Origin: Colwellia sp. 12G3
Lineage (GTDB): Bacteria > Pseudomonadota > Gammaproteobacteria > Enterobacterales > Alteromonadaceae
Assembly (NCBI RefSeq): GCF_002836775.1
Contig: NZ_PJAQ01000043.1
Coordinates: 247,350-311,349, forward strand
Direction of reading: 5' to 3'
DNA length: 64,000 bases
In this document: positions 1 through 64,000 of the stretch, one piece after another
Position numbering within the stretch: position 1 is the first letter of the stretch
Layout: every line of letters begins with the position of its first letter
Program-made: the position numbers and the translations under genes
Notes under the pieces: generated by a model
Databases searched by the model: none
What the model was told of the DNA's origin: nothing
What the model saw: only the letters and a program-made list of their open reading frames with translations

Positions 1-33
1 GTCTTATTTCCATTGTTGTATTTGGTGAAATAA
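1..33 (+). CDS. C-terminal end of cytochrome c oxidase subunit III-like (NorE-type) protein, partial
   Basis: Only the last ten codons are in the window, ending in TAA at 31-33. The residues LFPLLYLVK before the stop resemble the final transmembrane segment of haem-copper oxidase subunit III/NorE proteins. The next gene starts at base 34 and is a subunit IV/NorF-like protein, the usual neighbour of such a gene. The identity therefore rests on a short tail plus context. Confidence 0.5.
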   Translation, partial: VLFPLLYLVK

Positions 34-306
34 ATGTATAGATCAAAAACATCATTCAAACATGATCTTATCTTATGGTTAGTATTGGTATTATTTACCT
101 TATTATCATGGATTTTAGGGCATGATTTTACGGCCATTGATACCAAGATACTGTCCATCATTATTCTGATTATTGGCTTTATTAAGGTTCGTATAGTGTT
201 AATGAATTTCATGGAAATAAAAACAGCCCCACGTTACTTACGTTGGTTTATGGATGGATGGTGCCTTGGGGTTTGTGGACTATTACTATTTATCCTTTAT
301 CGGTAG
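34..306 (+). CDS. cytochrome c oxidase subunit IV-like small membrane protein (NorF type)
   Basis: A 90-residue protein with three predicted membrane segments (about 12-29, 36-52 and 73-88). Between segments two and three is a polar stretch with FIKVRIVLMNFMEIK and APRYLR, typical of the prokaryotic COX4/NorF family. It starts directly after the stop of the preceding subunit III-like gene, so the two are co-transcribed and probably translationally coupled. In bacteria such norEF-type pairs support nitric oxide reductase or terminal oxidase function; which one applies cannot be told here. Confidence 0.7.
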   Translation: MYRSKTSFKHDLILWLVLVLFTLLSWILGHDFTAIDTKILSIIILIIGFIKVRIVLMNFMEIKTAPRYLRWFMDGWCLGVCGLLLFILYR

Positions 307-583
307 CAGCGTAAAATATCTCAGTAAGTTTATTTTATGGTAACCTTATTACGACATACACTAATAGGATTAATATTGTAGTGACTGAGTTATTTAAGAG
401 CATGTGCCCAGTTAAATACAAAATAAAAGAGCAAATATAGCGGTGTAGTCTTCTTTGTATTTGACCTTTTTACCGTGAAGAACAAGTATCGACTGGTCAT
501 GACCTTGTGAGACTTATCTTAGAGTGGTTACGAAAATTGAGTTTTGAGTAGCTTTAGAATGCTTTGTTTAAACTGGCCCTTCG

Positions 584-681
584 GGAGCTTTCCAGCGCTT
601 CGATAACCGCACAGAATTTCTTTCATATAGAGTGACAATGTGAAAAAAATTCTATTTGTTCTCAAACCGCTGGCAAGCTCT
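584..681. repeat. Imperfect inverted repeat, MITE-like hairpin
   Basis: The left arm (about 584-622, with GGAGCTTTCCAGCG and AGAATTTC) is mirrored by the right arm (about 643-681, with AAATTCT and CGCTGGCAAGCTCT). The whole could fold into a hairpin of about 98 bases. It lies in a gene-free stretch (307-872) whose only other content is a possible chemotaxis-gene remnant. The arms are too imperfect for a simple terminator, so an interspersed non-autonomous element is the better guess. Confidence 0.4.
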
Positions 682-694
682 GAGTGGAAACTAA

Positions 695-817
695 CTTAAT
701 GGACTTGGTATTAGTTCAATCAACGCTCAAATTGAAATTGCAACGGAAGAACAATCAGTCTTCACTGATGTGGTTGTTGCAAAGCATTCAAGAAGTCAGA
801 CCAATATTAACCATTAG
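695..817 (+). pseudogene. Possible remnant of a methyl-accepting chemotaxis protein
   Basis: An open stretch of about 40 codons without a start reads ...SSINAQIEIATEEQSVF..., which resembles the conserved end of the chemoreceptor signalling domain (QIATATEEQS-type motif). It stops at TAG 815-817, then loses similarity. No upstream coding sequence is visible. The call rests on one short motif and is weak. Confidence 0.3.
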
Positions 818-872
818 ATGATGTGATTTTCGCTCACTTGTTGGCAAATATTAACGATACTCAAGCAGTACT

Positions 873-1316
873 TTACAAGATCATACTTTCATCTCGATAG
901 AGCATGATAATTGACTGTTGTTTTAAAACAACATCGCCATTTTGAGTGGTTAGTTTAAGTTCAAATATAACTATGCCACGGTCGGGTTTACTTTTTGAAG
1001 GGATTTTTTTAATACAAGTGAGCATGAAAGACAGGGTATCTCCTGCACGCGCTGGTTTTGCTATTTCAAATTCATGTTTAATCCCACCTATACCAGCGTA
1101 GTCATTAGTGTCATTAAATAATTTCGAAGCAATACAAAATAAATAAGCACTTGGCGCGGTAATACCACCGTAAAAGCTTGTTTTTGCGGCAATAGGGTCT
1201 GCATGAAAAGGTTGAGGATCCCAAATGAGCGAAAATTCCACAATATCTTTTTCGTTTAAGTAAAAACTATTGCCTTGCCATGTTTGGCCGATAGTGCAGT
1301 TATCAAAATTAACCAT
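873..1316 (-). CDS. MaoC-like (R)-hydratase / dehydratase
   Basis: A 147-residue single hot-dog-fold MaoC protein. The hydratase signature is visible near residues 33-45: WDPQPFHADP followed by a Gly-rich stretch and an Ala-Pro-Ser, with the catalytic Asp and His five residues apart as in PhaJ/MaoC enzymes. The likely reaction is hydration of enoyl-CoA in fatty-acid-like catabolism. It lies 60 bases downstream of the acyl-CoA dehydrogenase on the same strand, probably in one operon. The substrate cannot be told from sequence. Confidence 0.8.
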   Translation of the reverse strand: MVNFDNCTIGQTWQGNSFYLNEKDIVEFSLIWDPQPFHADPIAAKTSFYGGITAPSAYLFCIASKLFNDTNDYAGIGGIKHEFEIAKPARAGDTLSFMLTCIKKIPSKSKPDRGIVIFELKLTTQNGDVVLKQQSIIMLYRDESMIL

Positions 1317-1376
1317 ATTTTTTACTCTAAATCAAAGCCACTTAACATCTTAAGTAGCTTTGATTGTTTATTGTTT

Positions 1377-2531
1377 TTACTCGAAGCGAGCAATGACACT
1401 CTTTCCGATAATTTCTTTCATTATCTCTGAGGTACCACCATAAATACGCTGTACACGTGCATCGACATAAAAACGTGAAATTGGGTATTCTTGCATATAA
1501 CCGTAACCGCCAAACATCTGTAGCGCTTCATCAATCACTTTACACTCCATTTCACAAGCAGAATATTTTGCGATACTGGCTTGCTCTGTCGTTAATGTTT
1601 TATTGGCTAAGAGTTCTTTATAATGCTCAAGCATAATGCGATGTAATTCAGTTTGGGTTTTCATATCAGCTATTTTATGGCGAATACTCTGTAATTTCGC
1701 TATGGGCTGACCAAAGGCGTGTCGATCTTTTATGTAGTCAAGCGCTAGGTTTAAAGCACCTTCAGCATGTGCAATTCCAATAGCAGCACAACCTAAACGT
1801 TCACGCGGTAATTCGTGCATTAGGCCTAAGAAGCCTTGGTCTAGTGTCCCTAACAAATCATCTTCAGTCACGGCAATATTATCAAAGAATAATTCCGAGG
1901 TATCTGCAGCATGTTGACCCATTTTATGAAGATTTTGACCACGGCTAAAGCCTTGTTTATCACCATCTACTAAAAAGAGTGACGTTCCTTTTGAGCCTGC
2001 TACCGTTAAATCAGTTTTAGCCGCCACAATATAAACCGACGAGTTTTGACCATTAGTGATAAAGGTCTTTGAACCATTAATACTCCAGCCATTTTTTGAT
2101 TTTGATGCAGTAGTTTTAATGCCTTGTAAGTCACTACCTGCGCCAGGTTCAGTCATACAAATTGCGCCAATACAGTGACCAGTTACCATGCCCGGTAGGT
2201 ATTTTTGTTTTTGTGATTCGGTGCCTAAATTTAAAATATAGTGAGCAGCAATATCGGCATGCACTAATAAATTACAAGCTAAAGAGAAATAGCCTGCTTT
2301 GGCGATTTCTTCAATCACTAAAAAATTAAAATCTACACTAACGCCAAAACCACCGTACTCTTCAGGAATATCACAACATATTAAACCTTCTTCGCCCATT
2401 TGATGCCAAACCGATTTAGGAATGATTTTATCTTTTTCCCATTGTTCATAATGTGGCGCAATTTCGTTATCAATAAACCGAAGAACGGTTTCTCTAAAAA
2501 TATTTAATTCTTGTTGTAATTCTGATCTCAT
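1377..2531 (-). CDS. Acyl-CoA dehydrogenase
   Basis: A full-length 384-residue FAD-dependent acyl-CoA dehydrogenase (N-terminal helical, middle beta and C-terminal helical domains). CMTEPGAGSDLQG in the middle domain and YGGTSEIMKEIIGKS at the end are family signatures. The position that holds the catalytic Glu in medium-chain enzymes (YEGT) is Gly here. A Glu in the PRERLG stretch instead matches the base position used by isovaleryl-CoA and long-chain dehydrogenases, so the protein is probably active with that geometry. It sits between a MaoC hydratase and a decayed CoA-transferase. Confidence 0.9.
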   Translation of the reverse strand: MRSELQQELNIFRETVLRFIDNEIAPHYEQWEKDKIIPKSVWHQMGEEGLICCDIPEEYGGFGVSVDFNFLVIEEIAKAGYFSLACNLLVHADIAAHYILNLGTESQKQKYLPGMVTGHCIGAICMTEPGAGSDLQGIKTTASKSKNGWSINGSKTFITNGQNSSVYIVAAKTDLTVAGSKGTSLFLVDGDKQGFSRGQNLHKMGQHAADTSELFFDNIAVTEDDLLGTLDQGFLGLMHELPRERLGCAAIGIAHAEGALNLALDYIKDRHAFGQPIAKLQSIRHKIADMKTQTELHRIMLEHYKELLANKTLTTEQASIAKYSACEMECKVIDEALQMFGGYGYMQEYPISRFYVDARVQRIYGGTSEIMKEIIGKSVIARFE

Positions 2532-2580
2532 GGTGATTTCCTCAATCTATTTTCTATCTAGTGTTAGGTTTATCTACAAT

Positions 2581-3147
2581 TTAGTTAACGGCATTGTCGT
2601 TAATTAGTTGGTGTATTTGTTCAGTGCTATAACCCAATTGGCTGATGATCTTTTGCGAATCATGCCCGTTAGGCTCAGTAACAAACATATTGTCAATACT
2701 TTGTTGGTGGTCAAATTTAATCGCTGGCGCTATTTGTTTAACAATTCTTCCTGTTAAGGTAGTAACATCTACCAGCATATTTCTATCTTTCATCAATGGT
2801 GATTTAGCCAATTCAGTCATAGTTAAAACGGGTTCAATGCAGGCATCTAAGGGGGCAAAAATAGCCATCCAATCTGCGAGAGATTTTTGTTTTAATAGTA
2901 CAGCTGTATCTTTGATAAGTGTTTGTTGCAGATCCTTGTCTGTTGAAAAACTTCTTTTGAGCCATTGTGGTTGTTCAATACTTTCAAAAAAGGCGTTCGC
3001 AAATTTTGGTTCTAAACGGCCAATCGCAAGGTAGCGACGATCAAGGGTTTGATAATAGGCATAAAAATGCCCACCATTGAGAACCGTAACACTTAACGTA
3101 GGATCTTCATCACCGCATGGTGAGAACCACCCGCAATATCCGCAATA
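2581..3147 (-). pseudogene. 5'-truncated CaiB/BaiF (class III) CoA-transferase
   Basis: An open frame runs from the stop at 3148-3150 down to 2581 and has no start until an internal Met at 2868. The in-frame sequence upstream of that Met continues with family similarity (YAYYQTLDRRYLAIGRLEPKF; FANAFFESIEQPQW), so the gene once extended further. It matches the C-terminal half of alpha-methylacyl-CoA racemase/CaiB proteins, which are about 350-400 residues long. The N-terminal half with the catalytic Asp is absent. It directly precedes the acyl-CoA dehydrogenase and probably belonged to that operon. Confidence 0.65.
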
Positions 3148-3272
3148 TTAAAAGCCACAACCTTGTTAAACTTGTGTAGCTGCCTGTTTGATTGCAGATG
3201 CATTTGTTACATCAAGTCATAGGTCAATTGCTGTTGCCCCTAGTACTTGTAATTATTTTTGAACATTCTTTA
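3121..3272 (-). pseudogene. Decayed short-chain dehydrogenase fragment
   Basis: The minus-strand frame reads LGATAIDL (stop) LDVTNASAIKQAAT and, in a shifted frame, FNIADIAGGSHHA. This resembles the beta3-alphaC-NNAG portion of SDR enzymes. There are at least four in-frame stops, and the fragment abuts the truncated CoA-transferase. A deletion joining an SDR gene to a CaiB gene would explain this. The family call is by eye and tentative. Confidence 0.35.
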
Positions 3273-3283
3273 ATGAATTGTGA

Positions 3284-3688
3284 TTATCGATTAAGGTTTA
3301 TTTTGTGATTGTTTTTGAGTGCGAACCAAAATAACCCCGCAAAAACTAAGTCACAGCTACCAGCTAAAAATAATGGCAAAATAGTTATATTTAAAAAAAG
3401 ATGGTAGGAAAATAGCACAAAAACGCCAATTTTAGCCATCATGCCTAACCAAACAATGGCTTGATATTTATTTAAATCTTTACTGGCTAAATAATAACCA
3501 ACCCCAAAGGTTGTGATGGCTAATCCTGTAAACTCTACCATTACGTTATATTGTGGTTTATCTGTTAGCTCAAAACCGATGAATGAAAACAACCATTGGT
3601 GAGCGAACAAAAAGGTGGCACCTATAGAAACATTAAAAACTGCTGCAATTAAGAACAATACTTTTGTTTTGTTATTTTTAGTCTGCAT
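3284..3688 (-). CDS. Hypothetical four-helix membrane protein
   Basis: A 134-residue protein with four predicted membrane segments (about 9-28, 48-66, 76-96 and 101-122) and short basic ends. I do not recognise a characterised family; small multispanning proteins of this kind are often annotated only as DUF. It stands alone between the decayed SDR/CoA-transferase and the TonB receptor, in the same orientation. Confidence 0.6.
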   Translation of the reverse strand: MQTKNNKTKVLFLIAAVFNVSIGATFLFAHQWLFSFIGFELTDKPQYNVMVEFTGLAITTFGVGYYLASKDLNKYQAIVWLGMMAKIGVFVLFSYHLFLNITILPLFLAGSCDLVFAGLFWFALKNNHKINLNR

Positions 3689-3780
3689 AACTAGAATTCC
3701 TGTGCTATTAAATTTGAATACAATTAATTTTAGGGAGGGTAAAGGTAGAACTTAATAAAGAGTAGTTTTTGTCTAAATTT

Positions 3781-3810
3781 AAAAAGGCTTAATAAATATT
3801 AAGCCTTTTT
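3781..3810 (-). terminator. Rho-independent terminator after the TonB receptor gene
   Basis: A near-perfect palindrome, AAAAAGGCTTAATA / TATTAAGCCTTTTT, with A- and T-runs on both sides. It lies 57 bases beyond the stop of the TonB receptor gene and would end the five-gene unit read from 11670. Confidence 0.8.
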
Positions 3811-3866
3811 AGACTATTTATACGGGAAGGGTATGCCTTAAGTATAAATAGCTTTAGGATTTACTA

Positions 3867-6356
3867 TTAAAAGTTGTAACCCAGTTCTAATGTTATCTCA
3901 CGCCCTTCATTTAACGTATGAGCAAACGCACCAGAATTTAAAGGTATTTTTGAAGTGTAAAGTTCATAACTTTCATCGAGAACGTTACTGACTACTAGCG
4001 CAACATGCCAATTGTTTTCTAGTGAAGTCAATGTGGCACGATAGTGAACTAGAGCATAACCATCTTGTTTGGTTAGTATTTCATTATCAGATGACGTGGT
4101 GTGCTCTGATTTATAGCTAACACTTAGCATATTAGTTAGATTGTAATCACTAGATACTTCCCATGTATGTTCAGCGGCAATAACGCTTGTATACTTTGCA
4201 ACCCAAGGTAGTTGTTGACCCGACCAGTCACACTCATTTCTGTTGTTTTCTGGGTTGGCTGTACCCAATGGGTTTTCTGAAAAACTACATGAGGCATTAT
4301 TAAATTCATCATAAGTAAAGTCTAAATATTCAGCATTGGCGGTGATTCTCAGATCATCAGTAGCGACCCAGATTAGCTCAACATCAACCCCTTGTTGAAT
4401 TGAACTCGCCGCATTACCGACGTTAAAACCTACACTGCCGTTGAAAACAGAGACTTGCAAGTCGTCATATGTTCCATAGAAGGCACCAATATTTAAGCGT
4501 ACTGTTTCCCAATCAAGTTTAACACCCACTTCAAAGGCATTAGCGCTTTCGTCTTCAAACTCAGCTCCTTCTTCACCTGTGCCACCTACAGCTTCATAGA
4601 GAAGATCAAAACCGCCTGCTTTAGCACCGTTTGCCCAGTTTGCGTAGACCATCATCTCATTATTAGCTTGATAACGAACACTTGCTTGAAACATGGAGTG
4701 CTCTTCTTTACGTAGCATGTCAGTATAAGCATGAGGAGTTCCACCGGGCGCTACTAATTGATAACCCATGAAGTAATCAGGTAATACAACAGTACCAGGA
4801 GGATAGGGTGCACCAGCTTTTACGATGCCTACTAATGTACTGTAATCTTTTAACTCGCCCATTGCTGGATCATCAACGTGCTTAACATCAGCTAAGCGTA
4901 TAGATTGGTCTGCGGTTTTTTCACTTTCAGTATAACGTGCGCCTAATGACATGCTTAGTTTATCTGTAAATTCGTAGTCTATTTGAGCAAAAATAGCTGC
5001 GACCTCAGTATTTTGATCTAAATTAGCATGACGAGAAAATGGTGATACATCAGCTGCTAAACCTGCGGCAAACTCTGCTGGCATTAACCCTGCTTTTACT
5101 GCTGGCGCTAGTGCACCACCAACAATAAGCGGCATATTAAAATCACTATAAAAATCGTTTTTAAACTCATCGTCTTGATAATACAAACCCACTAAAAGGT
5201 CTAATTTATCAGTGACATCAATTGCTAAACGTAACTCTTGTGAGAGTTGTTCATAGGTTTCATCTTGTCCGGTATCAATAATACTCAATGGTGTTATATC
5301 AACATCATATGCTTGGGTAAAATCATAATTACTTGAACCAGTTATTGAGGTTAGTGTGATTTTATCGTTGATATTATAAACAATTTCCAGCATGGTTTCA
5401 TCGTTTTCAACTAAACTAAAATCAGGTCCGTTGGTGAAAGGTGCGCCATTACCAATATTAAGTTCATCATCCCCCATACCTAAGGCTATTAAAGGTGAGT
5501 CGTTTTTATTGGTAAAGTCAGTATTAAGGTGCATTAGTGGGTCAAGGTTATTACCAATGGTTTTAAAGTTACCTTGTTCGAATCGTAAATAAATACTTAA
5601 ATTATCGCTAGGCTCCCAAATGGCGCCAATACGAAAAGCATCATCTTTTGCTTGTATTGAATCTTGTTGATTGTAGTGATTATACGCAGCTCCACTCGCT
5701 TGATCACGATATTTACCTGCAATACGTACGGCAAATTCATCACCTAAAGGAATATTAACACCACCCATAACTTGGCTGTGTTCATATTCTATACCGTATT
5801 TAACGGTAATATCACCCGTGACTTCAGAATCTAATTCAGGACGTTTTGTGATCATGCTAATCGCACCACCAACAGAGCTGTTACCATAAAGGGTAACTTG
5901 TGGCCCTTTAAGTACTTCAACACGCTCCATATCAAAGAAACCTGCGCGTTGTTGATTCATGCGACCACGATAAACACCATCAGCATATGTACCAACTGAT
6001 TGTTCAAATGAAGCATTATCGCCTGAAGAAACACCACGTATGGATAAACGACTCTGAATCGCCAATGTAGGCTGTTCTAAGCCAGGGACAAAGGTACTTA
6101 AATCGTCTAAATCGTTAATACCCAGATCATTAATGTTCTGGCCCGTCATTGCGTTTACGCTCATAGGAACGTTTTGAATAGATTCGATTTTTTTACGTGC
6201 GGTGACTTCAATGACTTCAATTTTTAATGCTTTAGCTACTTTAGCGTCTTTAGCTGCTTCTTCAGCGATAGCTCCACCACTGAGTAACAATGAGGCACTA
6301 ATAGCCAGTGCTAATTTATTTTTACGTAAACTTTTTTTATTTGTAATAATTTTCAT
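3867..6356 (-). CDS. TonB-dependent outer-membrane receptor
   Basis: An 829-residue TonB-dependent receptor. It has a signal peptide (basic start, hydrophobic core about 14-30, cleavage near AIAEE), a plug domain from about residue 48 (VTARKKIESIQNVP, LSIRGVSSGDNAS, VEVLKGPQVTLYG) and a 22-strand barrel ending in Phe (LELGYNF), as needed for outer-membrane assembly. Energised by TonB-ExbBD, it would import a scarce or hydrophobic substrate. It follows the thiolase by 87 bases, with no terminator seen between. Its substrate is therefore likely the compound degraded by the upstream acyl-CoA enzymes; that link is inference. Confidence 0.92.
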   Translation of the reverse strand: MKIITNKKSLRKNKLALAISASLLLSGGAIAEEAAKDAKVAKALKIEVIEVTARKKIESIQNVPMSVNAMTGQNINDLGINDLDDLSTFVPGLEQPTLAIQSRLSIRGVSSGDNASFEQSVGTYADGVYRGRMNQQRAGFFDMERVEVLKGPQVTLYGNSSVGGAISMITKRPELDSEVTGDITVKYGIEYEHSQVMGGVNIPLGDEFAVRIAGKYRDQASGAAYNHYNQQDSIQAKDDAFRIGAIWEPSDNLSIYLRFEQGNFKTIGNNLDPLMHLNTDFTNKNDSPLIALGMGDDELNIGNGAPFTNGPDFSLVENDETMLEIVYNINDKITLTSITGSSNYDFTQAYDVDITPLSIIDTGQDETYEQLSQELRLAIDVTDKLDLLVGLYYQDDEFKNDFYSDFNMPLIVGGALAPAVKAGLMPAEFAAGLAADVSPFSRHANLDQNTEVAAIFAQIDYEFTDKLSMSLGARYTESEKTADQSIRLADVKHVDDPAMGELKDYSTLVGIVKAGAPYPPGTVVLPDYFMGYQLVAPGGTPHAYTDMLRKEEHSMFQASVRYQANNEMMVYANWANGAKAGGFDLLYEAVGGTGEEGAEFEDESANAFEVGVKLDWETVRLNIGAFYGTYDDLQVSVFNGSVGFNVGNAASSIQQGVDVELIWVATDDLRITANAEYLDFTYDEFNNASCSFSENPLGTANPENNRNECDWSGQQLPWVAKYTSVIAAEHTWEVSSDYNLTNMLSVSYKSEHTTSSDNEILTKQDGYALVHYRATLTSLENNWHVALVVSNVLDESYELYTSKIPLNSGAFAHTLNEGREITLELGYNF

Positions 6357-6443
6357 ATTTATCCTCTAGTAAGTTATTTTATTATTGTTTTTTTATTATT
6401 GTTTTTGATAAATTTAATTTACTCACATTTTCATGTGAAGATT

Positions 6444-7637
6444 TTATTTTATTTTTTCTAAAATATTGACAAAACCTGCGCTACCTAAGCCGCCATTATG
6501 CTGTAAAGCTAATCTTGCTCCTTCTACTTGTCGAACCCCCGATTGTCCTCGTAGTTGTTGAACTAACTCTGTAATTTGTGCCAATCCCGTTGCACCTAAC
6601 GGATGTCCTTTCGCTAGTAGCCCTCCTGATGGACACACAACAACGTTACCCCCGTATGTATTATTACCATCAAATATAAACTGTTCAATTTCATCATCGC
6701 GACATAAACCCAGTGCCGCATAGGTGATTGCTTCATTACTGGTGAAACAGTCATGAAGTTCAATTACATCTATATCTCCTGGTGCAACACCCGCATCTTC
6801 ATAAGCAAGGTCAGCTGCATTTTTGCTTAATGCTTTAAAGGTTATATCGAGTGGATCGCCAGTAAAGTAATCGGCTTTGTCGCTACACCAGCCCATGCCT
6901 TTGACAACCACTTGGATAGGTAAGTGGTTTTTCTTAGCAAAATCTTCACTACACACAATGACAGAAGCGGCACCACAACTAGGTGGACAGGCAAAAAATT
7001 TCCTTAAACCTTTGTAAATAGGGGGCTTTGATAAAATATCGTCTTCAGTTAATGGTGTTCTAAATATTGCCATAGGGTTATGCTCAGCATGCACTCGAGA
7101 TTTCATGGTAATGCGTGCTAGAGCTTGTTCAGATACATTATAGTTATTCATTAATAATTCAGCTTGACAGCCGAACATTTGCACTGCAGGGGGTAAATCA
7201 CGTTCAGCAGCTGGCAAATTCATTAAATCAGCTAAGGCAGTATTATGACGAAGTAATGGGCTAGGGCGGTCAGGAAACACCATTTCAATGGCACCAGGGT
7301 TCATTTGCTCAAAGCCTACTGCCATCACACATTCAGATTCTCCGTATTTCACTGCTTTTACCGCTAAAGCAAACGCGGTAGAGCCACTAGCACAGTTGTT
7401 ATTGACATTAGTAATAGGAATGCCAGTGATACCTACCCGATAAAGTGCTGCTTGACCCGAACAACTGTCGCCGTAAACATAAGAGGCAAATGCTTGTTCA
7501 ATTTTTTCATAACCAATACCTGAATCAGTTAGCGCGGCTTGTGCGGCATTTGCCCCCATCACATCATAGCTATCGCTTTGACCAGGTTTTTTAAATGGCA
7601 CCATTCCAACGCCGCAAATCACTACTTTTCTAGTCAT
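6444..7637 (-). CDS. Thiolase of the SCP-2/lipid-transfer type
   Basis: A 397-residue thiolase-fold enzyme. The active-site Cys lies in NNNCASGSTA (near residue 82). HDCFTSNEA and the HPLGATG motif near the C-terminus are typical of the SCP-x-type thiolases used in branched-chain or steroid side-chain breakdown. It probably carries out the final thiolytic cleavage of a beta-ketoacyl-CoA. It lies 22 bases after the acyl-CoA ligase in the same operon. Confidence 0.88.
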   Translation of the reverse strand: MTRKVVICGVGMVPFKKPGQSDSYDVMGANAAQAALTDSGIGYEKIEQAFASYVYGDSCSGQAALYRVGITGIPITNVNNNCASGSTAFALAVKAVKYGESECVMAVGFEQMNPGAIEMVFPDRPSPLLRHNTALADLMNLPAAERDLPPAVQMFGCQAELLMNNYNVSEQALARITMKSRVHAEHNPMAIFRTPLTEDDILSKPPIYKGLRKFFACPPSCGAASVIVCSEDFAKKNHLPIQVVVKGMGWCSDKADYFTGDPLDITFKALSKNAADLAYEDAGVAPGDIDVIELHDCFTSNEAITYAALGLCRDDEIEQFIFDGNNTYGGNVVVCPSGGLLAKGHPLGATGLAQITELVQQLRGQSGVRQVEGARLALQHNGGLGSAGFVNILEKIK

Positions 7638-7659
7638 AATAATTCCTATTTAATAGTTA

Positions 7660-9219
7660 TTAGTTAACGTTACGGGCAGAAGTTGACCAATACTGTTTGC
7701 GAATGTCCGCTTTAAGTACTTTGCCTACAGTGCTACGGGGTAAGTCAGTAACAAAATCAACAGATTTAGGTGCTTTAACACTACCTAACGCTTTTTTAGT
7801 TAGTGTGATCACTTCCTCTTCTGAAAGAAACTCACCAGGTTTTAACTGAATAACTGCTTTAACCGCTTCACCCCATTTTTCGTCGGGAATACCAACAACA
7901 GCACACTCTTGTACGGCTGGTTGTGAGTTGATGAATTGTTCAATTTCATTAGGAAAAACATTGAAACCACCGGTAATGATCATGTCTTTTTTTCGATCAA
8001 CAATAGTGATATAGCCATCTTTGTCCATAACACCTACATCACCAGTGTGAAGCCAGCCATCAATTTGTACTTCAGCTGTTGCTTGGTCATTTTTGTAATA
8101 ACCCGGATTAACTAAGTTACTTTTCACACAAATTTCACCCGCTTCACCTTTAGGTAATGCTTGGTTATTATCATCCATTATGGCGACTTGGTTCATTACA
8201 CAAGGACGACCAACACTGGCTAAACGTGATTCGTTAATTGAACCATCTGCATTCATATAATCCCAAGGGGCTTTGGCACAAATAGCCGCAGGCGCTTCAG
8301 ATTGTCCAAATGCTTCAGTCATTACTGGGCCGAAAACGTCAATTGCTTCTTTTAATTTAGACAATGACGTAGGGGCCGCACCAACAAGGAAATGTTGTAG
8401 TGATGAATAGTTATAATTTCTCACATTCTCATGAGCCAACATCATATACATAACGGTTGGAGGCAAGAAAAAATGGGTGATTTTTTGAGCTTCAATGGTG
8501 TTTAAAATACCTTCTGGATCAGCAGCTGCCATCATCACGTTTTTACCACCACGGGCAAAATGTAAGGCACCAATTAAGCCTGCGGAGTGGGTCATAGGTG
8601 CAACCACTAAATGACAGGTGTTATCGTAATAGTTAAAATGACTATAAAAATTAGTAAACATGGTTTCAATCGCCTTGTGTGACATGATCACACCTTTTGA
8701 TTTACCTGTCGTGCCACCTGTTGGGAATATCGCGGCGATATCGTCAGGCATTTCATCACCTATTTGATGAAAATCATCGGCGTCGAACATCCAATCTGCT
8801 AATTTTTCGCCTTCAACATCTGTGCTATTAATACAGACAATATGTTGTAAATTTGGTGTGTCAGCAGCAATAGCACGTGCTTCTTTCTCATAATTTGAAT
8901 GATATAATAATAAATCACCATCAAAGCGGGTTAGCAAGTCAACATTGATATCAATAGGGTTACGAGGGTTGATAGGTAACCATATTGCTTCAGCTCTGAA
9001 GATACCTAAAAGTACTTCAAAAGCAATATTTGAATTTGGTCCTAAAATACCAATTTTAGATCCTTTACCAAAACCCTTTTTATGAAGGGCGCTGGCTACT
9101 TTATGTGAAATTACAAGCGCTTCTTCATAGGTGGTATTTGCACCATCAGCTAAGTCATGAAAAGCAACATTGTCAGGGTATAGGGTAGCACCTTGGTCAA
9201 AAAAATCAATAACTCTCAT
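7660..9219 (-). CDS. AMP-dependent acyl-CoA synthetase (ligase)
   Basis: A 519-residue member of the adenylate-forming ANL superfamily. Motifs in order are the phosphate-binding loop PTGGTTGKSKG (about 166-176), the hinge region GWLHTGDVG...DRKKDMIITGG and the C-terminal lysine in STVGKVLK. It activates a carboxylic acid to its CoA thioester via an acyl-adenylate. It lies 9 bases from the upstream reductase gene, so the two are tightly coupled. The acid substrate is unknown. Confidence 0.9.
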   Translation of the reverse strand: MRVIDFFDQGATLYPDNVAFHDLADGANTTYEEALVISHKVASALHKKGFGKGSKIGILGPNSNIAFEVLLGIFRAEAIWLPINPRNPIDINVDLLTRFDGDLLLYHSNYEKEARAIAADTPNLQHIVCINSTDVEGEKLADWMFDADDFHQIGDEMPDDIAAIFPTGGTTGKSKGVIMSHKAIETMFTNFYSHFNYYDNTCHLVVAPMTHSAGLIGALHFARGGKNVMMAAADPEGILNTIEAQKITHFFLPPTVMYMMLAHENVRNYNYSSLQHFLVGAAPTSLSKLKEAIDVFGPVMTEAFGQSEAPAAICAKAPWDYMNADGSINESRLASVGRPCVMNQVAIMDDNNQALPKGEAGEICVKSNLVNPGYYKNDQATAEVQIDGWLHTGDVGVMDKDGYITIVDRKKDMIITGGFNVFPNEIEQFINSQPAVQECAVVGIPDEKWGEAVKAVIQLKPGEFLSEEEVITLTKKALGSVKAPKSVDFVTDLPRSTVGKVLKADIRKQYWSTSARNVN

Positions 9220-9228
9220 GGTTAGTCC

Positions 9229-10347
9229 TTAAATTGTTTCTAGTTTCATTGAACAGAAACCAAAGCCTTCTAAAGCACCGTAAAGTTCACGATGACCGAC
9301 GACTTTACAAGGTGATTGGAAACCCACATTATTTGGACCTTTACCGATCAACGTTTTGGCGATAAACGCTTGAACTAATCCTGTTTGGATATAAGCACTG
9401 TGGCCAAGAATGGTGCAACACACTTGTGATTTAGGACCTGTACCATAAACACGGTCAACTAAGCGATGAATATTGCGGTTTTCACGAGGTGGCATACTGG
9501 GAGTGATACTGGCGGCGATAGCATCTAATTGTGCTTCTTGTTCTTCAAGAGGTAAGTCTTTGATGTTGCTGTTGTAATTGGCTGCTATATCCATAACAGC
9601 GCGCATCAGTGGGCGATTAGTAAAACCTGTTAATGAAGTAGCGGTATGAACACGAACATCGTTGGCATACCAAAGAGGAAGGCTACCGCCGCCCCATGGT
9701 AAAGCCATAATAGTCGCATTAAAACCCGGAACAGTAACCTCATGACCGTGGGCCATAGGGTCTTGAATCTCAACAAGATGATTGTTCTCAAGCCAATGCT
9801 GTTTGTTTCTACACATATCCATGACGGTTTGTGTTGAACCCACAGTTGGTACACCTGTTGGAATACAAGCCGCATTGATTGAATCAATCGTAGAGTCTTC
9901 TAAACAGAACTCAGCAGCAATATTACCTACTGCGTGCATATAAGATGTGGATGGTGCTAATACCAAGCCTTTTTCTGCAAATGAATCACTATAAATATCA
10001 CGCATCTCCATCATCCACGCTTGTTCACCTGTGGTGTCAAGGTAATGACATTGTGCGGCAAGACAAGCTTCAACCACAGTACTTCCAAAACGGGAAAATG
10101 GGCCTACGGTATTACAAACCACTTTAGCGCCTGAGAAAAAATTAGTTAATGATTCTACGTTATGCGCAACAGTTTGAATTTCATAATCAGCGGTTTCAAT
10201 GCCTGGTACTTTAGCCATTGCTTCTTCAATTTTGGCTCTGTTACGGCCAGCGGCAATGAAAGGAATTTGATATTCGCGTAAAAATTCACAAATTAAACGG
10301 CCAGTGTAGCCACTTGCGCCATATACGATTACTGGTTTTTTGTTCAT
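9229..10347 (-). CDS. Saccharopine dehydrogenase-like NAD(P)-binding reductase
   Basis: A 372-residue protein starting with a Rossmann motif (VIYGASGYTGRLICEFL) and TVGPFSRFG further on. This fits the saccharopine-dehydrogenase-like family, which includes the trans-acting enoyl reductases of lipid metabolism. The operon setting with acyl-CoA dehydrogenase, ligase and thiolase supports a redox role on an acyl-CoA or related lipid rather than lysine metabolism. The function remains inferred. Confidence 0.75.
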   Translation of the reverse strand: MNKKPVIVYGASGYTGRLICEFLREYQIPFIAAGRNRAKIEEAMAKVPGIETADYEIQTVAHNVESLTNFFSGAKVVCNTVGPFSRFGSTVVEACLAAQCHYLDTTGEQAWMMEMRDIYSDSFAEKGLVLAPSTSYMHAVGNIAAEFCLEDSTIDSINAACIPTGVPTVGSTQTVMDMCRNKQHWLENNHLVEIQDPMAHGHEVTVPGFNATIMALPWGGGSLPLWYANDVRVHTATSLTGFTNRPLMRAVMDIAANYNSNIKDLPLEEQEAQLDAIAASITPSMPPRENRNIHRLVDRVYGTGPKSQVCCTILGHSAYIQTGLVQAFIAKTLIGKGPNNVGFQSPCKVVGHRELYGALEGFGFCSMKLETI

Positions 10348-10395
10348 TGTCTTAATCCTATTTTAAATAGTTTGTTATTAATATGAGTGTTATTT

Positions 10396-11670
10396 TTAGC
10401 CATTACGCGCTATAAATTCTTTACTTAGCCATCTAGCAGCTTTCAACCCTAGAATGTTATTTTCACCGTCTGCAATTTGGGCGGTTCGTGCATCACGGAA
10501 TAATTTTTCGGTGGGGTATTCTTTGGTTAAGCCATTACCACCAAGAATTTGAATCGCTTCGCTGGTCACTTCAACACAAGTATCGCTAACAAACGTTTTA
10601 CTGGTAATAGAGGCTAAAAGGTGTGGGCCCTTGGGGCCGTAGTTATAAGCAAAAACACGCAGTGCTAATGCACGACAAGCTTCTACTTTTTGCTGCATTT
10701 TGAATAGACGTAACTTAACACTTTGATGTTCAATAATGGCTACACCCCCTTGTTTTCTTTCATGTGCATAAGCAAGAGCGTGTTCGTAAGCTGCACGGGC
10801 TACACCAGTAAATGAAATTCCCATTTCCATGTTACCGAAGGTTAAAGCGCCAATAAAACTTGGGAAAGCACTTTCTTTATCGGCAATAACGTAACTCATC
10901 GGTACACGAACTTCATCGAAAAACACTTCGCCTTGACACAATGAACGCATGCCCATTTTATCTAAAGGCTTACCTTTTGATACTCCTGGTAAGTCAAAAG
11001 GGACGAGTACGGCGATTTGATTTAATGAACCATTTTCTTTATATACACCGTCGCCGTAATCACAAGGAAGATAACAAAGTCCACATTCTGCAATGGGTGT
11101 GGCAGAGACCCAAGCAGAAGACTGACCGGTAATAACTAACTCATCACCATCGACTCTCGCTACGAGATTTCCTTTGTTTTGTTTGCCCCCAGGATGGATT
11201 TCAGTGCCTTCCATATCTACTATTTCAGAGCCTTTATCAGGTTGTGTTGCTACCCAACAGCCTCTTAACTTACCAAAGCGTTCAATTAATTCAGGGTTGC
11301 CAGTATTATAGGCTGCAAAGGCTGGGAATTTTAACACCATGGATGTTAATGCTAATCCGCAATCACCCCAGGCTAATTCTTCAAAAATAATAGGGATAAT
11401 ACGTGCTTTTTCGTCATCGCTCATACCGCCAATAGCTTCTAAATCTAAGATGCCTGATTCATCCATTTTTTTTATGTAATCCCATAAAGGAGACTCTGGA
11501 GCGATAACATCCTCAGCTGACATTTTATCCAAGTTTTCGCCAATAGGGCGCATAACTTCAGCAGCAAAACGGTGAGCTACATCTTGTATAGCTAACTCTT
11601 CTTCACTCATTACTGCATCAAAACCTGTTAACCCAAGGTTTGGGTTCATAACTTTTTCGATATTAAACAT
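10396..11670 (-). CDS. Acyl-CoA dehydrogenase, first gene of the catabolic operon
   Basis: A 424-residue acyl-CoA dehydrogenase with N-terminal, middle-barrel and C-terminal domains. QILGGNGLTKEYPTEKLFRD near the end is characteristic. At the catalytic Glu position of medium-chain enzymes the sequence reads ADGENN, so Asp replaces Glu or the adjacent Glu acts; specificity may differ from the standard. The start is supported by AGGTGA seven bases upstream. The leader carries a 26-bp operator palindrome (11755-11780). It heads a unit of reductase, ligase, thiolase and TonB receptor. Confidence 0.88.
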   Translation of the reverse strand: MFNIEKVMNPNLGLTGFDAVMSEEELAIQDVAHRFAAEVMRPIGENLDKMSAEDVIAPESPLWDYIKKMDESGILDLEAIGGMSDDEKARIIPIIFEELAWGDCGLALTSMVLKFPAFAAYNTGNPELIERFGKLRGCWVATQPDKGSEIVDMEGTEIHPGGKQNKGNLVARVDGDELVITGQSSAWVSATPIAECGLCYLPCDYGDGVYKENGSLNQIAVLVPFDLPGVSKGKPLDKMGMRSLCQGEVFFDEVRVPMSYVIADKESAFPSFIGALTFGNMEMGISFTGVARAAYEHALAYAHERKQGGVAIIEHQSVKLRLFKMQQKVEACRALALRVFAYNYGPKGPHLLASITSKTFVSDTCVEVTSEAIQILGGNGLTKEYPTEKLFRDARTAQIADGENNILGLKAARWLSKEFIARNG

Positions 11671-11754
11671 ATATTCACCTATTGCATTAGCGTTAATCTT
11701 TCTAAGTGCAGCTAATTTTTTTTATGTTTATACCTTATGCTTAAGTTTGCCGTG

Positions 11755-11780
11755 CAATATCACCCTAAAGGGTGATATTG
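11755..11780. promoter_or_regulatory. 26-bp perfect palindromic operator, copy 1
   Basis: Two perfect 12-base arms (CAATATCACCCT and its complement) separated by AA, 85 bases before the acyl-CoA dehydrogenase start. The core ATCACCCTAAAGGGTGAT recurs exactly at the SDR gene (12882-12899), while the outer bases differ. A conserved core with variable flanks is what a dimeric repressor or activator site looks like. Lack of a following T-run and its position upstream argue against a terminator. Confidence 0.75.
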
Positions 11781-11965
11781 GTAAAATAGTTAAAATTATT
11801 TTTTTATATGTTTTTTTTCAATAGTTTATTCTTTGTGTTTATTTTTGTATTAAGTGGTTTTTTGTATTTTTGTTGTTTTTATCACCCGTGTTATAAGAGA
11901 CTGATAAAGAATAATGACTAGCCGTAGGTCACTAAAAATTGAATGCCATTTCAAAAGTTCTACAT

Positions 11966-12005
11966 AAAAAAAAGCGACTTACGCAATAACGTAAGTCGCT
12001 TTTTT
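11966..12005 (-). terminator. Rho-independent terminator of the SDR gene
   Basis: The stem AAAGCGACTTACG / CGTAAGTCGCTTT has a short AATAA-type loop, preceded by an A-run and followed by a T-run. It lies 33 bases past the SDR stop and so closes that single-gene unit. The rest of 11671-11965, apart from the operator, shows no gene. Confidence 0.85.
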
Positions 12006-12037
12006 ATCATTCAACGTTGAAATAAAATGAAATAGGT

Positions 12038-12805
12038 CTAGGTAATAAGGCCCATACCACTTAATAACCCACCATCAATTTGATGAACTGAGCCATTCAT
12101 ATAGGATGCTTGATCTGATGCTAACCAAATGACAAAGTTAGCGACCTCTGCTGGAGTAGCGCCTCTACCTAGTGGGATCATTGCGTTAAACCCATCAACT
12201 TCTTCTTGAGCAAGCGCGTTGTTTGTCATGTCTGTCACAATATAACCAGGGCATATTGCTACACACCTAATACCCTTGCGGCTATATTCTAACGCAGTCG
12301 TTTTAGTTAACCCGGTTACACCATGTTTGGCTGCAACATAAGGTGAAAGAGTTCCCATACCGACTAAACCGTCAACTGAAGCAGTGTTAACGATAACCCC
12401 ACTGCCATTTTTAACCATTTCAGGAAGTGCAGAACGAGTACAATTGAAAACACCGGTTAAATTAATAGCAATAACTTTATCCCACATATCATTACTGGTG
12501 TCTGTTATTACCGCTCTATCGCCAGAAATACCAGCGTTGTTAAATATTATATCTAACTTACCAAAAGCTGAGACAGTTTTAGCTACCATGTCATCACAAG
12601 CTTTCGAATCTGCAACATTAGTCATAATAGAAATGGATTCACCGCCAGCCTCCGCTATACGTTTTGCGGTTTCAGCTAATCCTGCTTCATTAATATCAGC
12701 TAAGCCTACTTTTGCACCATTTTGAGCAAATTGAATTGCACTTTCACGACCTATACCGCCTGCTGCACCTGTTACAATAGCGACTTTTCCTGTAAATAAT
12801 CCCAT
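12038..12805 (-). CDS. Short-chain dehydrogenase/reductase
   Basis: A 255-residue classical SDR: cofactor motif TGAAGGIGRE near residue 12, NNAG, catalytic Ser in NTASVDG and YVAAK. It probably oxidises or reduces a hydroxyl/keto group with NAD(P). I chose the ATG at 12805 because GAGG stands five bases before it; an in-frame ATG 54 bases further upstream would add an unusual basic leader. Its leader carries the same operator core as the acyl-CoA dehydrogenase operon, so it probably belongs to the same pathway. Confidence 0.88.
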   Translation of the reverse strand: MGLFTGKVAIVTGAAGGIGRESAIQFAQNGAKVGLADINEAGLAETAKRIAEAGGESISIMTNVADSKACDDMVAKTVSAFGKLDIIFNNAGISGDRAVITDTSNDMWDKVIAINLTGVFNCTRSALPEMVKNGSGVIVNTASVDGLVGMGTLSPYVAAKHGVTGLTKTTALEYSRKGIRCVAICPGYIVTDMTNNALAQEEVDGFNAMIPLGRGATPAEVANFVIWLASDQASYMNGSVHQIDGGLLSGMGLIT

Positions 12806-12877
12806 ATCAACCTCGTTTAATAGTTTTTTTTTGATCATTCTTTTCATCAAAATCAGCATATCATTGAAGAATTATCG

Positions 12878-12903
12878 TCTAATCACCCTAAAGGGTGATT
12901 AGA
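12878..12903. promoter_or_regulatory. 26-bp perfect palindromic operator, copy 2
   Basis: Two perfect 12-base arms (TCTAATCACCCT and its complement) flank AA, 73 bases before the SDR start. The 18-base core is identical to that of copy 1 and the distance to the gene is similar. The remaining bases up to 13241 show no further gene or repeat. The SDR site may also lie within reach of the divergent DUF1254 gene, although that start is about 340 bases away. Confidence 0.75.
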
Positions 12904-13241
12904 TCAAATGTCTGCAGTGGTTAACTCTAATAAATGAATTTTTCAGTTATTAAAAGATAACGTTAAGGTAGACATAATAGTGAAGTTGAGTTTTAAACCC
13001 CTATTAGTATTAATCGTTGTTTTTCGCCAACAGCGTGTAGTCAAAATAGTATTATAGCGCTGCGAATACTCCATTAGTAGTAGCATTTGATCATAATAAT
13101 ATTGAATACCAAATAATAGTTCGCCGCGAAACGAAAACTCTCATTTGGACGATACCAGTAAGTAAAGTAAATACAAAATTTATTACAAGAAATTGATTTG
13201 CAAGATAAACCATTTAAAATAAAACATTCCGGAGTTTAAAT

Positions 13242-14309
13242 ATGAAATTATCATTACATAAAACCTTTAGTACACTCGCTTTAACATCTGCGCTTGTTGG
13301 ATTCACGACTCATGCAGTTCAGACTGACACGTCAGCTGAATTTTTTGCTGATAATGGCAAGGTAACAACACCTGAATCTTACCCAACGAATGAAACATCA
13401 CATCAAATGTTGAAGAATCAAGATTTGGTTGGCGTTAATAAATTTCTACATAAAAGAGACTTATCACCTACAGATAATCAACCTGTCGTTCGTATGAACC
13501 GCGATACTTATTACTCTCTTGCTGTTATTGATGTATCTAAAGGGGCAACAATAACTATACCTGAAATACCAAAAGGTAAATATGTATCGGTACAACCGGT
13601 GACAGAAGATCATCGTACTCAAGCTATGGGCTATGGTGCTGGTAAATATTCGCTATCAACGCATACCGGGACTCATCTTTATGTTGTCATTAGACTTGAT
13701 TCATCGATATCAGCAACAGACGCAAGAGCCATTCAAGATAAAATGGTTATTTCGGCAAAATCAACCAACGCATTTACCGCAGCGCCGATAAACAAAAAAT
13801 CATTTACAGAAGTTGAAGACGCACTAAAAGCACAAATGGGACCCATGGTAAAACGTGATGGTATTAATGCTCTAACGGGTATGTTTACCGACCCTCGTGA
13901 TAGTTCTAAAGAATTATTTACCCAAGAAAAGTATCAAATTGGCGCGGCAGTTGGTTGGGGCGGCGCGCAAATGAAAGACAACATTTATGAAGTATCAGGT
14001 AATTACCCTGCCGATAAATGTTATCAAGCTACTTTTGAAGATCCAAAAAACAAAGCCTTTTGGTCATTCACGGTATATAACAAAAAAGGATTTATGTTTA
14101 ACGACTTAGCGAACCTAAATACAAATACCGCGACAACAAACGCTGACGGAACTTATACGCTCAGTTTTGGTTGTGGTAGTGACGCCATTAACAATATCAA
14201 AACATCGAATCCTTCAGGGGTATTTAACTTAGCCGTTCGTCATTATATGCCGTCAGATAGAGTTAAAAATGATGGCTATCGTTTATTACCTTTAGTAAAA
14301 GCAAAGTGA
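13242..14309 (+). CDS. Secreted DUF1254/DUF1214 domain protein
   Basis: A 355-residue protein with a signal peptide (hydrophobic about 9-23, cleavage near THA-VQ). The N-terminal part has the DUF1254 pattern RMNRDTYYSLAVIDVSKG, and the C-terminal part the DUF1214 pattern (FWSFTVYNKKGFMFND; YRLLPL). The biochemical role of this family is not established. It is shorter than the usual 450 or so residues because the linker is reduced. CGGAG nine bases before the ATG supports the start. It is monocistronic and transcribed away from the SDR. Confidence 0.8.
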   Translation: MKLSLHKTFSTLALTSALVGFTTHAVQTDTSAEFFADNGKVTTPESYPTNETSHQMLKNQDLVGVNKFLHKRDLSPTDNQPVVRMNRDTYYSLAVIDVSKGATITIPEIPKGKYVSVQPVTEDHRTQAMGYGAGKYSLSTHTGTHLYVVIRLDSSISATDARAIQDKMVISAKSTNAFTAAPINKKSFTEVEDALKAQMGPMVKRDGINALTGMFTDPRDSSKELFTQEKYQIGAAVGWGGAQMKDNIYEVSGNYPADKCYQATFEDPKNKAFWSFTVYNKKGFMFNDLANLNTNTATTNADGTYTLSFGCGSDAINNIKTSNPSGVFNLAVRHYMPSDRVKNDGYRLLPLVKAK

Positions 14310-14455
14310 TTGAACACTTATATAGTTAATACATGGTGCTCAGTGCTAGTGGCTATTATTAGCTAGCAATAAAGTAACATAGAAGAGTTAAGGTCTATTT
14401 AATAAGCCTTCACTTTTTTTACAAATAGTTATTTTGATAAAATAAGGCGTAACCA

Positions 14456-14647
14456 ATGAAGTAAACATTAATCACAATATTATTAGTTATTTCAAGTGCA
14501 TCCGTTTTAGCATCCGAGCTAAAGGATGAACCAAAAAGTGATGAAATGTAGCTAGTAGTAAGCCATAGGTTTATTCGCTGATATTTATCAAGAGAACAAG
14601 TGGGCATGAAAACATTACGAAACGAATCTATAAGGCTCTCTAAATAA
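14456..14647 (+). pseudogene. Decayed small secreted-protein gene (three in-frame stops)
   Basis: A frame of 64 codons starting MK(stop)TLITILLVISSASVLASE looks like a signal peptide ending in an Ala-x-Ala-like site, followed by ELKDEPKSDEM, a stop, and then a further stretch ending at TAA. Codon 3 (TAA), codon 32 (TAG) and codon 42 (TGA) interrupt it. Reading through them gives a plausible exported peptide of about 60 residues, so decay by point mutation is likely. No homologue was checked. The rest of 14310-14867 shows no gene. Confidence 0.45.
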
Positions 14648-14867
14648 GTAGTTTAATAACTACTGCTTGCATATGGATCAGAGGTTAGTGAATAATTAAT
14701 CAAAGTCACTTAAAAGGACAAAAAACAATTGGTTTTTGTAACTTCGACGCTTATTTTAACCAACTATTTTTAGCCTCTTAATAAGACGTTAGGCATAAGC
14801 CAATAATTTTAACCATATATTATTAGAAAAAATCCATAATATATGGTTATGCGATGAGTATTTATAA

Positions 14868-16268
14868 TTAGTGTAGTTCTCCTGACGCTAGTGTATTAGA
14901 TGGAAGCTTAAAGTAACAAATGTCGCCACTTCCTCCTTGTTTCCTCCCCATTGCCCCACCAAGAGAATCAATTATCTTTGAACATAAAACATAATCAATT
15001 GCTTTATCTTCTTCTTGATTTTTTCTATTTACAGTATGACTATCCTCGACTTCAAATACTATATTGAACTTATCATGATACAGTCGAATATTTACATCAC
15101 AGCCTTCAGCGGTATTGTCAATTGCATTTTTTGTGAGATACATTATCACTTGTTCAATTTGGCTCGGAACATATAGGTCTTTTGTATTGGGATTTAATGA
15201 CTCTTTTATGATGATATTACTCATTTTAGCTTTACTTGCGCCAATTAAAAGCTGTCCTGAGATCATTGAATGTAAAGAATGATTTTTTAGTGATGAATCA
15301 TGTAAATGATTTGATAATTCTAAATAACTCATCACATAGTTTAACGTACTGGTCAATTTGGTTTTTGCCTTTTTGCACAGTATGCTTGAATGAGAATGTT
15401 CCTCTGTTGCTATTGCATTTTCTAATAAAATATCGTTGATAGTTGATAGCACATAGATAGGGTTGTATACATTGTTAACAACACTATTAATGATTGTTTT
15501 ATAGTCATCTAATGCTTTTCTTTCTTGTTTAATTTTATGATCATTAAAAATTAACTTTTTTAATTTTAGTGAAAAAATATCATGATCTATTGGCTTTATT
15601 AAAACATCATCGGCGCCATCGTGGAGAAATTTAATTGCACCATTTCTACTTCCTGTTATACCAATAAAAATAAAATCTCGAGTTGGAAATGTATTTTTAA
15701 TTTCCTCCATTAATTGGCAACCATTTTTATTGGGCATTTCATAATCTAGAATAATAATATTGATAGATTCTGATTTTGTTAAAAACGCAATAACATTATC
15801 GGGATTGTGTTCGTTATCGTTTTTTAAAAAATCTTTCGTCAAATTGTGGGTAATAATAGAGGTATCAACTCTAGAATCATCGACTACAAGCACGTGCTGA
15901 GACTGATAAATTTGGTACTGGCTGATAAAACCGTAAATTAATGAAATTAATTTTGGATCTGAGGCATTAATTATCAAGTCGATATTATTTGACTTTGCTG
16001 TTCGTTCCATCTCGAAGTTAGATTGGTCTGTGATTAATATTACGGGGATGTCATTTTGCGCTTTTAGCTGGATGATGTGCTCTTCTGAAATATCTGAATC
16101 ATAAAAAATAATAAAATCTGTACATTCAATATCACCAATGAAATAACTAAGGGAGCTACTACAGGTAATAGCTTTGCATGAGCCTAATTTTTCTTTTTTG
16201 ATAATTTTGGTTAATGGAACGCTAAATTGTTCAGGCAGATTAACCAATGAAATCTTAAGTATGTCCAC
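14868..16268 (-). CDS. Two-REC signalling protein with degenerate histidine-kinase core
   Basis: A 466-residue cytoplasmic protein. Residues 1-115 form a receiver-like fold without a clear phospho-acceptor. Residues 124-240 are a complete REC domain (D130-D131, phospho-acceptor D175 in ILDYEMP, T205, K225). Residues 250-330 resemble the dimerisation helices of a histidine kinase, but the expected phosphorylatable His is missing (region reads NNVYNPIYVL). Residues 340-460 resemble a HATPase domain with an N-box-like YLTKNAIDNT and a Gly-rich end. No partner gene is adjacent. It may bind ATP and act on another protein, or be a catalytically silent scaffold. Confidence 0.7.
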   Translation of the reverse strand: MDILKISLVNLPEQFSVPLTKIIKKEKLGSCKAITCSSSLSYFIGDIECTDFIIFYDSDISEEHIIQLKAQNDIPVILITDQSNFEMERTAKSNNIDLIINASDPKLISLIYGFISQYQIYQSQHVLVVDDSRVDTSIITHNLTKDFLKNDNEHNPDNVIAFLTKSESINIIILDYEMPNKNGCQLMEEIKNTFPTRDFIFIGITGSRNGAIKFLHDGADDVLIKPIDHDIFSLKLKKLIFNDHKIKQERKALDDYKTIINSVVNNVYNPIYVLSTINDILLENAIATEEHSHSSILCKKAKTKLTSTLNYVMSYLELSNHLHDSSLKNHSLHSMISGQLLIGASKAKMSNIIIKESLNPNTKDLYVPSQIEQVIMYLTKNAIDNTAEGCDVNIRLYHDKFNIVFEVEDSHTVNRKNQEEDKAIDYVLCSKIIDSLGGAMGRKQGGSGDICYFKLPSNTLASGELH

Positions 16269-16496
16269 GACGACTCCTTTCTTGTGATGAAATATAACTT
16301 AATTTATGCGTGTTAAATGCACTCCATAATTGTTAATGCTAGTACATATTCTCATTTTTAGTATCTTGATTTGAAAAAAAAATTGATTTTTTTCTATAAA
16401 CATACTAAGCGTTAGATTTATATCATGATTACTTGGATGGAAATTTTATCGAATAATACCTGAGTCCTTGCTCGTCATACTATTCACGCCACATTC

Positions 16497-16532
16497 AAAA
16501 ATTCCGCTACTCTAAAGGTTAGCGGAATTTTT
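16497..16532. terminator. Terminator-like hairpin in the 16.3-17.4 kb gap
   Basis: The stem AAAAATTCCGCTA / TAGCGGAATTTTT has a ten-base loop and A/T-runs on both sides. Read on the minus strand it follows the broken lipoprotein gene (start 16729), so it probably ended that transcript. Confidence 0.65.
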
Positions 16533-16729
16533 GCTTTATCGAATATTGTCGAGAAAACCCAGTGATCTTTAGTCGCGGGGTAGTTCACGTCATTAATCTG
16601 TGGGGAAGCTTCTATTGGTGGTGATTCAGGAACATCCACCGAACTTTCGTCACTATTCCCACCTCCACCTCAGTTCATGAGTAAAGCTAAGACTAGGATG
16701 AGCATCAAAATTCTAGGTTTTGTCATCAT
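16533..16729 (-). pseudogene. Broken lipoprotein gene with TGA at the expected lipobox cysteine
   Basis: The minus-strand frame starts ATG-ATG after AAGGA and reads MMTKPRILMLILVLALLMN, then TGA (16670-16672), then GGGGNSDESSVDVPE and about 40 further residues up to the hairpin. A hydrophobic leader followed by Cys-Gly-rich linker is the usual lipoprotein layout, and TGA stands where TGT or TGC is expected. The product downstream is only a short remnant. Recoding is improbable because no selenocysteine signal or gene is seen. Confidence 0.5.
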
Positions 16730-17045
16730 TTATCCTTATTTCAGTGAATGCCAATAAGGTCTGAATTGGCTAGAAATAATGGTACATCTTTGTTCACTCA
16801 ATCTATTCGTATAACATGTACCGCTATTTTTATAGTTAAAAACCAATAGGGTAAATTTATCTTGTTCACTTTTTGTTATGTTTTTTGCAATGTGCGAAAT
16901 AATAATTTATTAATATTTGTCGTTTGTAGTAGGAGAAGGGAACGTTGAAATCAAAGGCAAGGTGAATGTTTTAAACCTGTTTAAGTAGATAAAAATGCGA
17001 AATAGTATGCTGTTTAATGAACTATCTCGATAACAATCAATTTAT

Positions 17046-17287
17046 TTAACTAACCTGAACTCTGGATAATGAGTGCTTGATATTTAAGCGAAGAGACTGA
17101 TTTATCTTATAAAACAAAGGTATAACAAGGTCAAGGTTGCTATATCCACTATCAATGTTTCATTCTATTCTATTATCAAGGCAAAACGTTTATGAATAGC
17201 TGGCTATTTATCGACGTTTTAACGCTGAGAATGGGATAAAAGGGAATGTTGAGCAAGTGCTGCTTATCCAGAGTTCAGGTTATTTAA
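17046..17287. mobile_element. MITE-like element with about 34-bp terminal inverted repeats
   Basis: Bases 17046-17079 (TTAACTAACCTGAACTCTGG...) match the reverse complement of 17254-17287 with few mismatches, including an unbroken TAACCTGAACTCTGGATAA. Both ends are bordered by TTAA. The 242-bp interior has no gene, so it is either a non-autonomous element or the shrunken end pieces of an insertion sequence. The rest of 16730-17391 shows nothing else. Confidence 0.55.
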
Positions 17288-17391
17288 GCTTAACTCAGTT
17301 TAAGGGATAGTTAATATTATGGATTATATAACGTGCACAAAAGTTAGCTTAACGATAAACTTCTGTAATAACCCCTTGTTAGGAGTATTTC

Positions 17392-17988
17392 ATGGACGCT
17401 ATTGAATTATTATTACAACGACAATCAACAGCCGTTTTAGGTGATCCCGCACCTAAAGCAGCAGACCTGAACATTTTATTGTCAGCAGGCATGCGGGTTC
17501 CCGATCATGGCGGACTAAAGCCTTGGCATTTTCATGTTATTAGTGGACAAGGCTTACAGCGTTTAAGTGAACTTTATGTTGAAGCGACAACCGAAGATTT
17601 ATCTAGTATGGCTGGTTTAATAGAAGGTACCAGTATCGATGAGCATGCCTTAAATGATAAAATTGCTAAAGTCGCTAAAATGCCATTTAGGGCGCCGATG
17701 ATCATTGTTATTTCAACAGACTATGTTGAACATAATAAAGTACCACAGCAAGAGCAACTAGTTGCTGCTGGTTGTTGTGCACAATCAATGCAAATGGCTG
17801 CATTTGCATTGGGTTATGGAGCCATGTGGCGTACAGGTACTTTGGCATACAATGAAACGGTTAAGAAGGGGTTAGGTATGGCTGAGGGTAATGCTATCGC
17901 CGGATTTTTGTATATAGGTACCCCCACTAAAGTTGCCAATAATAAGCCAGCGAAAGATTATCAAGATAAAGTAACTTATTGGAAATAA
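17392..17988 (+). CDS. Nitroreductase family protein (YdjA-like)
   Basis: A 198-residue small nitroreductase close to E. coli YdjA (about 183 residues). RVPDHGGLKPWHFHV near residue 35 and GYGAMWRTG near residue 140 are the FMN-contacting motifs of that group. It would be an FMN-dependent homodimer reducing nitro or other substrates with NAD(P)H. AGGAG lies seven bases before the ATG. It is monocistronic and followed at once by a repeat element that begins right at its stop codon. Confidence 0.88.
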   Translation: MDAIELLLQRQSTAVLGDPAPKAADLNILLSAGMRVPDHGGLKPWHFHVISGQGLQRLSELYVEATTEDLSSMAGLIEGTSIDEHALNDKIAKVAKMPFRAPMIIVISTDYVEHNKVPQQEQLVAAGCCAQSMQMAAFALGYGAMWRTGTLAYNETVKKGLGMAEGNAIAGFLYIGTPTKVANNKPAKDYQDKVTYWK

Positions 17989-18303
17989 TATACCCGTCAC
18001 CAATCAAGATGCATGTTTCAGAGTGCTTGAGCAATTTCAATTCAAGGCGCTGTGATGAAATAATGGTTATTCAGGAGAATTGCTCCTGCATTCTCTAACA
18101 AGCTACATCCATGTAGCGTCCTTATTTCATCACAGCAACGATGAAGTGATGTTGCTCAAGCGCTTCTTTGATGGGTTTAAAATCACTTTATACCGCGTTA
18201 AATAATCAAACCATAGAATGACTATGTTTAAATTATTTTACTTGCCTAAAGTGATTTTAATTCCCACTGAAATCCTGCACTTTGAATGGTAACGGGTATA
18301 TAC
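17987..18303. repeat. TATACCCG-type interspersed repeat, copy 1
   Basis: A 317-bp intergenic element bounded by TATACCCG and its complement CGGGTATA. Internal segments GATGCA.GTTTCAGAG, TCAAGGCGC and ATAATGGTTATTC recur in the same order at 63596-63863. It contains inner hairpins such as GCTACATCCATGTAGC and no gene. Two copies with shared ends and core indicate a dispersed, probably MITE-like family. Confidence 0.6.
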
Positions 18304-18330
18304 TGTTTTAAGTGTTAAATCACAGGCAAT

Positions 18331-18358
18331 AAAAAAGGCGACTCTATGTCGCCTTTTC
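18331..18358 (-). terminator. Rho-independent terminator of asnS
   Basis: The stem AAAAGGCGAC / GTCGCCTTTT has a five-base loop and a T-run on the minus-strand reading side, about 30 bases after the asnS stop. Confidence 0.8.
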
Positions 18359-18388
18359 TGTGTCTAACGTATTAACATAAACCGAGTG

Positions 18389-19789
18389 TTAAAATGCTGC
18401 GTTATTTGGTGTTCTTGGGAATGGAATTACGTCACGTACGTTTTGCATACCTGTTGCATACGCTACTAAACGTTCAAAACCTAAACCAAAACCAGAATGA
18501 GGAACAGTACCGTAACGACGTAAGTCTCTATACCAACCGTAATCAGCAATATCTAAGCCCATTTCTTCTAAACGGCTATCAAGTACATCAAGACGTTCTT
18601 CACGTTGGCTACCACCAATTATTTCGCCAATACCTGGCGCTAAAATATCCATAGCAGCAACCGTTTTACCGTCATCATTTAAACGCATGTAGAAAGACTT
18701 AATATCTTTAGGGTAGTTTTGTAAAACTACCGGTCCATTAAAGTGCTCTTCAGCTAAGTAACGTTCGTGCTCAGAGTTTAAATCTACGCCCCAAGACACT
18801 TGGTTTTCAAATTTCTTACCACAGTTTTCTAAAATAGTAATAGCATCAGTGTAATCAAGGCGAACAAAGTCGGTATTGATTACAGAGTTTAAACGGTCAA
18901 TAACAGTCTTATCTACACGTTGTTGGAAGAAAGCCATATCATCAGGACGCTCTTCAAGTACCGCTTTAAATACATATTTAAGCATTTCTTCTGCTAAGTC
19001 AGCAGCGTCTGATAAATCAGCAAAAGCGATTTCAGGCTCAACCATCCAAAATTCAGCTAAGTGACGGGTAGTATTAGAGTTTTCGGCTCTAAATGTCGGA
19101 CCAAAAGTATAAACCTTTGATAACGCGTTACAATATGTCTCTACGTTTAACTGACCAGATACCGTTAAAAACGTCTCTTTACCAAAGAAGTCTTTGTTGT
19201 AGTCAACTTTACCTTCGTCATTACGTGGTAAGTTTTCCATATCTAGAGTACTTACACGGAACATCTCGCCAGCCCCTTCACAGTCACTACCTGTGATAAG
19301 TGGAGTACTGATCCAGAAATAACCTTTACTATGCAAGAATCTATGAACCGCTTGCGCTAAACAGTTACGAACGCGTGTTACCGCACCGCCCATATTGGTA
19401 CGTGGACGTAAATGTGCCTGCTCGCGTAAAAATTCAATACTGTGACGCTTAGCAGCCATAGGATAAGTATCAGGGTCTTCAACAAAACCTAACACTTCAA
19501 CCTCAGTTGCTTGAATTTCGAATGCTTGTCCTTTACCCGGAGATTCAACCAAAATACCAGTTACTTTTACTGAACAGCCAGTGGTTAGTTTAAGAACATC
19601 GCTTTGATAATTGTCTAGTTCATTAGGCACAATGGCTTGAATAGCATCAAAACATGAACCATCATGCAATGCTAAAAATGAAATACCAGCTTTCGAATCA
19701 CGACGTGTTCTGATCCAACCGTGGATGGTAATGCTCTCATTAACAGGGAAGTTACCTGCTAATACATCAGTAATTGATATAACTGACAT
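18389..19789 (-). CDS. asnS: Asparaginyl-tRNA synthetase
   Basis: A 466-residue class IIb synthetase, the usual length, charging tRNA-Asn with asparagine. The N-terminal OB-fold anticodon-binding domain (about 1-105; [15 protein letters not shown]) is followed by the class II catalytic domain: motif 2 [19 protein letters not shown] and motif 3 [15 protein letters not shown] at the end. It is monocistronic with its own terminator. It is a housekeeping gene with no oddities. Confidence 0.97.
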
Positions 19790-20006
19790 CTAATGACCTC
19801 TTATTCTTATGTAATTGATTGAAATTGCGCTATACCAAGTTAATTCAGCTATTCCTGATTCACCCTAAGTGAAGGATTAAGTTAAACTCATTGGTATTAT
19901 GCGAAAAATGGAGTGATATGTTACCGTGACAAGGCGTAAATGCAATGCTTAATTGCAATGAAAAATAACAAATAGTGCTCAATAGCAATAAATAACCTTT
20001 AAATGG

Positions 20007-20411
20007 ATGAAAACAACGGTAATGAGAGACAAGAGTGGTGAACATAACAAGGGAGAGCGACAAGTTGACCGGAGAAAAACTACTGACGTGTGGAGTTATA
20101 TCCAAACAGTGCTGGCAGTAACGAGTTGGTTGCTTTTTTTAATCGCTCTGATTATGTCTTATTATGCCGCACCTGATAAAGATTATGGGGTATTACGTTA
20201 TTATGACGTAGAAATCCGTCAGTTTTGGTTAACCCCATTAACAGGTTATCTCTATATTCTTTTATGGCTTAGTGCTGTGGGCAGTTATTTAGCACTCATG
20301 ACGGATAAATATCGCAGTCGACGCCGCAGTGACAATCCTCATTTCAATTTAATGTTCTTATTGGCCATTAATCTTTTTTGGTTAGTGTATATATTAGTAA
20401 AGGTACATTAA
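20007..20411 (+). CDS. Hypothetical membrane protein, three helices
   Basis: A 134-residue protein with a charged N-terminus of about 30 residues and three predicted membrane segments (about 35-52, 77-96 and 113-130), separated by a basic loop with YRSRRRSDN. It contains LIMSYYAAPDKDYG. I know it only as a conserved hypothetical in this bacterial group. The start is uncertain: an ATG at 20022 and a GTG at 20037 are alternatives, and no strong ribosome site decides. It stands between asnS and bioA. Confidence 0.6.
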   Translation: MKTTVMRDKSGEHNKGERQVDRRKTTDVWSYIQTVLAVTSWLLFLIALIMSYYAAPDKDYGVLRYYDVEIRQFWLTPLTGYLYILLWLSAVGSYLALMTDKYRSRRRSDNPHFNLMFLLAINLFWLVYILVKVH

Positions 20412-20491
20412 GCATTATCAGAACCATAAAAACCCGGGATTTGTTATCGTGATCAATTAAGGTAATAAATTAAAGTAATCACTAAGCACAA

Positions 20492-21829
20492 TTAGCTAAA
20501 GCAATCATCTTCATCTAATACCGTTGCGATGGCATTTACCAAGGTAGTTAATTGTTCCGTATTAATGATTAATGGCGGAATAATATAGATTAACTGGCCA
20601 AAGGGTCTGATCCAAACACCTAATTCTACGAAACGTTTTTGTATCTGCGCTACGTTGACGCTTTCTTTACATTCAATTGCACCAATGCTTCCAAGCACAC
20701 GAGCATCTTTAACCCTTGCATGTGTTGTTAAAGGTTTAAGTAACCTATTAAGCGTACTCTCAATGCCTTTAACTTGAAATTGCCAATCATTTTCAAATAA
20801 TAAATCAATGCTCGCATTCGCTACAGCGCAAGCGAGAGCATTGCCCATAAAAGTAGGTCCATGCATAAAGCAACCTGCGACACCTTCACTAATAGTTTGT
20901 GCAATGTGTGTAGTACACAAGGTTGCCGCTAGCGTGATATAGCCACCCGTTAAGGTTTTACCCAGACACATGATATCGGGATTAATGCCTGCCCATTCAC
21001 AGGCAAACAGTTTACCGGTTCGTCCAAAGCCAGTAGCAATCTCATCGACTATCATTAAGACATCATATTTATCACAGAGTGAGCGACAGGCCTTTAAATA
21101 CTCAGGGTGATAAAAACGCATACCACCGGTACCTTGCACTATTGGCTCAATAATAAACGCGGCTATTTCTTCATGATGCACTGCAAATAAAGCAGATAGC
21201 TCGGTAACATCATCATTTGACCATGTTTCACCGAACTTTATAGAAGGTGCGGGAGCAAAGAAGTGCTGCATTAATACCTGTTCAAATATTTGATGCATAC
21301 CGGTAACAGGGTCGCAAACCGACATGGCAGCGAAAGTATCACCATGATAACCATTTTTAACGGTAAGTAGCTTTGTTTTGGTTAGCGTTGTTTTATTTTT
21401 TTCAGCAACAGCATGTTGATACTGCAAGGCCATTTTCATCGCTACTTCAACACTAACTGAACCTGAATCAGACAAGAATACTTTATCTAAACCTTCTGGC
21501 GTTAAACGAACTAGCTTTTCACACAAGGTAATTGCACTTTTATGGGTTAAGCCGCCAAACATCACATGGGACATTTTTGCCGCTTGCTCTTGCAGTGCAG
21601 CATTTAACTTAGGGTGATTATAGCCATGTAAAACAGACCACCATGAAGACATACCATCAATGAGTTGTTCACCGCTGGCTAAATTGATTGTTACCCCTTG
21701 GGCACTGTCAACCAAATAGCTTGGTAGTGGCTCTGACATTGAAGTATAAGGGTGCCAAACGTTTGCTTTATCAAAACGAAGGAGTGAATTTTGCTCAGAC
21801 GGACTTATGGCTGTATGTTTATTGTTCAT
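20492..21829 (-). CDS. bioA: Adenosylmethionine-8-amino-7-oxononanoate aminotransferase
   Basis: A 445-residue PLP-dependent class III aminotransferase of biotin synthesis; it converts KAPA to DAPA using S-adenosylmethionine. HPYTSM near the start, DEIATGFGRTG and the PLP lysine in LGKTLTGGY are visible. It is transcribed divergently from bioB across 72 bases, the classical bio arrangement of gammaproteobacteria, which allows joint control by BirA. Confidence 0.96.
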   Translation of the reverse strand: MNNKHTAISPSEQNSLLRFDKANVWHPYTSMSEPLPSYLVDSAQGVTINLASGEQLIDGMSSWWSVLHGYNHPKLNAALQEQAAKMSHVMFGGLTHKSAITLCEKLVRLTPEGLDKVFLSDSGSVSVEVAMKMALQYQHAVAEKNKTTLTKTKLLTVKNGYHGDTFAAMSVCDPVTGMHQIFEQVLMQHFFAPAPSIKFGETWSNDDVTELSALFAVHHEEIAAFIIEPIVQGTGGMRFYHPEYLKACRSLCDKYDVLMIVDEIATGFGRTGKLFACEWAGINPDIMCLGKTLTGGYITLAATLCTTHIAQTISEGVAGCFMHGPTFMGNALACAVANASIDLLFENDWQFQVKGIESTLNRLLKPLTTHARVKDARVLGSIGAIECKESVNVAQIQKRFVELGVWIRPFGQLIYIIPPLIINTEQLTTLVNAIATVLDEDDCFS

Positions 21830-21862
21830 TTGTTAACTAAAGTGCTCATTAATCGTTGACAT
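21830..21862. promoter_or_regulatory. Candidate BirA operator between bioA and bioB
   Basis: TTGTTAACT is followed after 15 bases by CGTTGACAT, an imperfect match to the known BirA half-sites (TTGTTAACC / GGTTAACAA type). It lies in the 72-base divergent region and directly abuts the bioA start codon. Two mismatches in the right arm keep confidence moderate. Confidence 0.45.
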
Positions 21863-21901
21863 CATGCTTAGTCTGGCTAGACTACCCGTTAAGTTCACTA
21901 G

Positions 21902-23017
21902 ATGCAATTGGGTTTTATGTCAGATTTAAGTAGTACAGCAGCCGACTTATCAACAGTACAGTCACAGGCACAATCGTTAAATTCTATCCTTCGTCATAAT
22001 TGGAATTTGAAAGAAGTCAATGCACTATTTGCTATGCCTTTTAGTGATCTAATGTTTAAAGCACAAACGATACATAGAGAAAACTTTAATCCTAATGAAG
22101 TACAAGTCAGTACCTTATTATCGATTAAAACCGGTGCTTGCCCAGAAGATTGCAAATACTGTTCACAAAGTGCACGAAATAAAACTGACTTAGAAAAAGA
22201 AAGTTTATTAGCCGTTGAAAAAGTACTTGAAGCGGCGCAAAGAGCTAAAGAAATGGGTTCAACTCGTTTTTGTATGGGCGCTGCTTGGCGTAATCCTAAA
22301 GAACGTGATATGCCTTATGTTCTTGATATGGTCAAAAGTGTTAAAGCACTTGGTATGGAAACCTGTATGACGTTAGGTATGTTATCGGAAGATCAAGCTG
22401 ACCAGTTAAATGGTGCTGGCTTAGATTATTATAACCATAACTTAGATACGTCTCCTGAGCATTATAATCAAATTATCACGACGCGTACCTTCCAAGATAG
22501 ACTTGATACATTGACTAATGTTCGCAGTGCTGGCATGAAAGTGTGTAGCGGTGGTATCGTTGGTTTAGGTGAAAAAGCGGTTGATCGTGCATCATTATTA
22601 ATACAACTTGCTAATTTAAGCCCACAACCTGAAAGTGTGCCAATTAACATGTTAGTTAAAGTTGAAGGTACACCTTTAGCCAATATTGATGATTTAGAGA
22701 GTTTTGACTTTATCCGTTGTATCGCTGTGGCTCGTATCATGATGCCACATAGTCATGTGAGATTATCTGCTGGTCGTACGGCGATGAACGAACAGATGCA
22801 AGCCATGTGTTTCCTTGCTGGCGCAAACTCAATATTCTATGGTTGTAAACTACTTACTGCAGAAAACCCTGAAACTAATCAAGATATTGCTTTGTTTGAA
22901 AAGCTTGGCATAAATACTGAAACTGTCGTCGGCGATACTGAACGTTCAGACAATATTGTTAAAACAGCCATTGCTGACCAACAACACAGTGACCTATTTT
23001 ACAACGCATCAGTGTAA
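21902..23017 (+). CDS. bioB: Biotin synthase
   Basis: A 371-residue radical SAM enzyme that inserts sulfur into dethiobiotin. The [4Fe-4S] motif is CPEDCKYC near residue 80. The [2Fe-2S] ligands fit the later Cys residues ([18 protein letters not shown]), and RLSAGRTAM holds the Arg ligand. The start may instead be the ATG at 21917, since no ribosome site favours the first. It is first in the bioB-F-C-D series. Confidence 0.95.
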
Positions 23018-23115
23018 CTTAGTCTAAAACCAGACAATAACCCTCGTGATAAAGTGCTAGTGGTTAAATCCGCTAGTACCTTGTTAAACGCAAACGTTTA
23101 GGTAGAACTTCATTT

Positions 23116-24276
23116 ATGAGCTTTGATTTTATTCGACATGATGTCAAAGAACAAAAAACTAAGTCTCGATACCGTCAGTTGGTTTGTAATCGTACCGCAA
23201 GCCAAGGTAAAGAAATCATCGTAAATGGAAAGTCATACCTTAATTTTTCTTCCAACGATTATTTAGGTTTGAATAATCATGTTGAAATTAATAAAGCGTT
23301 ACAAGAGGGGGCCGACAAGTTTGGTGTTTGTTCCAGTAGCTCTAGTTTAGTTACTGGCTACCATTATGCCCATCAAGCATTAGAAGATGATGTTTGTCAG
23401 TGGTTAAACAAACCTAAGTGCCTGCTTTTCTCTAGTGGTTTCGCCGCTAACTTAGCATTATTTCAAGCGCTAGGAAAAAGTGAAGAAAGCCATTTCTATC
23501 TAGATAAATTGAGTCATGCATCAATGATTGATGGCGCTTATCATAGCAAGGCAAAAGTTAAACGTTTTAACCATAACAATATTGACCACTTAACCAAATT
23601 ACTAAACAGTTCTGGTGAAAACGCAACAGACTCTCCTAATAAATTAATAGCCTCTGAAGGTGTATTTAGTATGGATGGTTGCCAAGCTAAAGTGTTAGAG
23701 CTTGCGCATTTAGCAACATCTCAACAGGCTTGGCTTTATTTAGATGATGCACACAGTATTGGTGTCGTTGGTAATGAAGGTCAGGGCAGTAATTACTTTG
23801 CAGACATAGATATAACTATGGCAACATTGGGTAAAGCCATTGGCACCAGTGGCGCATTTTTGACTTGTAATGAAGACCTACATGAATATTTAGTTAACTT
23901 TTCTCGCCATTACATATACTCTACAGCAATATCTCCGGCCATCGCTTGGGCTACCAGAAAAAGCATCGAACTTATTCAAAAGGAGCATTGGCGTAGAGAG
24001 AAAATCAGTGAATTAAGCGCATTATTTAGTGAACAACTAAGTCAAGAAGTTGAGTTAGTTGCCACACAATCTTCAATTCATGCCATAATAATCGGCGATG
24101 AGAAAAAAGCACTTAGCATAAGTGATAATCTCAAAAAACAAGGTATTTGGTTAACAGCAATAAGACCGCCAACGGTTGCAATTAACAGCTCAAGATTACG
24201 CGTTACCATTTGCGCAAACCATAATACTAAAGATATTAAATACTTAGCAGAATGTATCAATAAGGCTACCGCTTAA
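23116..24276 (+). CDS. bioF: 8-Amino-7-oxononanoate synthase
   Basis: A 386-residue PLP-dependent alpha-oxoamine synthase condensing pimeloyl-ACP with alanine. FSSNDYLGL, SEGVFSMDGCQA, DDAHSIGVVGN and the PLP lysine in TLGKAIGTSGAF appear in the expected order. Its stop overlaps the bioC start by one base, so translation is coupled. It lies 98 bases after bioB. Confidence 0.95.
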   Translation: MSFDFIRHDVKEQKTKSRYRQLVCNRTASQGKEIIVNGKSYLNFSSNDYLGLNNHVEINKALQEGADKFGVCSSSSSLVTGYHYAHQALEDDVCQWLNKPKCLLFSSGFAANLALFQALGKSEESHFYLDKLSHASMIDGAYHSKAKVKRFNHNNIDHLTKLLNSSGENATDSPNKLIASEGVFSMDGCQAKVLELAHLATSQQAWLYLDDAHSIGVVGNEGQGSNYFADIDITMATLGKAIGTSGAFLTCNEDLHEYLVNFSRHYIYSTAISPAIAWATRKSIELIQKEHWRREKISELSALFSEQLSQEVELVATQSSIHAIIIGDEKKALSISDNLKKQGIWLTAIRPPTVAINSSRLRVTICANHNTKDIKYLAECINKATA

Positions 24277-25073
24277 TGGTTCAAACAGAACAAGATAATG
24301 TAAACCGAGTAAAAATTGGTAAAAGCTTTGGCTCTGCCAGTAAATCTTATGACGTTTCAGCAAGGTTACAACGTTTTTCGGGTAAACATTTAATGCCTTG
24401 GTTACCCAACCGTAACGATCTGACCGTGTTAGATTTAGGCTCAGGCACGGGTTTTTTTACAGACTTGTTAGCCGGCTCTTATAACCAAGTTATTGGTTTA
24501 GATATTTCAAATGAGATGCTTCACTTTGCTCAAGAACACCGTAATAAAAAAATATTATGGTTAGAAGGCGATGCTCATAAAATACCACTGCAAAATAACA
24601 GCATAGATTTTATTTATTCTAATTTAGTGATTCAATGGTTTGACCCTCTCGATGATGCCATCACCGAAATGTTGAGGGTATTAAAGCCAGGTGGATTACT
24701 TATTTTTACCACTTTAGTTGATGGTACATTACACGAATTGAAATCTTCTTGGAAACAAGTCGATGATGATCAACACGTGATTGACTTTAAAACGGTGACT
24801 GAACTCAATACGTTATTCAATAATGAAAAGGGTAAGTTGATAGAACAAAAGTGCCAAGATATTATTTTAGAATATCAAAATGTAATTCATTTAGCGCGCG
24901 AGTTAAAAGGTTTAGGTGCTAATCATTTGGCACAGAAAAAAAATAGAGGTCTGTCTGGAAAAGATAAATGGTTTAAAATGACAGAGCACTATCAAGATTT
25001 TCTTGAGCCTAGCGGTATTTACCCTGCAACCTACCGTTTATTTTCTGGTTTAGTGGTTAAGTTAAATAATTAG
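24276..25073 (+). CDS. bioC: Malonyl-ACP O-methyltransferase
   Basis: A 265-residue SAM-dependent methyltransferase. The SAM motif is VLDLGSGTGFFTDLL (about 50-64), followed by the acidic strand end VIGLDIS. BioC methylates malonyl-ACP to prime pimelate assembly on the fatty-acid machinery. The N-terminal KIGKSFGSASKSYDVSARLQ is characteristic of BioC. The start overlaps the bioF stop. Confidence 0.93.
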   Translation: MVQTEQDNVNRVKIGKSFGSASKSYDVSARLQRFSGKHLMPWLPNRNDLTVLDLGSGTGFFTDLLAGSYNQVIGLDISNEMLHFAQEHRNKKILWLEGDAHKIPLQNNSIDFIYSNLVIQWFDPLDDAITEMLRVLKPGGLLIFTTLVDGTLHELKSSWKQVDDDQHVIDFKTVTELNTLFNNEKGKLIEQKCQDIILEYQNVIHLARELKGLGANHLAQKKNRGLSGKDKWFKMTEHYQDFLEPSGIYPATYRLFSGLVVKLNN

Positions 25074-25245
25074 TCACTTATATTACAACTAACATCATTC
25101 AGATAAGTAAAACTTCGCCGCATTCTCTATTTTTATTAGCCTTAGTTAGTTTGTTATATAACTAAGGCAATGTAATAGTTCCCAACTATTATTCAAGACA
25201 ATTTTTTTAATAACCGTTTACTAAACCATTAATTAAGAAATAAAT

Positions 25246-26034
25246 ATGAAACAATTTTTTATTACGGCAACAGATACCGATGCAGGTAAAACGTTTGTTA
25301 GCTGCGCTTTAATTCATGCGTTAACTCACCACAATAATACTCTTACCAATGAAGGGCTAAAAGTTGCGGCGTTTAAACCCATTTCTGCCGGTTGTGAATT
25401 AGTCGATGGTCAGCTTATTAATGAAGATGCAAAATTACTCTGTGAATTTGCTAACTGCGCGCAAAGTATCAGTCATATCAATCCAATTTCCTTTGAAGAG
25501 CCGATTGCACCTCATATTGCTGCTAAAAAAGTAAACCAAGAGATTACTCTTGCTGATATACATCATCATTATCAACAAGTTAAATCACTGAACGCAGATA
25601 TTACTTTAGTGGAAGGTGCTGGTGGATGGCGATTACCATTAGGTCCTATAACTATTAAATCAACCCTAACTGCTAGCATCGATAATAAAGAACCGACTTA
25701 TCAATTTCTATCAGACTTTGTTAAAATTACAAACCTCGACGTTATTTTAATCGTCAATATGAAGTTAGGTTGTTTAAATCATGCGTTGTTAACGTATGAA
25801 ACAATTAAGGCTGATGGGGTAGAGTGTATCGCTTGGATTGCAAATTGTGCATCTAACGGTTCTATGAATAATTTGGCAGAAAACATTGCTGAGTTAGAAC
25901 AACTTTTACCTATACCAAAAATCGCCCAGTTTGATTTTATTGCAGATGTAGATGAAGAGGGGAATGACGTTTCTTTTTATGAAAAAATTAATGTTGCTGC
26001 AAAAAAAATTAATTTAGCAGTGTTGCTCCAATAA
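25246..26034 (+). CDS. bioD: Dethiobiotin synthetase
   Basis: A 262-residue P-loop ligase forming the ureido ring of dethiobiotin. The N-terminal FITATDTDAGKTFVSCAL carries the ATP loop, and VEGAGGWRLPLGP matches the second conserved motif. It is somewhat longer than the E. coli enzyme (about 225 residues). It lies 172 bases after bioC, a gap that shows no gene, and may have its own promoter. Confidence 0.93.
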   Translation: MKQFFITATDTDAGKTFVSCALIHALTHHNNTLTNEGLKVAAFKPISAGCELVDGQLINEDAKLLCEFANCAQSISHINPISFEEPIAPHIAAKKVNQEITLADIHHHYQQVKSLNADITLVEGAGGWRLPLGPITIKSTLTASIDNKEPTYQFLSDFVKITNLDVILIVNMKLGCLNHALLTYETIKADGVECIAWIANCASNGSMNNLAENIAELEQLLPIPKIAQFDFIADVDEEGNDVSFYEKINVAAKKINLAVLLQ

Positions 26035-26212
26035 CGCTGTGTGGATTTATATTTATAAAATTTAAGTAACTCATCCTAAATGAGTGAATAATAAAAGTAT
26101 CCACTTTTCCTTTAGTAGATCATTAGAAGGTTAATGATCAATCTAAGTTTAAATTTAAACGCCGGCCCAAATTTAACGGTGATATTCTTGAAAACTGAAT
26201 TTGAAAATGAAA

Positions 26213-26635
26213 CTACTTTTCTAATTCAGCAAAACAAGCACTGGCAATAAATCCTGAGCGCGTTTTATAATCTGAAGATTTACTTACCTTGTCATCAATT
26301 TGAGCAATGAGTAACTCGGGTAGGGTAACGTTTATTTTATGACTCTTACCTAAGTACGGCGTAATATCAATACTGATTATCGCCCAAAAAGCGTTTGAAA
26401 AGGTATATGGATTTTCTACTATATAGTTTTTTCGATGACTGTCTAACCCCTTTGCATTAGGTACTTTTTCACCATATTCTGCCAAAATCGCGAGATGTGA
26501 TTTTATCGCTTTAGTGATTTTTTCCATACCTAAATCAATCGTTTTTTCCGTAATTGCACAGCCAGGAAGATCAGGTACTGACACTTGATAATCACTGTTT
26601 TTTTCACCTTGATTAAACACTACAGCGTACTTCAT
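26213..26635 (-). CDS. hicB: HicB-family antitoxin, apparently orphan
   Basis: A 140-residue HicB: an N-terminal partially degraded RNase-H-like fold with VSVPDLPGCAITEKTID, and a C-terminal ribbon-helix-helix-like part (KINVTLPELLIAQIDDKV...RSGFIASACFAEL). HicB normally neutralises the small mRNA-cutting toxin HicA and represses the operon. No HicA-like frame (about 60-80 residues with GSHH) is seen on either side. It is therefore a solitary antitoxin or a regulator. The ribosome site GGAGTT lies close upstream. Confidence 0.8.
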   Translation of the reverse strand: MKYAVVFNQGEKNSDYQVSVPDLPGCAITEKTIDLGMEKITKAIKSHLAILAEYGEKVPNAKGLDSHRKNYIVENPYTFSNAFWAIISIDITPYLGKSHKINVTLPELLIAQIDDKVSKSSDYKTRSGFIASACFAELEK

Positions 26636-26649
26636 TTTTAACTCCTAAC

Positions 26650-26800
26650 ACGACCAAAAACCTCTAAAACTAATAATAACCCCAATAACCCAGAAATACA
26701 ACACACAGATAACCCTACTAACCCTACGTAGGTCATAATAATAACCCCGGTAACTCTTTGGTGGACTACTACAGGCAACCCCGATAACTCTGTAATCGGC
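26650..26800. repeat. Degenerate C-rich/G-rich tandem array upstream of hicB
   Basis: Units of the type AATAACCCC, ATAACCCT and GGTAACTCT recur about eight times with irregular spacing (26676 ATAACCCC, 26686 ATAACCC, 26710 ATAACCCT, 26719 TAACCCT, 26741 ATAACCCCGG, 26779 AACCCCGATAAC). The minus strand has several GGG/GGGG runs separated by TTA-containing spacers. A 61-codon frame across it looks like chance. Confidence 0.45.
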
Positions 26801-26929
26801 TTGGAGTGAACGTTTACTATGACTTAGCACTATTTTTATAAAGGAACTAAAATACCTAGCTCGAAAAATGGCTATTATAAATAAGTTGATATAGAAGTAA
26901 TTTATTTTTTAAATACTGATAATTAAACT

Positions 26930-27118
26930 ATGTGGCTAGAGTTATACATTGATGTGGATCATCAAGAATTTGATCTCTATAATAAAGAAGAAATCACAGT
27001 AAAATTCGTCAAAAATATGACCTAGCATTAGCAAGAAATTCTTGGCTATTTCCCTTGGGTTTTATGAAAAGCTAAGGCCCGATTAGGCGATTGCATTATT
27101 GATTGAACAAGGAATACT
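26930..27118 (+). pseudogene. Possible frameshifted short gene before the ftsZ paralogue
   Basis: The ATG at 26930 opens a 31-codon frame (MWLELYIDVDHQEFDLYNKE...) that stops at TAG 27023-27025. A second frame entering near 27010 continues with KYDLALARNSWLFPLGF up to about 27066. Joined by one frameshift they would make a protein of about 50 residues. Coding appearance is moderate and there is no known family, so confidence is low. Confidence 0.3.
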
Positions 27119-28258
27119 ATGAAAGAACTTCTTAACGGCAACCCAGAATTATTGATTACCGTTGTAGGCATAGGTGGGTGTGGTTGTAATACAGTTAATA
27201 TGCTTCATGAGAATAATTTATCTGGGCAAGTTAACTTAGTTGCGGTCAATACAGATCTTGCTGCATTAAATAGCATTAACGTTGAAAATAAAATTCTCAT
27301 TGGTGAGAACTTAACAAATGGCTATGGTGCAGGTGCCGATCCAACAATAGGCTATCAAGCGGCTCAAGAAAGTGAAGAATTGCTTCGTAGTGCTGTAATG
27401 GATAGTGATATTGTAATCATTACCGCAGGTTTTGGTGGTGGCACTGGCACAGGTGCAAGCCCTTTAGTGGCCAAAATAGCACGTGAACTCAATATCAACT
27501 GTTTAGCCATTGTGACCTTACCTTTTGAGTCAGAAGGGCAAATGAGAATGGATTATGCTCTACAAGGCATAGATGAAATTAAAGAGCCGATACATGCTTA
27601 TATAACGCTTTCAAACGATTTGTTACTTGCAGGCTTAGGTGAAAGCGTTGGCTTATTTTCTGCTTTTAACCAAAGCAATGAAGTGCTAAAAAACTTATTG
27701 ATTGCTTTGGTTCATATGCTTAATGAAACAGGTTATGTCAATGTAGATAAAAATGATTTTTCAACCATTTTGTCATTTGAGGGGGAATCGGTTTTAGGTG
27801 TAGGTAAAGCTGACTCTGAAGAAGAAGCGTTCGAAGCCCTCGAACAGGCACTAAATAACCCGCTTGTTTCCATTGCTAATATAGATACCGCCAAAGGCAT
27901 AATATTTCAATTGTTTTGTAAGTCGGAGCCTAAACTATCGACGTACAATGGCCTAATAGATCATATCCGCACAAAGGTAACTAATCGTTCTGTTCTTATT
28001 GTACCAGGGGTAACCCTTGAACCTAACCTGTCTTCAGAAATAGAGATACTCATTATTGGTTCAGGTATATGTAGTGATAAACCGAAGAACAAACAAGAAG
28101 CAATTATCATTGCAGGAGAGCCGGGACCGTTCGAACAAAGCCTCGAGCCGTCAGAGCCTGTATATATAGATGACGAGCTTAGTTTTATCAACCAAGGTGA
28201 AAGTATTACTGACATACCAGCAATAACGCGTAAATTAATGGCAATCAATCGCAATTAA
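27119..28258 (+). CDS. FtsZ paralogue (second tubulin-like GTPase)
   Basis: A 379-residue FtsZ-type protein outside any division-gene cluster. The nucleotide site is intact: VGIGGCGCNTV (about 16-26), VNTD (43-46) and GGGTGTGAS (106-114). The T7 loop keeps the catalytic Asn208, Asp210 and Asp213 (NVDKND), but two intervening residues differ from the usual NVDFAD. The linker is short, and the C-terminal DIPAITRK (365-372) resembles the DIPAFLRK peptide that binds FtsA and ZipA. It should therefore bind GTP and could co-polymerise with, or antagonise, the main FtsZ. An EAL-domain gene follows. Confidence 0.88.
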   Translation: MKELLNGNPELLITVVGIGGCGCNTVNMLHENNLSGQVNLVAVNTDLAALNSINVENKILIGENLTNGYGAGADPTIGYQAAQESEELLRSAVMDSDIVIITAGFGGGTGTGASPLVAKIARELNINCLAIVTLPFESEGQMRMDYALQGIDEIKEPIHAYITLSNDLLLAGLGESVGLFSAFNQSNEVLKNLLIALVHMLNETGYVNVDKNDFSTILSFEGESVLGVGKADSEEEAFEALEQALNNPLVSIANIDTAKGIIFQLFCKSEPKLSTYNGLIDHIRTKVTNRSVLIVPGVTLEPNLSSEIEILIIGSGICSDKPKNKQEAIIIAGEPGPFEQSLEPSEPVYIDDELSFINQGESITDIPAITRKLMAINRN

Positions 28259-28354
28259 CGAATCACCTCTTTACATGAGAATCATTCTTGTTTACATTTG
28301 TCATTCCATCTATGTATTAGGAATGGTCGGATAAGAAATTGTCGACTGAAGTCA

Positions 28355-29089
28355 ATGAAAGATAAGAAATTACTCAGCCCTAAATGTTTAATCGATCTAA
28401 TCGAAAATAAACGTTTTGGTGTTGAGTACCAACCAATAATTTGCTGTAAAAGCCAAGATATTTTCGCTTATGAGTCATTGGCTAGATTTTATTCTGCTGA
28501 TAACACGCTAATTCGGCCAGACCTTGTTTATGAATCACTGCACACAAGTCCGCTGAGTTTGTTTCAAGTTGAATACCAACAAAAGCAATTACAATTATCT
28601 CATGCCATCACTGGTCATGATATTTTTGTTAACTTAGACCAAGACTCTTACTTTGCGAGTGGCGTCATTGATCAAAGTAATCCGTTTCTAAAATTATTTA
28701 AATCACATACCAAGTCGAATGTTGTCGTCGAGTTAATTGAAAACTCAGAAATAAATGATGCCATAATGAGTCTAGCCATGATTGATAACTTAGCTAAAAG
28801 TGATATTCATACCGCTATAGATGATGTCTGCAATCCTCAATCAATGATTTCTACCTCTGTTATACAGTTAGTAAATTACATTAAGTTTGATAAGTTTGTA
28901 ATAAAAAACAAAAATAATCGTAATTTTATGCTGTTGGTTAAATCTATTATTGATTATGCGCACAGTACGAATAAAAAAGTGATCCTCGAAGGGGTAGAAA
29001 CGTATGAAGATTTAGCATTGGCAAATCAGCTGAACTGTGATTTTGTGCAAGGCTTTTATTATCGAGACCGTTTTAAGAACATTAGTTAA
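28355..29089 (+). CDS. EAL-domain protein (cyclic-di-GMP phosphodiesterase-like)
   Basis: A protein of about 244 residues consisting only of an EAL domain. Visible are ESLARF in place of the EAL motif (Glu kept), FVNLDQ (Asn), VVELIEN (Glu), AIDDV (Asp pair), IKFDK (Lys) and EGVETYED with QGFYY at the end. Most metal ligands are retained, though DDFG has become DDVC. I chose the ATG at 28355; a TTG at 28298 would add 19 residues of poor similarity. It lies about 97 bases after the FtsZ paralogue, same strand. Confidence 0.8.
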   Translation: MKDKKLLSPKCLIDLIENKRFGVEYQPIICCKSQDIFAYESLARFYSADNTLIRPDLVYESLHTSPLSLFQVEYQQKQLQLSHAITGHDIFVNLDQDSYFASGVIDQSNPFLKLFKSHTKSNVVVELIENSEINDAIMSLAMIDNLAKSDIHTAIDDVCNPQSMISTSVIQLVNYIKFDKFVIKNKNNRNFMLLVKSIIDYAHSTNKKVILEGVETYEDLALANQLNCDFVQGFYYRDRFKNIS

Positions 29090-29165
29090 TAGCTTTTAAT
29101 CAAACACCTAACCCCCTACACTGTAGCTATTTATCGTATCATCCCATTTAAATAAAGAGACCAAT

Positions 29166-29726
29166 ATGAAAGTTAACATGACCCCTAAGCTTAAAAGCAG
29201 CTTAAAAAAATCGCTCATAATTGTTTGTAGTTTAGTTAGCCTTGTTGGTTTTTCCGTTTTTGCCACTGATCTTAAAGTAGGAGATGACGCCCCCAACTTT
29301 AAATTACAAGCAACCACAGGTGATTATTACCAGTTAAGTGACTATAAAGGTAAAAAAGCTGTGGTATTAGCTTGGTATCCTATGGCAAACACACGTGGTT
29401 GTACTATTGAATGCAAATCGTTAACAGAGCAGGGGCATCTTATTAGAGAATTTGATGTTAGCTATGTAATGGCCAGTGTTGACCCAATTGATGACAACCG
29501 TGATTTTTCTGAAAAAACCGGTGCCGATTTTCCTATGTTAAGTGATCCAACAAAATCAGCAGCAAAAGCATATCAAGTACTCAATATGTTTAAAGTAGCC
29601 AGTCGTGTCACTTTCTATATCTCTAAGCAAGGTAAGATAGTTAAAATTGATGAAGATATTACGCCAAAATCTGCCGCTCAAGATATGGCTAATAATCTAG
29701 CTGCGCTTGGTATTGCTAAGAAATAG
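29166..29726 (+). CDS. Exported peroxiredoxin (BCP/AhpC-TSA type)
   Basis: A 186-residue thioredoxin-fold peroxiredoxin. The first 37 residues form a basic, hydrophobic signal peptide ending near VFATD, so it acts outside the cytoplasm. The catalytic region YPMANTRGCTIECKSL has the peroxidatic Cys in the T-x-G-C context and a second Cys four residues later, as in bacterioferritin-comigratory-type enzymes. It would reduce peroxides using a thiol partner. The zinc-ribbon gene follows seven bases later. Confidence 0.85.
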   Translation: MKVNMTPKLKSSLKKSLIIVCSLVSLVGFSVFATDLKVGDDAPNFKLQATTGDYYQLSDYKGKKAVVLAWYPMANTRGCTIECKSLTEQGHLIREFDVSYVMASVDPIDDNRDFSEKTGADFPMLSDPTKSAAKAYQVLNMFKVASRVTFYISKQGKIVKIDEDITPKSAAQDMANNLAALGIAKK

Positions 29727-29733
29727 CAAAACA

Positions 29734-29985
29734 ATGTCAAAACCTAATAAGAAAGGCCCTAGCAAAACAGTTGATATTTATTGCAAGGGCTGTAACTTTC
29801 TCCTCTTTAAATACCGTAAAGGAGGTAAGGGCGCTTTACTCAAATGTTTCAAAGAGCGTATCAGTCAAGATTTTACCGACATCCCTTGTACATGCCCAAC
29901 ATGTCATAAGGTATTTGCCCGTGATTGTTTAATTCGAGGCACACCAGCATTTAAAATTATTGGGGGTAAAGTTTGGTGTAAATAA
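29734..29985 (+). CDS. Small zinc-ribbon protein, conserved hypothetical
   Basis: An 83-residue basic protein with Cys pairs YCKGC (about 16-19) and CTCPTC (52-57), plus two further Cys, suited to binding zinc. I chose the ATG at 29734 (MSKPNKKGPSKT). The longer frame from 29707 would overlap the peroxiredoxin end. It begins seven bases after the peroxiredoxin stop, so the two are co-transcribed. Its function is unknown; the basic Lys-rich character may suggest nucleic-acid contact. Confidence 0.75.
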   Translation: MSKPNKKGPSKTVDIYCKGCNFLLFKYRKGGKGALLKCFKERISQDFTDIPCTCPTCHKVFARDCLIRGTPAFKIIGGKVWCK

Positions 29986-30122
29986 CGTGTTATCTCACTG
30001 TAGTTATTATGATTAATACAGCAAGGGAGCACAAATAAACACAGTTTTAGTACAACTTAGCGCAGTTATAAATTTTGTGGTGGTTATCATACCCATAAAT
30101 AACTTCTCTCAGGATTTGAGCC

Positions 30123-30338
30123 TTGGATATCGAACAAGCAAGAATAAAAGCCATCTGTCAGCACATGACGACTATCAGTATTGATAACAAACCTTTTGTG
30201 CCTTTAATCAAGGTAAAACGCAGCGATGCAATGCTTGCAGGAAGTATTAGGGTGATGTTATCGAAAAGGCGTTCTAATCGTATTCATTTTTTTTTGCAAA
30301 CGTATTCTAATAAAATAACTATGCTTGATGTTGATTAG
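30123..30338 (+). CDS. Hypothetical 71-residue protein
   Basis: A short frame starting with TTG (AGGA lies about eight bases upstream) or with an ATG 14 codons later. No family is recognised. The middle is basic (LSKRRSNRIHFFLQ). A good terminator follows 29 bases after the stop, which supports it being transcribed. It is uncertain whether it is translated. Confidence 0.4.
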   Translation: MDIEQARIKAICQHMTTISIDNKPFVPLIKVKRSDAMLAGSIRVMLSKRRSNRIHFFLQTYSNKITMLDVD

Positions 30339-30366
30339 CACTAAGAAATTGAATCAATAAAACCAC

Positions 30367-30402
30367 AAAAGCCTGTCGTTTATGATAAACGACAGGCTTT
30401 TT
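30367..30402. terminator. Bidirectional rho-independent terminator
   Basis: The stem AAAAGCCTGTCGTTTA / TAAACGACAGGCTTTT has a three-base loop and T-runs on both strands. It ends the plus-strand unit and the convergent amylase gene. Confidence 0.9.
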
Positions 30403-30466
30403 ATCTTTAGCTAACTTGCTAGATTATTTAATCGATTACTTAATTACCGATTAATGTAATAACTCA

Positions 30467-32350
30467 CTAAAACGATCCACTTGTACTGCCACCTGTCGAA
30501 TAGCTATTGTTAGTTCCACTTTGCCAATCAACATTTTCACCATTTACTTTTAAACATTTCCATTCAATTGTTTGTGAACTATTAAGCATAATGGTAGTTG
30601 TCCAAGTAGGGTAACTTGTTGGCGACAAACGAATTGCATTGGCTGGATCCCAGTTGCCGGTTTCAATCGTGTTACCAACTACTCGAATATCTTGACCTAA
30701 ATACGTTGTCGCATTGGTACAACTAAAATTTACGCTAACAGTTGCTGTTGGGATCTCTTCAACCCAAACAGAGTATGAACCTCCGTTGACAGGAAATTCA
30801 CCCCAACCATCAGCGTTGGTAGTCACTACTGCCGTGTTATTACCCGTTACATCAATAAATACTCTATTGACGCGATTCACATTCATCCATTTACTGCCAC
30901 TAGCGCCATCAGTCATGATCACTGCCATGGCTTGAGGATGCTCTGCATCACCTAATCTTGTCCAACCAATAACATCATGGTGATCCATATAGCTAATTTG
31001 AGTACCGTAAGCATACTTTTTACGTGCATTTAATAGCTCATCGATATTTTCTTTTTGAGACTTAATGGTGATCGGTGTCGCATTACAACCATTATCTGAA
31101 GCGGTATAAGACGCACCATAATAATCGGCATGAAATAGATTAGGGTAGCCTTCTTCTCGTAATAAGATAAACGCGTAAGCCATAGGTTTAAACCAATCTT
31201 GGACTCTAGACTCTAATGCTTGGCAAGGTTGCGTATCATGGTTGTCAACTAAAGTAACAGCCAAGGCAGGTTGTTCTTTCATTAAGGTATTATCCATTAA
31301 CGTTGCCATATTATAATTACCACCGCTAGTTGACGCGTTGTAAAAATTCATATGCAGTGGTGCATCAAATAATGACATACGACCACCTGTAGCTGAAATA
31401 AAGTTATGTAACTCTTCTTTGTTATAACTCCAGTATTCACCAACAGTAAACAATGACTTTCCAGTATCAGAGCGTACGGTATCTAACCAATCATTAAAGA
31501 AATCGAATTTAATGTGTTTAACAGCATCTAACCTAAAACCGTCAACGCCAGTAAAATCGACATACCACTTACCCCAGTCTTTAAGCTCTTGCACGACATC
31601 TGGGTGATCCATATCAAGATCGGCAAACATTAAATAATCGTAATTACTATGATTACTATCTACTTCCCAATCCCATGCTTTACCCGTCCCACGAAATTTA
31701 AAAATAGCACTTTCTTCTAAATTTTGTGCCCAATCGGTACCATCAAAATGGTACCAACGCCATTTAAAGGTAGAATACGTATTATTACGGCCCGTAAAAT
31801 CGAAAGCGGTCCAAGCGTCAATAACAACATCATCACCATATTCAACGTTACGATTATCTCTACTTACCCTTACAGCATTAACGGCTTCAGTCGCATCAGC
31901 ACCACCACGATGGTTAAAGACCACGTCACCGTAAACTTTAATACCATTTGCATGAGCGGTATTAATCGCAGAGAGGTATTCGTCCTTAGTGCCGTACTTA
32001 GTACGAACCGAATTTTTTTGGTTAAATTCGCCTAAATCGTACATGTCATAAACGCCATAACCGACATCCTGCGCGCCCGAAGCACCTTTATATGCAGGCG
32101 GCAACCACAATGCAGTAACACCCGCAGCAGATAAGTTAGCCGCTTCTTGTTGTACTTCGCTCCATAAGGAACCATCACTTGGGGTGTACCATTGAAAATA
32201 TTGCATCATCACACCATTGTCGGCATGTGTTATGCCAGAGAGCCCGGCCAGAGTTGCTGCAACAAATGTTGTTAGTGCATGTTTTTTAGGATTAAATTTC
32301 AAACGGCGAGTTTTTGTTGATTTGGTGTTTACTTTGATTATTTTAGTCAC
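30467..32350 (-). CDS. Secreted alpha-amylase (GH13) with C-terminal starch-binding module
   Basis: A 627-residue protein that hydrolyses alpha-1,4-glucan bonds outside the cell. The start is a GTG at 32350, followed by a long basic leader and signal peptide (about 1-44, ending THADNG). The GH13 catalytic barrel follows, with GDVVFNHRGG, nucleophile Asp in GFRLDAVKH, acid Glu in VGEYW and VDNHDT. It resembles liquefying amylases (MMQYFQWYTPSDG). From about residue 535 a CBM20-like domain (LGQDIRVVGN...GNWDPANAIRL) binds starch. It is monocistronic. Export and binding module fit polysaccharide scavenging. Confidence 0.93.
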   Translation of the reverse strand: MTKIIKVNTKSTKTRRLKFNPKKHALTTFVAATLAGLSGITHADNGVMMQYFQWYTPSDGSLWSEVQQEAANLSAAGVTALWLPPAYKGASGAQDVGYGVYDMYDLGEFNQKNSVRTKYGTKDEYLSAINTAHANGIKVYGDVVFNHRGGADATEAVNAVRVSRDNRNVEYGDDVVIDAWTAFDFTGRNNTYSTFKWRWYHFDGTDWAQNLEESAIFKFRGTGKAWDWEVDSNHSNYDYLMFADLDMDHPDVVQELKDWGKWYVDFTGVDGFRLDAVKHIKFDFFNDWLDTVRSDTGKSLFTVGEYWSYNKEELHNFISATGGRMSLFDAPLHMNFYNASTSGGNYNMATLMDNTLMKEQPALAVTLVDNHDTQPCQALESRVQDWFKPMAYAFILLREEGYPNLFHADYYGASYTASDNGCNATPITIKSQKENIDELLNARKKYAYGTQISYMDHHDVIGWTRLGDAEHPQAMAVIMTDGASGSKWMNVNRVNRVFIDVTGNNTAVVTTNADGWGEFPVNGGSYSVWVEEIPTATVSVNFSCTNATTYLGQDIRVVGNTIETGNWDPANAIRLSPTSYPTWTTTIMLNSSQTIEWKCLKVNGENVDWQSGTNNSYSTGGSTSGSF

Positions 32351-32524
32351 TGTGTATTTCCGAATAGTTATTGTTATAATTATAGTTTGACCAATCCGGT
32401 GGTCCTGCTTTGCATTTAGCTTTGTTTAAGCAACGACAGAGAGATCAATTTACAATCAACCGTAAGTTTTGTTCAATGAATAATCCGAAAAGTAGCAATG
32501 AATACGTATGCATTTTTATTTAAG

Positions 32525-32679
32525 GTCTTACACATTCTAGGATACATTGGTTTGGTCATCCCGAAAGTTATTTCAATGATATTGAAGCGGGTATACCAGG
32601 CGGTTCTTAAGTTCAATATGTTGGAAGTGTGCTGATTGTGACATCCTTAACTCGTGAAACTTATCCAGAACAAAAATAA
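32525..32679 (+). pseudogene. Possible coding remnant in the 32.35-33.10 kb gap
   Basis: A plus-strand frame with one internal stop reads GLTHSRIHWFGHPESYFND...GIPGGS, stop, VQYVGSVLIVTSLTRETYPEQK. The composition looks protein-like, but I cannot assign a family. The remainder of this 750-base gap shows nothing supportable; a 70-codon frame at 32680-32892 looks like chance. Confidence 0.2.
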
Positions 32680-33102
32680 ATGCATAAATGCTTTAATACA
32701 ATGACTTGTGTGGTTATGCGTTACGTTAACAGTACTAACTACGTATCATTTTTATACGAAAAAACAATAGTACATATTAGATTAAACACGGTTTATAAAA
32801 TGTCGCAGTTCGACCAGATTTATGCGTCAGGCTTCACTGTTCAGAGGGTTAAATTAATGAACAAATCAGAAAAGATTTATGCTTTGTTATAAGTAATCAT
32901 TACTTTCGAACCTGTAATTATATGGAGTCAGAATTTATATTCTTTGTCTCTTTAAAGACCAAGAAGTGTAAATATTTATCAATACTTTTTCGAATACGTT
33001 ATTATCTATTTCTTATAAAAGATAACCTTACAAGCTAGCTAACTAGCCTTGCACGGTCAACGTAAAAAATCACTTCATTCTGCAGAGTTATAAACTAATA
33101 TC

Positions 33103-34047
33103 ATGACAAGAAAAATATTATCATTGAACGTTAAAAGAAAAATAGCTCCCAAACCCGAAGAAGAAGTGGTTAAGGCTGTAGTTCATGAAGACCCACAAAA
33201 ACGTTTTTTAAATGGCGTAGCCATTAATCCAGATCAGCGTATTCAGCTTGAGTTAGGCTCTAAACAACATTCCATGCGAGCCATGGATTTGTTAACGCCA
33301 ATAGGCATGGGGCAGAGAGGTTTAATTGTTGCTCCACCAGGATCCGGAAAAACGACCATTTTAAAACATATTTGCCAAGCTGTTGGCGAAGCTTATCCCG
33401 AGATAAAGCTTTATGCGTTACTCATTGATGAGCGTCCGGAAGAAGTTACCGATTTTAAGCGCAGCGTTCCTGCAAAAGTATTCGCCTCATCCACAGATGA
33501 AAATTACGATCATCATCTACGTGTAACCAATGACCTGCTTAAAATCGCACGTAAAGAAGCTGGAGAAGGTCACAATGTCATGATAGTTATTGATTCTCTC
33601 ACAAGACTTACACGCGTATATAATGCCAATCAAAAAAGTAGCGGGCGCACTATGTCGGGCGGAATTGACGCTAGAGCCATGGAAATACCGCGAAAACTGT
33701 TTGGCACTGCTAGAAATATTGAAAATGGAGGCTCTATTACCATACTAGCGACCATACTTGTTGATACCGGAAGCAGAATGGACCAAGTGATATTTGAAGA
33801 ATTCAAAGGCACCGGTAATATGGAAATCGTTTTATCACGTGAGGCGGCCAATCTACGTATTTTTCCTGCCTTTGATATTGCCAAAAGTAGCACGCGCCGT
33901 GAAGAGCTTCTTCTCAATTCAAAAGATATCGACAAAGTAAGGTTGATACGAAGAGCGCTCACTAGTCTAAAACCTATTGATGGCGCTAGGAAACTTGTCG
34001 AATTACTAGAAGAATTCCCAACAAATGTTGAGCTGTTAAATCATTAA
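33103..34047 (+). CDS. Rho paralogue lacking the N-terminal RNA-binding domain
   Basis: A 314-residue protein matching the ATPase half of termination factor Rho (about 419 residues in E. coli). Walker A is APPGSGKT (77-84), differing from the usual APPKAGKT. DERPEEVTDF, Walker B VMIVIDSLTRL, the Q-loop region MSGGIDARAM and the R-loop region EEFKGTGNMEI follow in order. The N-terminal helix bundle and cold-shock-like primary RNA site are missing and replaced by about 35 basic residues. It may form a hexamer and hydrolyse ATP, alone or mixed with Rho, but could not load on RNA in the usual way. Confidence 0.9.
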   Translation: MTRKILSLNVKRKIAPKPEEEVVKAVVHEDPQKRFLNGVAINPDQRIQLELGSKQHSMRAMDLLTPIGMGQRGLIVAPPGSGKTTILKHICQAVGEAYPEIKLYALLIDERPEEVTDFKRSVPAKVFASSTDENYDHHLRVTNDLLKIARKEAGEGHNVMIVIDSLTRLTRVYNANQKSSGRTMSGGIDARAMEIPRKLFGTARNIENGGSITILATILVDTGSRMDQVIFEEFKGTGNMEIVLSREAANLRIFPAFDIAKSSTRREELLLNSKDIDKVRLIRRALTSLKPIDGARKLVELLEEFPTNVELLNH

Positions 34048-34402
34048 TTACTAATTACCGCGGTGTTTTTTCTATGCGTCGCGACTTAAGGTCGTTGCTA
34101 ACTGTAGGTGACAATGAGGGGGGGGAATTAGGAGTTATAGGTTGTACCGCTCTCTAATGCGACAAAATAGATAGTTGGGAAGTATCTGTATTGCTTTTAA
34201 TTTTTATCAATACCTCAGAATAACTTGATGATTGTGAAACGTTTTTTGAAGCTTGTTGTAATATATCTAATAAGTGCTTATTGCTTTGCTTGAGCAATAT
34301 TAATAACAAAGTGATCAGGTCTAGATTTTAGTGAAATATCAAGAGGTCTTGAAAAAATGGAGTAAATCGTTAGATTAGGTATTTTTATAGGTCTGCAGAC
34401 AC

Positions 34403-34432
34403 AAAAAAAGACGCCCTAGGACGTCTTGATTC
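34403..34432. terminator. Terminator-like hairpin beside tRNA-Pro
   Basis: The stem AAGACG / CGTCTT has an inner CC/GG pairing and flanking A-run. It lies just past the 3' end of the minus-strand tRNA and probably ends its transcript. Bases 34048-34402 show no gene. Confidence 0.55.
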
Positions 34433-34439
34433 TTATATA

Positions 34440-34516
34440 TGGTCGGAGTAGACAGATTCGAACTGTCGACCTCACGCCCCCCAGGCGCGCGCGCTACCAA
34501 GCTGCGCTATACCCCG
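34440..34516 (-). tRNA. tRNA-Pro (anticodon GGG)
   Basis: A 77-base cloverleaf on the minus strand. The acceptor stem CGGGGTA pairs with TACTCCG (one G-U). D-arm AGCGCAGCTTGGTAGCGC, anticodon stem CGCGC/GCGTG with loop CTGGGGG, T-arm GACAG-TTCGAAT-CTGTC and an encoded CCA end. The anticodon at the loop centre is GGG, decoding CCC/CCU proline codons. Confidence 0.95.
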
Positions 34517-34659
34517 ACAATGTAAACTCTAGAGGAGTAACAAGTTTACCGTCTGTATAATAATGATTTATCAAGGTAATGCAATGGTAATCAAGTGAAT
34601 AGTTAGCTTAGATGAGCTAAACGGCTAACTATTACTCGATATGCCTCAAATTCGGGCTA

Positions 34660-36414
34660 TTACGGGTTTTCTTGTTGCGTAAACTTCTTAATAAAATGTA
34701 CGCCATCAATCATTAATGGGAAGTCAGCATTAACCGTTATTGGCGAAGAGAATTGACGCGAATAACTTTGAAAGTTGCCGTTTTGATCGACGAAAACAGA
34801 TTTATCTTTATCAAAAACAATAATGCCATTATCTGTAGTATTGGCAATGACTCTGTCTTTATTCAAGCTAGGTAAATCACTACCATTACTATGGGAACTT
34901 ACATTACATGATAACCATTGGCTCATTAGCGTTGGTTGTAAGTCCATATTGCTGGTATTAAAGGTAACGTCCTTAGTTGCCTTAACAGGTTGCGGGTAAA
35001 TGAATAACGCAGGTTTGGTGTTTAAACGGGTATCATTACTTTGATTACCAATAGAGCTAATCCAAATAATATCTTTGTCTATTTTTTGTTTCTGGGCCAG
35101 TAGTAACGCATCAACAAATAGCTCGAATTGATATTGGCTCTGATTTTTTACTATTTTATTTGCATCAATCGCATGGCTATTTTTAAAGTAAATAATATGT
35201 AGACCAGGGGCCTTATTATTTAATTTCTCAGCAAACAGTAAACTAGAAACATTTGCTAGTTCAGTTTTTTCACTGAATAACCCTTCGAACCAGCGTGGTT
35301 CTATAACAGCAACATTTGCTTCTATTGCATCGTCTTGGCCCGTCGCTGAAAACTCATCAGAGATAACCGTTAAGCTTGTTGCTAGAGCCTGTAGCTCTAT
35401 ACGCTGAAATAAAAGCGGTTTAACACTTTGTTTTAAAATATCTTGTTGATAAATACTCGGTAAAGAGTAAAGCAGATTAAACCATGCATCATCATTAAGG
35501 CCAGTATCAATATTATTGGTTAAATGTAAGCTGGTAGCACTTGCGCGACGAATAAATTGATTGAGCTGAGTCGTTGATATTTGCTGCTCAGTTAGAATCA
35601 AAAAGGTCGAGTTAGTAGGCGCTGTAACCGCTGATTCATTAGGGCAAAGACCTGAATCAATAGTCGGGTAATTTGGGATAGCATGACTAAATGATAGCGG
35701 GCTATTTTTACGCTCTATATAATCTTCTATGTTAAATAAACCATATTTGGTTAATAACGTTTTTGCTGTAGCGGGATAAGACAAGGGTAAAGCCGTATCT
35801 TGACGCAAAATATCATAATCAAGGTTAGCATCAGCCCAAATATGGCTGACATGACTAAAGAAGAAGGACAATACCAAAGCAAATATAACAAAACGGGCAA
35901 AGACTGTTTTTTGTAATTGCTTTAAGTGTTTCCAAGCGTAATTGCTAACAACGAACTCGAAACCTAAGATAACAATAATCAATGAGCCACTGATGGTATA
36001 AAACAAGCTGTTATCTTTAGCTATATCTTGTAGCAAACTTATAATTTGCCCACTAGATGACGCATTTAAGTGATAACCCAGGCGACTATAGATAAAGCCA
36101 TCTAGGACAAGAAGTAATAAACCAATGGTAAAAATGATAGAGCCACTCGTTCTAATAAACTTTGTATGCGGTAGGATCAGTGTTAATGGAAATAACACCA
36201 AAACAAAACTCATAAAGGTTAGAAAAGCAATGTGACTGACCCAGGTCGTAATTAAGTAAACCTGGCCAAAGAGTGTTGTTGGCGCCGCTTCGCTAAATAA
36301 ATAGTAAGAGGACAGTGCAATAGCTGCTAATATATTGAAAAATGTGAACCAATGGCTCCAACTGATCAAATGTAATAGTTTTTTGCTGTAACTTTTTGTA
36401 TCAAATGAAACCAT
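34660..36414 (-). CDS. lapC: LapC/YejM (PbgA) inner-membrane sulfatase-like regulator of LPS synthesis
   Basis: A 584-residue protein, the length of E. coli YejM (586). An N-terminal DUF3413 region holds five predicted membrane helices (about 15-190), followed by a periplasmic sulfatase-fold domain (from about 260). The family senses periplasmic LPS and controls LpxC degradation through LapB. The catalytic sulfatase residues are not expected and I see none. It lies in the yejM-yejL / yejK arrangement conserved in gammaproteobacteria. The 296-base gap to yejL shows no gene. Confidence 0.85.
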   Translation of the reverse strand: MVSFDTKSYSKKLLHLISWSHWFTFFNILAAIALSSYYLFSEAAPTTLFGQVYLITTWVSHIAFLTFMSFVLVLFPLTLILPHTKFIRTSGSIIFTIGLLLLVLDGFIYSRLGYHLNASSSGQIISLLQDIAKDNSLFYTISGSLIIVILGFEFVVSNYAWKHLKQLQKTVFARFVIFALVLSFFFSHVSHIWADANLDYDILRQDTALPLSYPATAKTLLTKYGLFNIEDYIERKNSPLSFSHAIPNYPTIDSGLCPNESAVTAPTNSTFLILTEQQISTTQLNQFIRRASATSLHLTNNIDTGLNDDAWFNLLYSLPSIYQQDILKQSVKPLLFQRIELQALATSLTVISDEFSATGQDDAIEANVAVIEPRWFEGLFSEKTELANVSSLLFAEKLNNKAPGLHIIYFKNSHAIDANKIVKNQSQYQFELFVDALLLAQKQKIDKDIIWISSIGNQSNDTRLNTKPALFIYPQPVKATKDVTFNTSNMDLQPTLMSQWLSCNVSSHSNGSDLPSLNKDRVIANTTDNGIIVFDKDKSVFVDQNGNFQSYSRQFSSPITVNADFPLMIDGVHFIKKFTQQENP

Positions 36415-36710
36415 TGATAATAATTCTTCTTTTTGCTGATAAAATTAGGCGCTGTTTATCTTTCTATCTTTCTTTAACAGTAAGTTGTTTAAATTTCAGG
36501 CAATATAAAGTAGGTAAAATGTAGCGGACTACTCGAATGCCGTATTATTATTAAACAAATGCTACCTTAAGGGGTAATTTAAACGGCTTTATTCATTGTT
36601 GTTCGCCTTTTATATAGCATAACTATAGTTAAAAGCTTGTGCCGTAATTAAACTATTTTAAATAGAATAAATGTTAATCCTGAAAGATCAACAGCCCATC
36701 AATTAAGGGG

Positions 36711-36917
36711 TTAAACAGATTGTTTTAATGCTTTAGTAAAGTTGTTTGCAACAGCAACACGTTTGCTTTCAGGTACTTGAGCAATAATGTTAGTAACAGC
36801 ATTACCTAAACACATTAAAGCTAGATCGGGTGTCGCTTCTTCTTTTACAAGAACATCTAACAAATCTTGGATAATTTTTTCTACACGTTCGTTCGAATAT
36901 TTAGATACAATAGGCAT
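36711..36917 (-). CDS. yejL: YejL family (DUF1414) protein
   Basis: A 68-residue protein matching the small YejL family (75 residues in E. coli): [19 protein letters not shown], then [13 protein letters not shown] and KALKQ. No biochemical function is established. It is divergent from yejK and upstream of lapC, the usual cluster. Confidence 0.9.
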
Positions 36918-37076
36918 AATAATTTCTTAAATAAAAAGTTTTCGTTAATGATAAATTTAATTTACCTAGTTTATCAAATGCCTGCACACTTTAATATATA
37001 CCAGATATAAAAAGTACATAAGTGCAGTACTTAACAACAACATTAATTTACATCAGTTACTGAAGATAAGAATCAT

Positions 37077-38132
37077 ATGAGCTTAATAATTAAAAACATT
37101 GCACTACATTTTTTGTCTAAAAAAGAAGATACCGGCGAAGTTGTATTACGCCTAGGACCAGAAAATGCTGACTTCGCGCAAGAAGATACAAAAACGTCTA
37201 ACTTTGTTGATGGCTTACATGCCATTTATAATACCAAGGGCAATAAAGCCTATGGCAGTTTTTCAGCGATGCCTGGTGAGGGTGATTCAGCCCGCTTTGT
37301 TGATTTAATGGAAAGCTACCTAACGGAACAGCAAAATTTTTATGATTTTAGTACGCAAGCGGGCAATGTATTAAAAAATGAAATCGAAAAATACGACATT
37401 GAAGAGACAGGTTATTTTGTTATATGTCATTATGAATACATGGGCGGTCGTTACTTATTCGTTGCGGTTATCCCGGTGTCAGAGCATTACAGTGTTGATG
37501 GAGAATTAAATATCTCAGCAGCGCAGCATTTAGACACCACTAAAATGCAACTCGCTGCTCGTATTGATTTATTCGATTATAAAGAAAATACTCACGGTAA
37601 TCGTTATATCTCTTTTATAAAAGGTAGAGCAGGTCGTAAAGTATCAGACTTCTTTTTAGACTTTTTAGGCTGTGAAGAAGGTTTAAACGCTAAAGAGCAA
37701 ACACAAACCTTAGTGCAAGCGGTTGAAGATTATGTTTCGGTTAATCAACTCGACCCAAGCGAAAAGCAAAAAACACGTAAAGATTTATTGAACTACTGTA
37801 AAGAGCAAAAAGCGAGTTCTCAAGATGTGTCACTGCAAGAGGTAGGTAACGTTATTGAAAGTGCAGGTGCAGAACAAGACTTTTATCAGTTCTGCCAAAC
37901 GCAATCTTACCCTATTGAAGATTCTTTTCCGCACGAACAAGCTGTGGTTAACAAAATCACAAAATATTCAGGTTATGGAAATGGTATAAGTTTAAGTTTC
38001 GAACGTAGCCATTTTGGTGAAGACGTCGTTTATAATCCACATAATGACTCATTAGTTATCTATAAAGTACCACCGAATTTAAAAGAACAGTTAATGGCGC
38101 TGCTTGATAGTGAAAAAGTCGAGAGTGAATAG
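37077..38132 (+). CDS. yejK: Nucleoid-associated protein YejK (NdpA)
   Basis: A 351-residue protein of the NdpA/37-kD nucleoid-associated family (335 residues in E. coli). The end shows the typical ISLSFERSHFGEDVVYNP. It associates with the nucleoid and has been reported to touch topoisomerases in E. coli. It is divergent from yejL. A weak inverted repeat (GTAAC/GTTAC near 38175) follows. Confidence 0.92.
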   Translation: MSLIIKNIALHFLSKKEDTGEVVLRLGPENADFAQEDTKTSNFVDGLHAIYNTKGNKAYGSFSAMPGEGDSARFVDLMESYLTEQQNFYDFSTQAGNVLKNEIEKYDIEETGYFVICHYEYMGGRYLFVAVIPVSEHYSVDGELNISAAQHLDTTKMQLAARIDLFDYKENTHGNRYISFIKGRAGRKVSDFFLDFLGCEEGLNAKEQTQTLVQAVEDYVSVNQLDPSEKQKTRKDLLNYCKEQKASSQDVSLQEVGNVIESAGAEQDFYQFCQTQSYPIEDSFPHEQAVVNKITKYSGYGNGISLSFERSHFGEDVVYNPHNDSLVIYKVPPNLKEQLMALLDSEKVESE

Positions 38133-38309
38133 AACAACGAAGAGTCATCGCGTACTAACAGTGCAAAAAACAGGGTAACGTGTTACCTATAAGTATCGCG
38201 TTACTTTTTATGCTGACTCTAGTTAATGAAAATAAATACATATAAAACAGCGGTCTAGGCTTAAGTAATAGTTAACTCGCTGTGATCATACAATATTGGA
38301 AATACAAAC

Positions 38310-39377
38310 ATGACAAATGAAAGCAATACCTCAAATCATACCTTAAGTAACACCTTAACTATCGCTCGACCGGATGATTGGCACGTACATTTACGCGATG
38401 GCGCCGTATTAAAAAACACCGTAGCTGATATTAGTCGTTATTTTGGTAGAGCTATTGTGATGCCAAATTTAGTACCACCAGTAACGAATGCCGCCTTAGC
38501 AAAAAGTTATTATGAGCGAATTATGGCTGCAGCACCAAGCGCGCATTTCAAGCCATTAATGGTGTTATATCTAACAGATAAAACCAGTGCAGAAGATATT
38601 ATTGAAGCGAAAGAATCTGGTTTAGTTTATGCCGCAAAATTATATCCTGCTGGTGCAACGACCAACTCATCATCGGGTGTTACGGATGTTGCTAACTTAA
38701 CTGACGTATTTGCAGCAATGCAATCAGTGGGTATGCCACTATTAATTCACGGTGAAGTAACGGCTAGTGATATTGATATCTTCGATAGAGAACAAGTGTT
38801 CATCGATACAATCTTACAACCGTTAGTTGCTAACTACCCAAATCTTAAAATTGTTTTAGAGCATATCACCACTAAAAATGCGGTAGATTTTGTTAAAGCG
38901 GCGGGTGACAATGTTGGCGCTACAATTACGGTTCACCACTTATTGTACAACCGTAATCACATGTTAGTCGGTGGTATTCGTCCACATTACTTCTGTTTAC
39001 CTATTTTAAAACGTAATACACATCAACAGGCATTGATAGAAGCAGCGACGAGCGGCGACAAAAAATTCTTCTTAGGTACTGATTCTGCACCACATGCACA
39101 ACAAGCCAAAGAGTCAGCATGTGGTTGCGCTGGTGTTTATTCTGCCCATGCAGCTGTTGAGTTGTATGCTGAAGTATTCGAGCAAGAAAATGCTTTAGAT
39201 AAATTAGAAGCGTTTGCCAGCCTTAATGGTGCAAACTTTTATCAATTACCGGTAAACACAGATACAATTACGTTAGTTAAAAAAGCATGGCAAGTACCAG
39301 CAACAATGACCTTTGGTGATGATGTTGTTGTACCTGTTCGTGCCAATGAAGATATTTTGTGGCAAATAGAAGGTTAA
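38310..39377 (+). CDS. pyrC: Dihydroorotase (type II)
   Basis: A 355-residue amidohydrolase of pyrimidine synthesis, converting carbamoyl-aspartate to dihydroorotate. The metal-binding HVHLRDG, the carboxylated Lys in [13 protein letters not shown], the His in LLIHGE and LEHITT, and the Asp in LGTDSAPH are all present. It is slightly longer than E. coli PyrC because of an N-terminal extension of about 12 residues. It appears monocistronic. Confidence 0.96.
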
Positions 39378-39502
39378 CTTGTTCCTCAGCTTTAGACTTT
39401 TATCTTATTAAAGAAGAAGCTAAAGCTTGGAAACTGAATAAGTTACCCCGTAGACATGATTAGAAAGTAAAGCTCTGTTTAAATTAAGGATAAAGTAAAA
39501 AA

Positions 39503-40393
39503 ATGCAATTATTTGTAGATGATCTTACCGTTATTGATTTTTCATACCTGTGCAAAGAGCGCGGTATTGTTGGTGAGAGCTGGATTGTTGACGTATTACT
39601 CGACGGGTCGTTAAATGAAATGAGTATGGTGCTAGATTTTGCCGTGGTTAAAAAGCAAATCAAAGCCATTATAGATGATGCCGTTGACCATAAACTGTTA
39701 TTGCCTATTCAAGAGCAAGCCTTAACCTTGGCTGACTCGCCGCATAATGATGGCCATCAAACGGTTGACTTTATCAGTGATGCAGCTAGTTATTATTTAC
39801 AATCTCCAGCATGTGCTTTTGCCTCGATAGACAGTTTAACCATCACAGTACCCGCGGTAACTAAACACCTTACGGCTATTATTTTGACGCACTTGCCAGA
39901 TAATGTGCAAGGTTTGACCTTAGTGTTGCGCCCTGAAAATATTCCTACGGATTATTATCATTATACCCATGGCTTAAAATTGCATGATGGCAATTGCCAA
40001 CGTATCGCACATGGCCATAGATCTAAAATTCAAATCTTAGTTGATGATAAAAGAGACGCTACATTAGAAGCTGCATGGTGCAAGCGCTGGCAAGATATTT
40101 ATATTGCCAGTGAAGCCGATAGAATTTCTGTCGACGATATTGAGTTATCTGCTCAAGCAATAAACAATTTAACACCCGATCATCAATATTTTAGTTACCA
40201 TGCGCCGCAAGGTCGATTTGACATCGCCGTTGACCGCAAAGTCCTTGATGTCGTTGATTGTGATTCAACGGTAGAATTGTTAGCTGATTTTATTTTAAGA
40301 CAAGTCAAGGCCGAACATCCTGAACTAGTAAATAACGAAATAAAGGTTATTGCCTATGAAGGTGTAGCTAAAGGGGCAATTGTTCATGGTTAA
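39503..40393 (+). CDS. Double-domain 6-pyruvoyl-tetrahydropterin synthase / QueD-like protein
   Basis: A 296-residue protein with two PTPS-like halves. The first (about 1-95) has the fold pattern (VDVLLDGSLNEMSMVLDFAVVKKQIK...LDHKLL-like ending) but lacks the zinc His set. The second (about 150-290) has HGLKLHDGNCQRIAHGHRSKI with the His-x-Gly-His typical of QueD. Enzymes of this family act on dihydroneopterin triphosphate for queuosine or pterin synthesis. The gene overlaps the M23 peptidase start, so translation is coupled. Confidence 0.75.
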   Translation: MQLFVDDLTVIDFSYLCKERGIVGESWIVDVLLDGSLNEMSMVLDFAVVKKQIKAIIDDAVDHKLLLPIQEQALTLADSPHNDGHQTVDFISDAASYYLQSPACAFASIDSLTITVPAVTKHLTAIILTHLPDNVQGLTLVLRPENIPTDYYHYTHGLKLHDGNCQRIAHGHRSKIQILVDDKRDATLEAAWCKRWQDIYIASEADRISVDDIELSAQAINNLTPDHQYFSYHAPQGRFDIAVDRKVLDVVDCDSTVELLADFILRQVKAEHPELVNNEIKVIAYEGVAKGAIVHG

Positions 40394-41276
40394 CTCTTTA
40401 ACAGATAATTTACGTAATTCCTTAACGAGTTACTTAGGTAATAAATTAAGCCAAACGCTAATCGCATTGGCACTGGTGAGTTGTTTTACTGTTAGTTATC
40501 AAGTATCGGCCGCTAAAGAAGCGATAGCATTAACCGGTGAAGTTAAGCAAGGCGGTTTAATGGTGGGTAAAACACTTGCCCAAAATACCGTCACCTTAAA
40601 TGGCAAAACAATCACTGTTTCAAACAAGGGTGATTTCACCTTTGGCTTTTCTCGTGATGATATACAAAGTTATCAACTCGTCATTACATCAGTTAATGGT
40701 GATCGGGTGGAGAAAACATTAACGCCACAAAAACGCAGTTATAATATTCAGCGTATTGAGGGCATTAAAAAAAGCATAATGCAGCCAGATCCTAAAGCTG
40801 TTGCCCGAGCGCAACTCGATAGTAAGCAAGTTAAAACAGCTCGAAAAGTAGCGAGCTCACTTAACTATTTTGCCCATGGTTTTGTTGCCCCCATTGAAGG
40901 TACAATCACTGGCGTTTATGGCAGCCAACGTGTTTATAATGGCGTGCCTAAAAATCCACACTTTGGTTTAGATTACGCTGGTAAAACGGGCGATCCGGTA
41001 AAAGCTCCAGCATCGGGTACGGTATTACTGTGGGTACCCGATATGTTTTACTCCGGTGGTACCATGATTATTGATCATGGTCAGGGCGTGAGCTCCACCT
41101 TTTTACACCTAAGTAACTCGTATGTAAAACAAGGTGATAAGATTAAACAAGGGCAGGTAGTCGCAGCAGTTGGTAAAAGCGGCAGAGCAACCGGACCTCA
41201 TTTAGATTGGCGCATTAACTGGTTCGATGTAAAAATTGACCCCGCACTAGTGCTAAAAATACAACCTCTTCATTAA
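40386..41276 (+). CDS. Exported M23 (LytM-type) peptidase
   Basis: A protein of about 296 residues with a signal peptide (hydrophobic about 26-42, cleavage near VSA-AK) and a C-terminal M23 domain. Zinc ligands are visible in HFGLDYAG, FLHLSN and PHLDWRI. It probably cleaves peptidoglycan cross-links or activates amidases in the periplasm. I chose ATG 40386, overlapping the previous stop by eight bases, rather than TTG 40380. The condensin locus begins 39 bases later. Confidence 0.87.
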   Translation: MVNSLTDNLRNSLTSYLGNKLSQTLIALALVSCFTVSYQVSAAKEAIALTGEVKQGGLMVGKTLAQNTVTLNGKTITVSNKGDFTFGFSRDDIQSYQLVITSVNGDRVEKTLTPQKRSYNIQRIEGIKKSIMQPDPKAVARAQLDSKQVKTARKVASSLNYFAHGFVAPIEGTITGVYGSQRVYNGVPKNPHFGLDYAGKTGDPVKAPASGTVLLWVPDMFYSGGTMIIDHGQGVSSTFLHLSNSYVKQGDKIKQGQVVAAVGKSGRATGPHLDWRINWFDVKIDPALVLKIQPLH

Positions 41277-41314
41277 CTTTACCTCAACTCATTAATCTTT
41301 TCTAAGGTCACACT

Positions 41315-44300
41315 ATGGCAGAACATGGCTACTCGCTGCTACGCATTATTATTATTGATAGTTTTTGGCAAGGACAAGTAAACGAACTTGATCTAACGGG
41401 TCACACTCAACTTGAAGGAACAAACGGCGCAGGTAAAACCTCGCTCATGCGATTGTTACCTCTTTTTTATGGCATGCGACCTAGTGATATTGTTAGTAAG
41501 GTTGACCAAGCGAAAAACTTTGCCGACTTTTACTTACCACGCGAGTCCAGTATTTTAGTGTACGAATACGCAAGACCCTTTGGACAAAAATGCCAAGTGT
41601 TAGCCACCAGTGATGGCAGGGGTGTGCACTTTAAGTTTATTGATGCTGCTTACGACAGTCAGCATTTTATTGCCAGTATTACCGGTAGCAAAGCTAAACC
41701 TTTTACACTTAACGAAATAGAAAAAAACTATCGTAATATGGGTAAAGAAAGCTCCAAATTTTTAGGCATAGATAAATACCGTCAAGTTATTCAAAATTTG
41801 CGCAGTGGTCGTAAACACAAAGAAATAAGATTACTACAAAACCGTTTTTCTTTTAGTGAGCAAGCCTGCCCGCATATTGATAAAGTAATTAACGGCACCA
41901 TAGAAAAAAATCTAGATTTTGAAGCGGTTAAACGTATGTTAGTGGCCATTGCCAGTGATCATCTTGCCCGTGACACCCTTGATGAAAAAGAACAGCTCAG
42001 TTTAAATAAAGCCGACATTACTAACTGGCTTGCTGATATTCAAGCGAGTCGCGCTATAAAAAAAGTAGCAGATAAAATATCTGTTTGGCAAAACGACTTT
42101 AGTGCCTTTGCAAGTTTAGTCAATAAGTTACAACATCTTCATGCTGAGATAATAGCGCATCAACAGCGCCTAGAAGTTAAACAGCAACAACGGGATGAAC
42201 TTAAAAAGAGTAGTATTGAAACCCGCGGTAAACTTGAAAGTGAATTAGCAAATACAACCGAACAATATCAAAAAGCCTTGTTTGATCTCATTGCGAAAAT
42301 TGAAGCTGATTTAAGTAAAATTGATTTACTCGATGAAGATAAACTTAACTTTGATGACGATGATGCCAGTAGCTATCAAATAAAAGCCGAGCAAGCCCCC
42401 CAAATTCAAGCTGAACTGAATGAAGTGATAGCCGTTATTGATGCATTTGAAGGGAATATCAGTAAAATAGGGCAAAAATTCGATAAGCTTATTCAGCAAA
42501 TGGAAGTAGAAAAGCTTAAAGCTATCAACAGTAACAAAGAAAAATATTCCCTAATTGCGACTCAGTCTAATGAACAATTATCACACATTAATGAAGTGTT
42601 TCATCAGCAAGAGCATGCCCTTAATGCCCAGTTGCATAAAGAAGAGCTTAAACTGCAAAAAGATCAGCAAATCATACAACATCAATTAGATACGGCTAAT
42701 CAACAACTTAACCAGCCAATAATACCAGCGCAATTATCTATTGATATAGAAGCTAACATTGACGCATTAGCGCACGCTCAGCAAAATACTAATCAACTGG
42801 TACAACAGGCATCTGAATTACAAAAACAACAATATCAACTAGAAAAACAGCAGGATCATCAGCTTACACAACGCAGTGACGTTAATCGATATGCGGAACA
42901 ATTACGACAAGATTACCACCAGGTTGAATTACAACTATTGCCTCAAGCCGACTCTTTACATCATTATCTTATAAATGAACCTCAAGCCACTAATTGGCAA
43001 GACACTATTGGTCGTTTGCTAACAACCGATCAATTATCGCGCTCTGATCTAAATCCACAGTGGCTAGAAAACAGCACCGATAGTAACGCACCAGCAAGTC
43101 TTTATGGTTTATCGATAGATTTACAACAACTACCTTGTAACGATTCTTTATTTTTAGACGAAGTTCAGCTGCGAGAAAAGCGCCAAGTTATTGAAAATAA
43201 GTTACAAACACAAACAGATAAAATTTCACAGCTTGATGAGCAATTAAAATTTATTGCCAAAGAAATTAGTCAGCTAAAAGTTACTGTAACTGAACAAGCA
43301 CAAAGCTTGAATCAGCAACAGCTAACGTTAGGGCAATTGAAAACGCAGCAAGAAAGCTTGATGGTTAAAAAACAGCTCGCCATAAAAGCACATCGCCAAA
43401 CCATAGAAACACAATTACAAACATTTACTCAACAATTAAAAGCCCTTGAGAAAAAGCAGCTTAACTTTGAAGAGAATAAAACGGAACAACTACATGAACT
43501 TACAAACGATAAGTTAGAAAAAAGTATGGTGGTTGAAAGTGATAGAGACAATCAGTTAACGCTATTGTCTGAGCAACTATCAACACTGCTCAGTAATACA
43601 AAACAGCGTTTAACGGACCTTAAAAAGCAGCAAGCTATTGATATTGAAAAACTTGATCCTGAAGGTGAAGTAGATAAACGCATTGCCAAACGGGTGAACT
43701 TAGAAAAAGACTTACTGCAATGTTCAGTCTTTGCCCAAAAGGCGCGCGACTATAACAGCTTTATGAATGAGCGTTATTGTCATCGTGATGCCTTAGCTGA
43801 AGAAAATCAAAACCGAAAAATCATCAAACGTAATATAGAAACAAATTATGAAGATAGTCGTATTGAACTATCGACTAAAATTAACGATTTAAAACAGTTA
43901 ATTAGAAAAAACAATCAAGAAAAACAAGCTACTGATGATTTATTAGTGCAACTTAATGATAATAAACGTTTAAGTGAAATGTCTGCGATCAATAGTGAGT
44001 TTTGTCAGCAAGAGCCCGCAAACCAAGCAGATTTAACCGTTAACTTTTTCCATGATTATTATCAACAGTTTAAGACGATTGAAAAACGCTTGGCTAGTCA
44101 GCTAAATACTTTTAGTGAACGTTTTAGAAAAGATCACTCGGGTAGTGAGCTTTTCGAAAACTGGCAAAAGCTATTGCATGACAACGATAACTATTCCGGT
44201 GCAAAAGCACTCTTTAAATATCGTGAACCCATTAGCGAGTTATTAAATAGCGCCGATCAAAAGCAGCAAAGCACTTATCAACTGGTGACAGTCAATGCCA

Positions 44301-45073
44301 CCATGATCAACGAGTTTTATCAGCACATCGAAAACTTTGGTCGTAATATAAAACGTATTGGTAAATTATTATCAACCAAAGTTACTGCATTAGCGCATTT
44401 TGAAGCGTTGGCTGATATCAATGTCACTACGGTAATGAAGCAAGAAGAGCTCGATTACTGGGGACCATTGCAAAAATTTGCCGAAGTTTTTGAGCTGTAT
44501 AAAGATCAATTACGCGATGGACTTGGCGAAGTACCCGATGATTTAGTCTTCGCTATGCAAAAATTGGCAAGTTATTTACCCAATGAAGGCTTTGTTTTAG
44601 CGCACAACAATTTGTTTGATTTAGAGTTTACTATTGTCGAAAAAGGGCAAGTAAAACATGCGCGTAATGCGAAACAACTTAAAAAGGTCAGTTCAACGGG
44701 CTTATCCTATTTAGCTATGTTGTCTTTATTTGCTGGTTTGTTAGCCATGTTACGTGGTGACAGCAAACATGCGAGCCAAATAATTCTACCGGTAGATGAA
44801 TTAGGTGAACTCGCAGCTGAAAATATAGATCTTTTACTAAAAATGTTTAATGACAACCATATTAGTATGTTATCGGCTTCTCCATCAACAGACCGTCATA
44901 TTTTATCTTTATATAATCGTCATTATAAATTAAAAGATAATAAAATTTATCATGCCGATATTCCGCAATCTCGTTTAGATGAGTTATTAGCGCAGCGTAA
45001 TAAGGCAGCAAACATTACACAACAAGAGCCAGGACAAGATCCTGAAAAAGAGACTGCAGGGGAGTTAAGTTAA
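41315..45073 (+). CDS. MukB/MksB/JetC-like SMC ATPase of a Wadjet-like condensin
   Basis: A 1252-residue SMC-type protein. Walker A is GTNGAGKTS (35-43). Long coiled coils rich in Gln/Leu/Lys run about 240-530 and 620-900, around a hinge-like globular region (about 535-615, with LYGLSIDLQQLP). The C-terminal head carries a signature-like SSTGLSYLAMLSLFAG and Walker B ILPVDELGEL (Asp about 1161, Glu 1162). It has no CxxC zinc hook, so it is not SbcC/Rad50. The architecture fits the MukB, MksB and JetC/EptC group that loads on and extrudes DNA. It may also carry a DUF3584-type label. It overlaps the next gene by one base. Confidence 0.85.
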   Translation: MAEHGYSLLRIIIIDSFWQGQVNELDLTGHTQLEGTNGAGKTSLMRLLPLFYGMRPSDIVSKVDQAKNFADFYLPRESSILVYEYARPFGQKCQVLATSDGRGVHFKFIDAAYDSQHFIASITGSKAKPFTLNEIEKNYRNMGKESSKFLGIDKYRQVIQNLRSGRKHKEIRLLQNRFSFSEQACPHIDKVINGTIEKNLDFEAVKRMLVAIASDHLARDTLDEKEQLSLNKADITNWLADIQASRAIKKVADKISVWQNDFSAFASLVNKLQHLHAEIIAHQQRLEVKQQQRDELKKSSIETRGKLESELANTTEQYQKALFDLIAKIEADLSKIDLLDEDKLNFDDDDASSYQIKAEQAPQIQAELNEVIAVIDAFEGNISKIGQKFDKLIQQMEVEKLKAINSNKEKYSLIATQSNEQLSHINEVFHQQEHALNAQLHKEELKLQKDQQIIQHQLDTANQQLNQPIIPAQLSIDIEANIDALAHAQQNTNQLVQQASELQKQQYQLEKQQDHQLTQRSDVNRYAEQLRQDYHQVELQLLPQADSLHHYLINEPQATNWQDTIGRLLTTDQLSRSDLNPQWLENSTDSNAPASLYGLSIDLQQLPCNDSLFLDEVQLREKRQVIENKLQTQTDKISQLDEQLKFIAKEISQLKVTVTEQAQSLNQQQLTLGQLKTQQESLMVKKQLAIKAHRQTIETQLQTFTQQLKALEKKQLNFEENKTEQLHELTNDKLEKSMVVESDRDNQLTLLSEQLSTLLSNTKQRLTDLKKQQAIDIEKLDPEGEVDKRIAKRVNLEKDLLQCSVFAQKARDYNSFMNERYCHRDALAEENQNRKIIKRNIETNYEDSRIELSTKINDLKQLIRKNNQEKQATDDLLVQLNDNKRLSEMSAINSEFCQQEPANQADLTVNFFHDYYQQFKTIEKRLASQLNTFSERFRKDHSGSELFENWQKLLHDNDNYSGAKALFKYREPISELLNSADQKQQSTYQLVTVNATMINEFYQHIENFGRNIKRIGKLLSTKVTALAHFEALADINVTTVMKQEELDYWGPLQKFAEVFELYKDQLRDGLGEVPDDLVFAMQKLASYLPNEGFVLAHNNLFDLEFTIVEKGQVKHARNAKQLKKVSSTGLSYLAMLSLFAGLLAMLRGDSKHASQIILPVDELGELAAENIDLLLKMFNDNHISMLSASPSTDRHILSLYNRHYKLKDNKIYHADIPQSRLDELLAQRNKAANITQQEPGQDPEKETAGELS

Positions 45074-45696
45074 TGTTTAAACAAACTATTCAAAAGCTAC
45101 TCTGTGGCGCTGTTATTTGTCAAACGGCTTATGAAGCTGAATATCTCTACTTAAAAGCGGAAAGTCAAAACGATAAAGTGAATGATTTTTTATCTAATTT
45201 GGATAGAAAACTTACCTATCTTGATAGTGCTGATGCTTATTACTGTACCTTTAATCAAGTGGATGATAATAATCATCACGATCTCAGTATTCTATTTACT
45301 GAAATGCGTAATACTTTTAGGCCTTTAGTTGAGTTTTTAGATTTATTGTTAACGGCCACGCAAGCTGATTTACCTATTCGAGCTAAATCAGTACTTAATA
45401 TTAATGAATTATTCGAACCCTTTGAACATGATCAAACGCTGAGTGAACAATTACGTCGGTTAACATCGATAAAACCGTTCAAGACAAATAAAACAGAAAC
45501 GCGTGAACAACTCGTAATGGTTTTTCAAAAGCTTGAAGAAATGCAGTATTTTGTTCGTAAAAATACTGGCAGCAGTAGATATTACGCTACAGCACGTTTT
45601 GACTTGATTTATTTACTGATAGAATTCTTAAACGATGCCGAGCTTGTCAGTTTGCCTGAACAAGAGAAAAGCCAACAAGACGAGCTATTATTCTAA
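45073..45696 (+). CDS. MukE/MksE/JetB-like condensin subunit
   Basis: A 207-residue acidic protein starting inside the SMC stop (TTAATG). The predicted helices and the C-terminal winged-helix-like part (SSRYYATARFDLIYLLIEFLND) fit the MukE/JetB class of accessory subunits, which bind the kleisin. Primary-sequence similarity is weak, so size, position and partners carry the assignment. Confidence 0.65.
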   Translation: MFKQTIQKLLCGAVICQTAYEAEYLYLKAESQNDKVNDFLSNLDRKLTYLDSADAYYCTFNQVDDNNHHDLSILFTEMRNTFRPLVEFLDLLLTATQADLPIRAKSVLNINELFEPFEHDQTLSEQLRRLTSIKPFKTNKTETREQLVMVFQKLEEMQYFVRKNTGSSRYYATARFDLIYLLIEFLNDAELVSLPEQEKSQQDELLF

Positions 45697-45733
45697 TGAA
45701 AAGTTTTAATAAAAGCTTTAATGGAGAATTATA

Positions 45734-47005
45734 ATGGCTGGTTTTGATTCTTCACAAGTTGCCACTTTGCTCAGACAAATTGGCGCATATAATGACTTAC
45801 TAGCTAGTGCCTATGTTTATGGCTCGATAGCGAGTGATGAGCAAGATGCTAACACCATTAGTTTGTTACATAAATCGGGTTTGATCAGACCCGATGAATC
45901 TCCTGGTGAATATCGAGTAACTACCGATCTTAAACGCATGTTAAATCGACTAATGCGCAAACAATCAAGTTATCGACAACTTACCGATATGGGGAAAGTG
46001 ATTGATGCAATTGATGAAGTGGCAAAAGACTATCAACTGGCGATACAGGCCAAAGAGCAGGAAGATGCCGAGTATTATTTAGATCAACTTGATGATTTAC
46101 TTTACGAAACCAAAGACAGTTTAAACAATAATTTAGACAATATGCATTTTGCCATTGTTAGTCAGTTTGGTTTTGTGAATAGTTTATCTAACAAAATACG
46201 CCAGAATGAACGCTATCTTTCACATGCACAAAAACTGCTCAATGAACTTCAGCAAATTGACCCACAAGATTGTTACGAGTGGCTAGATTGGGCATGTCCG
46301 AATGAGTTTGCCCGTAAAATATCGGGTTTTGTCTACTGGTATAATCAAATTTTACCTAAGCTGCGTTTAATTATTGATAACATGCGCATTAGCTTATTCC
46401 GCTTACGTAGAGATGAAAAACAGGCCAGTCAATTACGAAATATGGCGCGTTTTTTACGTAAACATCCTGAATTTGATCTTGATGAAAACCTATTTGAGCT
46501 ACCAAACATACCAGAAACACTAAAATATTCGCCGCCAATGCCGCTGCGAAGTTATGTAGATACGAAGCAAACCGGTATTGAACAACCTTTACTTTTATTG
46601 GTGCAATCATTACGTAAGCAAGCCGTTGTAACACCGATTAAAGCCAGAACAACCAGTGAAGTTAGCTTTAAACCCATCGAAAATATTGCTGCGGAAGAAG
46701 ACTTTTTTGAACAACAAACAGAATTATTATTCGAGCGCGTGATCATAAATAACTGCGCAGTCTCAGCATTAGGTTTTTACCAAGAGTTTCAAAATACTTG
46801 GCTTGAAAAATCACAATCTATTGCACCAAAATCTTGGATCGAGTTAGTGTTTAGTTGCTACTGCAAGTTAACTAGCGCACAACAAAATGCATTGAATATA
46901 AAAATGAAAGGCGTTGCTGTTAAAGGTACAACGGATAATTATGGTTATAGTGATGTAGTTATCGAATTAAGATCAGAGTTGAGAGCTGAACTGAGAGCAA
47001 GTTAA
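45734..47005 (+). CDS. MukF/MksF/JetA-like kleisin subunit
   Basis: A 423-residue protein with an N-terminal winged-helix pattern (LLHKSGLIRPDESPGEYRV; about 36-75), a middle helical bundle (about 80-240) and a C-terminal domain (about 330-410). This is the layout of MukF-type kleisins that bridge SMC heads. GGAG eight bases before the ATG is a good ribosome site. It is 37 bases downstream of the MukE-like gene. Assignment is mainly by context and domain pattern. Confidence 0.65.
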   Translation: MAGFDSSQVATLLRQIGAYNDLLASAYVYGSIASDEQDANTISLLHKSGLIRPDESPGEYRVTTDLKRMLNRLMRKQSSYRQLTDMGKVIDAIDEVAKDYQLAIQAKEQEDAEYYLDQLDDLLYETKDSLNNNLDNMHFAIVSQFGFVNSLSNKIRQNERYLSHAQKLLNELQQIDPQDCYEWLDWACPNEFARKISGFVYWYNQILPKLRLIIDNMRISLFRLRRDEKQASQLRNMARFLRKHPEFDLDENLFELPNIPETLKYSPPMPLRSYVDTKQTGIEQPLLLLVQSLRKQAVVTPIKARTTSEVSFKPIENIAAEEDFFEQQTELLFERVIINNCAVSALGFYQEFQNTWLEKSQSIAPKSWIELVFSCYCKLTSAQQNALNIKMKGVAVKGTTDNYGYSDVVIELRSELRAELRAS

Positions 47006-47074
47006 TCGCTTATGGTTTTAACCTTACTCTGTTACTTGCTACGTTATGTACTTAACAGGTCATTGAAAACGTTG

Positions 47075-47138
47075 TCTTCGATTTGCTATCGAAGATCCAT
47101 TATCTTCGCTTGTATTCCAAAAATACGGTGGGAATACA
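47075..47138 (+). promoter_or_regulatory. Alternative-hairpin leader before the JetD-like gene
   Basis: Segment 2 (ATCGAAGAT, 47088-47096) can pair with segment 1 (TCTTCGAT, 47075-47082) or with segment 3 (ATCTTCG, 47102-47108), not both. A further hairpin TGTATTCC / GGAATACA follows (47111-47138). The 178-base gap 47006-47183 has no gene. This looks like an attenuator-type leader or small internal promoter region; function is unproven. Confidence 0.4.
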
Positions 47139-47183
47139 TGAGCCTGTTTAATCCGTTCTACACCGATAGCAAAGGAATGCAAA

Positions 47184-48107
47184 ATGAAAGTAACAATCAA
47201 CAAACAACTTTATAATTTCACCCAAGATAAATTACAAAAACATCGGCAGGGTGGCCAAATAAAAAACTCATCCTTAGCAACAAAGCTGTATGAAGAATAT
47301 AATTTTGGTCAATTTGATGTTAATAAACAATGGTTAACCTTTAGTCTCGACAATATTTTAGCTCTAAGTGAAGAAATTAACGGCGTTCTTGGCCTTGATA
47401 TAAGACAAGATCCTTATCCTACTAGCGAAGATAGGTTAACCACGTCAGAAAAATCTCGAAATGAAAAAGCGAATAGTTATGCTGTCAGTAAAGAGTTTGT
47501 CTTAATTAATAGTTTATCTGAAGTGAAAATCAACCAAAGCTGCTATAAAATATCACCCTTAACTTCGTTAGGTGCCTATATAAAAGCTGAGGAAATTCAA
47601 TCTATTGAGCACAGTGCTGTTGTTTTAGTTGAAAACCTTGCCGTGATGGCTAACCTCAGTTCAATCAACTTAACCTCCATCGATAATACACTAGATTTAA
47701 CCCAAGCTTTGTGGCTTTATCGTGGAGATGTTAAAGCACAACAGACAACTACTACCAGTTATCAATTTTTTCGCCATTTTAAAGGAAACATCCCATTAAT
47801 TTGTTTTAGTGACCTTGACCCTAAAGGCATTGAAATTGCGCTTACCAGTCATGCAGATTTTTGGCTAACCCTTAAAAATACAAACGACGTCACTATGCCA
47901 TTATTGGGTAATGAACAAGAATGGTATAAGCAGAGCGCATCGGTTTCTTATTTATCTGATAAAATGAAGAAATACATAAGCCAAGAAACAGAAAATGTTT
48001 GCTGGCAGGGTGTTTTTAACACGCTCTTAAACCACAGAAAAACCCTGAAACAAGAGCATATGCTTAAACATAAACTCGCCTTAACCTTAATAAGCCTCAA
48101 AGAGTAA
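47184..48107 (+). CDS. JetD-like Toprim (DUF2220-type) nuclease subunit
   Basis: A 307-residue protein. The C-terminal half has a Toprim pattern: VVLVEN (Glu150), then FSDLDPKGIE with Asp210, Asp212 and Gly215, close to the DxDPxG motif of topoisomerase VI A, Spo11 and JetD. The N-terminal 130 residues would be the DNA-binding (DUF3322-like) part. In Wadjet systems JetD cuts DNA trapped by the condensin. AAGGA seven bases before the ATG fixes the start. It follows the kleisin-like gene after a structured leader. Confidence 0.72.
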   Translation: MKVTINKQLYNFTQDKLQKHRQGGQIKNSSLATKLYEEYNFGQFDVNKQWLTFSLDNILALSEEINGVLGLDIRQDPYPTSEDRLTTSEKSRNEKANSYAVSKEFVLINSLSEVKINQSCYKISPLTSLGAYIKAEEIQSIEHSAVVLVENLAVMANLSSINLTSIDNTLDLTQALWLYRGDVKAQQTTTTSYQFFRHFKGNIPLICFSDLDPKGIEIALTSHADFWLTLKNTNDVTMPLLGNEQEWYKQSASVSYLSDKMKKYISQETENVCWQGVFNTLLNHRKTLKQEHMLKHKLALTLISLKE

Positions 48108-48137
48108 TAGCAAGTATTTTGGCTGTATCCTTCTCCT

Positions 48138-48317
48138 CTATCTGATGCAAGAAATGATGCAGTTAAAAGCATAATTGCGTAAGTAATCAAGGTCGCTCAT
48201 CAGTTTGGGTAAAAGTTATTTACAGACAAGCTCCTTTTAGATCATCCTGAATGTTTAGTTACCTCTAGTATTGATTCTATTTCATTAAACCCAGATAGTT
48301 GGAGACTGACAGTTTAG
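48138..48317 (+). pseudogene. Fragment of phosphoenolpyruvate synthase-type C-terminal domain
   Basis: The frame reads DARNDAVKSIIA (stop) VIKVAHQFG (stop) KLFTDKLLLDHPE, then SIDSISLNPDSW before TAG. This matches the end of PEP synthase/PEP-utilising enzymes (ERN-AVK..., GICGQAPSDHPE, GIDSISLNPDS), with a frameshift in the GQAPSDHPE part (the other frame gives YRQAPF). No upstream domain is present, so it is a dead fragment. It lies 30 bases after the JetD-like gene. Confidence 0.65.
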
Positions 48318-48406
48318 TACGAACAGAAGTAATAATTTGAAATTTTGAGGATTCCCCACGGTAAGTTGTAAGCTTCAAGCAGCTGTTGGACTTATATCAT
48401 TTAGCG

Positions 48407-48922
48407 TTAATCCTTCATACTTAGTTCAACCTTCATTAATTCTTTTATAACATTGGGCATTTCAACCCTCGCTACGGGATGACCATAAGCTTCTATAACG
48501 TCAGATATAGGCACCATCCCATTTGGTCCTAAAAAAGTAACTTTACTGATCCCGACAGTCGTTGTGTTTCCATTTCTTTGGAATAGGTGCTCAGTCCAAA
48601 CCCACTCATCATCCCAATAAATTATTTTTGACTTCAATGTATATTGCTGAAAAAATTTAAGAGGATATTTATAACGTATAGTTGCTACCCTAGAAACTGG
48701 AATCCATTTTCTTTTTATAAAACTTCTCAGAAGACCAGCTTGAAGAATAATGTTAATGCGACCAAGATCCATAATGGGCAAGTATCTGTCACTGCTCATC
48801 CTCTTGATATCAACATCATTAAATAAAACGCGAAATTTAAGCGTGTTTTCATCCATGATACCAAGGGTTCGTTTGAAAAAATGGATAAATAATAAAAATA
48901 AAAAACGAAATCTTAAAACCAT
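48407..48922 (-). CDS. Hot-dog thioesterase family protein (THEM6-like)
   Basis: A 171-residue protein with an N-terminal hydrophobic segment (about 4-16) and a 4HBT-like domain from about residue 27 (LFNDVDIKRMSSDRYLPIMDLGR; STVGISKVTF-like strand). The catalytic Asp position of 4HBT is taken by the FNDVD region. It probably hydrolyses an acyl thioester near the membrane. It is monocistronic. An alternative start at an internal Met (residue 23) would drop the hydrophobic part. Confidence 0.7.
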   Translation of the reverse strand: MVLRFRFLFLLFIHFFKRTLGIMDENTLKFRVLFNDVDIKRMSSDRYLPIMDLGRINIILQAGLLRSFIKRKWIPVSRVATIRYKYPLKFFQQYTLKSKIIYWDDEWVWTEHLFQRNGNTTTVGISKVTFLGPNGMVPISDVIEAYGHPVARVEMPNVIKELMKVELSMKD

Positions 48923-49057
48923 TACTTTATCCTATAAATTATTAATAGGGTGGGTTGTAAACATCACCCGTTCTGTATACGGTTGGGCTGCCTCTTGTTC
49001 TAGTGTCATAAACGTTATATTTGATCCGAAAATCAACAAAAAACGCCTGGTAAAATC

Positions 49058-49083
49058 AAAGCGATTTTTGATCGCTTCTTTTT
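49058..49083 (+). terminator. Terminator-like hairpin
   Basis: The stem AAGCGAT / ATCGCTT has a five-base loop followed by CTTTTTCT. It lies in the 320-base gap between the thioesterase gene and the beta-CASP gene. No plus-strand gene precedes it, so its partner transcript is unclear. Nothing else is seen in 48923-49242. Confidence 0.4.
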
Positions 49084-49242
49084 CTATTATCTGACAAGCA
49101 GAAATAATTCCATATGCCTACTATTATACAATGAGTTATTGAATGTTCTCTGTATTAACTGCGATTATTGTTTGCCGATGCAATCATGTTACTGATGGTG
49201 AAAATAGTCGACCGTTTAGCAATCCTTAGTGAGGTGTTTTCG

Positions 49243-50598
49243 ATGAATATTACATTTTTAGGCGGTACAGGAACCGTAACAGGATCAAAATACTTTATAG
49301 AAACAAATACGACTAAAATTTTGGTTGATTGCGGATTATATCAAGGCTATAAATGGCTACGCGCACGAAACCGAGAGCCATTACCACTTGATTTAAAAAG
49401 CTTAGACGCCATAGTACTTAGCCATGCACACTTAGATCATTCTGGTTTCATTCCCGTTCTTTATAAACAAGGTTTTCGTGGTGCTATTTATACCCATCCC
49501 GCAACCATTAGTTTATGCTCCATTTTGCTACCCGATAGTGGTCATATACAAGAAGATGATGCTAATTTTTATAAAAAACATAAAATTAGTAAACATGAAA
49601 ATCCTGAGCCTTTATATGACAAAGAAACGGCAGAGGCCTGTTTATCACTTTTTCAAGCTGTCGAATTTAATAAAGCGTTCCGCATTGGCGACATCGATTT
49701 AGTATTGCAAAGTGCAGGGCACATACTCGGAGCGGCTAGTGTCATATTGGAAGCGGATGGCAAACGTGTCGGTTTTTCCGGAGATGTTGGTCGTCCCGAT
49801 GACATTATTATGTATCCTCCAAAACCCCTTCCTCCCCTAGACTTATTACTGCTTGAGTCAACCTATGGTAATAGACTACATGATAAAGAAGATGCTTATG
49901 AACAGCTTGCTGAAATAGTCAATTCAACAGCTAAATTAGGCGGCGTACTGTTGATACCGAGTTTTGCTGTAGGCAGAACCGAAGCGGTGCAACATATGCT
50001 GGCAACCTTACTAAAACGCGATTTAATTCCAAAGCTACCTATTTATTTGGATAGTCCTATGGCAATCAATGTATTCAATATTTATTGTCAACATTTTGAG
50101 TTGAATCGCCTAAGCAAGAAACAATGTCAGGATATGTGTAATATTGTTGCGTTCACTAAAACAGTCGATGAATCAAAAGCATTATCTGATTTGATTATGC
50201 CTCATATAATTATTGCCGGTAGCGGCATGGCTACGGGTGGGCGGATTTTACATCATCTGAAACGTTTGATAGGTGATTATCGTACCACGGTGTTATTCAC
50301 AGGCTATCTTTCTGGTGGTACACGTGGAGCAAAAATTTTAGCGGGAAAAGACAATGTAAAAATACATGGTAAGTGGTGGCCTGTTAAAGCAAGGGTTGAA
50401 GTGTTGAATGGTTTATCAGGTCACGGTGATTATGAAGATATTACAAAGTGGTTACAGTCTTCAAAATTACATCCTAAAACTAAAATTCGATTAGTTCACG
50501 GAGAGCCCGAAGCCAGTGAAGCGATGCGCGATCATTTAATGCAACACACTAAATTCGAGGTTGAAGTTGCTAATTATCATGAAATATTAAGGCTTTAA
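49243..50598 (+). CDS. Beta-CASP metallo-beta-lactamase-fold RNA nuclease
   Basis: A protein of about 451 residues: metallo-beta-lactamase core with HAHLDHSG (about 60-67), the beta-CASP insert and a C-terminal RMMBL region (LSGHGDYEDI; LVHGEPEASEAMRDHL). Such proteins (YsH1/CPSF-like bacterial family) process RNA. The start at 49243 is supported by GAGGTG seven bases upstream; the longer frame from 49168 has no ribosome site. It is followed by a bidirectional hairpin. Confidence 0.9.
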   Translation: MNITFLGGTGTVTGSKYFIETNTTKILVDCGLYQGYKWLRARNREPLPLDLKSLDAIVLSHAHLDHSGFIPVLYKQGFRGAIYTHPATISLCSILLPDSGHIQEDDANFYKKHKISKHENPEPLYDKETAEACLSLFQAVEFNKAFRIGDIDLVLQSAGHILGAASVILEADGKRVGFSGDVGRPDDIIMYPPKPLPPLDLLLLESTYGNRLHDKEDAYEQLAEIVNSTAKLGGVLLIPSFAVGRTEAVQHMLATLLKRDLIPKLPIYLDSPMAINVFNIYCQHFELNRLSKKQCQDMCNIVAFTKTVDESKALSDLIMPHIIIAGSGMATGGRILHHLKRLIGDYRTTVLFTGYLSGGTRGAKILAGKDNVKIHGKWWPVKARVEVLNGLSGHGDYEDITKWLQSSKLHPKTKIRLVHGEPEASEAMRDHLMQHTKFEVEVANYHEILRL

Positions 50599-50708
50599 GT
50601 TAACCGTTATTGAATCGACCTAACGTAGCACGTAGAGCAAAAAAGAGTTAATGAGCAGGGCGCTTAAATAGGAAAACCTAACCTATAAGACAGCTTAAAA
50701 ATGAATAC

Positions 50709-50780
50709 AAAAGGCGTGATTTTACTCCATTATCTAGCTGTGAACCTCGAAAGGAACAGTTTGCCGTTTTCACGCCTTTT
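50709..50780. terminator. Long bidirectional terminator hairpin
   Basis: AAAAGGCGTGA at 50709-50719 pairs with TCACGCCTTTT at 50770-50780, leaving a large loop of about 50 bases. Convergent genes end on both sides. Confidence 0.6.
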
Positions 50781-50795
50781 ATCTGTTTGGTTAAA

Positions 50796-51044
50796 TTATT
50801 GCTCTAATGTTTCTTTGATTAGCGTTTCGGCTTTACTTTCCAATAACTCTAAACTGCCAAGTGAACCCTGATATGCATCGAAGATATCATTCAGGTAATA
50901 GCTGTAGCCTACGAACAATATAAGCGCTATCACTAAAAGTTTAATCGCTTTCTTAAGTAAACTAACAATGAAAAAAATGATTAAACAAACAAATCCAACT
51001 ATGTATAAAGGATTACCTTGTAAAAACTCTATGAACGATGCCAC
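50796..51044 (-). CDS. Small membrane protein, hypothetical
   Basis: An 82-residue protein with two close membrane segments (about 11-30 and 32-50) and an acidic C-terminal tail. The start is a GTG at 51044 with AGGAGA six bases upstream. No family is recognised. Upstream bases 51045-51381 show no other gene. Confidence 0.65.
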   Translation of the reverse strand: MASFIEFLQGNPLYIVGFVCLIIFFIVSLLKKAIKLLVIALILFVGYSYYLNDIFDAYQGSLGSLELLESKAETLIKETLEQ

Positions 51045-51381
51045 ATAACTCTCCTGTTATTATTAATATAACTTAATTTGGAGCAGTCTATTATTTCTAA
51101 GGGGGTAATGTCTATGAAAATAAAACTGTTTATTGTCGCTAAAAAATATTAGTGGGTTTATTGAGTCGACATGATTTAATTTAATAAATTAATTAGGTGG
51201 ATAAACTAACGGATCAATCGCTCAGTTTTTCCCTGAATATTCATCATTGTTGTGCCTATTTGGTAAACAGATAACTAACAATATAAGGAGATTTTTCAAT
51301 TTAAAATTATTAGCTATTGAAATAAGTCTCAGTAGCCTGTAATTTATTTAGCTGTTATCAATCAGAAAACAGAGGAAGAGT

Positions 51382-51522
51382 ATGATCGACTATTATAAAA
51401 AGAAAAGCTCCGAATATCATGATAAAGCTCGTGTTGCACTGGAAAATAACGAAGAATATGAAAAATATACCAGTGAAGCTGAAGCTTACGATAAACGAAT
51501 TGAAGAACTAGAGTCTTGCTAA
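51382..51522 (+). CDS. 46-residue helical, charged small protein
   Basis: ATG at 51382, with GAGGAAG six bases upstream, opens 46 codons ending in TAA. The product is rich in Glu, Lys and Tyr (MIDYYKKKSSEYHDKARVAL...ESC) and should form one long amphipathic helix or coiled coil. It is followed 120 bases later by a terminator, so it is probably a real, independently transcribed small gene. No family is known to me. Confidence 0.6.
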   Translation: MIDYYKKKSSEYHDKARVALENNEEYEKYTSEAEAYDKRIEELESC

Positions 51523-51644
51523 AACTACTTTAACTACGATTGATTCATTAATTGATAATGACTTTTGTAAGCATAATTATCATTCATTACAGCCTAGTAA
51601 TGTTGATTAAAAACTAAGTAAGCGTGATTTAATAAAGAATTATA

Positions 51645-51674
51645 AAAACACTTCCACACGGAGGTGTTTTTTTT
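51645..51674 (+). terminator. Rho-independent terminator of the 46-residue gene
   Basis: The stem AAACACTTCC / GGAGGTGTTT (one G-T pair) has a four-base loop, followed by eight T. Bases 51675-51953 show no gene. Confidence 0.8.
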
Positions 51675-51953
51675 GGTGGCTATAATATTATTGGTATTAA
51701 AATTATTAAAGATAATTATGACGTTAAATTGTCTAGTGGGCTATGCCTTTATGGTATTGACAGAGTAGCAAAGTTTTATCCTGGCATTGAACCGGTAACT
51801 TATTTTTGGTACTTATTTGTTTTTACCTGGAGAAAGTTAATTTGTTTTTTGATACGAATAGATTGATACAATGAAATGGTGATCGGATGCCATTATTAAA
51901 ATTTTCTTAATCAGATTAACGACAGGGATAACCACCCTATAGAGTTACAAGCT

Positions 51954-51989
51954 CACTATGTCCGATACTCTTCAGTATTGGACATAGTG
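51954..51989. promoter_or_regulatory. 36-bp palindrome before the tyrosine recombinase
   Basis: CACTATGTCCGATACT, loop CTTC, then a complementary arm with a single mismatch (15 of 16 pairs). TATAAT follows three bases later (51992-51997). It may be an operator over the recombinase promoter or a recombination/attachment site. There is no T-run, so it is not a terminator. Confidence 0.5.
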
Positions 51990-52043
51990 GGTATAATGAA
52001 TTAAACTAGCTTCATATGTCCTATCTGCTTGGTTTTACAAATA

Positions 52044-53285
52044 ATGTTATTAAATAAACCTGTCCCTTTATACCCACCATATGTCGATTTATGTGATTTC
52101 GATTTTGATGACTATCCTGAGTTAGATAAAATATTCTCATCAAATGAACCTTGGTGGCTCGAACAATTTAACTGGGGAAAAATTTTCCTTACCTATATAG
52201 GTAGAAACAAATCTGCTCATACTTATGAGCGATTTAGAAATGACGTTGAACGTTTTTTATTATGGTCATTCATTGAAAAGAAAAAACCAATAGACCAATT
52301 ACGTAAATCAGACTTGCTTGAGTATGCTGACTTTTGTTGGCAACCACCAGTGACTTGGATTGGCACATCTAATCAAGAACGTTTTAAAATTACCAATGGT
52401 TATTCTTCTGCAAATGAACTTTGGTTTCCATATAAAATTCAATCGCCTAAAAGTTTAAAATCTGAATACGTTATTGATAAGAAAAAATATCGTCCATCGC
52501 AACAAACACTTTCATCGATGTTTACCGCAATCATCGTTTTCTATAACTACTTAATGGCTGAGGATTTTTGTATTGGTAACCCTGCACAAATCGCTAAAAA
52601 AGATTGCCGACATTTCATCATCGACTCACAAGTTAAAGAAGTTAAACGTTTAACGGCTAGTCAATGGCAATATGTTTTAGATACAGCGGTTGAAATGGCT
52701 GATGAAGATCCCATGTGTGAACGTAATTTATTTGTTATTGCTGCCTTAAAAACGCTGTTTTTAAGAATTTCTGAGTTATCTGAACGACCTAATTGGTCAC
52801 CTGCTATGGGACATTTTTGGCAAGATGATGATGAAAATTGGTGGCTTAAAGTCTTTGGTAAAAGCCGTAAAATACGTGATATTACTGTGCCCATTGATTT
52901 TTTACCTTTTTTAGAGCGTTATCGTGCTTCCCGAGGTTTATTAGGTTTGCCATCAAGCAATGAAAATTCGATTCTGGTTGAAAAAGTACGTGGTCAAGGC
53001 GGTATGACATCTCGACATTTACGACGTTTAGTTCAAAGTGTTTTCGACCAAGCACATGACAATATGCGCAGATCGGAAGGTGAAAATAAGGCGCTCAAAT
53101 TGAAAGAAGCTTCTGCCCATTGGTTGAGACATACTGGTGCAAGTATGGAAATTGAACGTGGGCGCCCTCTTAAAGATATTTCAGAAGATCTTGGTCATGC
53201 AAGTATGGCAACGACTGACACTGTTTATGTTCAAAGTGAGAATAAGAAACGTGCTGAAAGTGGTAAACGAAGAAAAGTAGATTAA
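52044..53285 (+). CDS. Tyrosine recombinase (phage-integrase family)
   Basis: A protein of about 413 residues: N-terminal SAM-like DNA-binding domain (about 40-190) and C-terminal catalytic domain. Catalytic residues appear in FLRISEL (Arg), GKSRKIRDI (Lys), HWLRHTGAS (His-x-x-Arg), LGHASMATTD (His) and TVYV (Tyr nucleophile). All are present, so it should cut and rejoin DNA. I chose ATG 52044; TTG 52029 would add five residues. No other phage or island gene adjoins it. Large palindromes lie on both sides. Confidence 0.88.
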   Translation: MLLNKPVPLYPPYVDLCDFDFDDYPELDKIFSSNEPWWLEQFNWGKIFLTYIGRNKSAHTYERFRNDVERFLLWSFIEKKKPIDQLRKSDLLEYADFCWQPPVTWIGTSNQERFKITNGYSSANELWFPYKIQSPKSLKSEYVIDKKKYRPSQQTLSSMFTAIIVFYNYLMAEDFCIGNPAQIAKKDCRHFIIDSQVKEVKRLTASQWQYVLDTAVEMADEDPMCERNLFVIAALKTLFLRISELSERPNWSPAMGHFWQDDDENWWLKVFGKSRKIRDITVPIDFLPFLERYRASRGLLGLPSSNENSILVEKVRGQGGMTSRHLRRLVQSVFDQAHDNMRRSEGENKALKLKEASAHWLRHTGASMEIERGRPLKDISEDLGHASMATTDTVYVQSENKKRAESGKRRKVD

Positions 53286-53328
53286 GACTTCGGTTACTTA
53301 TTTGAACAAAATACGAGCTAAAACAGTG

Positions 53329-53386
53329 TGCTACGTTAATAAACTTTGGTGAATAACCACCAAAGTTTATTAGAATTTACGTAGCA
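53329..53386. repeat. 58-base two-level inverted repeat after the recombinase gene
   Basis: Outer arms TGCTACGT / ACGTAGCA enclose inner arms TAATAAACTTTGGTG / CACCAAAGTTTATTA (15 perfect pairs) with a six-base loop; GAATTT bulges on one side. No T-run follows, so it is a poor terminator. It may be a folded recombination site or an interspersed element. Confidence 0.5.
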
Positions 53387-53551
53387 TCAGCTTGTTATTT
53401 AATCAAAGTAGCCTGCAAGCCTTTATAATAAAGACTTGTAGCTAATAAAAATGTCATTTAAACAAACTTGAAAAGACCGTAAGTGCTAATAAATACACTG
53501 TATTAATGATGGTTTTTTCCACGCCCTATTCTTCTTATTTTTAAAATACTC

Positions 53552-54055
53552 TTAGTCTTCATCACTTGCATGGCTAACTGCTTGATTGGCGATTGAATAG
53601 GAAAAGCCTTTTGATATTAAATGTCGTAACGCCTTTTGCTTTAGCTTCAACTCTTCTATGGGCTCTTCACCAAACTTTCTTATTTTTAGTGTTAGCGCTT
53701 TATCAAAATAGTCTTCGTCAGTTGTTGCTATTGTGCTAACACATTCATTGATTGTTTGGGATGAGAAACCTTTCGCATACAACTTCTCTTTTATTTTATT
53801 AGCGCCAATATTTTTCTCTGTCAGGCCTGTTGTTAAGCGTTGCGCATAACGAAGATCATTCACAATATCACGTTCAATGAGATAATCTAATGCTTGTTCA
53901 TTGTATTGTGTATCGTCTTTAAATAATACATTAGCCTTTTGCATCAATGCTTTAGCTGAGTAATCCCCATATCGTTCAATCATCCATTGCATATATGATT
54001 TGACACGATCATAAGTAATGACTTGTGGCTTGGCATCTTGTTTTTTTTTGTACAT
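53552..54055 (-). CDS. recX: Regulatory protein RecX
   Basis: A 167-residue all-helical protein of tandem three-helix repeats typical of RecX (ALDYLIERDIVNDLRYA; IKEKLYAKGFSSQTI; LRHLISKGFSYSIANQAV). RecX inhibits RecA filament growth and ATP hydrolysis. recA is not adjacent here, although recX often follows it. The gene stands alone, minus strand, after a 230-base gap without genes. Confidence 0.88.
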   Translation of the reverse strand: MYKKKQDAKPQVITYDRVKSYMQWMIERYGDYSAKALMQKANVLFKDDTQYNEQALDYLIERDIVNDLRYAQRLTTGLTEKNIGANKIKEKLYAKGFSSQTINECVSTIATTDEDYFDKALTLKIRKFGEEPIEELKLKQKALRHLISKGFSYSIANQAVSHASDED

Positions 54056-54106
54056 GGTAATTTAAATCCTATAGCTCAGTAGCAGTTACTCGTTATGTAA
54101 TCCTGC

Positions 54107-55324
54107 TTAGCTGCTTAATTCTAATGCTTGGCACCATTCACATGCATTAAGAAATTCTTGTTGGAGTATCTCTTTACTAAGACCAGAAGTATTAATAAGT
54201 TGATGAGAATTCTCATTTTTGTCTGAAATAAATGCAGTGGTTAACTTTAACAAGTCACCTAATACACCTTCATGTGACATTAATGCTTTTTCAATTGGCT
54301 TAGCCAATGGCATCGTTTTAATAATTTCAACAACGGGCATAGATAGGATAACGTCGATAGAACTGAGTAAACCTGTAATGAATGAAAATTCGTGTACGGA
54401 AGAAAAATCATGTTGAGTACTAAGCGATTGCATCATCTTGGCAGTAATTAATGACTGTTTACATACTTCATCAGCTTTATCTGACGTTAGATTTGATAAG
54501 GCTAAAATAGCGATTAACTGTCTTAACTTTTCTTCACCTAAATATGTTGCGGCTTGTTTTAAGCACACTACTTCAATATTCGTGCCCGTTGAAACATTAT
54601 TAACCATTTTTAATAAACCTATGGTTAAGTTAACGTCTTGGCTAATAATATGTGATATTTTTTCAAAGTCGAGTGTGCTATTCGACGTTTCAGCAAGCAA
54701 CTGTATCATCATTGTTTTTACTGTTGTTAAGGTTTGTCCTTCAATCATTTCAGTTTGGTGATAAAAATATCCCTGAAAATAATTAAAACCTACTTCGGCA
54801 AGTGTTTGCTGTTGATTTTTTGTTTCCACGTGCTCAGCAATAATGCTGATGTTGAAAGCTTTCATTCGGGTGACCGCTGGTTTTAAGCGTTTAGTATTGA
54901 TTTCTTCTATATTTACTTTAACTATATTGATATATGGAAAGAGTACATCCCAATGAATGGCTAAATCATACTCAGTTAGTGCTATTTTATAACCCTGTTC
55001 ATGATAATATTTAACAATTTTAACTAAATTTTTTGATGGTTTTATATTACCTACCAGTTCAATAACGATTAATTCTTTATCAAACATTAAGGGGAATTTA
55101 TGGATTAAATTACTTTCGGTAAAATTGATAAAGGCCAATTTTCCCATACACAAGGTTTGAATGTCACCTTGAATATGGTTTTGAATGATAAGTTTAGAGC
55201 TGGCAATATCTTGGTCAACTTCGGGGAAATTGTTATCTGAGCTATCTCTAAAAAACAGTTCATAGCCAATGGTCTTTAAATGCCTGTCAAGAATGGCTTG
55301 TCGAGCAATGTATGTTTTCTTCAT
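54107..55324 (-). CDS. EAL-HDOD signalling protein (YuxH/CdgJ type)
   Basis: A 405-residue protein with an N-terminal degenerate EAL domain (about 1-195) and a C-terminal HDOD domain (about 200-400). The EAL part keeps the frame (YELFFRDS, FINFTESNLI, IIAEHVETKNQ, YFQGYFY) but lacks most metal ligands, so hydrolysis of cyclic-di-GMP is unlikely. Proteins with this layout act as signalling adaptors in motility and biofilm control. It is a separate unit upstream of the fol cluster. Confidence 0.88.
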   Translation of the reverse strand: MKKTYIARQAILDRHLKTIGYELFFRDSSDNNFPEVDQDIASSKLIIQNHIQGDIQTLCMGKLAFINFTESNLIHKFPLMFDKELIVIELVGNIKPSKNLVKIVKYYHEQGYKIALTEYDLAIHWDVLFPYINIVKVNIEEINTKRLKPAVTRMKAFNISIIAEHVETKNQQQTLAEVGFNYFQGYFYHQTEMIEGQTLTTVKTMMIQLLAETSNSTLDFEKISHIISQDVNLTIGLLKMVNNVSTGTNIEVVCLKQAATYLGEEKLRQLIAILALSNLTSDKADEVCKQSLITAKMMQSLSTQHDFSSVHEFSFITGLLSSIDVILSMPVVEIIKTMPLAKPIEKALMSHEGVLGDLLKLTTAFISDKNENSHQLINTSGLSKEILQQEFLNACEWCQALELSS

Positions 55325-55408
55325 TTCTAAGCCTAGTTATCTTAGTCACTTTAATTATATAGTCTCGTGTCGTATTTGTTGATATAAAAATCTCCTATTT
55401 TACATCGG

Positions 55409-55798
55409 TTATTTACTTTTATTGTGTTTAGCAACAAGCTCGTCCACTGAATTTTTAACAAAATCGTATAGATGATAATCATCATCAACAATATCCTGGT
55501 CAATTTTTACAATGTCTAAGTCAATGGTGCGAGGGCCATTTTTGTTATTGGTCCGAACTCGCCCCAATTGAGATTCTATGTTTTTTAACTGGACTTCTAA
55601 GTCTGTTGCATTGAGTGAACAAGTAAATGAAAAGGCGGTATTAATAAAGTCGGCCTGCTCAGTAAAACCGACCGGTTTTGTACGCAGCAATGTGGCTATA
55701 TTTACTTGTTCATCAAGTTTTTTAAGCTGTTCTAGTGCTTGATATATGTGCTTTTCCGCATCAATATTTGAGCCAGCAGCGACAATGTAAAACGGCAT
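55409..55798 (-). CDS. folK: Hydroxymethyl-dihydropterin pyrophosphokinase-like (FolK), short
   Basis: A 129-residue HPPK-family protein; typical members have about 160. The conserved LLRTKPVGFTEQADFINTA and LGRVRTNNKNGPRTIDLDIV are present. The C-terminal part after DLDI is short. It transfers pyrophosphate to 6-hydroxymethyl-dihydropterin, or may act on a monapterin intermediate in this cluster. It abuts the folX stop by one base. Confidence 0.8.
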   Translation of the reverse strand: MPFYIVAAGSNIDAEKHIYQALEQLKKLDEQVNIATLLRTKPVGFTEQADFINTAFSFTCSLNATDLEVQLKNIESQLGRVRTNNKNGPRTIDLDIVKIDQDIVDDDYHLYDFVKNSVDELVAKHNKSK

Positions 55799-56148
55799 TA
55801 AGCAGTCCGTTCTGCTGTGATAGAGACACTTTTTGCGTAGCGTAATGCTCCAGGTTTAGCGACTTTCAACTTGGCGTGTAATACGCCATCAAACGAGAGA
55901 ATCAAGTCTAATAGTACACCCAGTAATCGCTCAATGGTGTTATAACTGGAGTCCAGCACTATCGCTAAAATTTCTTTATTGATGGTGCGATAATTAACGC
56001 AATCTTCTATTTCATCAGACAACATAGCTTTAGATATATCTGCATCTATCCAATAATCGATAATGAGTTTTTGTTTGTTCTTGCGCTCTTCTGCTGTGAT
56101 GCCAAGAATGGTATAAATCTCTAATTTTTCAACATATATGGTGGACAT
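55798..56148 (-). CDS. folX: Dihydroneopterin triphosphate 2'-epimerase / aldolase family (FolX-type)
   Basis: A 116-residue FolB/FolX-fold protein: [28 protein letters not shown] and GALRYAKSVSI. The Asn-Tyr-Arg and LRYA-SVS patterns are closer to FolX than FolB. It would convert dihydroneopterin triphosphate to dihydromonapterin triphosphate. The start lies inside the folM end (28-base overlap), with GGAGG 12 bases upstream. Confidence 0.75.
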   Translation of the reverse strand: MSTIYVEKLEIYTILGITAEERKNKQKLIIDYWIDADISKAMLSDEIEDCVNYRTINKEILAIVLDSSYNTIERLLGVLLDLILSFDGVLHAKLKVAKPGALRYAKSVSITAERTA

Positions 56149-56876
56149 TTTAAGTGACTCCCTCCGTCTATTTGTAATGTTTGTCCCGTAATAGAATTGT
56201 TTTTTGATAAAAATTCAATGGCTGAATATAAGTCAGCTAACGGTACTTTACGCTGTAAAATATTGATGTCTTTACTGTCTATTTGAGTCGCGACCGTAGT
56301 ATTAATCGTATCTGTCGCATCTAATACAAAGCCAGGTGCTATCGCATTAACTCGTACATTGGGTGCACATTCTATAGCGGCCAATTCAGTTAACGTTTCT
56401 TGGGCTTTCTTTGAGATAAAATAAGCCGATTTACTGGTGTACCTATGTGTCAAGTTGGCATCTGAAATATTAATAATTTGACACGGTTTGTTTTGCTTTA
56501 CCAATGACTGAATTAATAACCAAGGGCTGGTAAGGTGGATATTAAGGTTACTTTGAATTTGTGCTAACGTTGTTTCAAGTAATGATGCTGGTTCAAACAC
56601 TGAGGCATTATTTATCAACAATTCAATATGAGGTATTTTTGTTAGCAGTGCTTCAAAGCGTTGCTCAATGGTCGCAGGATCATCTAAATTCGCTTGCCAT
56701 AAAACAACCTTGACATTGAGCGTTTCTAATTGACCTTTTAATGCAACTGCGGCAGTTTCAGATTGATTGTAATGCAGGACAATATTCTTACCATTTTTGG
56801 CAAATTCTTTATTGAGAAACGCGCCGATGCGCTTTGCTCCCCCTGTCACTAATACCCAAGCGGTACTATTCATCAA
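56121..56876 (-). CDS. folM: Dihydromonapterin reductase / SDR (FolM-type)
   Basis: A 251-residue [16 protein letters not shown] near the start with the TGxxxRIG pattern of pteridine reductases, NNASVFEP and YFISKKAQ with the Tyr-Lys catalytic pair. It would reduce dihydromonapterin to tetrahydromonapterin using NADPH. The start overlaps the folE stop by four bases. Lying between folE and folX, it supports a tetrahydromonapterin pathway. Confidence 0.85.
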
Positions 56877-57415
56877 TTTCTAATCAACTGTAAAAACTCA
56901 GCACGGGTGTCTTTGCATTTCAAGAAGGAACCGAGCATACATGACGTTTTCATTTCGGAGTTTTGTTTTTCAACACCACGCATACGCATACATAAATGCG
57001 ATGCAGACATAACGACACCAACCCCCTTCGCACCCGTAACATCCATAATGGCATTGGCAATTTCTTGCGTTAGGTTTTCTTGAATTTGCAAACGTCGTGC
57101 GAACATATCAACAATACGGGCTAGTTTAGATAATCCTAATACTTTGCCGTTTGGGATATAGCCAATGTGGCATAAGCCAGTAAATGGTAACATGTGATGT
57201 TCGCACAACGAATATAATTCAATGTTGTTAACGACGACCATAGAATCACAATCTGAGGTGAATAAGGCGCCGTTAATAACCGTATCTAAATCTTGCTGGT
57301 AGCCTTGAGTCAGAAACTTCAATGCTTTTGCAGCACGTTTGGGCGTATCGACTAACCCTTCACGGTTTGAGTCTTCACCTATTTGTTCAATAATCGATTT
57401 AAAATCTTGTTCCAC
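56873..57415 (-). CDS. folE: GTP cyclohydrolase I
   Basis: A 180-residue enzyme making dihydroneopterin triphosphate from GTP. Zinc ligands lie in LCEHHMLPF (Cys, His) and the Cys of [26 protein letters not shown] is characteristic. It is slightly shorter than E. coli FolE (222). It heads the four-gene set folE-folM-folX-folK and may be a cluster-specific second copy. Confidence 0.93.
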
Positions 57416-57592
57416 TTTTGGTTACCTGTTTATTATTAACTTGTTATGCTTTACGCATGTGGATCTATTAGCATTAAATAGCTATCAAGATCTTTAATAC
57501 TAAATAATTTACCCTAAAGACCTTAAATTTCAAGTTCTTATTTTATATATATCAATATAATTAGCCTGAGGTTTGAATATTACAAAAAATTA

Positions 57593-57846
57593 TCACTTAT
57601 ATTCCGAACACAATACACCAGCGTTGTATTTTGGGAATGTCTCGCCATTGGCTTGTGTATTAGGGCCTTAAAAATTATCGTCGCATTTGTCACCTTTGAT
57701 GATGTCCTTCAACAGTCCATTTTAATGTGTTACCTGCGTAATCGTGGTTGAATTATATAAGGATTCCAGTAAGTTACCATTAGTGTGATCGGGTATAAAT
57801 AAGTCAGCTTGTATAAACGCTTTACTGTTTAGCTCTACTGCACTAA
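57593..57846 (-). pseudogene. Decayed coding remnant, family unknown
   Basis: A minus-strand frame of about 85 codons with two internal stops reads AVELNSKAFIQADLFIPDH..., then NGLLKDIIKGDKCDDNF (stop) GPNTQANGETFPKYNAG. An adjacent frame adds AGNTLKWTVEGHHQ across part of it. It looks protein-like and frameshifted. I do not recognise the family. The remaining parts of 57416-58021 show nothing. Confidence 0.3.
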
Positions 57847-58021
57847 CCTTTTCCTACTACTGATTGGGAAAACATAACTTTTTCTTTCTTAATTTGCTTA
57901 ATGCACTAAAACTTTGATCGTTAATGATTTACGAACTGTTGATATATAATCGAACTAACCCGTAATTTACTGTTCATACAAAAAAGATAGCTGCTTTAAG
58001 TGTCATATAAGGTTCTTATAC

Positions 58022-58381
58022 CTATGTTAACCAATCAAGTGCGTCATCACGCTCTGTGAATATTTCAATATTTAATGCTGTGGAGCTGGGAATAGTTGCT
58101 GAAAATTCAGCACTCATTTTAGCCAATTTATTGGGAGTAAAAATGGCTATTTTATCTATTGCAGCTAAAGTGCCGAATTGAATAAGTGCATCAAGTTGTG
58201 TGGAGTAAGAATTACTTTTATTAATAAGTAATGAAAATGAGTGACTAAAAAGTGAGAGTAAAAAATGATGAATTTCATCAACCATTTCAAGATTAATGTC
58301 TACGCCACTATTAACGGTGATCTCAGCAAGACCATGCCCCAACACACAAACTTTTGCAAAAGATATTTGATGAACTTCCAT
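58022..58381 (-). CDS. STAS-like domain protein, hypothetical
   Basis: A 119-residue protein with alternating strands and helices (VCVLGHGLAEITVNSGVD; SLLINKSNSYS; IAIFTPNKLAKMSAEF; IEIFTERDDALDWL). The end pattern resembles SpoIIAA/STAS-like small proteins. No catalytic motif is seen. It stands alone, minus strand. Confidence 0.5.
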   Translation of the reverse strand: MEVHQISFAKVCVLGHGLAEITVNSGVDINLEMVDEIHHFLLSLFSHSFSLLINKSNSYSTQLDALIQFGTLAAIDKIAIFTPNKLAKMSAEFSATIPSSTALNIEIFTERDDALDWLT

Positions 58382-58550
58382 ATTTAATACTTAATCCTTA
58401 ATCCTTTAAGTTTATTCTTAAATTTCAACAAGCTTAGTATAATCAATTACAACTATTGTTGAAATAAATGTATGGCAGTTACTTAATGTTTATTAGGTTC
58501 CATTCATTTAACATTCCATAAAATCAATTACTTCTCCTGAAAGAATCACC

Positions 58551-59369
58551 TTACCAATGTATTGGATCCACCTTGTAATAACTTGTCAGTTGTTTATAAA
58601 GTGCGGGGTGTTCATGGTTAAATTGTTTCGATTTTTCAAAAAACACTTCGCTCACTACAGCAAAGAACTCAGCGGGCTCAGTTGCGCCATAATAATCAAA
58701 TATTGAGGGAATGCCTGCCGTTGCTTGTTTTCTTAATATATCGAACTGCTGTGAAAAAATTTCAGACCAACATTGATAACTTTGCCCTTTACCCAAAATA
58801 GGCGATCCGTTGGCACGACCATTTTCTTGATCAAGTTGATGAGCGAATTCGTGAATTACTACATTATGACCATCATTAGGCAGCTCCGCACCGTGTAAAC
58901 TATCTTCCCAAGACAACACAATTTTACCAAAGTCCCAAGACTCTCCAGCTAAGGCAACTTTTTTGATGGATTGAACACCATCAGCACTACGTTGGTTTTG
59001 CTCTTTAATGAACGCGCTTGGGTAAACTAAAATCGTTTTTAATTTAGGGTAATAATCTGTTTTCCGATTGAGTAGCAGTAAACATGCTTGAGCAGCAATA
59101 GTAATTTTTATTTCATCGGTTATTTTAACGCCATTGCAACCGACAAATTCTTTTTCTGTGATAAAGACTTGAATATGTTGTTTTAGCTGAAGCTGCAAAT
59201 CAGTAGGCATCTGCCTGAAATAAGGCATACGTTGCTGAATGATTTTTCGCCATTCTTTTTTGAACGGTAAGCTTCTAACCTTATCACGTTTATATTCACG
59301 CACATAGGGTTTAGCCACCATATAGCCAATAATTGCGATGCCAATAAAGAGCGGCAGAAGAATAATCAA
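58551..59369 (-). CDS. mtfA: MtfA-type zinc peptidase
   Basis: A 272-residue protein close in length to E. coli MtfA (265). The zinc motif HEFAHQLD (about 169-176, HExxH) with the downstream Glu (AEFFAVVSE) is intact. E. coli MtfA binds the repressor Mlc and has aminopeptidase activity. The first 20 residues form a membrane segment. The start codon is TTG at 59369. Confidence 0.85.
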   Translation of the reverse strand: MIILLPLFIGIAIIGYMVAKPYVREYKRDKVRSLPFKKEWRKIIQQRMPYFRQMPTDLQLQLKQHIQVFITEKEFVGCNGVKITDEIKITIAAQACLLLLNRKTDYYPKLKTILVYPSAFIKEQNQRSADGVQSIKKVALAGESWDFGKIVLSWEDSLHGAELPNDGHNVVIHEFAHQLDQENGRANGSPILGKGQSYQCWSEIFSQQFDILRKQATAGIPSIFDYYGATEPAEFFAVVSEVFFEKSKQFNHEHPALYKQLTSYYKVDPIHW

Positions 59370-59644
59370 AATAACGCCCCGAATTCAAGAACCAAAATGA
59401 TACCAATGTATTAAAATAATGATCTTTACTGATATCTTGGTACGGGGGATCGAAATTTCAAGCCATAATGATTTATTAGCTGATAAAAAAGGACGCTAAT
59501 GGCAGCCACCGTTCTTAATTAATTTGCTAAGAGCGTTGCGGGAATAGGTAAAATATCCTTGTTAATTTACAACTATCGCAAAATTAACAAGGGATAAGTT
59601 CATTGTACGTACAATGTTATATTTTTTAACGTCAGTAATATTGA

Positions 59645-59935
59645 TTAATTTAATGTAGTACTTAAACCATCGATTAACTCGGCGCTTTTATTGACTTCAA
59701 TACCACAATTATTTACTTGTTCAGCTAAATCAGCATTATTTTTCGAGATGCCATCTATTGTGGTAATACCATGATTCTTTTGATTAGCACAACACTTTGT
59801 TCTTCAGCTGCTGTCGCTATTTGAGCCGTCATATCACTCACCTGATTAACATTGTTGATAATACTTTCCATTGTCTGATTAATTTTTACTGTATCTTGTA
59901 AGCAATCTTCGGCATCAGCTTTACTTGCCAACATG
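59645..59935 (-). pseudogene. 3' remnant of a methyl-accepting chemotaxis protein gene
   Basis: The minus-strand sequence encodes KADAEDCLQDTVKINQTMES and VSDMTAQIATAAEEQSVV, the conserved end of the chemoreceptor signalling domain. A frameshift follows, and in the next frame NNADLAEQVNNCGIEV to the stop at 59645-59647. The 5' part is missing. Nothing else is visible in 59370-59644. Confidence 0.75.
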
Positions 59936-59969
59936 ACCTACCCCACTGCTTAATTATAAATAATTCAGT

Positions 59970-60611
59970 TTAATAAGCCTCTGCAACCGCCTCTTCAACT
60001 AAGTTCACAAGCTCTTGATAACCGAAGACAACCAATGGTTTTCCATTAACAAAAAACTGGGGAGTGGCGCGTACTTGTAACGTTTTACCGTCTTGAATAT
60101 CTTGGGCGATAACTTTAGCGACTTTGCTGCTGTTCCAATCTATATCAAGTTGCTCATGATCTAGTTCTAACGTTTTTATCCCCGCTAAGGCACGAGTAGG
60201 ATTTGATACATGATGCTCAACCCAACGCTCTTGGTTAGCAAATAATAATTCAAGTGCTGGCCAAAACTTACCTTGCAGGTGTGCAGCTTCTAGCATTTTA
60301 ACCACATCCTCAGAGCCTTGATGCAATGGTGCATAGCGCATAACAACATTCACTTTACCCTGATACTTCTTAACTAAGTTGTTAAGTAATGGATAGAACT
60401 GACTACAAGTACCACACGCTGGGTCGAAGAACTCGACAATAGTCACTTTCGCTTTTTTACCACCTTTAGTTGGCGCATTGATACGTTCTAATGCGGGTAA
60501 CTGCTCGTTCGCTATTGTGGAGGGTAATTTACTTTTATACACCCCAACCGCAGCAATAAAGATAATAGCTATAAAGGCCGTAACGCCGATAAAAAGGTTT
60601 TTATTATTCAT
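59970..60611 (-). CDS. Membrane-anchored DsbA-like thiol oxidoreductase
   Basis: A 213-residue thioredoxin-fold protein with an N-terminal anchor (about 6-25) and FFDPACGTCSQF (active CxxC). The cis-Pro loop is RATPQFFVNG. It would introduce disulfides into exported proteins. It follows the DsbB-like gene by 26 bases, so the two form a BdbCD-like oxidase pair. Confidence 0.85.
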   Translation of the reverse strand: MNNKNLFIGVTAFIAIIFIAAVGVYKSKLPSTIANEQLPALERINAPTKGGKKAKVTIVEFFDPACGTCSQFYPLLNNLVKKYQGKVNVVMRYAPLHQGSEDVVKMLEAAHLQGKFWPALELLFANQERWVEHHVSNPTRALAGIKTLELDHEQLDIDWNSSKVAKVIAQDIQDGKTLQVRATPQFFVNGKPLVVFGYQELVNLVEEAVAEAY

Positions 60612-60637
60612 AATTTTTCCGAGTAAATGTTAATTGT

Positions 60638-61099
60638 TTAGTTTAGTTTAGTTTTTTTGATGAATGATTTTTTAGCAAATACCAGTAACAACCCTAAAAG
60701 AGAAAAGGCGATTAACGACATCACCGGAATATTTAAAAAGCCGAATAACGTGAAGTGGGTTTCAGAACACGGAATACCAAGCGTGCAAGGTTGTGCCGCT
60801 TCAGGGATAATCTCAGCAATCACTAACACATGAAATAACGCGACAATCCAGCCAAGTACAACCAAGGGCATGGCGTAGCGGATAATGCTAACGTCAAAAG
60901 GAAAAAGTGCCAAAGGCAGCATAATCACTAGGGGGTAGAGCGAAATTCGTTGATACCAACACAATACACAAACGGGTAACTGCACTATTTCACTGAAAAA
61001 CAGGCTAATTAAGGTGCCACTTGTCGCTAATATCCATGCGAAAAAAAGTAAATTCCACGCTGGATTGTTCTCAGTGTCTGCTGTTTTAATATTCTTCAT
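60638..61099 (-). CDS. DsbB-like (BdbC-type) disulfide bond formation protein
   Basis: A 153-residue protein with four membrane segments and two Cys pairs: VCVLCWYQR in the first loop and CTLGIPC in the second. It would re-oxidise the DsbA-like partner and pass electrons to quinone. It is transcribed with the downstream DsbA-like gene. Confidence 0.85.
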   Translation of the reverse strand: MKNIKTADTENNPAWNLLFFAWILATSGTLISLFFSEIVQLPVCVLCWYQRISLYPLVIMLPLALFPFDVSIIRYAMPLVVLGWIVALFHVLVIAEIIPEAAQPCTLGIPCSETHFTLFGFLNIPVMSLIAFSLLGLLLVFAKKSFIKKTKLN

Positions 61100-61255
61100 T
61101 TACCCTTATCTGTTCAATAGATTTGAATGCTAATTGTACCTGATTTTTGTGCACTAAATACAGTAGCTAATTGTTATATCGATGAATATTTTCACCATGG
61201 GATAATAAATATTTTGATGACTTTTTTAGAAGTCTTTATAGACGCGGGTAATAAT

Positions 61256-62281
61256 TTACCGCTGAGTTTTTTTTAGGCTTGGTATCACACTTTCAACTAT
61301 TGATTCCTTATTCATTGCAGTATCTATGTAGATGAGTTGTTTGAAAATAATATCAATAGCGGCTAAATAGAAATTCTGATTTATATTAACGAAGTCGTCA
61401 AACTCGCTGTGGTAGTTTTTATGAGTGCCCACACCAAAATATATGAAGGGAACAGCCGCTTTATTGAACACGCCGTGATCGCTGGCCATAAGCCAATTGG
61501 TTCTTTTGAGACTTGTGCCAGCACCTCCCCTATTGCTAAAACCAGCCTTGAGATGAGCGCTTGAATTTGTTTTAAAGTGTGCTTGAAGTTTTATCAATTC
61601 ACCCAGGCTTTGAGTTGAAAGTATTTGCGGAAGACCTCTTGAAATAAAATGCAGTTTTTTGATGCGTTTACTACCAGCAATCATATCGAGGTTTATGTTT
61701 AGTTTAATATTACTCAGTATATTTTTCTGTTGAGTAATAAAAGCTTTAGCACCTAATAAGTTAACTTCTTCCCCATCAGTAAATAATAAAATAACACTGT
61801 GTTTTAATGGTTTCTTCGCTAACAATTTTGCGTAGTGTAATAAAGCCGACGTACCAGAGGCATTATCATCAGCCCCGTTATAGACTGTATTACGTTTAGT
61901 ACCTAAGTGGTCGTAATGAGCACTGAGTACTATATATTTATTAACATGTTGAGTACCTGGTATATAGGCAATGATATTAGTGCCCTGCTTTGTTTGAAAA
62001 AACCCAGGCTGTGTAAATGTGTGGCGATATTTATTTTTAAATGCTTGGACTTTAAGAGCACAAAGCGTAGAAACTAAATAGGTCTGGCTTTTAATACTAC
62101 CTTGGCTAGCAAATTTTCGACCCAAAAATTCATTGGAAGACAATATTTTTAAGTGTTCAAGTACGGATAAATCATCCTCATTTACTATAGAGGATGACAA
62201 CAGTGCAGAAGCACTCGACACCAAAGGTAGCTGCAGAATAGTGATCAATATAAGTAAAATTTTAAAGGGAGTTATTGTCAA
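61256..62281 (-). CDS. Secreted M28-family peptidase
   Basis: A 341-residue protein with a signal peptide (about 1-24, ending SSASA) and an M28 metallopeptidase domain. Zinc ligands are visible in LSAHYDHLG, YNGADDNASGTSALL, FTDGEEVNLLGA and NLDMI. The start is a TTG overlapping the upstream stop, with AAGAGA upstream; no in-frame ATG precedes the signal peptide. It would remove N-terminal residues from peptides outside the cytoplasm. Confidence 0.85.
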   Translation of the reverse strand: MTITPFKILLILITILQLPLVSSASALLSSSIVNEDDLSVLEHLKILSSNEFLGRKFASQGSIKSQTYLVSTLCALKVQAFKNKYRHTFTQPGFFQTKQGTNIIAYIPGTQHVNKYIVLSAHYDHLGTKRNTVYNGADDNASGTSALLHYAKLLAKKPLKHSVILLFTDGEEVNLLGAKAFITQQKNILSNIKLNINLDMIAGSKRIKKLHFISRGLPQILSTQSLGELIKLQAHFKTNSSAHLKAGFSNRGGAGTSLKRTNWLMASDHGVFNKAAVPFIYFGVGTHKNYHSEFDDFVNINQNFYLAAIDIIFKQLIYIDTAMNKESIVESVIPSLKKTQR

Positions 62282-63462
62282 TTGTGTGCTGTCTCTTGAT
62301 CTTGAAGAAAGTTTAACTTAGCAATATACAGTTTTTTAGTGTCTTTTGTTTTGGTGAGCGCTAGCGCTTTTTTCATTGCATTTTTAGAGGAGAGCAACTT
62401 GCCCTGCTCGTAATAAACTTTTGCTAAGCCCAAGTAAAACTCATGTTGTTCATCATTAAGGTAAATGGCTTTTTTATAATGCTGTAAAGCTTGTTGATAA
62501 AACTTATTAAAAAATGCTTCATTACCCAATAAAGCGTGGTAATAGGGGTTTTTGACACGAAGGTTGTGAATGTATTCTTCAATTGGTAGAGCTTCACTAG
62601 TACGTCCTTGTTTATTAAGTAATAAGGCTAAATTTCCTAATGAAGTCAAGTTGTCTCGGTTTAAGCCAATAGCATGATTATACGCTTTTTCGGCCATGTC
62701 TAATTGTCCTGAAAATTTATATAATATCCCCAAGTTTCCCCACGCGGAATCAAATTGGTTATCCGTTAGTGTTGCTTTTTTAAGATATTGGTAGGCGAGC
62801 GGGAAATTATTATTTACTAATGCCTCAGCACCTTTATTGTTATAAAACATTGCTAATAAGGTTTTCTTGGTAATGATATGCGATGGAAATCGTTTTTTAG
62901 CAACAAACGGGTCAAAGTCTATTTTTGTTGTTTTTTCTCCCCACACAACACGCAGATTAATATCATCACTCTCTCTCACTAATAAGTTTACATGACCTGT
63001 TAATAGATTATATTGACCATTACGTACCCAGTACTCTGGCACTTCAACTTCTTGGAAACTGATATTCATACCAGCTTCATCCGCTAAAGCATACGCAAGA
63101 ATGGTTAGTGACATGCAATTAGCGACTTTACTTTGATAAGCCTGACTTGCAGTAACATTGGCATTACCATCATAGCTGAGCGCTATATTTTCTTTGTTAA
63201 ATAAATGTTTAAGTAAAATATAGGATTTTTGGTGATCGGTTAAGTTATTAATTAACTTATCCTGAACCATAGCGCGCATAGCATCATTAAGTTGAAAGAT
63301 TTCTTCTTCAGTTTCGATGGGAACGAGATTTAATGAGATAAATTGACTATCTAAGTATAAATTTGTTTGAGGGGTAATTTGGCTAACATGGAGGTTTTGA
63401 CCACTTTGACAGGCAATTAAAAGCGGGAAATAGACTAAAAGGCTATAAATTTTGCTATTCAT
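62278..63462 (-). CDS. TPR protein with transglutaminase-like N-terminal domain, exported
   Basis: A protein of about 394 residues. A signal/lipoprotein-like start (LLVYFPLLIACQSG; Cys near residue 18) is followed by a transglutaminase-like part (ANCMSLTILAYALADEAG, about 115-132) and tetratricopeptide repeats from about residue 205 to the end (NLGILYKFSGQLDMAEKAY; NLALLLNKQGR). I chose ATG 63462 over GTG 63468 because GGAG lies five bases before it. The gene overlaps the M28 peptidase start and may assist it. Confidence 0.8.
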   Translation of the reverse strand: MNSKIYSLLVYFPLLIACQSGQNLHVSQITPQTNLYLDSQFISLNLVPIETEEEIFQLNDAMRAMVQDKLINNLTDHQKSYILLKHLFNKENIALSYDGNANVTASQAYQSKVANCMSLTILAYALADEAGMNISFQEVEVPEYWVRNGQYNLLTGHVNLLVRESDDINLRVVWGEKTTKIDFDPFVAKKRFPSHIITKKTLLAMFYNNKGAEALVNNNFPLAYQYLKKATLTDNQFDSAWGNLGILYKFSGQLDMAEKAYNHAIGLNRDNLTSLGNLALLLNKQGRTSEALPIEEYIHNLRVKNPYYHALLGNEAFFNKFYQQALQHYKKAIYLNDEQHEFYLGLAKVYYEQGKLLSSKNAMKKALALTKTKDTKKLYIAKLNFLQDQETAHN

Positions 63463-63595
63463 GATCACTCCAACAAAACAAACAGGATTGATCTCAGCCT
63501 ATGACAAATATAAATAATTTGCTACTAAGGTAACTAACTATTCATATTTGATTACAATTTATGCAGTAAAATCTCTATTAACTTATCACAGAGCC

Positions 63596-63863
63596 TATAT
63601 ACCCGTTCCACTTGAAGATGCAGTTTCAGAGCGAAGCTAGGAAATAAGATCAAGGCGCGATACGCTGATAATGGTTATTCCCTTATCGAGTAGTACAACG
63701 CAGGACTGGTTTTATAGCTTAGCTCCTACGGGCAAGCCGATAAAGGGCCATCTCCTGCGTTATTGATTTCGACAATAGAACAACTATTCTCTTCAATCAA
63801 TTCCTGGTAGCTAACCCTTTCTCGACTTGATGAAATCAGCATCTTGAAGTAGAGCGGGTATAT
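63596..63863. repeat. TATACCCG-type interspersed repeat, copy 2
   Basis: A 268-bp element bounded by TATATACCCG and CGGGTATAT, with GATGCAGTTTCAGAGCG, TCAAGGCGC and ATAATGGTTATTC in the same order as at 17987-18303. The centre differs (AGCTCCTACGGGCAAGCC region). It holds no gene and lies between the TPR gene and the outer-membrane barrel gene. Confidence 0.6.
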
Positions 63864-63889
63864 GTCAACGTGTAACGAAACATAAGCTA

Positions 63890-64000
63890 TTATCTTTCAC
63901 CATTACCTAATAAATAGACTAAGCGTAAGCTGGTATTATGATCTGAAGTATTAGCGTTAGTGCTATGATAAAAGCGCCAGTCTAATTGTAAGGCAAAATT
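63890..64000 (-). CDS. C-terminal end of an outer-membrane beta-barrel protein, partial
   Basis: The last 36 codons read NFALQLDWRFYHSTN... and end SLRLVYLLGNGER before TAA (63890-63892). Alternating hydrophobic residues and a strand-turn-strand pattern fit the last strands of an outer-membrane barrel. The family cannot be told from this piece. Confidence 0.55.
   Translation of the reverse strand, partial: NFALQLDWRFYHSTNANTSDHNTSLRLVYLLGNGER

What the first reader, a model, noticed from the sequence alone, without database searches (positions are those of the whole stretch)
41315..48107. Wadjet-like condensin locus with reordered genes (SMC, MukE-like, kleisin-like, Toprim nuclease-like)
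Seen: an SMC ATPase with Walker A at 35-43 and Walker B near 1161, overlapping by one base a 207-residue protein, then a 423-residue winged-helix protein, then a protein with Toprim residues Glu150, Asp210, Asp212 and Gly215. Known: JetABCD/MksBEFG (Wadjet) systems pair a MukBEF-like condensin with a Toprim (DUF2220) nuclease that cleaves plasmids, usually in the order A-B-C-D or F-E-B-G. Here the order is C-B-A-D and the sequences are divergent. Inferred: a little-described Wadjet branch, or a MukBEF-like system recruited to defence.
Basis: partly seen in the sequence, partly recalled or inferred. Interest (0 to 1): 0.88.

Follow-up and report, generated by a model that had tools for sequence, protein, structure and literature searches.

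The report
Condensin with a removable DNA-cutting partner
This is a four-gene bacterial machine: a DNA-looping motor (a condensin) plus a DNA-cutting enzyme like those that destroy plasmids; related bacteria keep the motor but repeatedly lose the cutter, so the locus may show how plasmid defence and chromosome folding turn into one another.

Summary
Window 41315-48107 encodes an SMC ATPase (Pfam DUF3584), a KITE-type subunit (MksE/DUF4194 matches at family level only), a kleisin whose predicted fold matches MukF best, and a winged-helix + Toprim nuclease of the Topo VIA/JetD/MksG class with invariant catalytic residues. The order SMC-KITE-kleisin is standing in this family: 56 of 56 readable loci in the order, and 14 of 16 mobile loci viewed. 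The window proteins match Wadjet type I-III models weakly or not at all.

Beyond the finding: the nuclease is an accessory. It is absent in 21 of 54 judgeable order loci although SMC-KITE-kleisin stays (at least 15 state changes on a tree with 69 scored rows). Two genus-mates keep nuclease scraps, so loss is shown there. It was present in 14 of 14 mobile loci that have KITE and kleisin. In this genome, in 8 of 8 sampled species of another genus and in a third lineage, no SMC-ScpAB or MukBEF was found, so this armed complex may be the only condensin. Against an essential role: 19 of 39 genus genomes lack it, one with an empty site.

Verdict: a new variant of Wadjet/MksBEFG-type condensin defence. 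Function is inferred, untested.

The parts
41315..45073 (+). SMC-type ATPase (JetC/MksB-like), 1252 aa, Pfam DUF3584; Walker A G35-T42, signature S1126-G1129, Walker B D1161-E1162
   Evidence: ORF; PF12128 1079 bits; invariant motifs in 28 sequences
45073..45696 (+). KITE-type subunit (JetB/MksE-like), 207 aa, overlaps the SMC gene by one base
   Evidence: relatives match Pfam MksE 30/40, DUF4194 12/40 and a PADLOC JetB1 model 9/40; the window protein itself matches none
45734..47005 (+). Kleisin (JetA/MukF-like), 423 aa: winged-helix-like ends, helical bundle between
   Evidence: model (pLDDT 75.6, pTM 0.39); no relevant sequence family
47184..48107 (+). Nuclease (JetD/MksG-like), 307 aa: winged helix about 1-70, linker, Toprim about 105-304; E150, D210, D212; invariant R84 and K95 in the linker
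   Evidence: PF23947 133 bits; JetD1 5.7e-6; model pLDDT 85.7; Topo VIA/MksG/JetD Z 10-12; invariants 59/59
40380..41276 (+). Upstream M23 peptidase gene, 38 nt before the SMC gene; constant left border in the genus (last of yejK-pyrC-PTPS-M23)
   Evidence: same border in 19 of 19 genus loci read, and beside the empty site of G247
37077..38132 (+). YejK-type nucleoid-associated protein gene (Pfam NA37), start of the conserved left flank
   Evidence: PF04245 2.6e-87
52029..53285 (+). Gene that follows the operon directly or after a few ORFs in several genus-mates and marks the right border of the empty site in G247

Best explanation
The locus encodes a MukBEF/MksBEF-class condensin (SMC dimer, KITE, kleisin) coupled to a Topo VIA-type Toprim nuclease: a Wadjet-like plasmid-restriction machine from a branch outside types I-III. 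Proposed mechanism, by analogy with Wadjet: the ATP-driven motor reels in DNA; on a small closed circle extrusion runs to completion and the nuclease, otherwise held inactive, is switched on and makes a metal-dependent cut; the chromosome escapes because extrusion never completes. The core has a second, nuclease-independent use, probably in chromosome or plasmid management, which is why SMC-KITE-kleisin survives when the nuclease is lost. Shown here: subunit identities (the KITE at family level only), catalytic residues, conserved order, nuclease turnover with the core retained. Inferred: assembly, loop extrusion, plasmid cutting, chromosomal role.
For: SMC motifs invariant; MukF-like kleisin fold; MksE/DUF4194 matches among KITE relatives; nuclease fold Topo VIA Z 11.9, MksG Z 11.4, JetD Z 10.2, next Toprims 6.4 or less; catalytic residues 59/59. 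SMC-E-F in order on one strand in 56 of 56 readable order loci; nuclease downstream in 33 of 54 judgeable. Nuclease and SMC trees agree (Mantel r 0.94, 40 rows), so mostly joint inheritance. D-less congeners keep SMC-E-F at median dN/dS 0.062/0.022/0.041 (10 pairs each), while the nuclease evolves at 0.167; D scraps in G362 and G340. KITE-kleisin-nuclease behind the SMC gene on 13 plasmid records and one phage, 14 of 16 viewed, one beside Tn7-like transposition genes.
Against: No function was measured. Profile comparison does not join E to MukE/JetB or F to MukF/JetA and is weak for D with JetD and SMC with MukB. PDB sequence searches gave no Wadjet or Muk match for D, E, F, nor among the 60 of 139 SMC hits shown. 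The F model is moderate (pTM 0.39); in VIA-align a syntaxin row stands first (Z 12.4) just above MukF, so the helical bundle alone proves little. The KITE was not modelled. In genus f6g13 the one measurable D-less pair has higher dN/dS (SMC 0.132, F 0.105) than D-bearing pairs (0.024, 0.019). In the window's genus dS is near saturation, and part of each branch may predate the loss. Three of the five D-less genus-mates show no D scrap.
Confidence: 0.72

Rival explanations
1. Primarily a chromosomal condensin: in this lineage the DUF3584 complex replaces SMC-ScpAB/MukBEF, and the nuclease is a regulatory helper rather than a weapon.
For: ScpA, MukF and a full Smc not found in the window genome, 8 of 8 sampled genomes of genus f11g18 and 3 of 3 DUF3584-bearing genomes of family f3, and no full MukB; ScpA absent in 8 of 8 sampled members of the window's genus, itself included, against 4 of the other 188 family genomes; operon close behind housekeeping genes at a fixed site (38 nt in the window); core kept without nuclease.
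Against: Present in only 20 of 39 genus genomes. The single-contig genome G247 has the flanks but no operon, and no ScpA, MukB or DUF3584, so the complex is not indispensable there unless an unknown condensin stands in. 41 of the 57 DUF3584 genomes of the order also have ScpA. No tyrosine is conserved in the nuclease's winged helix, which speaks against a topoisomerase role.
Confidence: 0.25
2. Pure defence module that happens to sit at a stable site; D-less copies are defective leftovers on the way to loss.
For: Four-gene copies on plasmids and a phage; whole operon missing at the same site in G247; patchy within the genus; higher dN/dS in one D-less pair of f6g13.
Against: In the window's genus D-less copies keep open SMC-E-F under strong purifying selection, and family f1 genera g2 and g3 form a wholly D-less group (4 of 4 loci), which decaying leftovers would hardly do.
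Confidence: 0.2
3. A member of Wadjet types I-III that library models miss through divergence alone.
For: 13 of 30 nuclease relatives match a PADLOC JetD1 model and 12 a JetD3 model at E 0.01; 9 of 40 KITE relatives match a JetB1 model at E 0.1; 9 of 28 SMC relatives match a JetC1 model at E 0.001.
Against: Window SMC matches JetC3 only at E 0.036 and no JetA or JetB model matches the window proteins; gene order differs; a genus-mate, G352, has a textbook JetA-B-C-D (4.6e-142, 1.9e-58, 0, 1.8e-125) that is clearly separate.
Confidence: 0.1

Closest known systems
Wadjet (JetABCD), types I-III; MksBEFG of Corynebacterium; EptABCD
   Same: SMC + KITE + kleisin + CAP-Toprim nuclease in one operon; nuclease Toprim matches JetD (7til) and MksG (8b7f); conserved acidic residues
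   Different: Order SMC-KITE-kleisin-nuclease instead of kleisin-KITE-SMC-nuclease; nuclease about 300 aa against 407 aa in the JetD of G352; window proteins match type I-III models weakly or not; nuclease repeatedly lost while the core stays
MksBEF (nuclease-free) of Pseudomonas
   Same: KITE relatives match Pfam MksE; core can stand without nuclease. Review PMC10586767 (passage) says that the P. [quoted passage not shown]
   Different: Reversed order; [quoted passage not shown] loss is seen here within genera
MukBEF
   Same: Kleisin fold; SMC/KITE/kleisin plan
   Different: MukF (KicB) and MukB families not found in this genome; no significant profile match for E and F, a weak one for SMC
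Topoisomerase VI A subunit / Spo11
   Same: Winged helix plus Toprim; the six Foldseek matches under 0.001 are all Topo VIA
   Different: No conserved tyrosine in the winged helix; partner is a condensin, not Topo VIB

Membership tests
Wadjet (JetABCD) | SMC ATPase with Walker A, signature, Walker B | tested here: met
Wadjet (JetABCD) | Kleisin subunit (JetA) | tested here: met
   MukF best in Foldseek (9e-4), Wadjet-II JetABC chain 9qe0_E Z 10.5; fold level only, no sequence match
Wadjet (JetABCD) | KITE subunit (JetB, DUF4194) | tested here: inconclusive
   12/40 relatives match DUF4194, 30/40 MksE, 9/40 a JetB1 model; window protein itself none; no fold model
Wadjet (JetABCD) | Toprim nuclease JetD with CAP domain | tested here: met
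   (the VIA match covers the Toprim, 100-305); residues invariant 59/59
Wadjet types I-III | Operon order kleisin-KITE-SMC-nuclease | tested here: not met
Order SMC-KITE-kleisin in 56 of 56 readable loci; canonical order seen in G352.
Wadjet types I-III | Subunits match type-specific models | tested here: not met
   Window: JetC3 0.036, JetD1 5.7e-6, no JetA or JetB; the nuclease is the one partial exception
Wadjet (JetABCD) | ATP-dependent cleavage of circular plasmids, all four subunits required | not testable with these tools
   needs a bench assay
MksBEF | MksE (PF21980) KITE | tested here: inconclusive
   30/40 relatives, best 3.1e-9; window protein no match
MukBEF | MukB N-terminal family and KicB (MukF) | tested here: not met
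   none in the window genome
SMC-ScpAB | ScpA kleisin and SMC_prok_B | tested here: not met
   ScpA none; best TIGR02168 match 28.8 bits against a cut-off of 567

The most novel reading that the evidence does not exclude
In the window's genus and in at least one other genus (f11g18, 8 of 8 species sampled), a Wadjet-type complex that still carries its nuclease is the cell's only condensin: one machine both folds the chromosome and destroys small circles, and repeated loss of the nuclease turns it into a plain condensin, a living intermediate of the proposed Wadjet-to-MukBEF/MksBEF path.
Probability: 0.3. Interest if true: 0.9.

Novelty: new variant of a known kind. Interest (0 to 1): 0.72.

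Why it matters
A 2023 review says that the origin of Wadjet and its relation to MukBEF/MksBEF are unresolved, and that loop extrusion on the chromosome had not been documented for any JetABCD (PMC10586767, section 7 and passages). This family offers close relatives, at one chromosomal site, with and without the nuclease, and hosts in which no other condensin was found. So both questions can be tested by ordinary knockouts, Hi-C and plasmid assays. It also suggests a function for gene families annotated mostly as 'hypothetical protein' in the named records viewed, some on large conjugative plasmids.

Tried and rejected
Led nowhere or weak: hhalign of KITE and kleisin profiles against MukE/MukF and JetB/JetA and of SMC against JetC gave nothing; D against the single JetD of G352 gave probability 24% (E 8e-4) and SMC against one MukB 17% (E 1e-3). 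PDB sequence searches: no Wadjet or Muk chain for D, E, F; for SMC 60 of 139 hits were shown, mostly coiled coils. Promoter and terminator patterns were about as frequent as in shuffles. dN/dS for the D-less f1 group printed nothing, for f6g13 D-less one pair.

Rejected: that the roughly 1300-aa SMC-like ORFs of the genus are condensins: of seven loci read, six look like SbcC beside SbcD (recognised from memory, no family search; the G247 copy was not read) and one is the JetC of G352. Rejected: that the reversed order is a local accident. Rejected in general: that absent D hides as a divergent gene; one such case was found (G088, 344 aa) and moved to the D-bearing side. Marginal MukB match in G125 (23.8 bits, cut-off 23, 55 of 226 positions, in a 544-aa frame) taken as a P-loop of another protein. 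Dropped rows: L119 (SMC cut by contig end); L103 (SMC split by a stop) from the SMC tree; L074 from the D tree (D frame reads 541 aa from an upstream start); L105 and L120 (contig ends) undetermined for D. The change count was 16 before L120 was set aside and 15 after.
Full report
What is there. The SMC-like protein matches Pfam DUF3584 over its whole length (1079 bits), and its Walker A (G35-T42), signature (S1126, S1127, G1129) and Walker B (D1161, E1162) residues are invariant in a 28-sequence alignment. The 307-residue protein matches Pfam DUF7281 (133 bits) and weakly a PADLOC JetD1 model (5.7e-6). The window's 207- and 423-residue proteins match no relevant family by themselves.

What the subunits are. 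An AlphaFold2 model of the 423-residue protein (41-row alignment, pLDDT 75.6, pTM 0.39) has, as I read its secondary structure, winged helices at both ends round a long helical bundle. The first four Foldseek matches in the PDB are chains of MukBEF or MukEF entries whose lengths fit MukF (best E 9e-4, the only one under 0.001). VIA-align puts MukF rows at Z 11.0-12.3 with 165-297 residues aligned and a Wadjet-II JetABC chain at Z 10.5, but its first row is a syntaxin (Z 12.4) and other bundles follow. So the weight lies on the order of domains and on MukF heading the Foldseek list. The 207-residue protein's relatives match Pfam MksE in 30 of 40 and DUF4194 (JetB) in 12 of 40. The nuclease model (pLDDT 85.7, pTM 0.66) reads as a winged helix (about 1-70), a loose linker and a Toprim domain (about 105-304). 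VIA-align, over the Toprim part, gives Topo VIA Z 11.9 (178 aligned, 4.0 A), MksG Z 11.4 (157), JetD Z 10.2 (160) and Spo11 Z 10.0, then a drop to 6.4 for other Toprims. R84, K95, E150, N151, R180, D210 and D212 are the same in 59 of 59 homologues, and no winged-helix tyrosine is conserved: a hydrolytic nuclease is expected, not a topoisomerase. R84 and K95 lie in the linker.

The order is the rule. In 148 genomes of the window's order DUF3584 is over cut-off in 57 and DUF7281 in 34. I read all 57 DUF3584 loci, the window's included; one is cut inside the SMC gene. In the other 56 the KITE and kleisin follow the SMC gene in this order on its strand (in one the kleisin runs off the contig). SMC and KITE genes overlap by 1-8 bases in 38 of 55, KITE and kleisin genes in 46 of 52. 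The nuclease lies downstream of the kleisin in 33 of 54 that can be judged: 31 by profile, one cut by a contig end, one divergent copy in G088. Where the distance was measured it overlaps the kleisin gene in 14 of 29 and lies within 32 bases in 11 more; in the window the gap is 178. None of the 21 D-less genomes is among those with a DUF7281 match. In several genera the same downstream gene follows with or without the nuclease.

Nuclease turnover. On a quick SMC tree the nuclease state changes at least 15 times (43 with, 26 without; tree). Nuclease and SMC distances agree (Spearman 0.87, Mantel r 0.94, p 0.001, 40 rows), which fits joint inheritance and repeated loss better than free exchange. 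In the window's genus 19 of 19 loci read (the window and 18 fetched, two of these cut in the SMC gene) sit at one site behind yejK-pyrC-PTPS-M23. Of 17 with a full SMC gene, 12 have the nuclease and 5 do not. Two of the five keep scraps of it: 22 residues at 77% identity in G362, 17 at 88% in G340; the other three show none. So loss is shown in two. In pairs of D-less congeners median dN/dS is 0.062 (SMC), 0.022 (KITE), 0.041 (kleisin) against 0.074, 0.029, 0.056 in D-bearing pairs; the nuclease runs at 0.167. dS is near saturation. In another genus, f6g13, the one measurable D-less pair has SMC 0.132 and kleisin 0.105 against 0.024 and 0.019 in D-bearing pairs, which points to relaxed selection there.

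Other condensins. The window genome (completeness 100%) has no ScpA, no MukF, no MukB and no Smc (best 28.8 bits, cut-off 567). The same holds for 8 of 8 genomes of genus f11g18 (with one marginal 55-position MukB match in a 544-aa frame of G125) and 3 of 3 DUF3584-bearing genomes of family f3. Of the 57 DUF3584 genomes, 41 have ScpA and one more (G114) has MukF. Of the remaining 15, these 12 also lack Smc, G027 has it, and G075 and G096 were not tested. In the window's family ScpA is present in 184 of 196 genomes and absent in 8 of 8 sampled members of the window's genus. This makes the complex a candidate sole condensin; a published passage says that MksBEF typically occurs with SMC-ScpAB or MukBEF (PMC7485682, passage).

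The evidence against that reading is as strong. DUF3584 occurs in only 20 of 39 genus genomes, MukB in none over cut-off, and a strong JetC/MksB-type P-loop in one, G352, which carries a canonical JetA-B-C-D. G247, a single-contig genome without DUF3584, has the left flank (71-85% protein identity) and the right-hand neighbour (74%), with about 650 bases between the aligned ends and no trace of the operon. If G247 has no condensin at all, the genus can live without one. If it has an unknown one, so may the window. I could not decide this.

Mobile copies. tblastn with the window SMC finds 45 plasmid records and one phage, all distant. Of 16 regions I chose to view (15 plasmid records, 1 phage), 14 hold KITE, kleisin and nuclease in this order behind the SMC gene (nuclease profile E 6.2e-18 or better in each). 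They come from Pseudomonas (two), Aromatoleum, Enterobacter (SMC broken by an insertion element, beside Tn7-like transposition genes and a WYL regulator), Vibrio (three, one with SMC and kleisin annotated in two pieces each), Rhodoferax, Azospira, Polaromonas, Acinetobacter (two), Marinobacter and a Dolichospermum phage. The other two are an SMC fragment next to an insertion sequence (L201) and a Parabacteroides locus with a KITE-like gene upstream and no nuclease (L203). The SMC is annotated 'ATP-binding protein' (in the phage 'hypothetical protein'), the rest 'hypothetical protein', except two Acinetobacter nucleases called DUF2399. Nuclease presence is 14 of 14 here against 33 of 54 on the genomes of the order (Fisher p 0.003), with rows neither random nor independent.

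How it most likely works. By analogy with Wadjet (PMC10586767, section 7 and passages; PMC10123090, passages) the SMC-KITE-kleisin motor extrudes DNA and unlocks the nuclease when a small circle is fully reeled in. Subunit identity, catalytic residues, operon linkage and shared history are shown here; assembly, extrusion and cutting are inferred. That the core outlives the nuclease indicates a second role; chromosome management is the likeliest but unproven.

Comparison and novelty. It works like Wadjet/MksBEFG but is not filed under types I-III: the order and the type models were tested and not met. Six literature searches listed no paper on DUF3584 or DUF7281 as a condensin-nuclease system; these were seen as listings, with passages or sections of five papers read. 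The five papers naming DUF3584 were seen as listing only. Petrushenko 2011 and Deep 2022 are not held, so earlier description cannot be excluded; PMC7485682 (passage) says that several distant MksBEF families are known. I rate it a new variant of a known kind.

Noticed in passing
G247 pieces L224-L243, contig about 451201-451856: Empty site in a single-contig genus-mate: M23 gene, then about 650 bases to the next conserved gene, with a short stretch that reads like the end of a tyrosine recombinase (motif recalled, no family search).
   Followed up: partly
L176:7591-14511 (G352): Canonical type I Wadjet JetA-B-C-D in the window's own genus, in the one genome with a strong JetC-type P-loop.
   Followed up: yes
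19 of 39 genomes of the window's genus: No DUF3584 and no MukB over cut-off; the 6 of them sampled for ScpA lack it. Either these bacteria have no condensin or one of an unknown kind.
   Followed up: partly
L193 (Dolichospermum phage Dfl-JY45): A four-gene SMC-KITE-kleisin-nuclease operon on a 209-kb phage; it may act against competing circular DNA.
   Followed up: partly
L203:6206-11636 (Parabacteroides plasmid record): DUF3584-like SMC preceded by a KITE-like gene (E 9.6e-10) and a 395-aa gene, no nuclease: perhaps kleisin-KITE-SMC order in Bacteroidota.
   Followed up: no
window 37077-38132 and L191:9523-10524: A yejK nucleoid-associated protein gene lies near the operon both in the window's genus and on a Vibrio campbellii plasmid.
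   Followed up: no
genomes G113, G012, G101: DUF7281-like matches without a DUF3584 match over cut-off; in G113 a weak SMC match lies about 3 kb away. Possibly more divergent branches.
   Followed up: no
L072 (G110): About 4.9 kb with other ORFs lies between kleisin and nuclease; the nuclease frame stays open.
   Followed up: no
L077:6237-6683 (G064): A D-less locus with a 148-aa gene 54 bases after the kleisin that looks like an HNH nuclease (recognised from memory): perhaps another effector in the nuclease slot.
   Followed up: no
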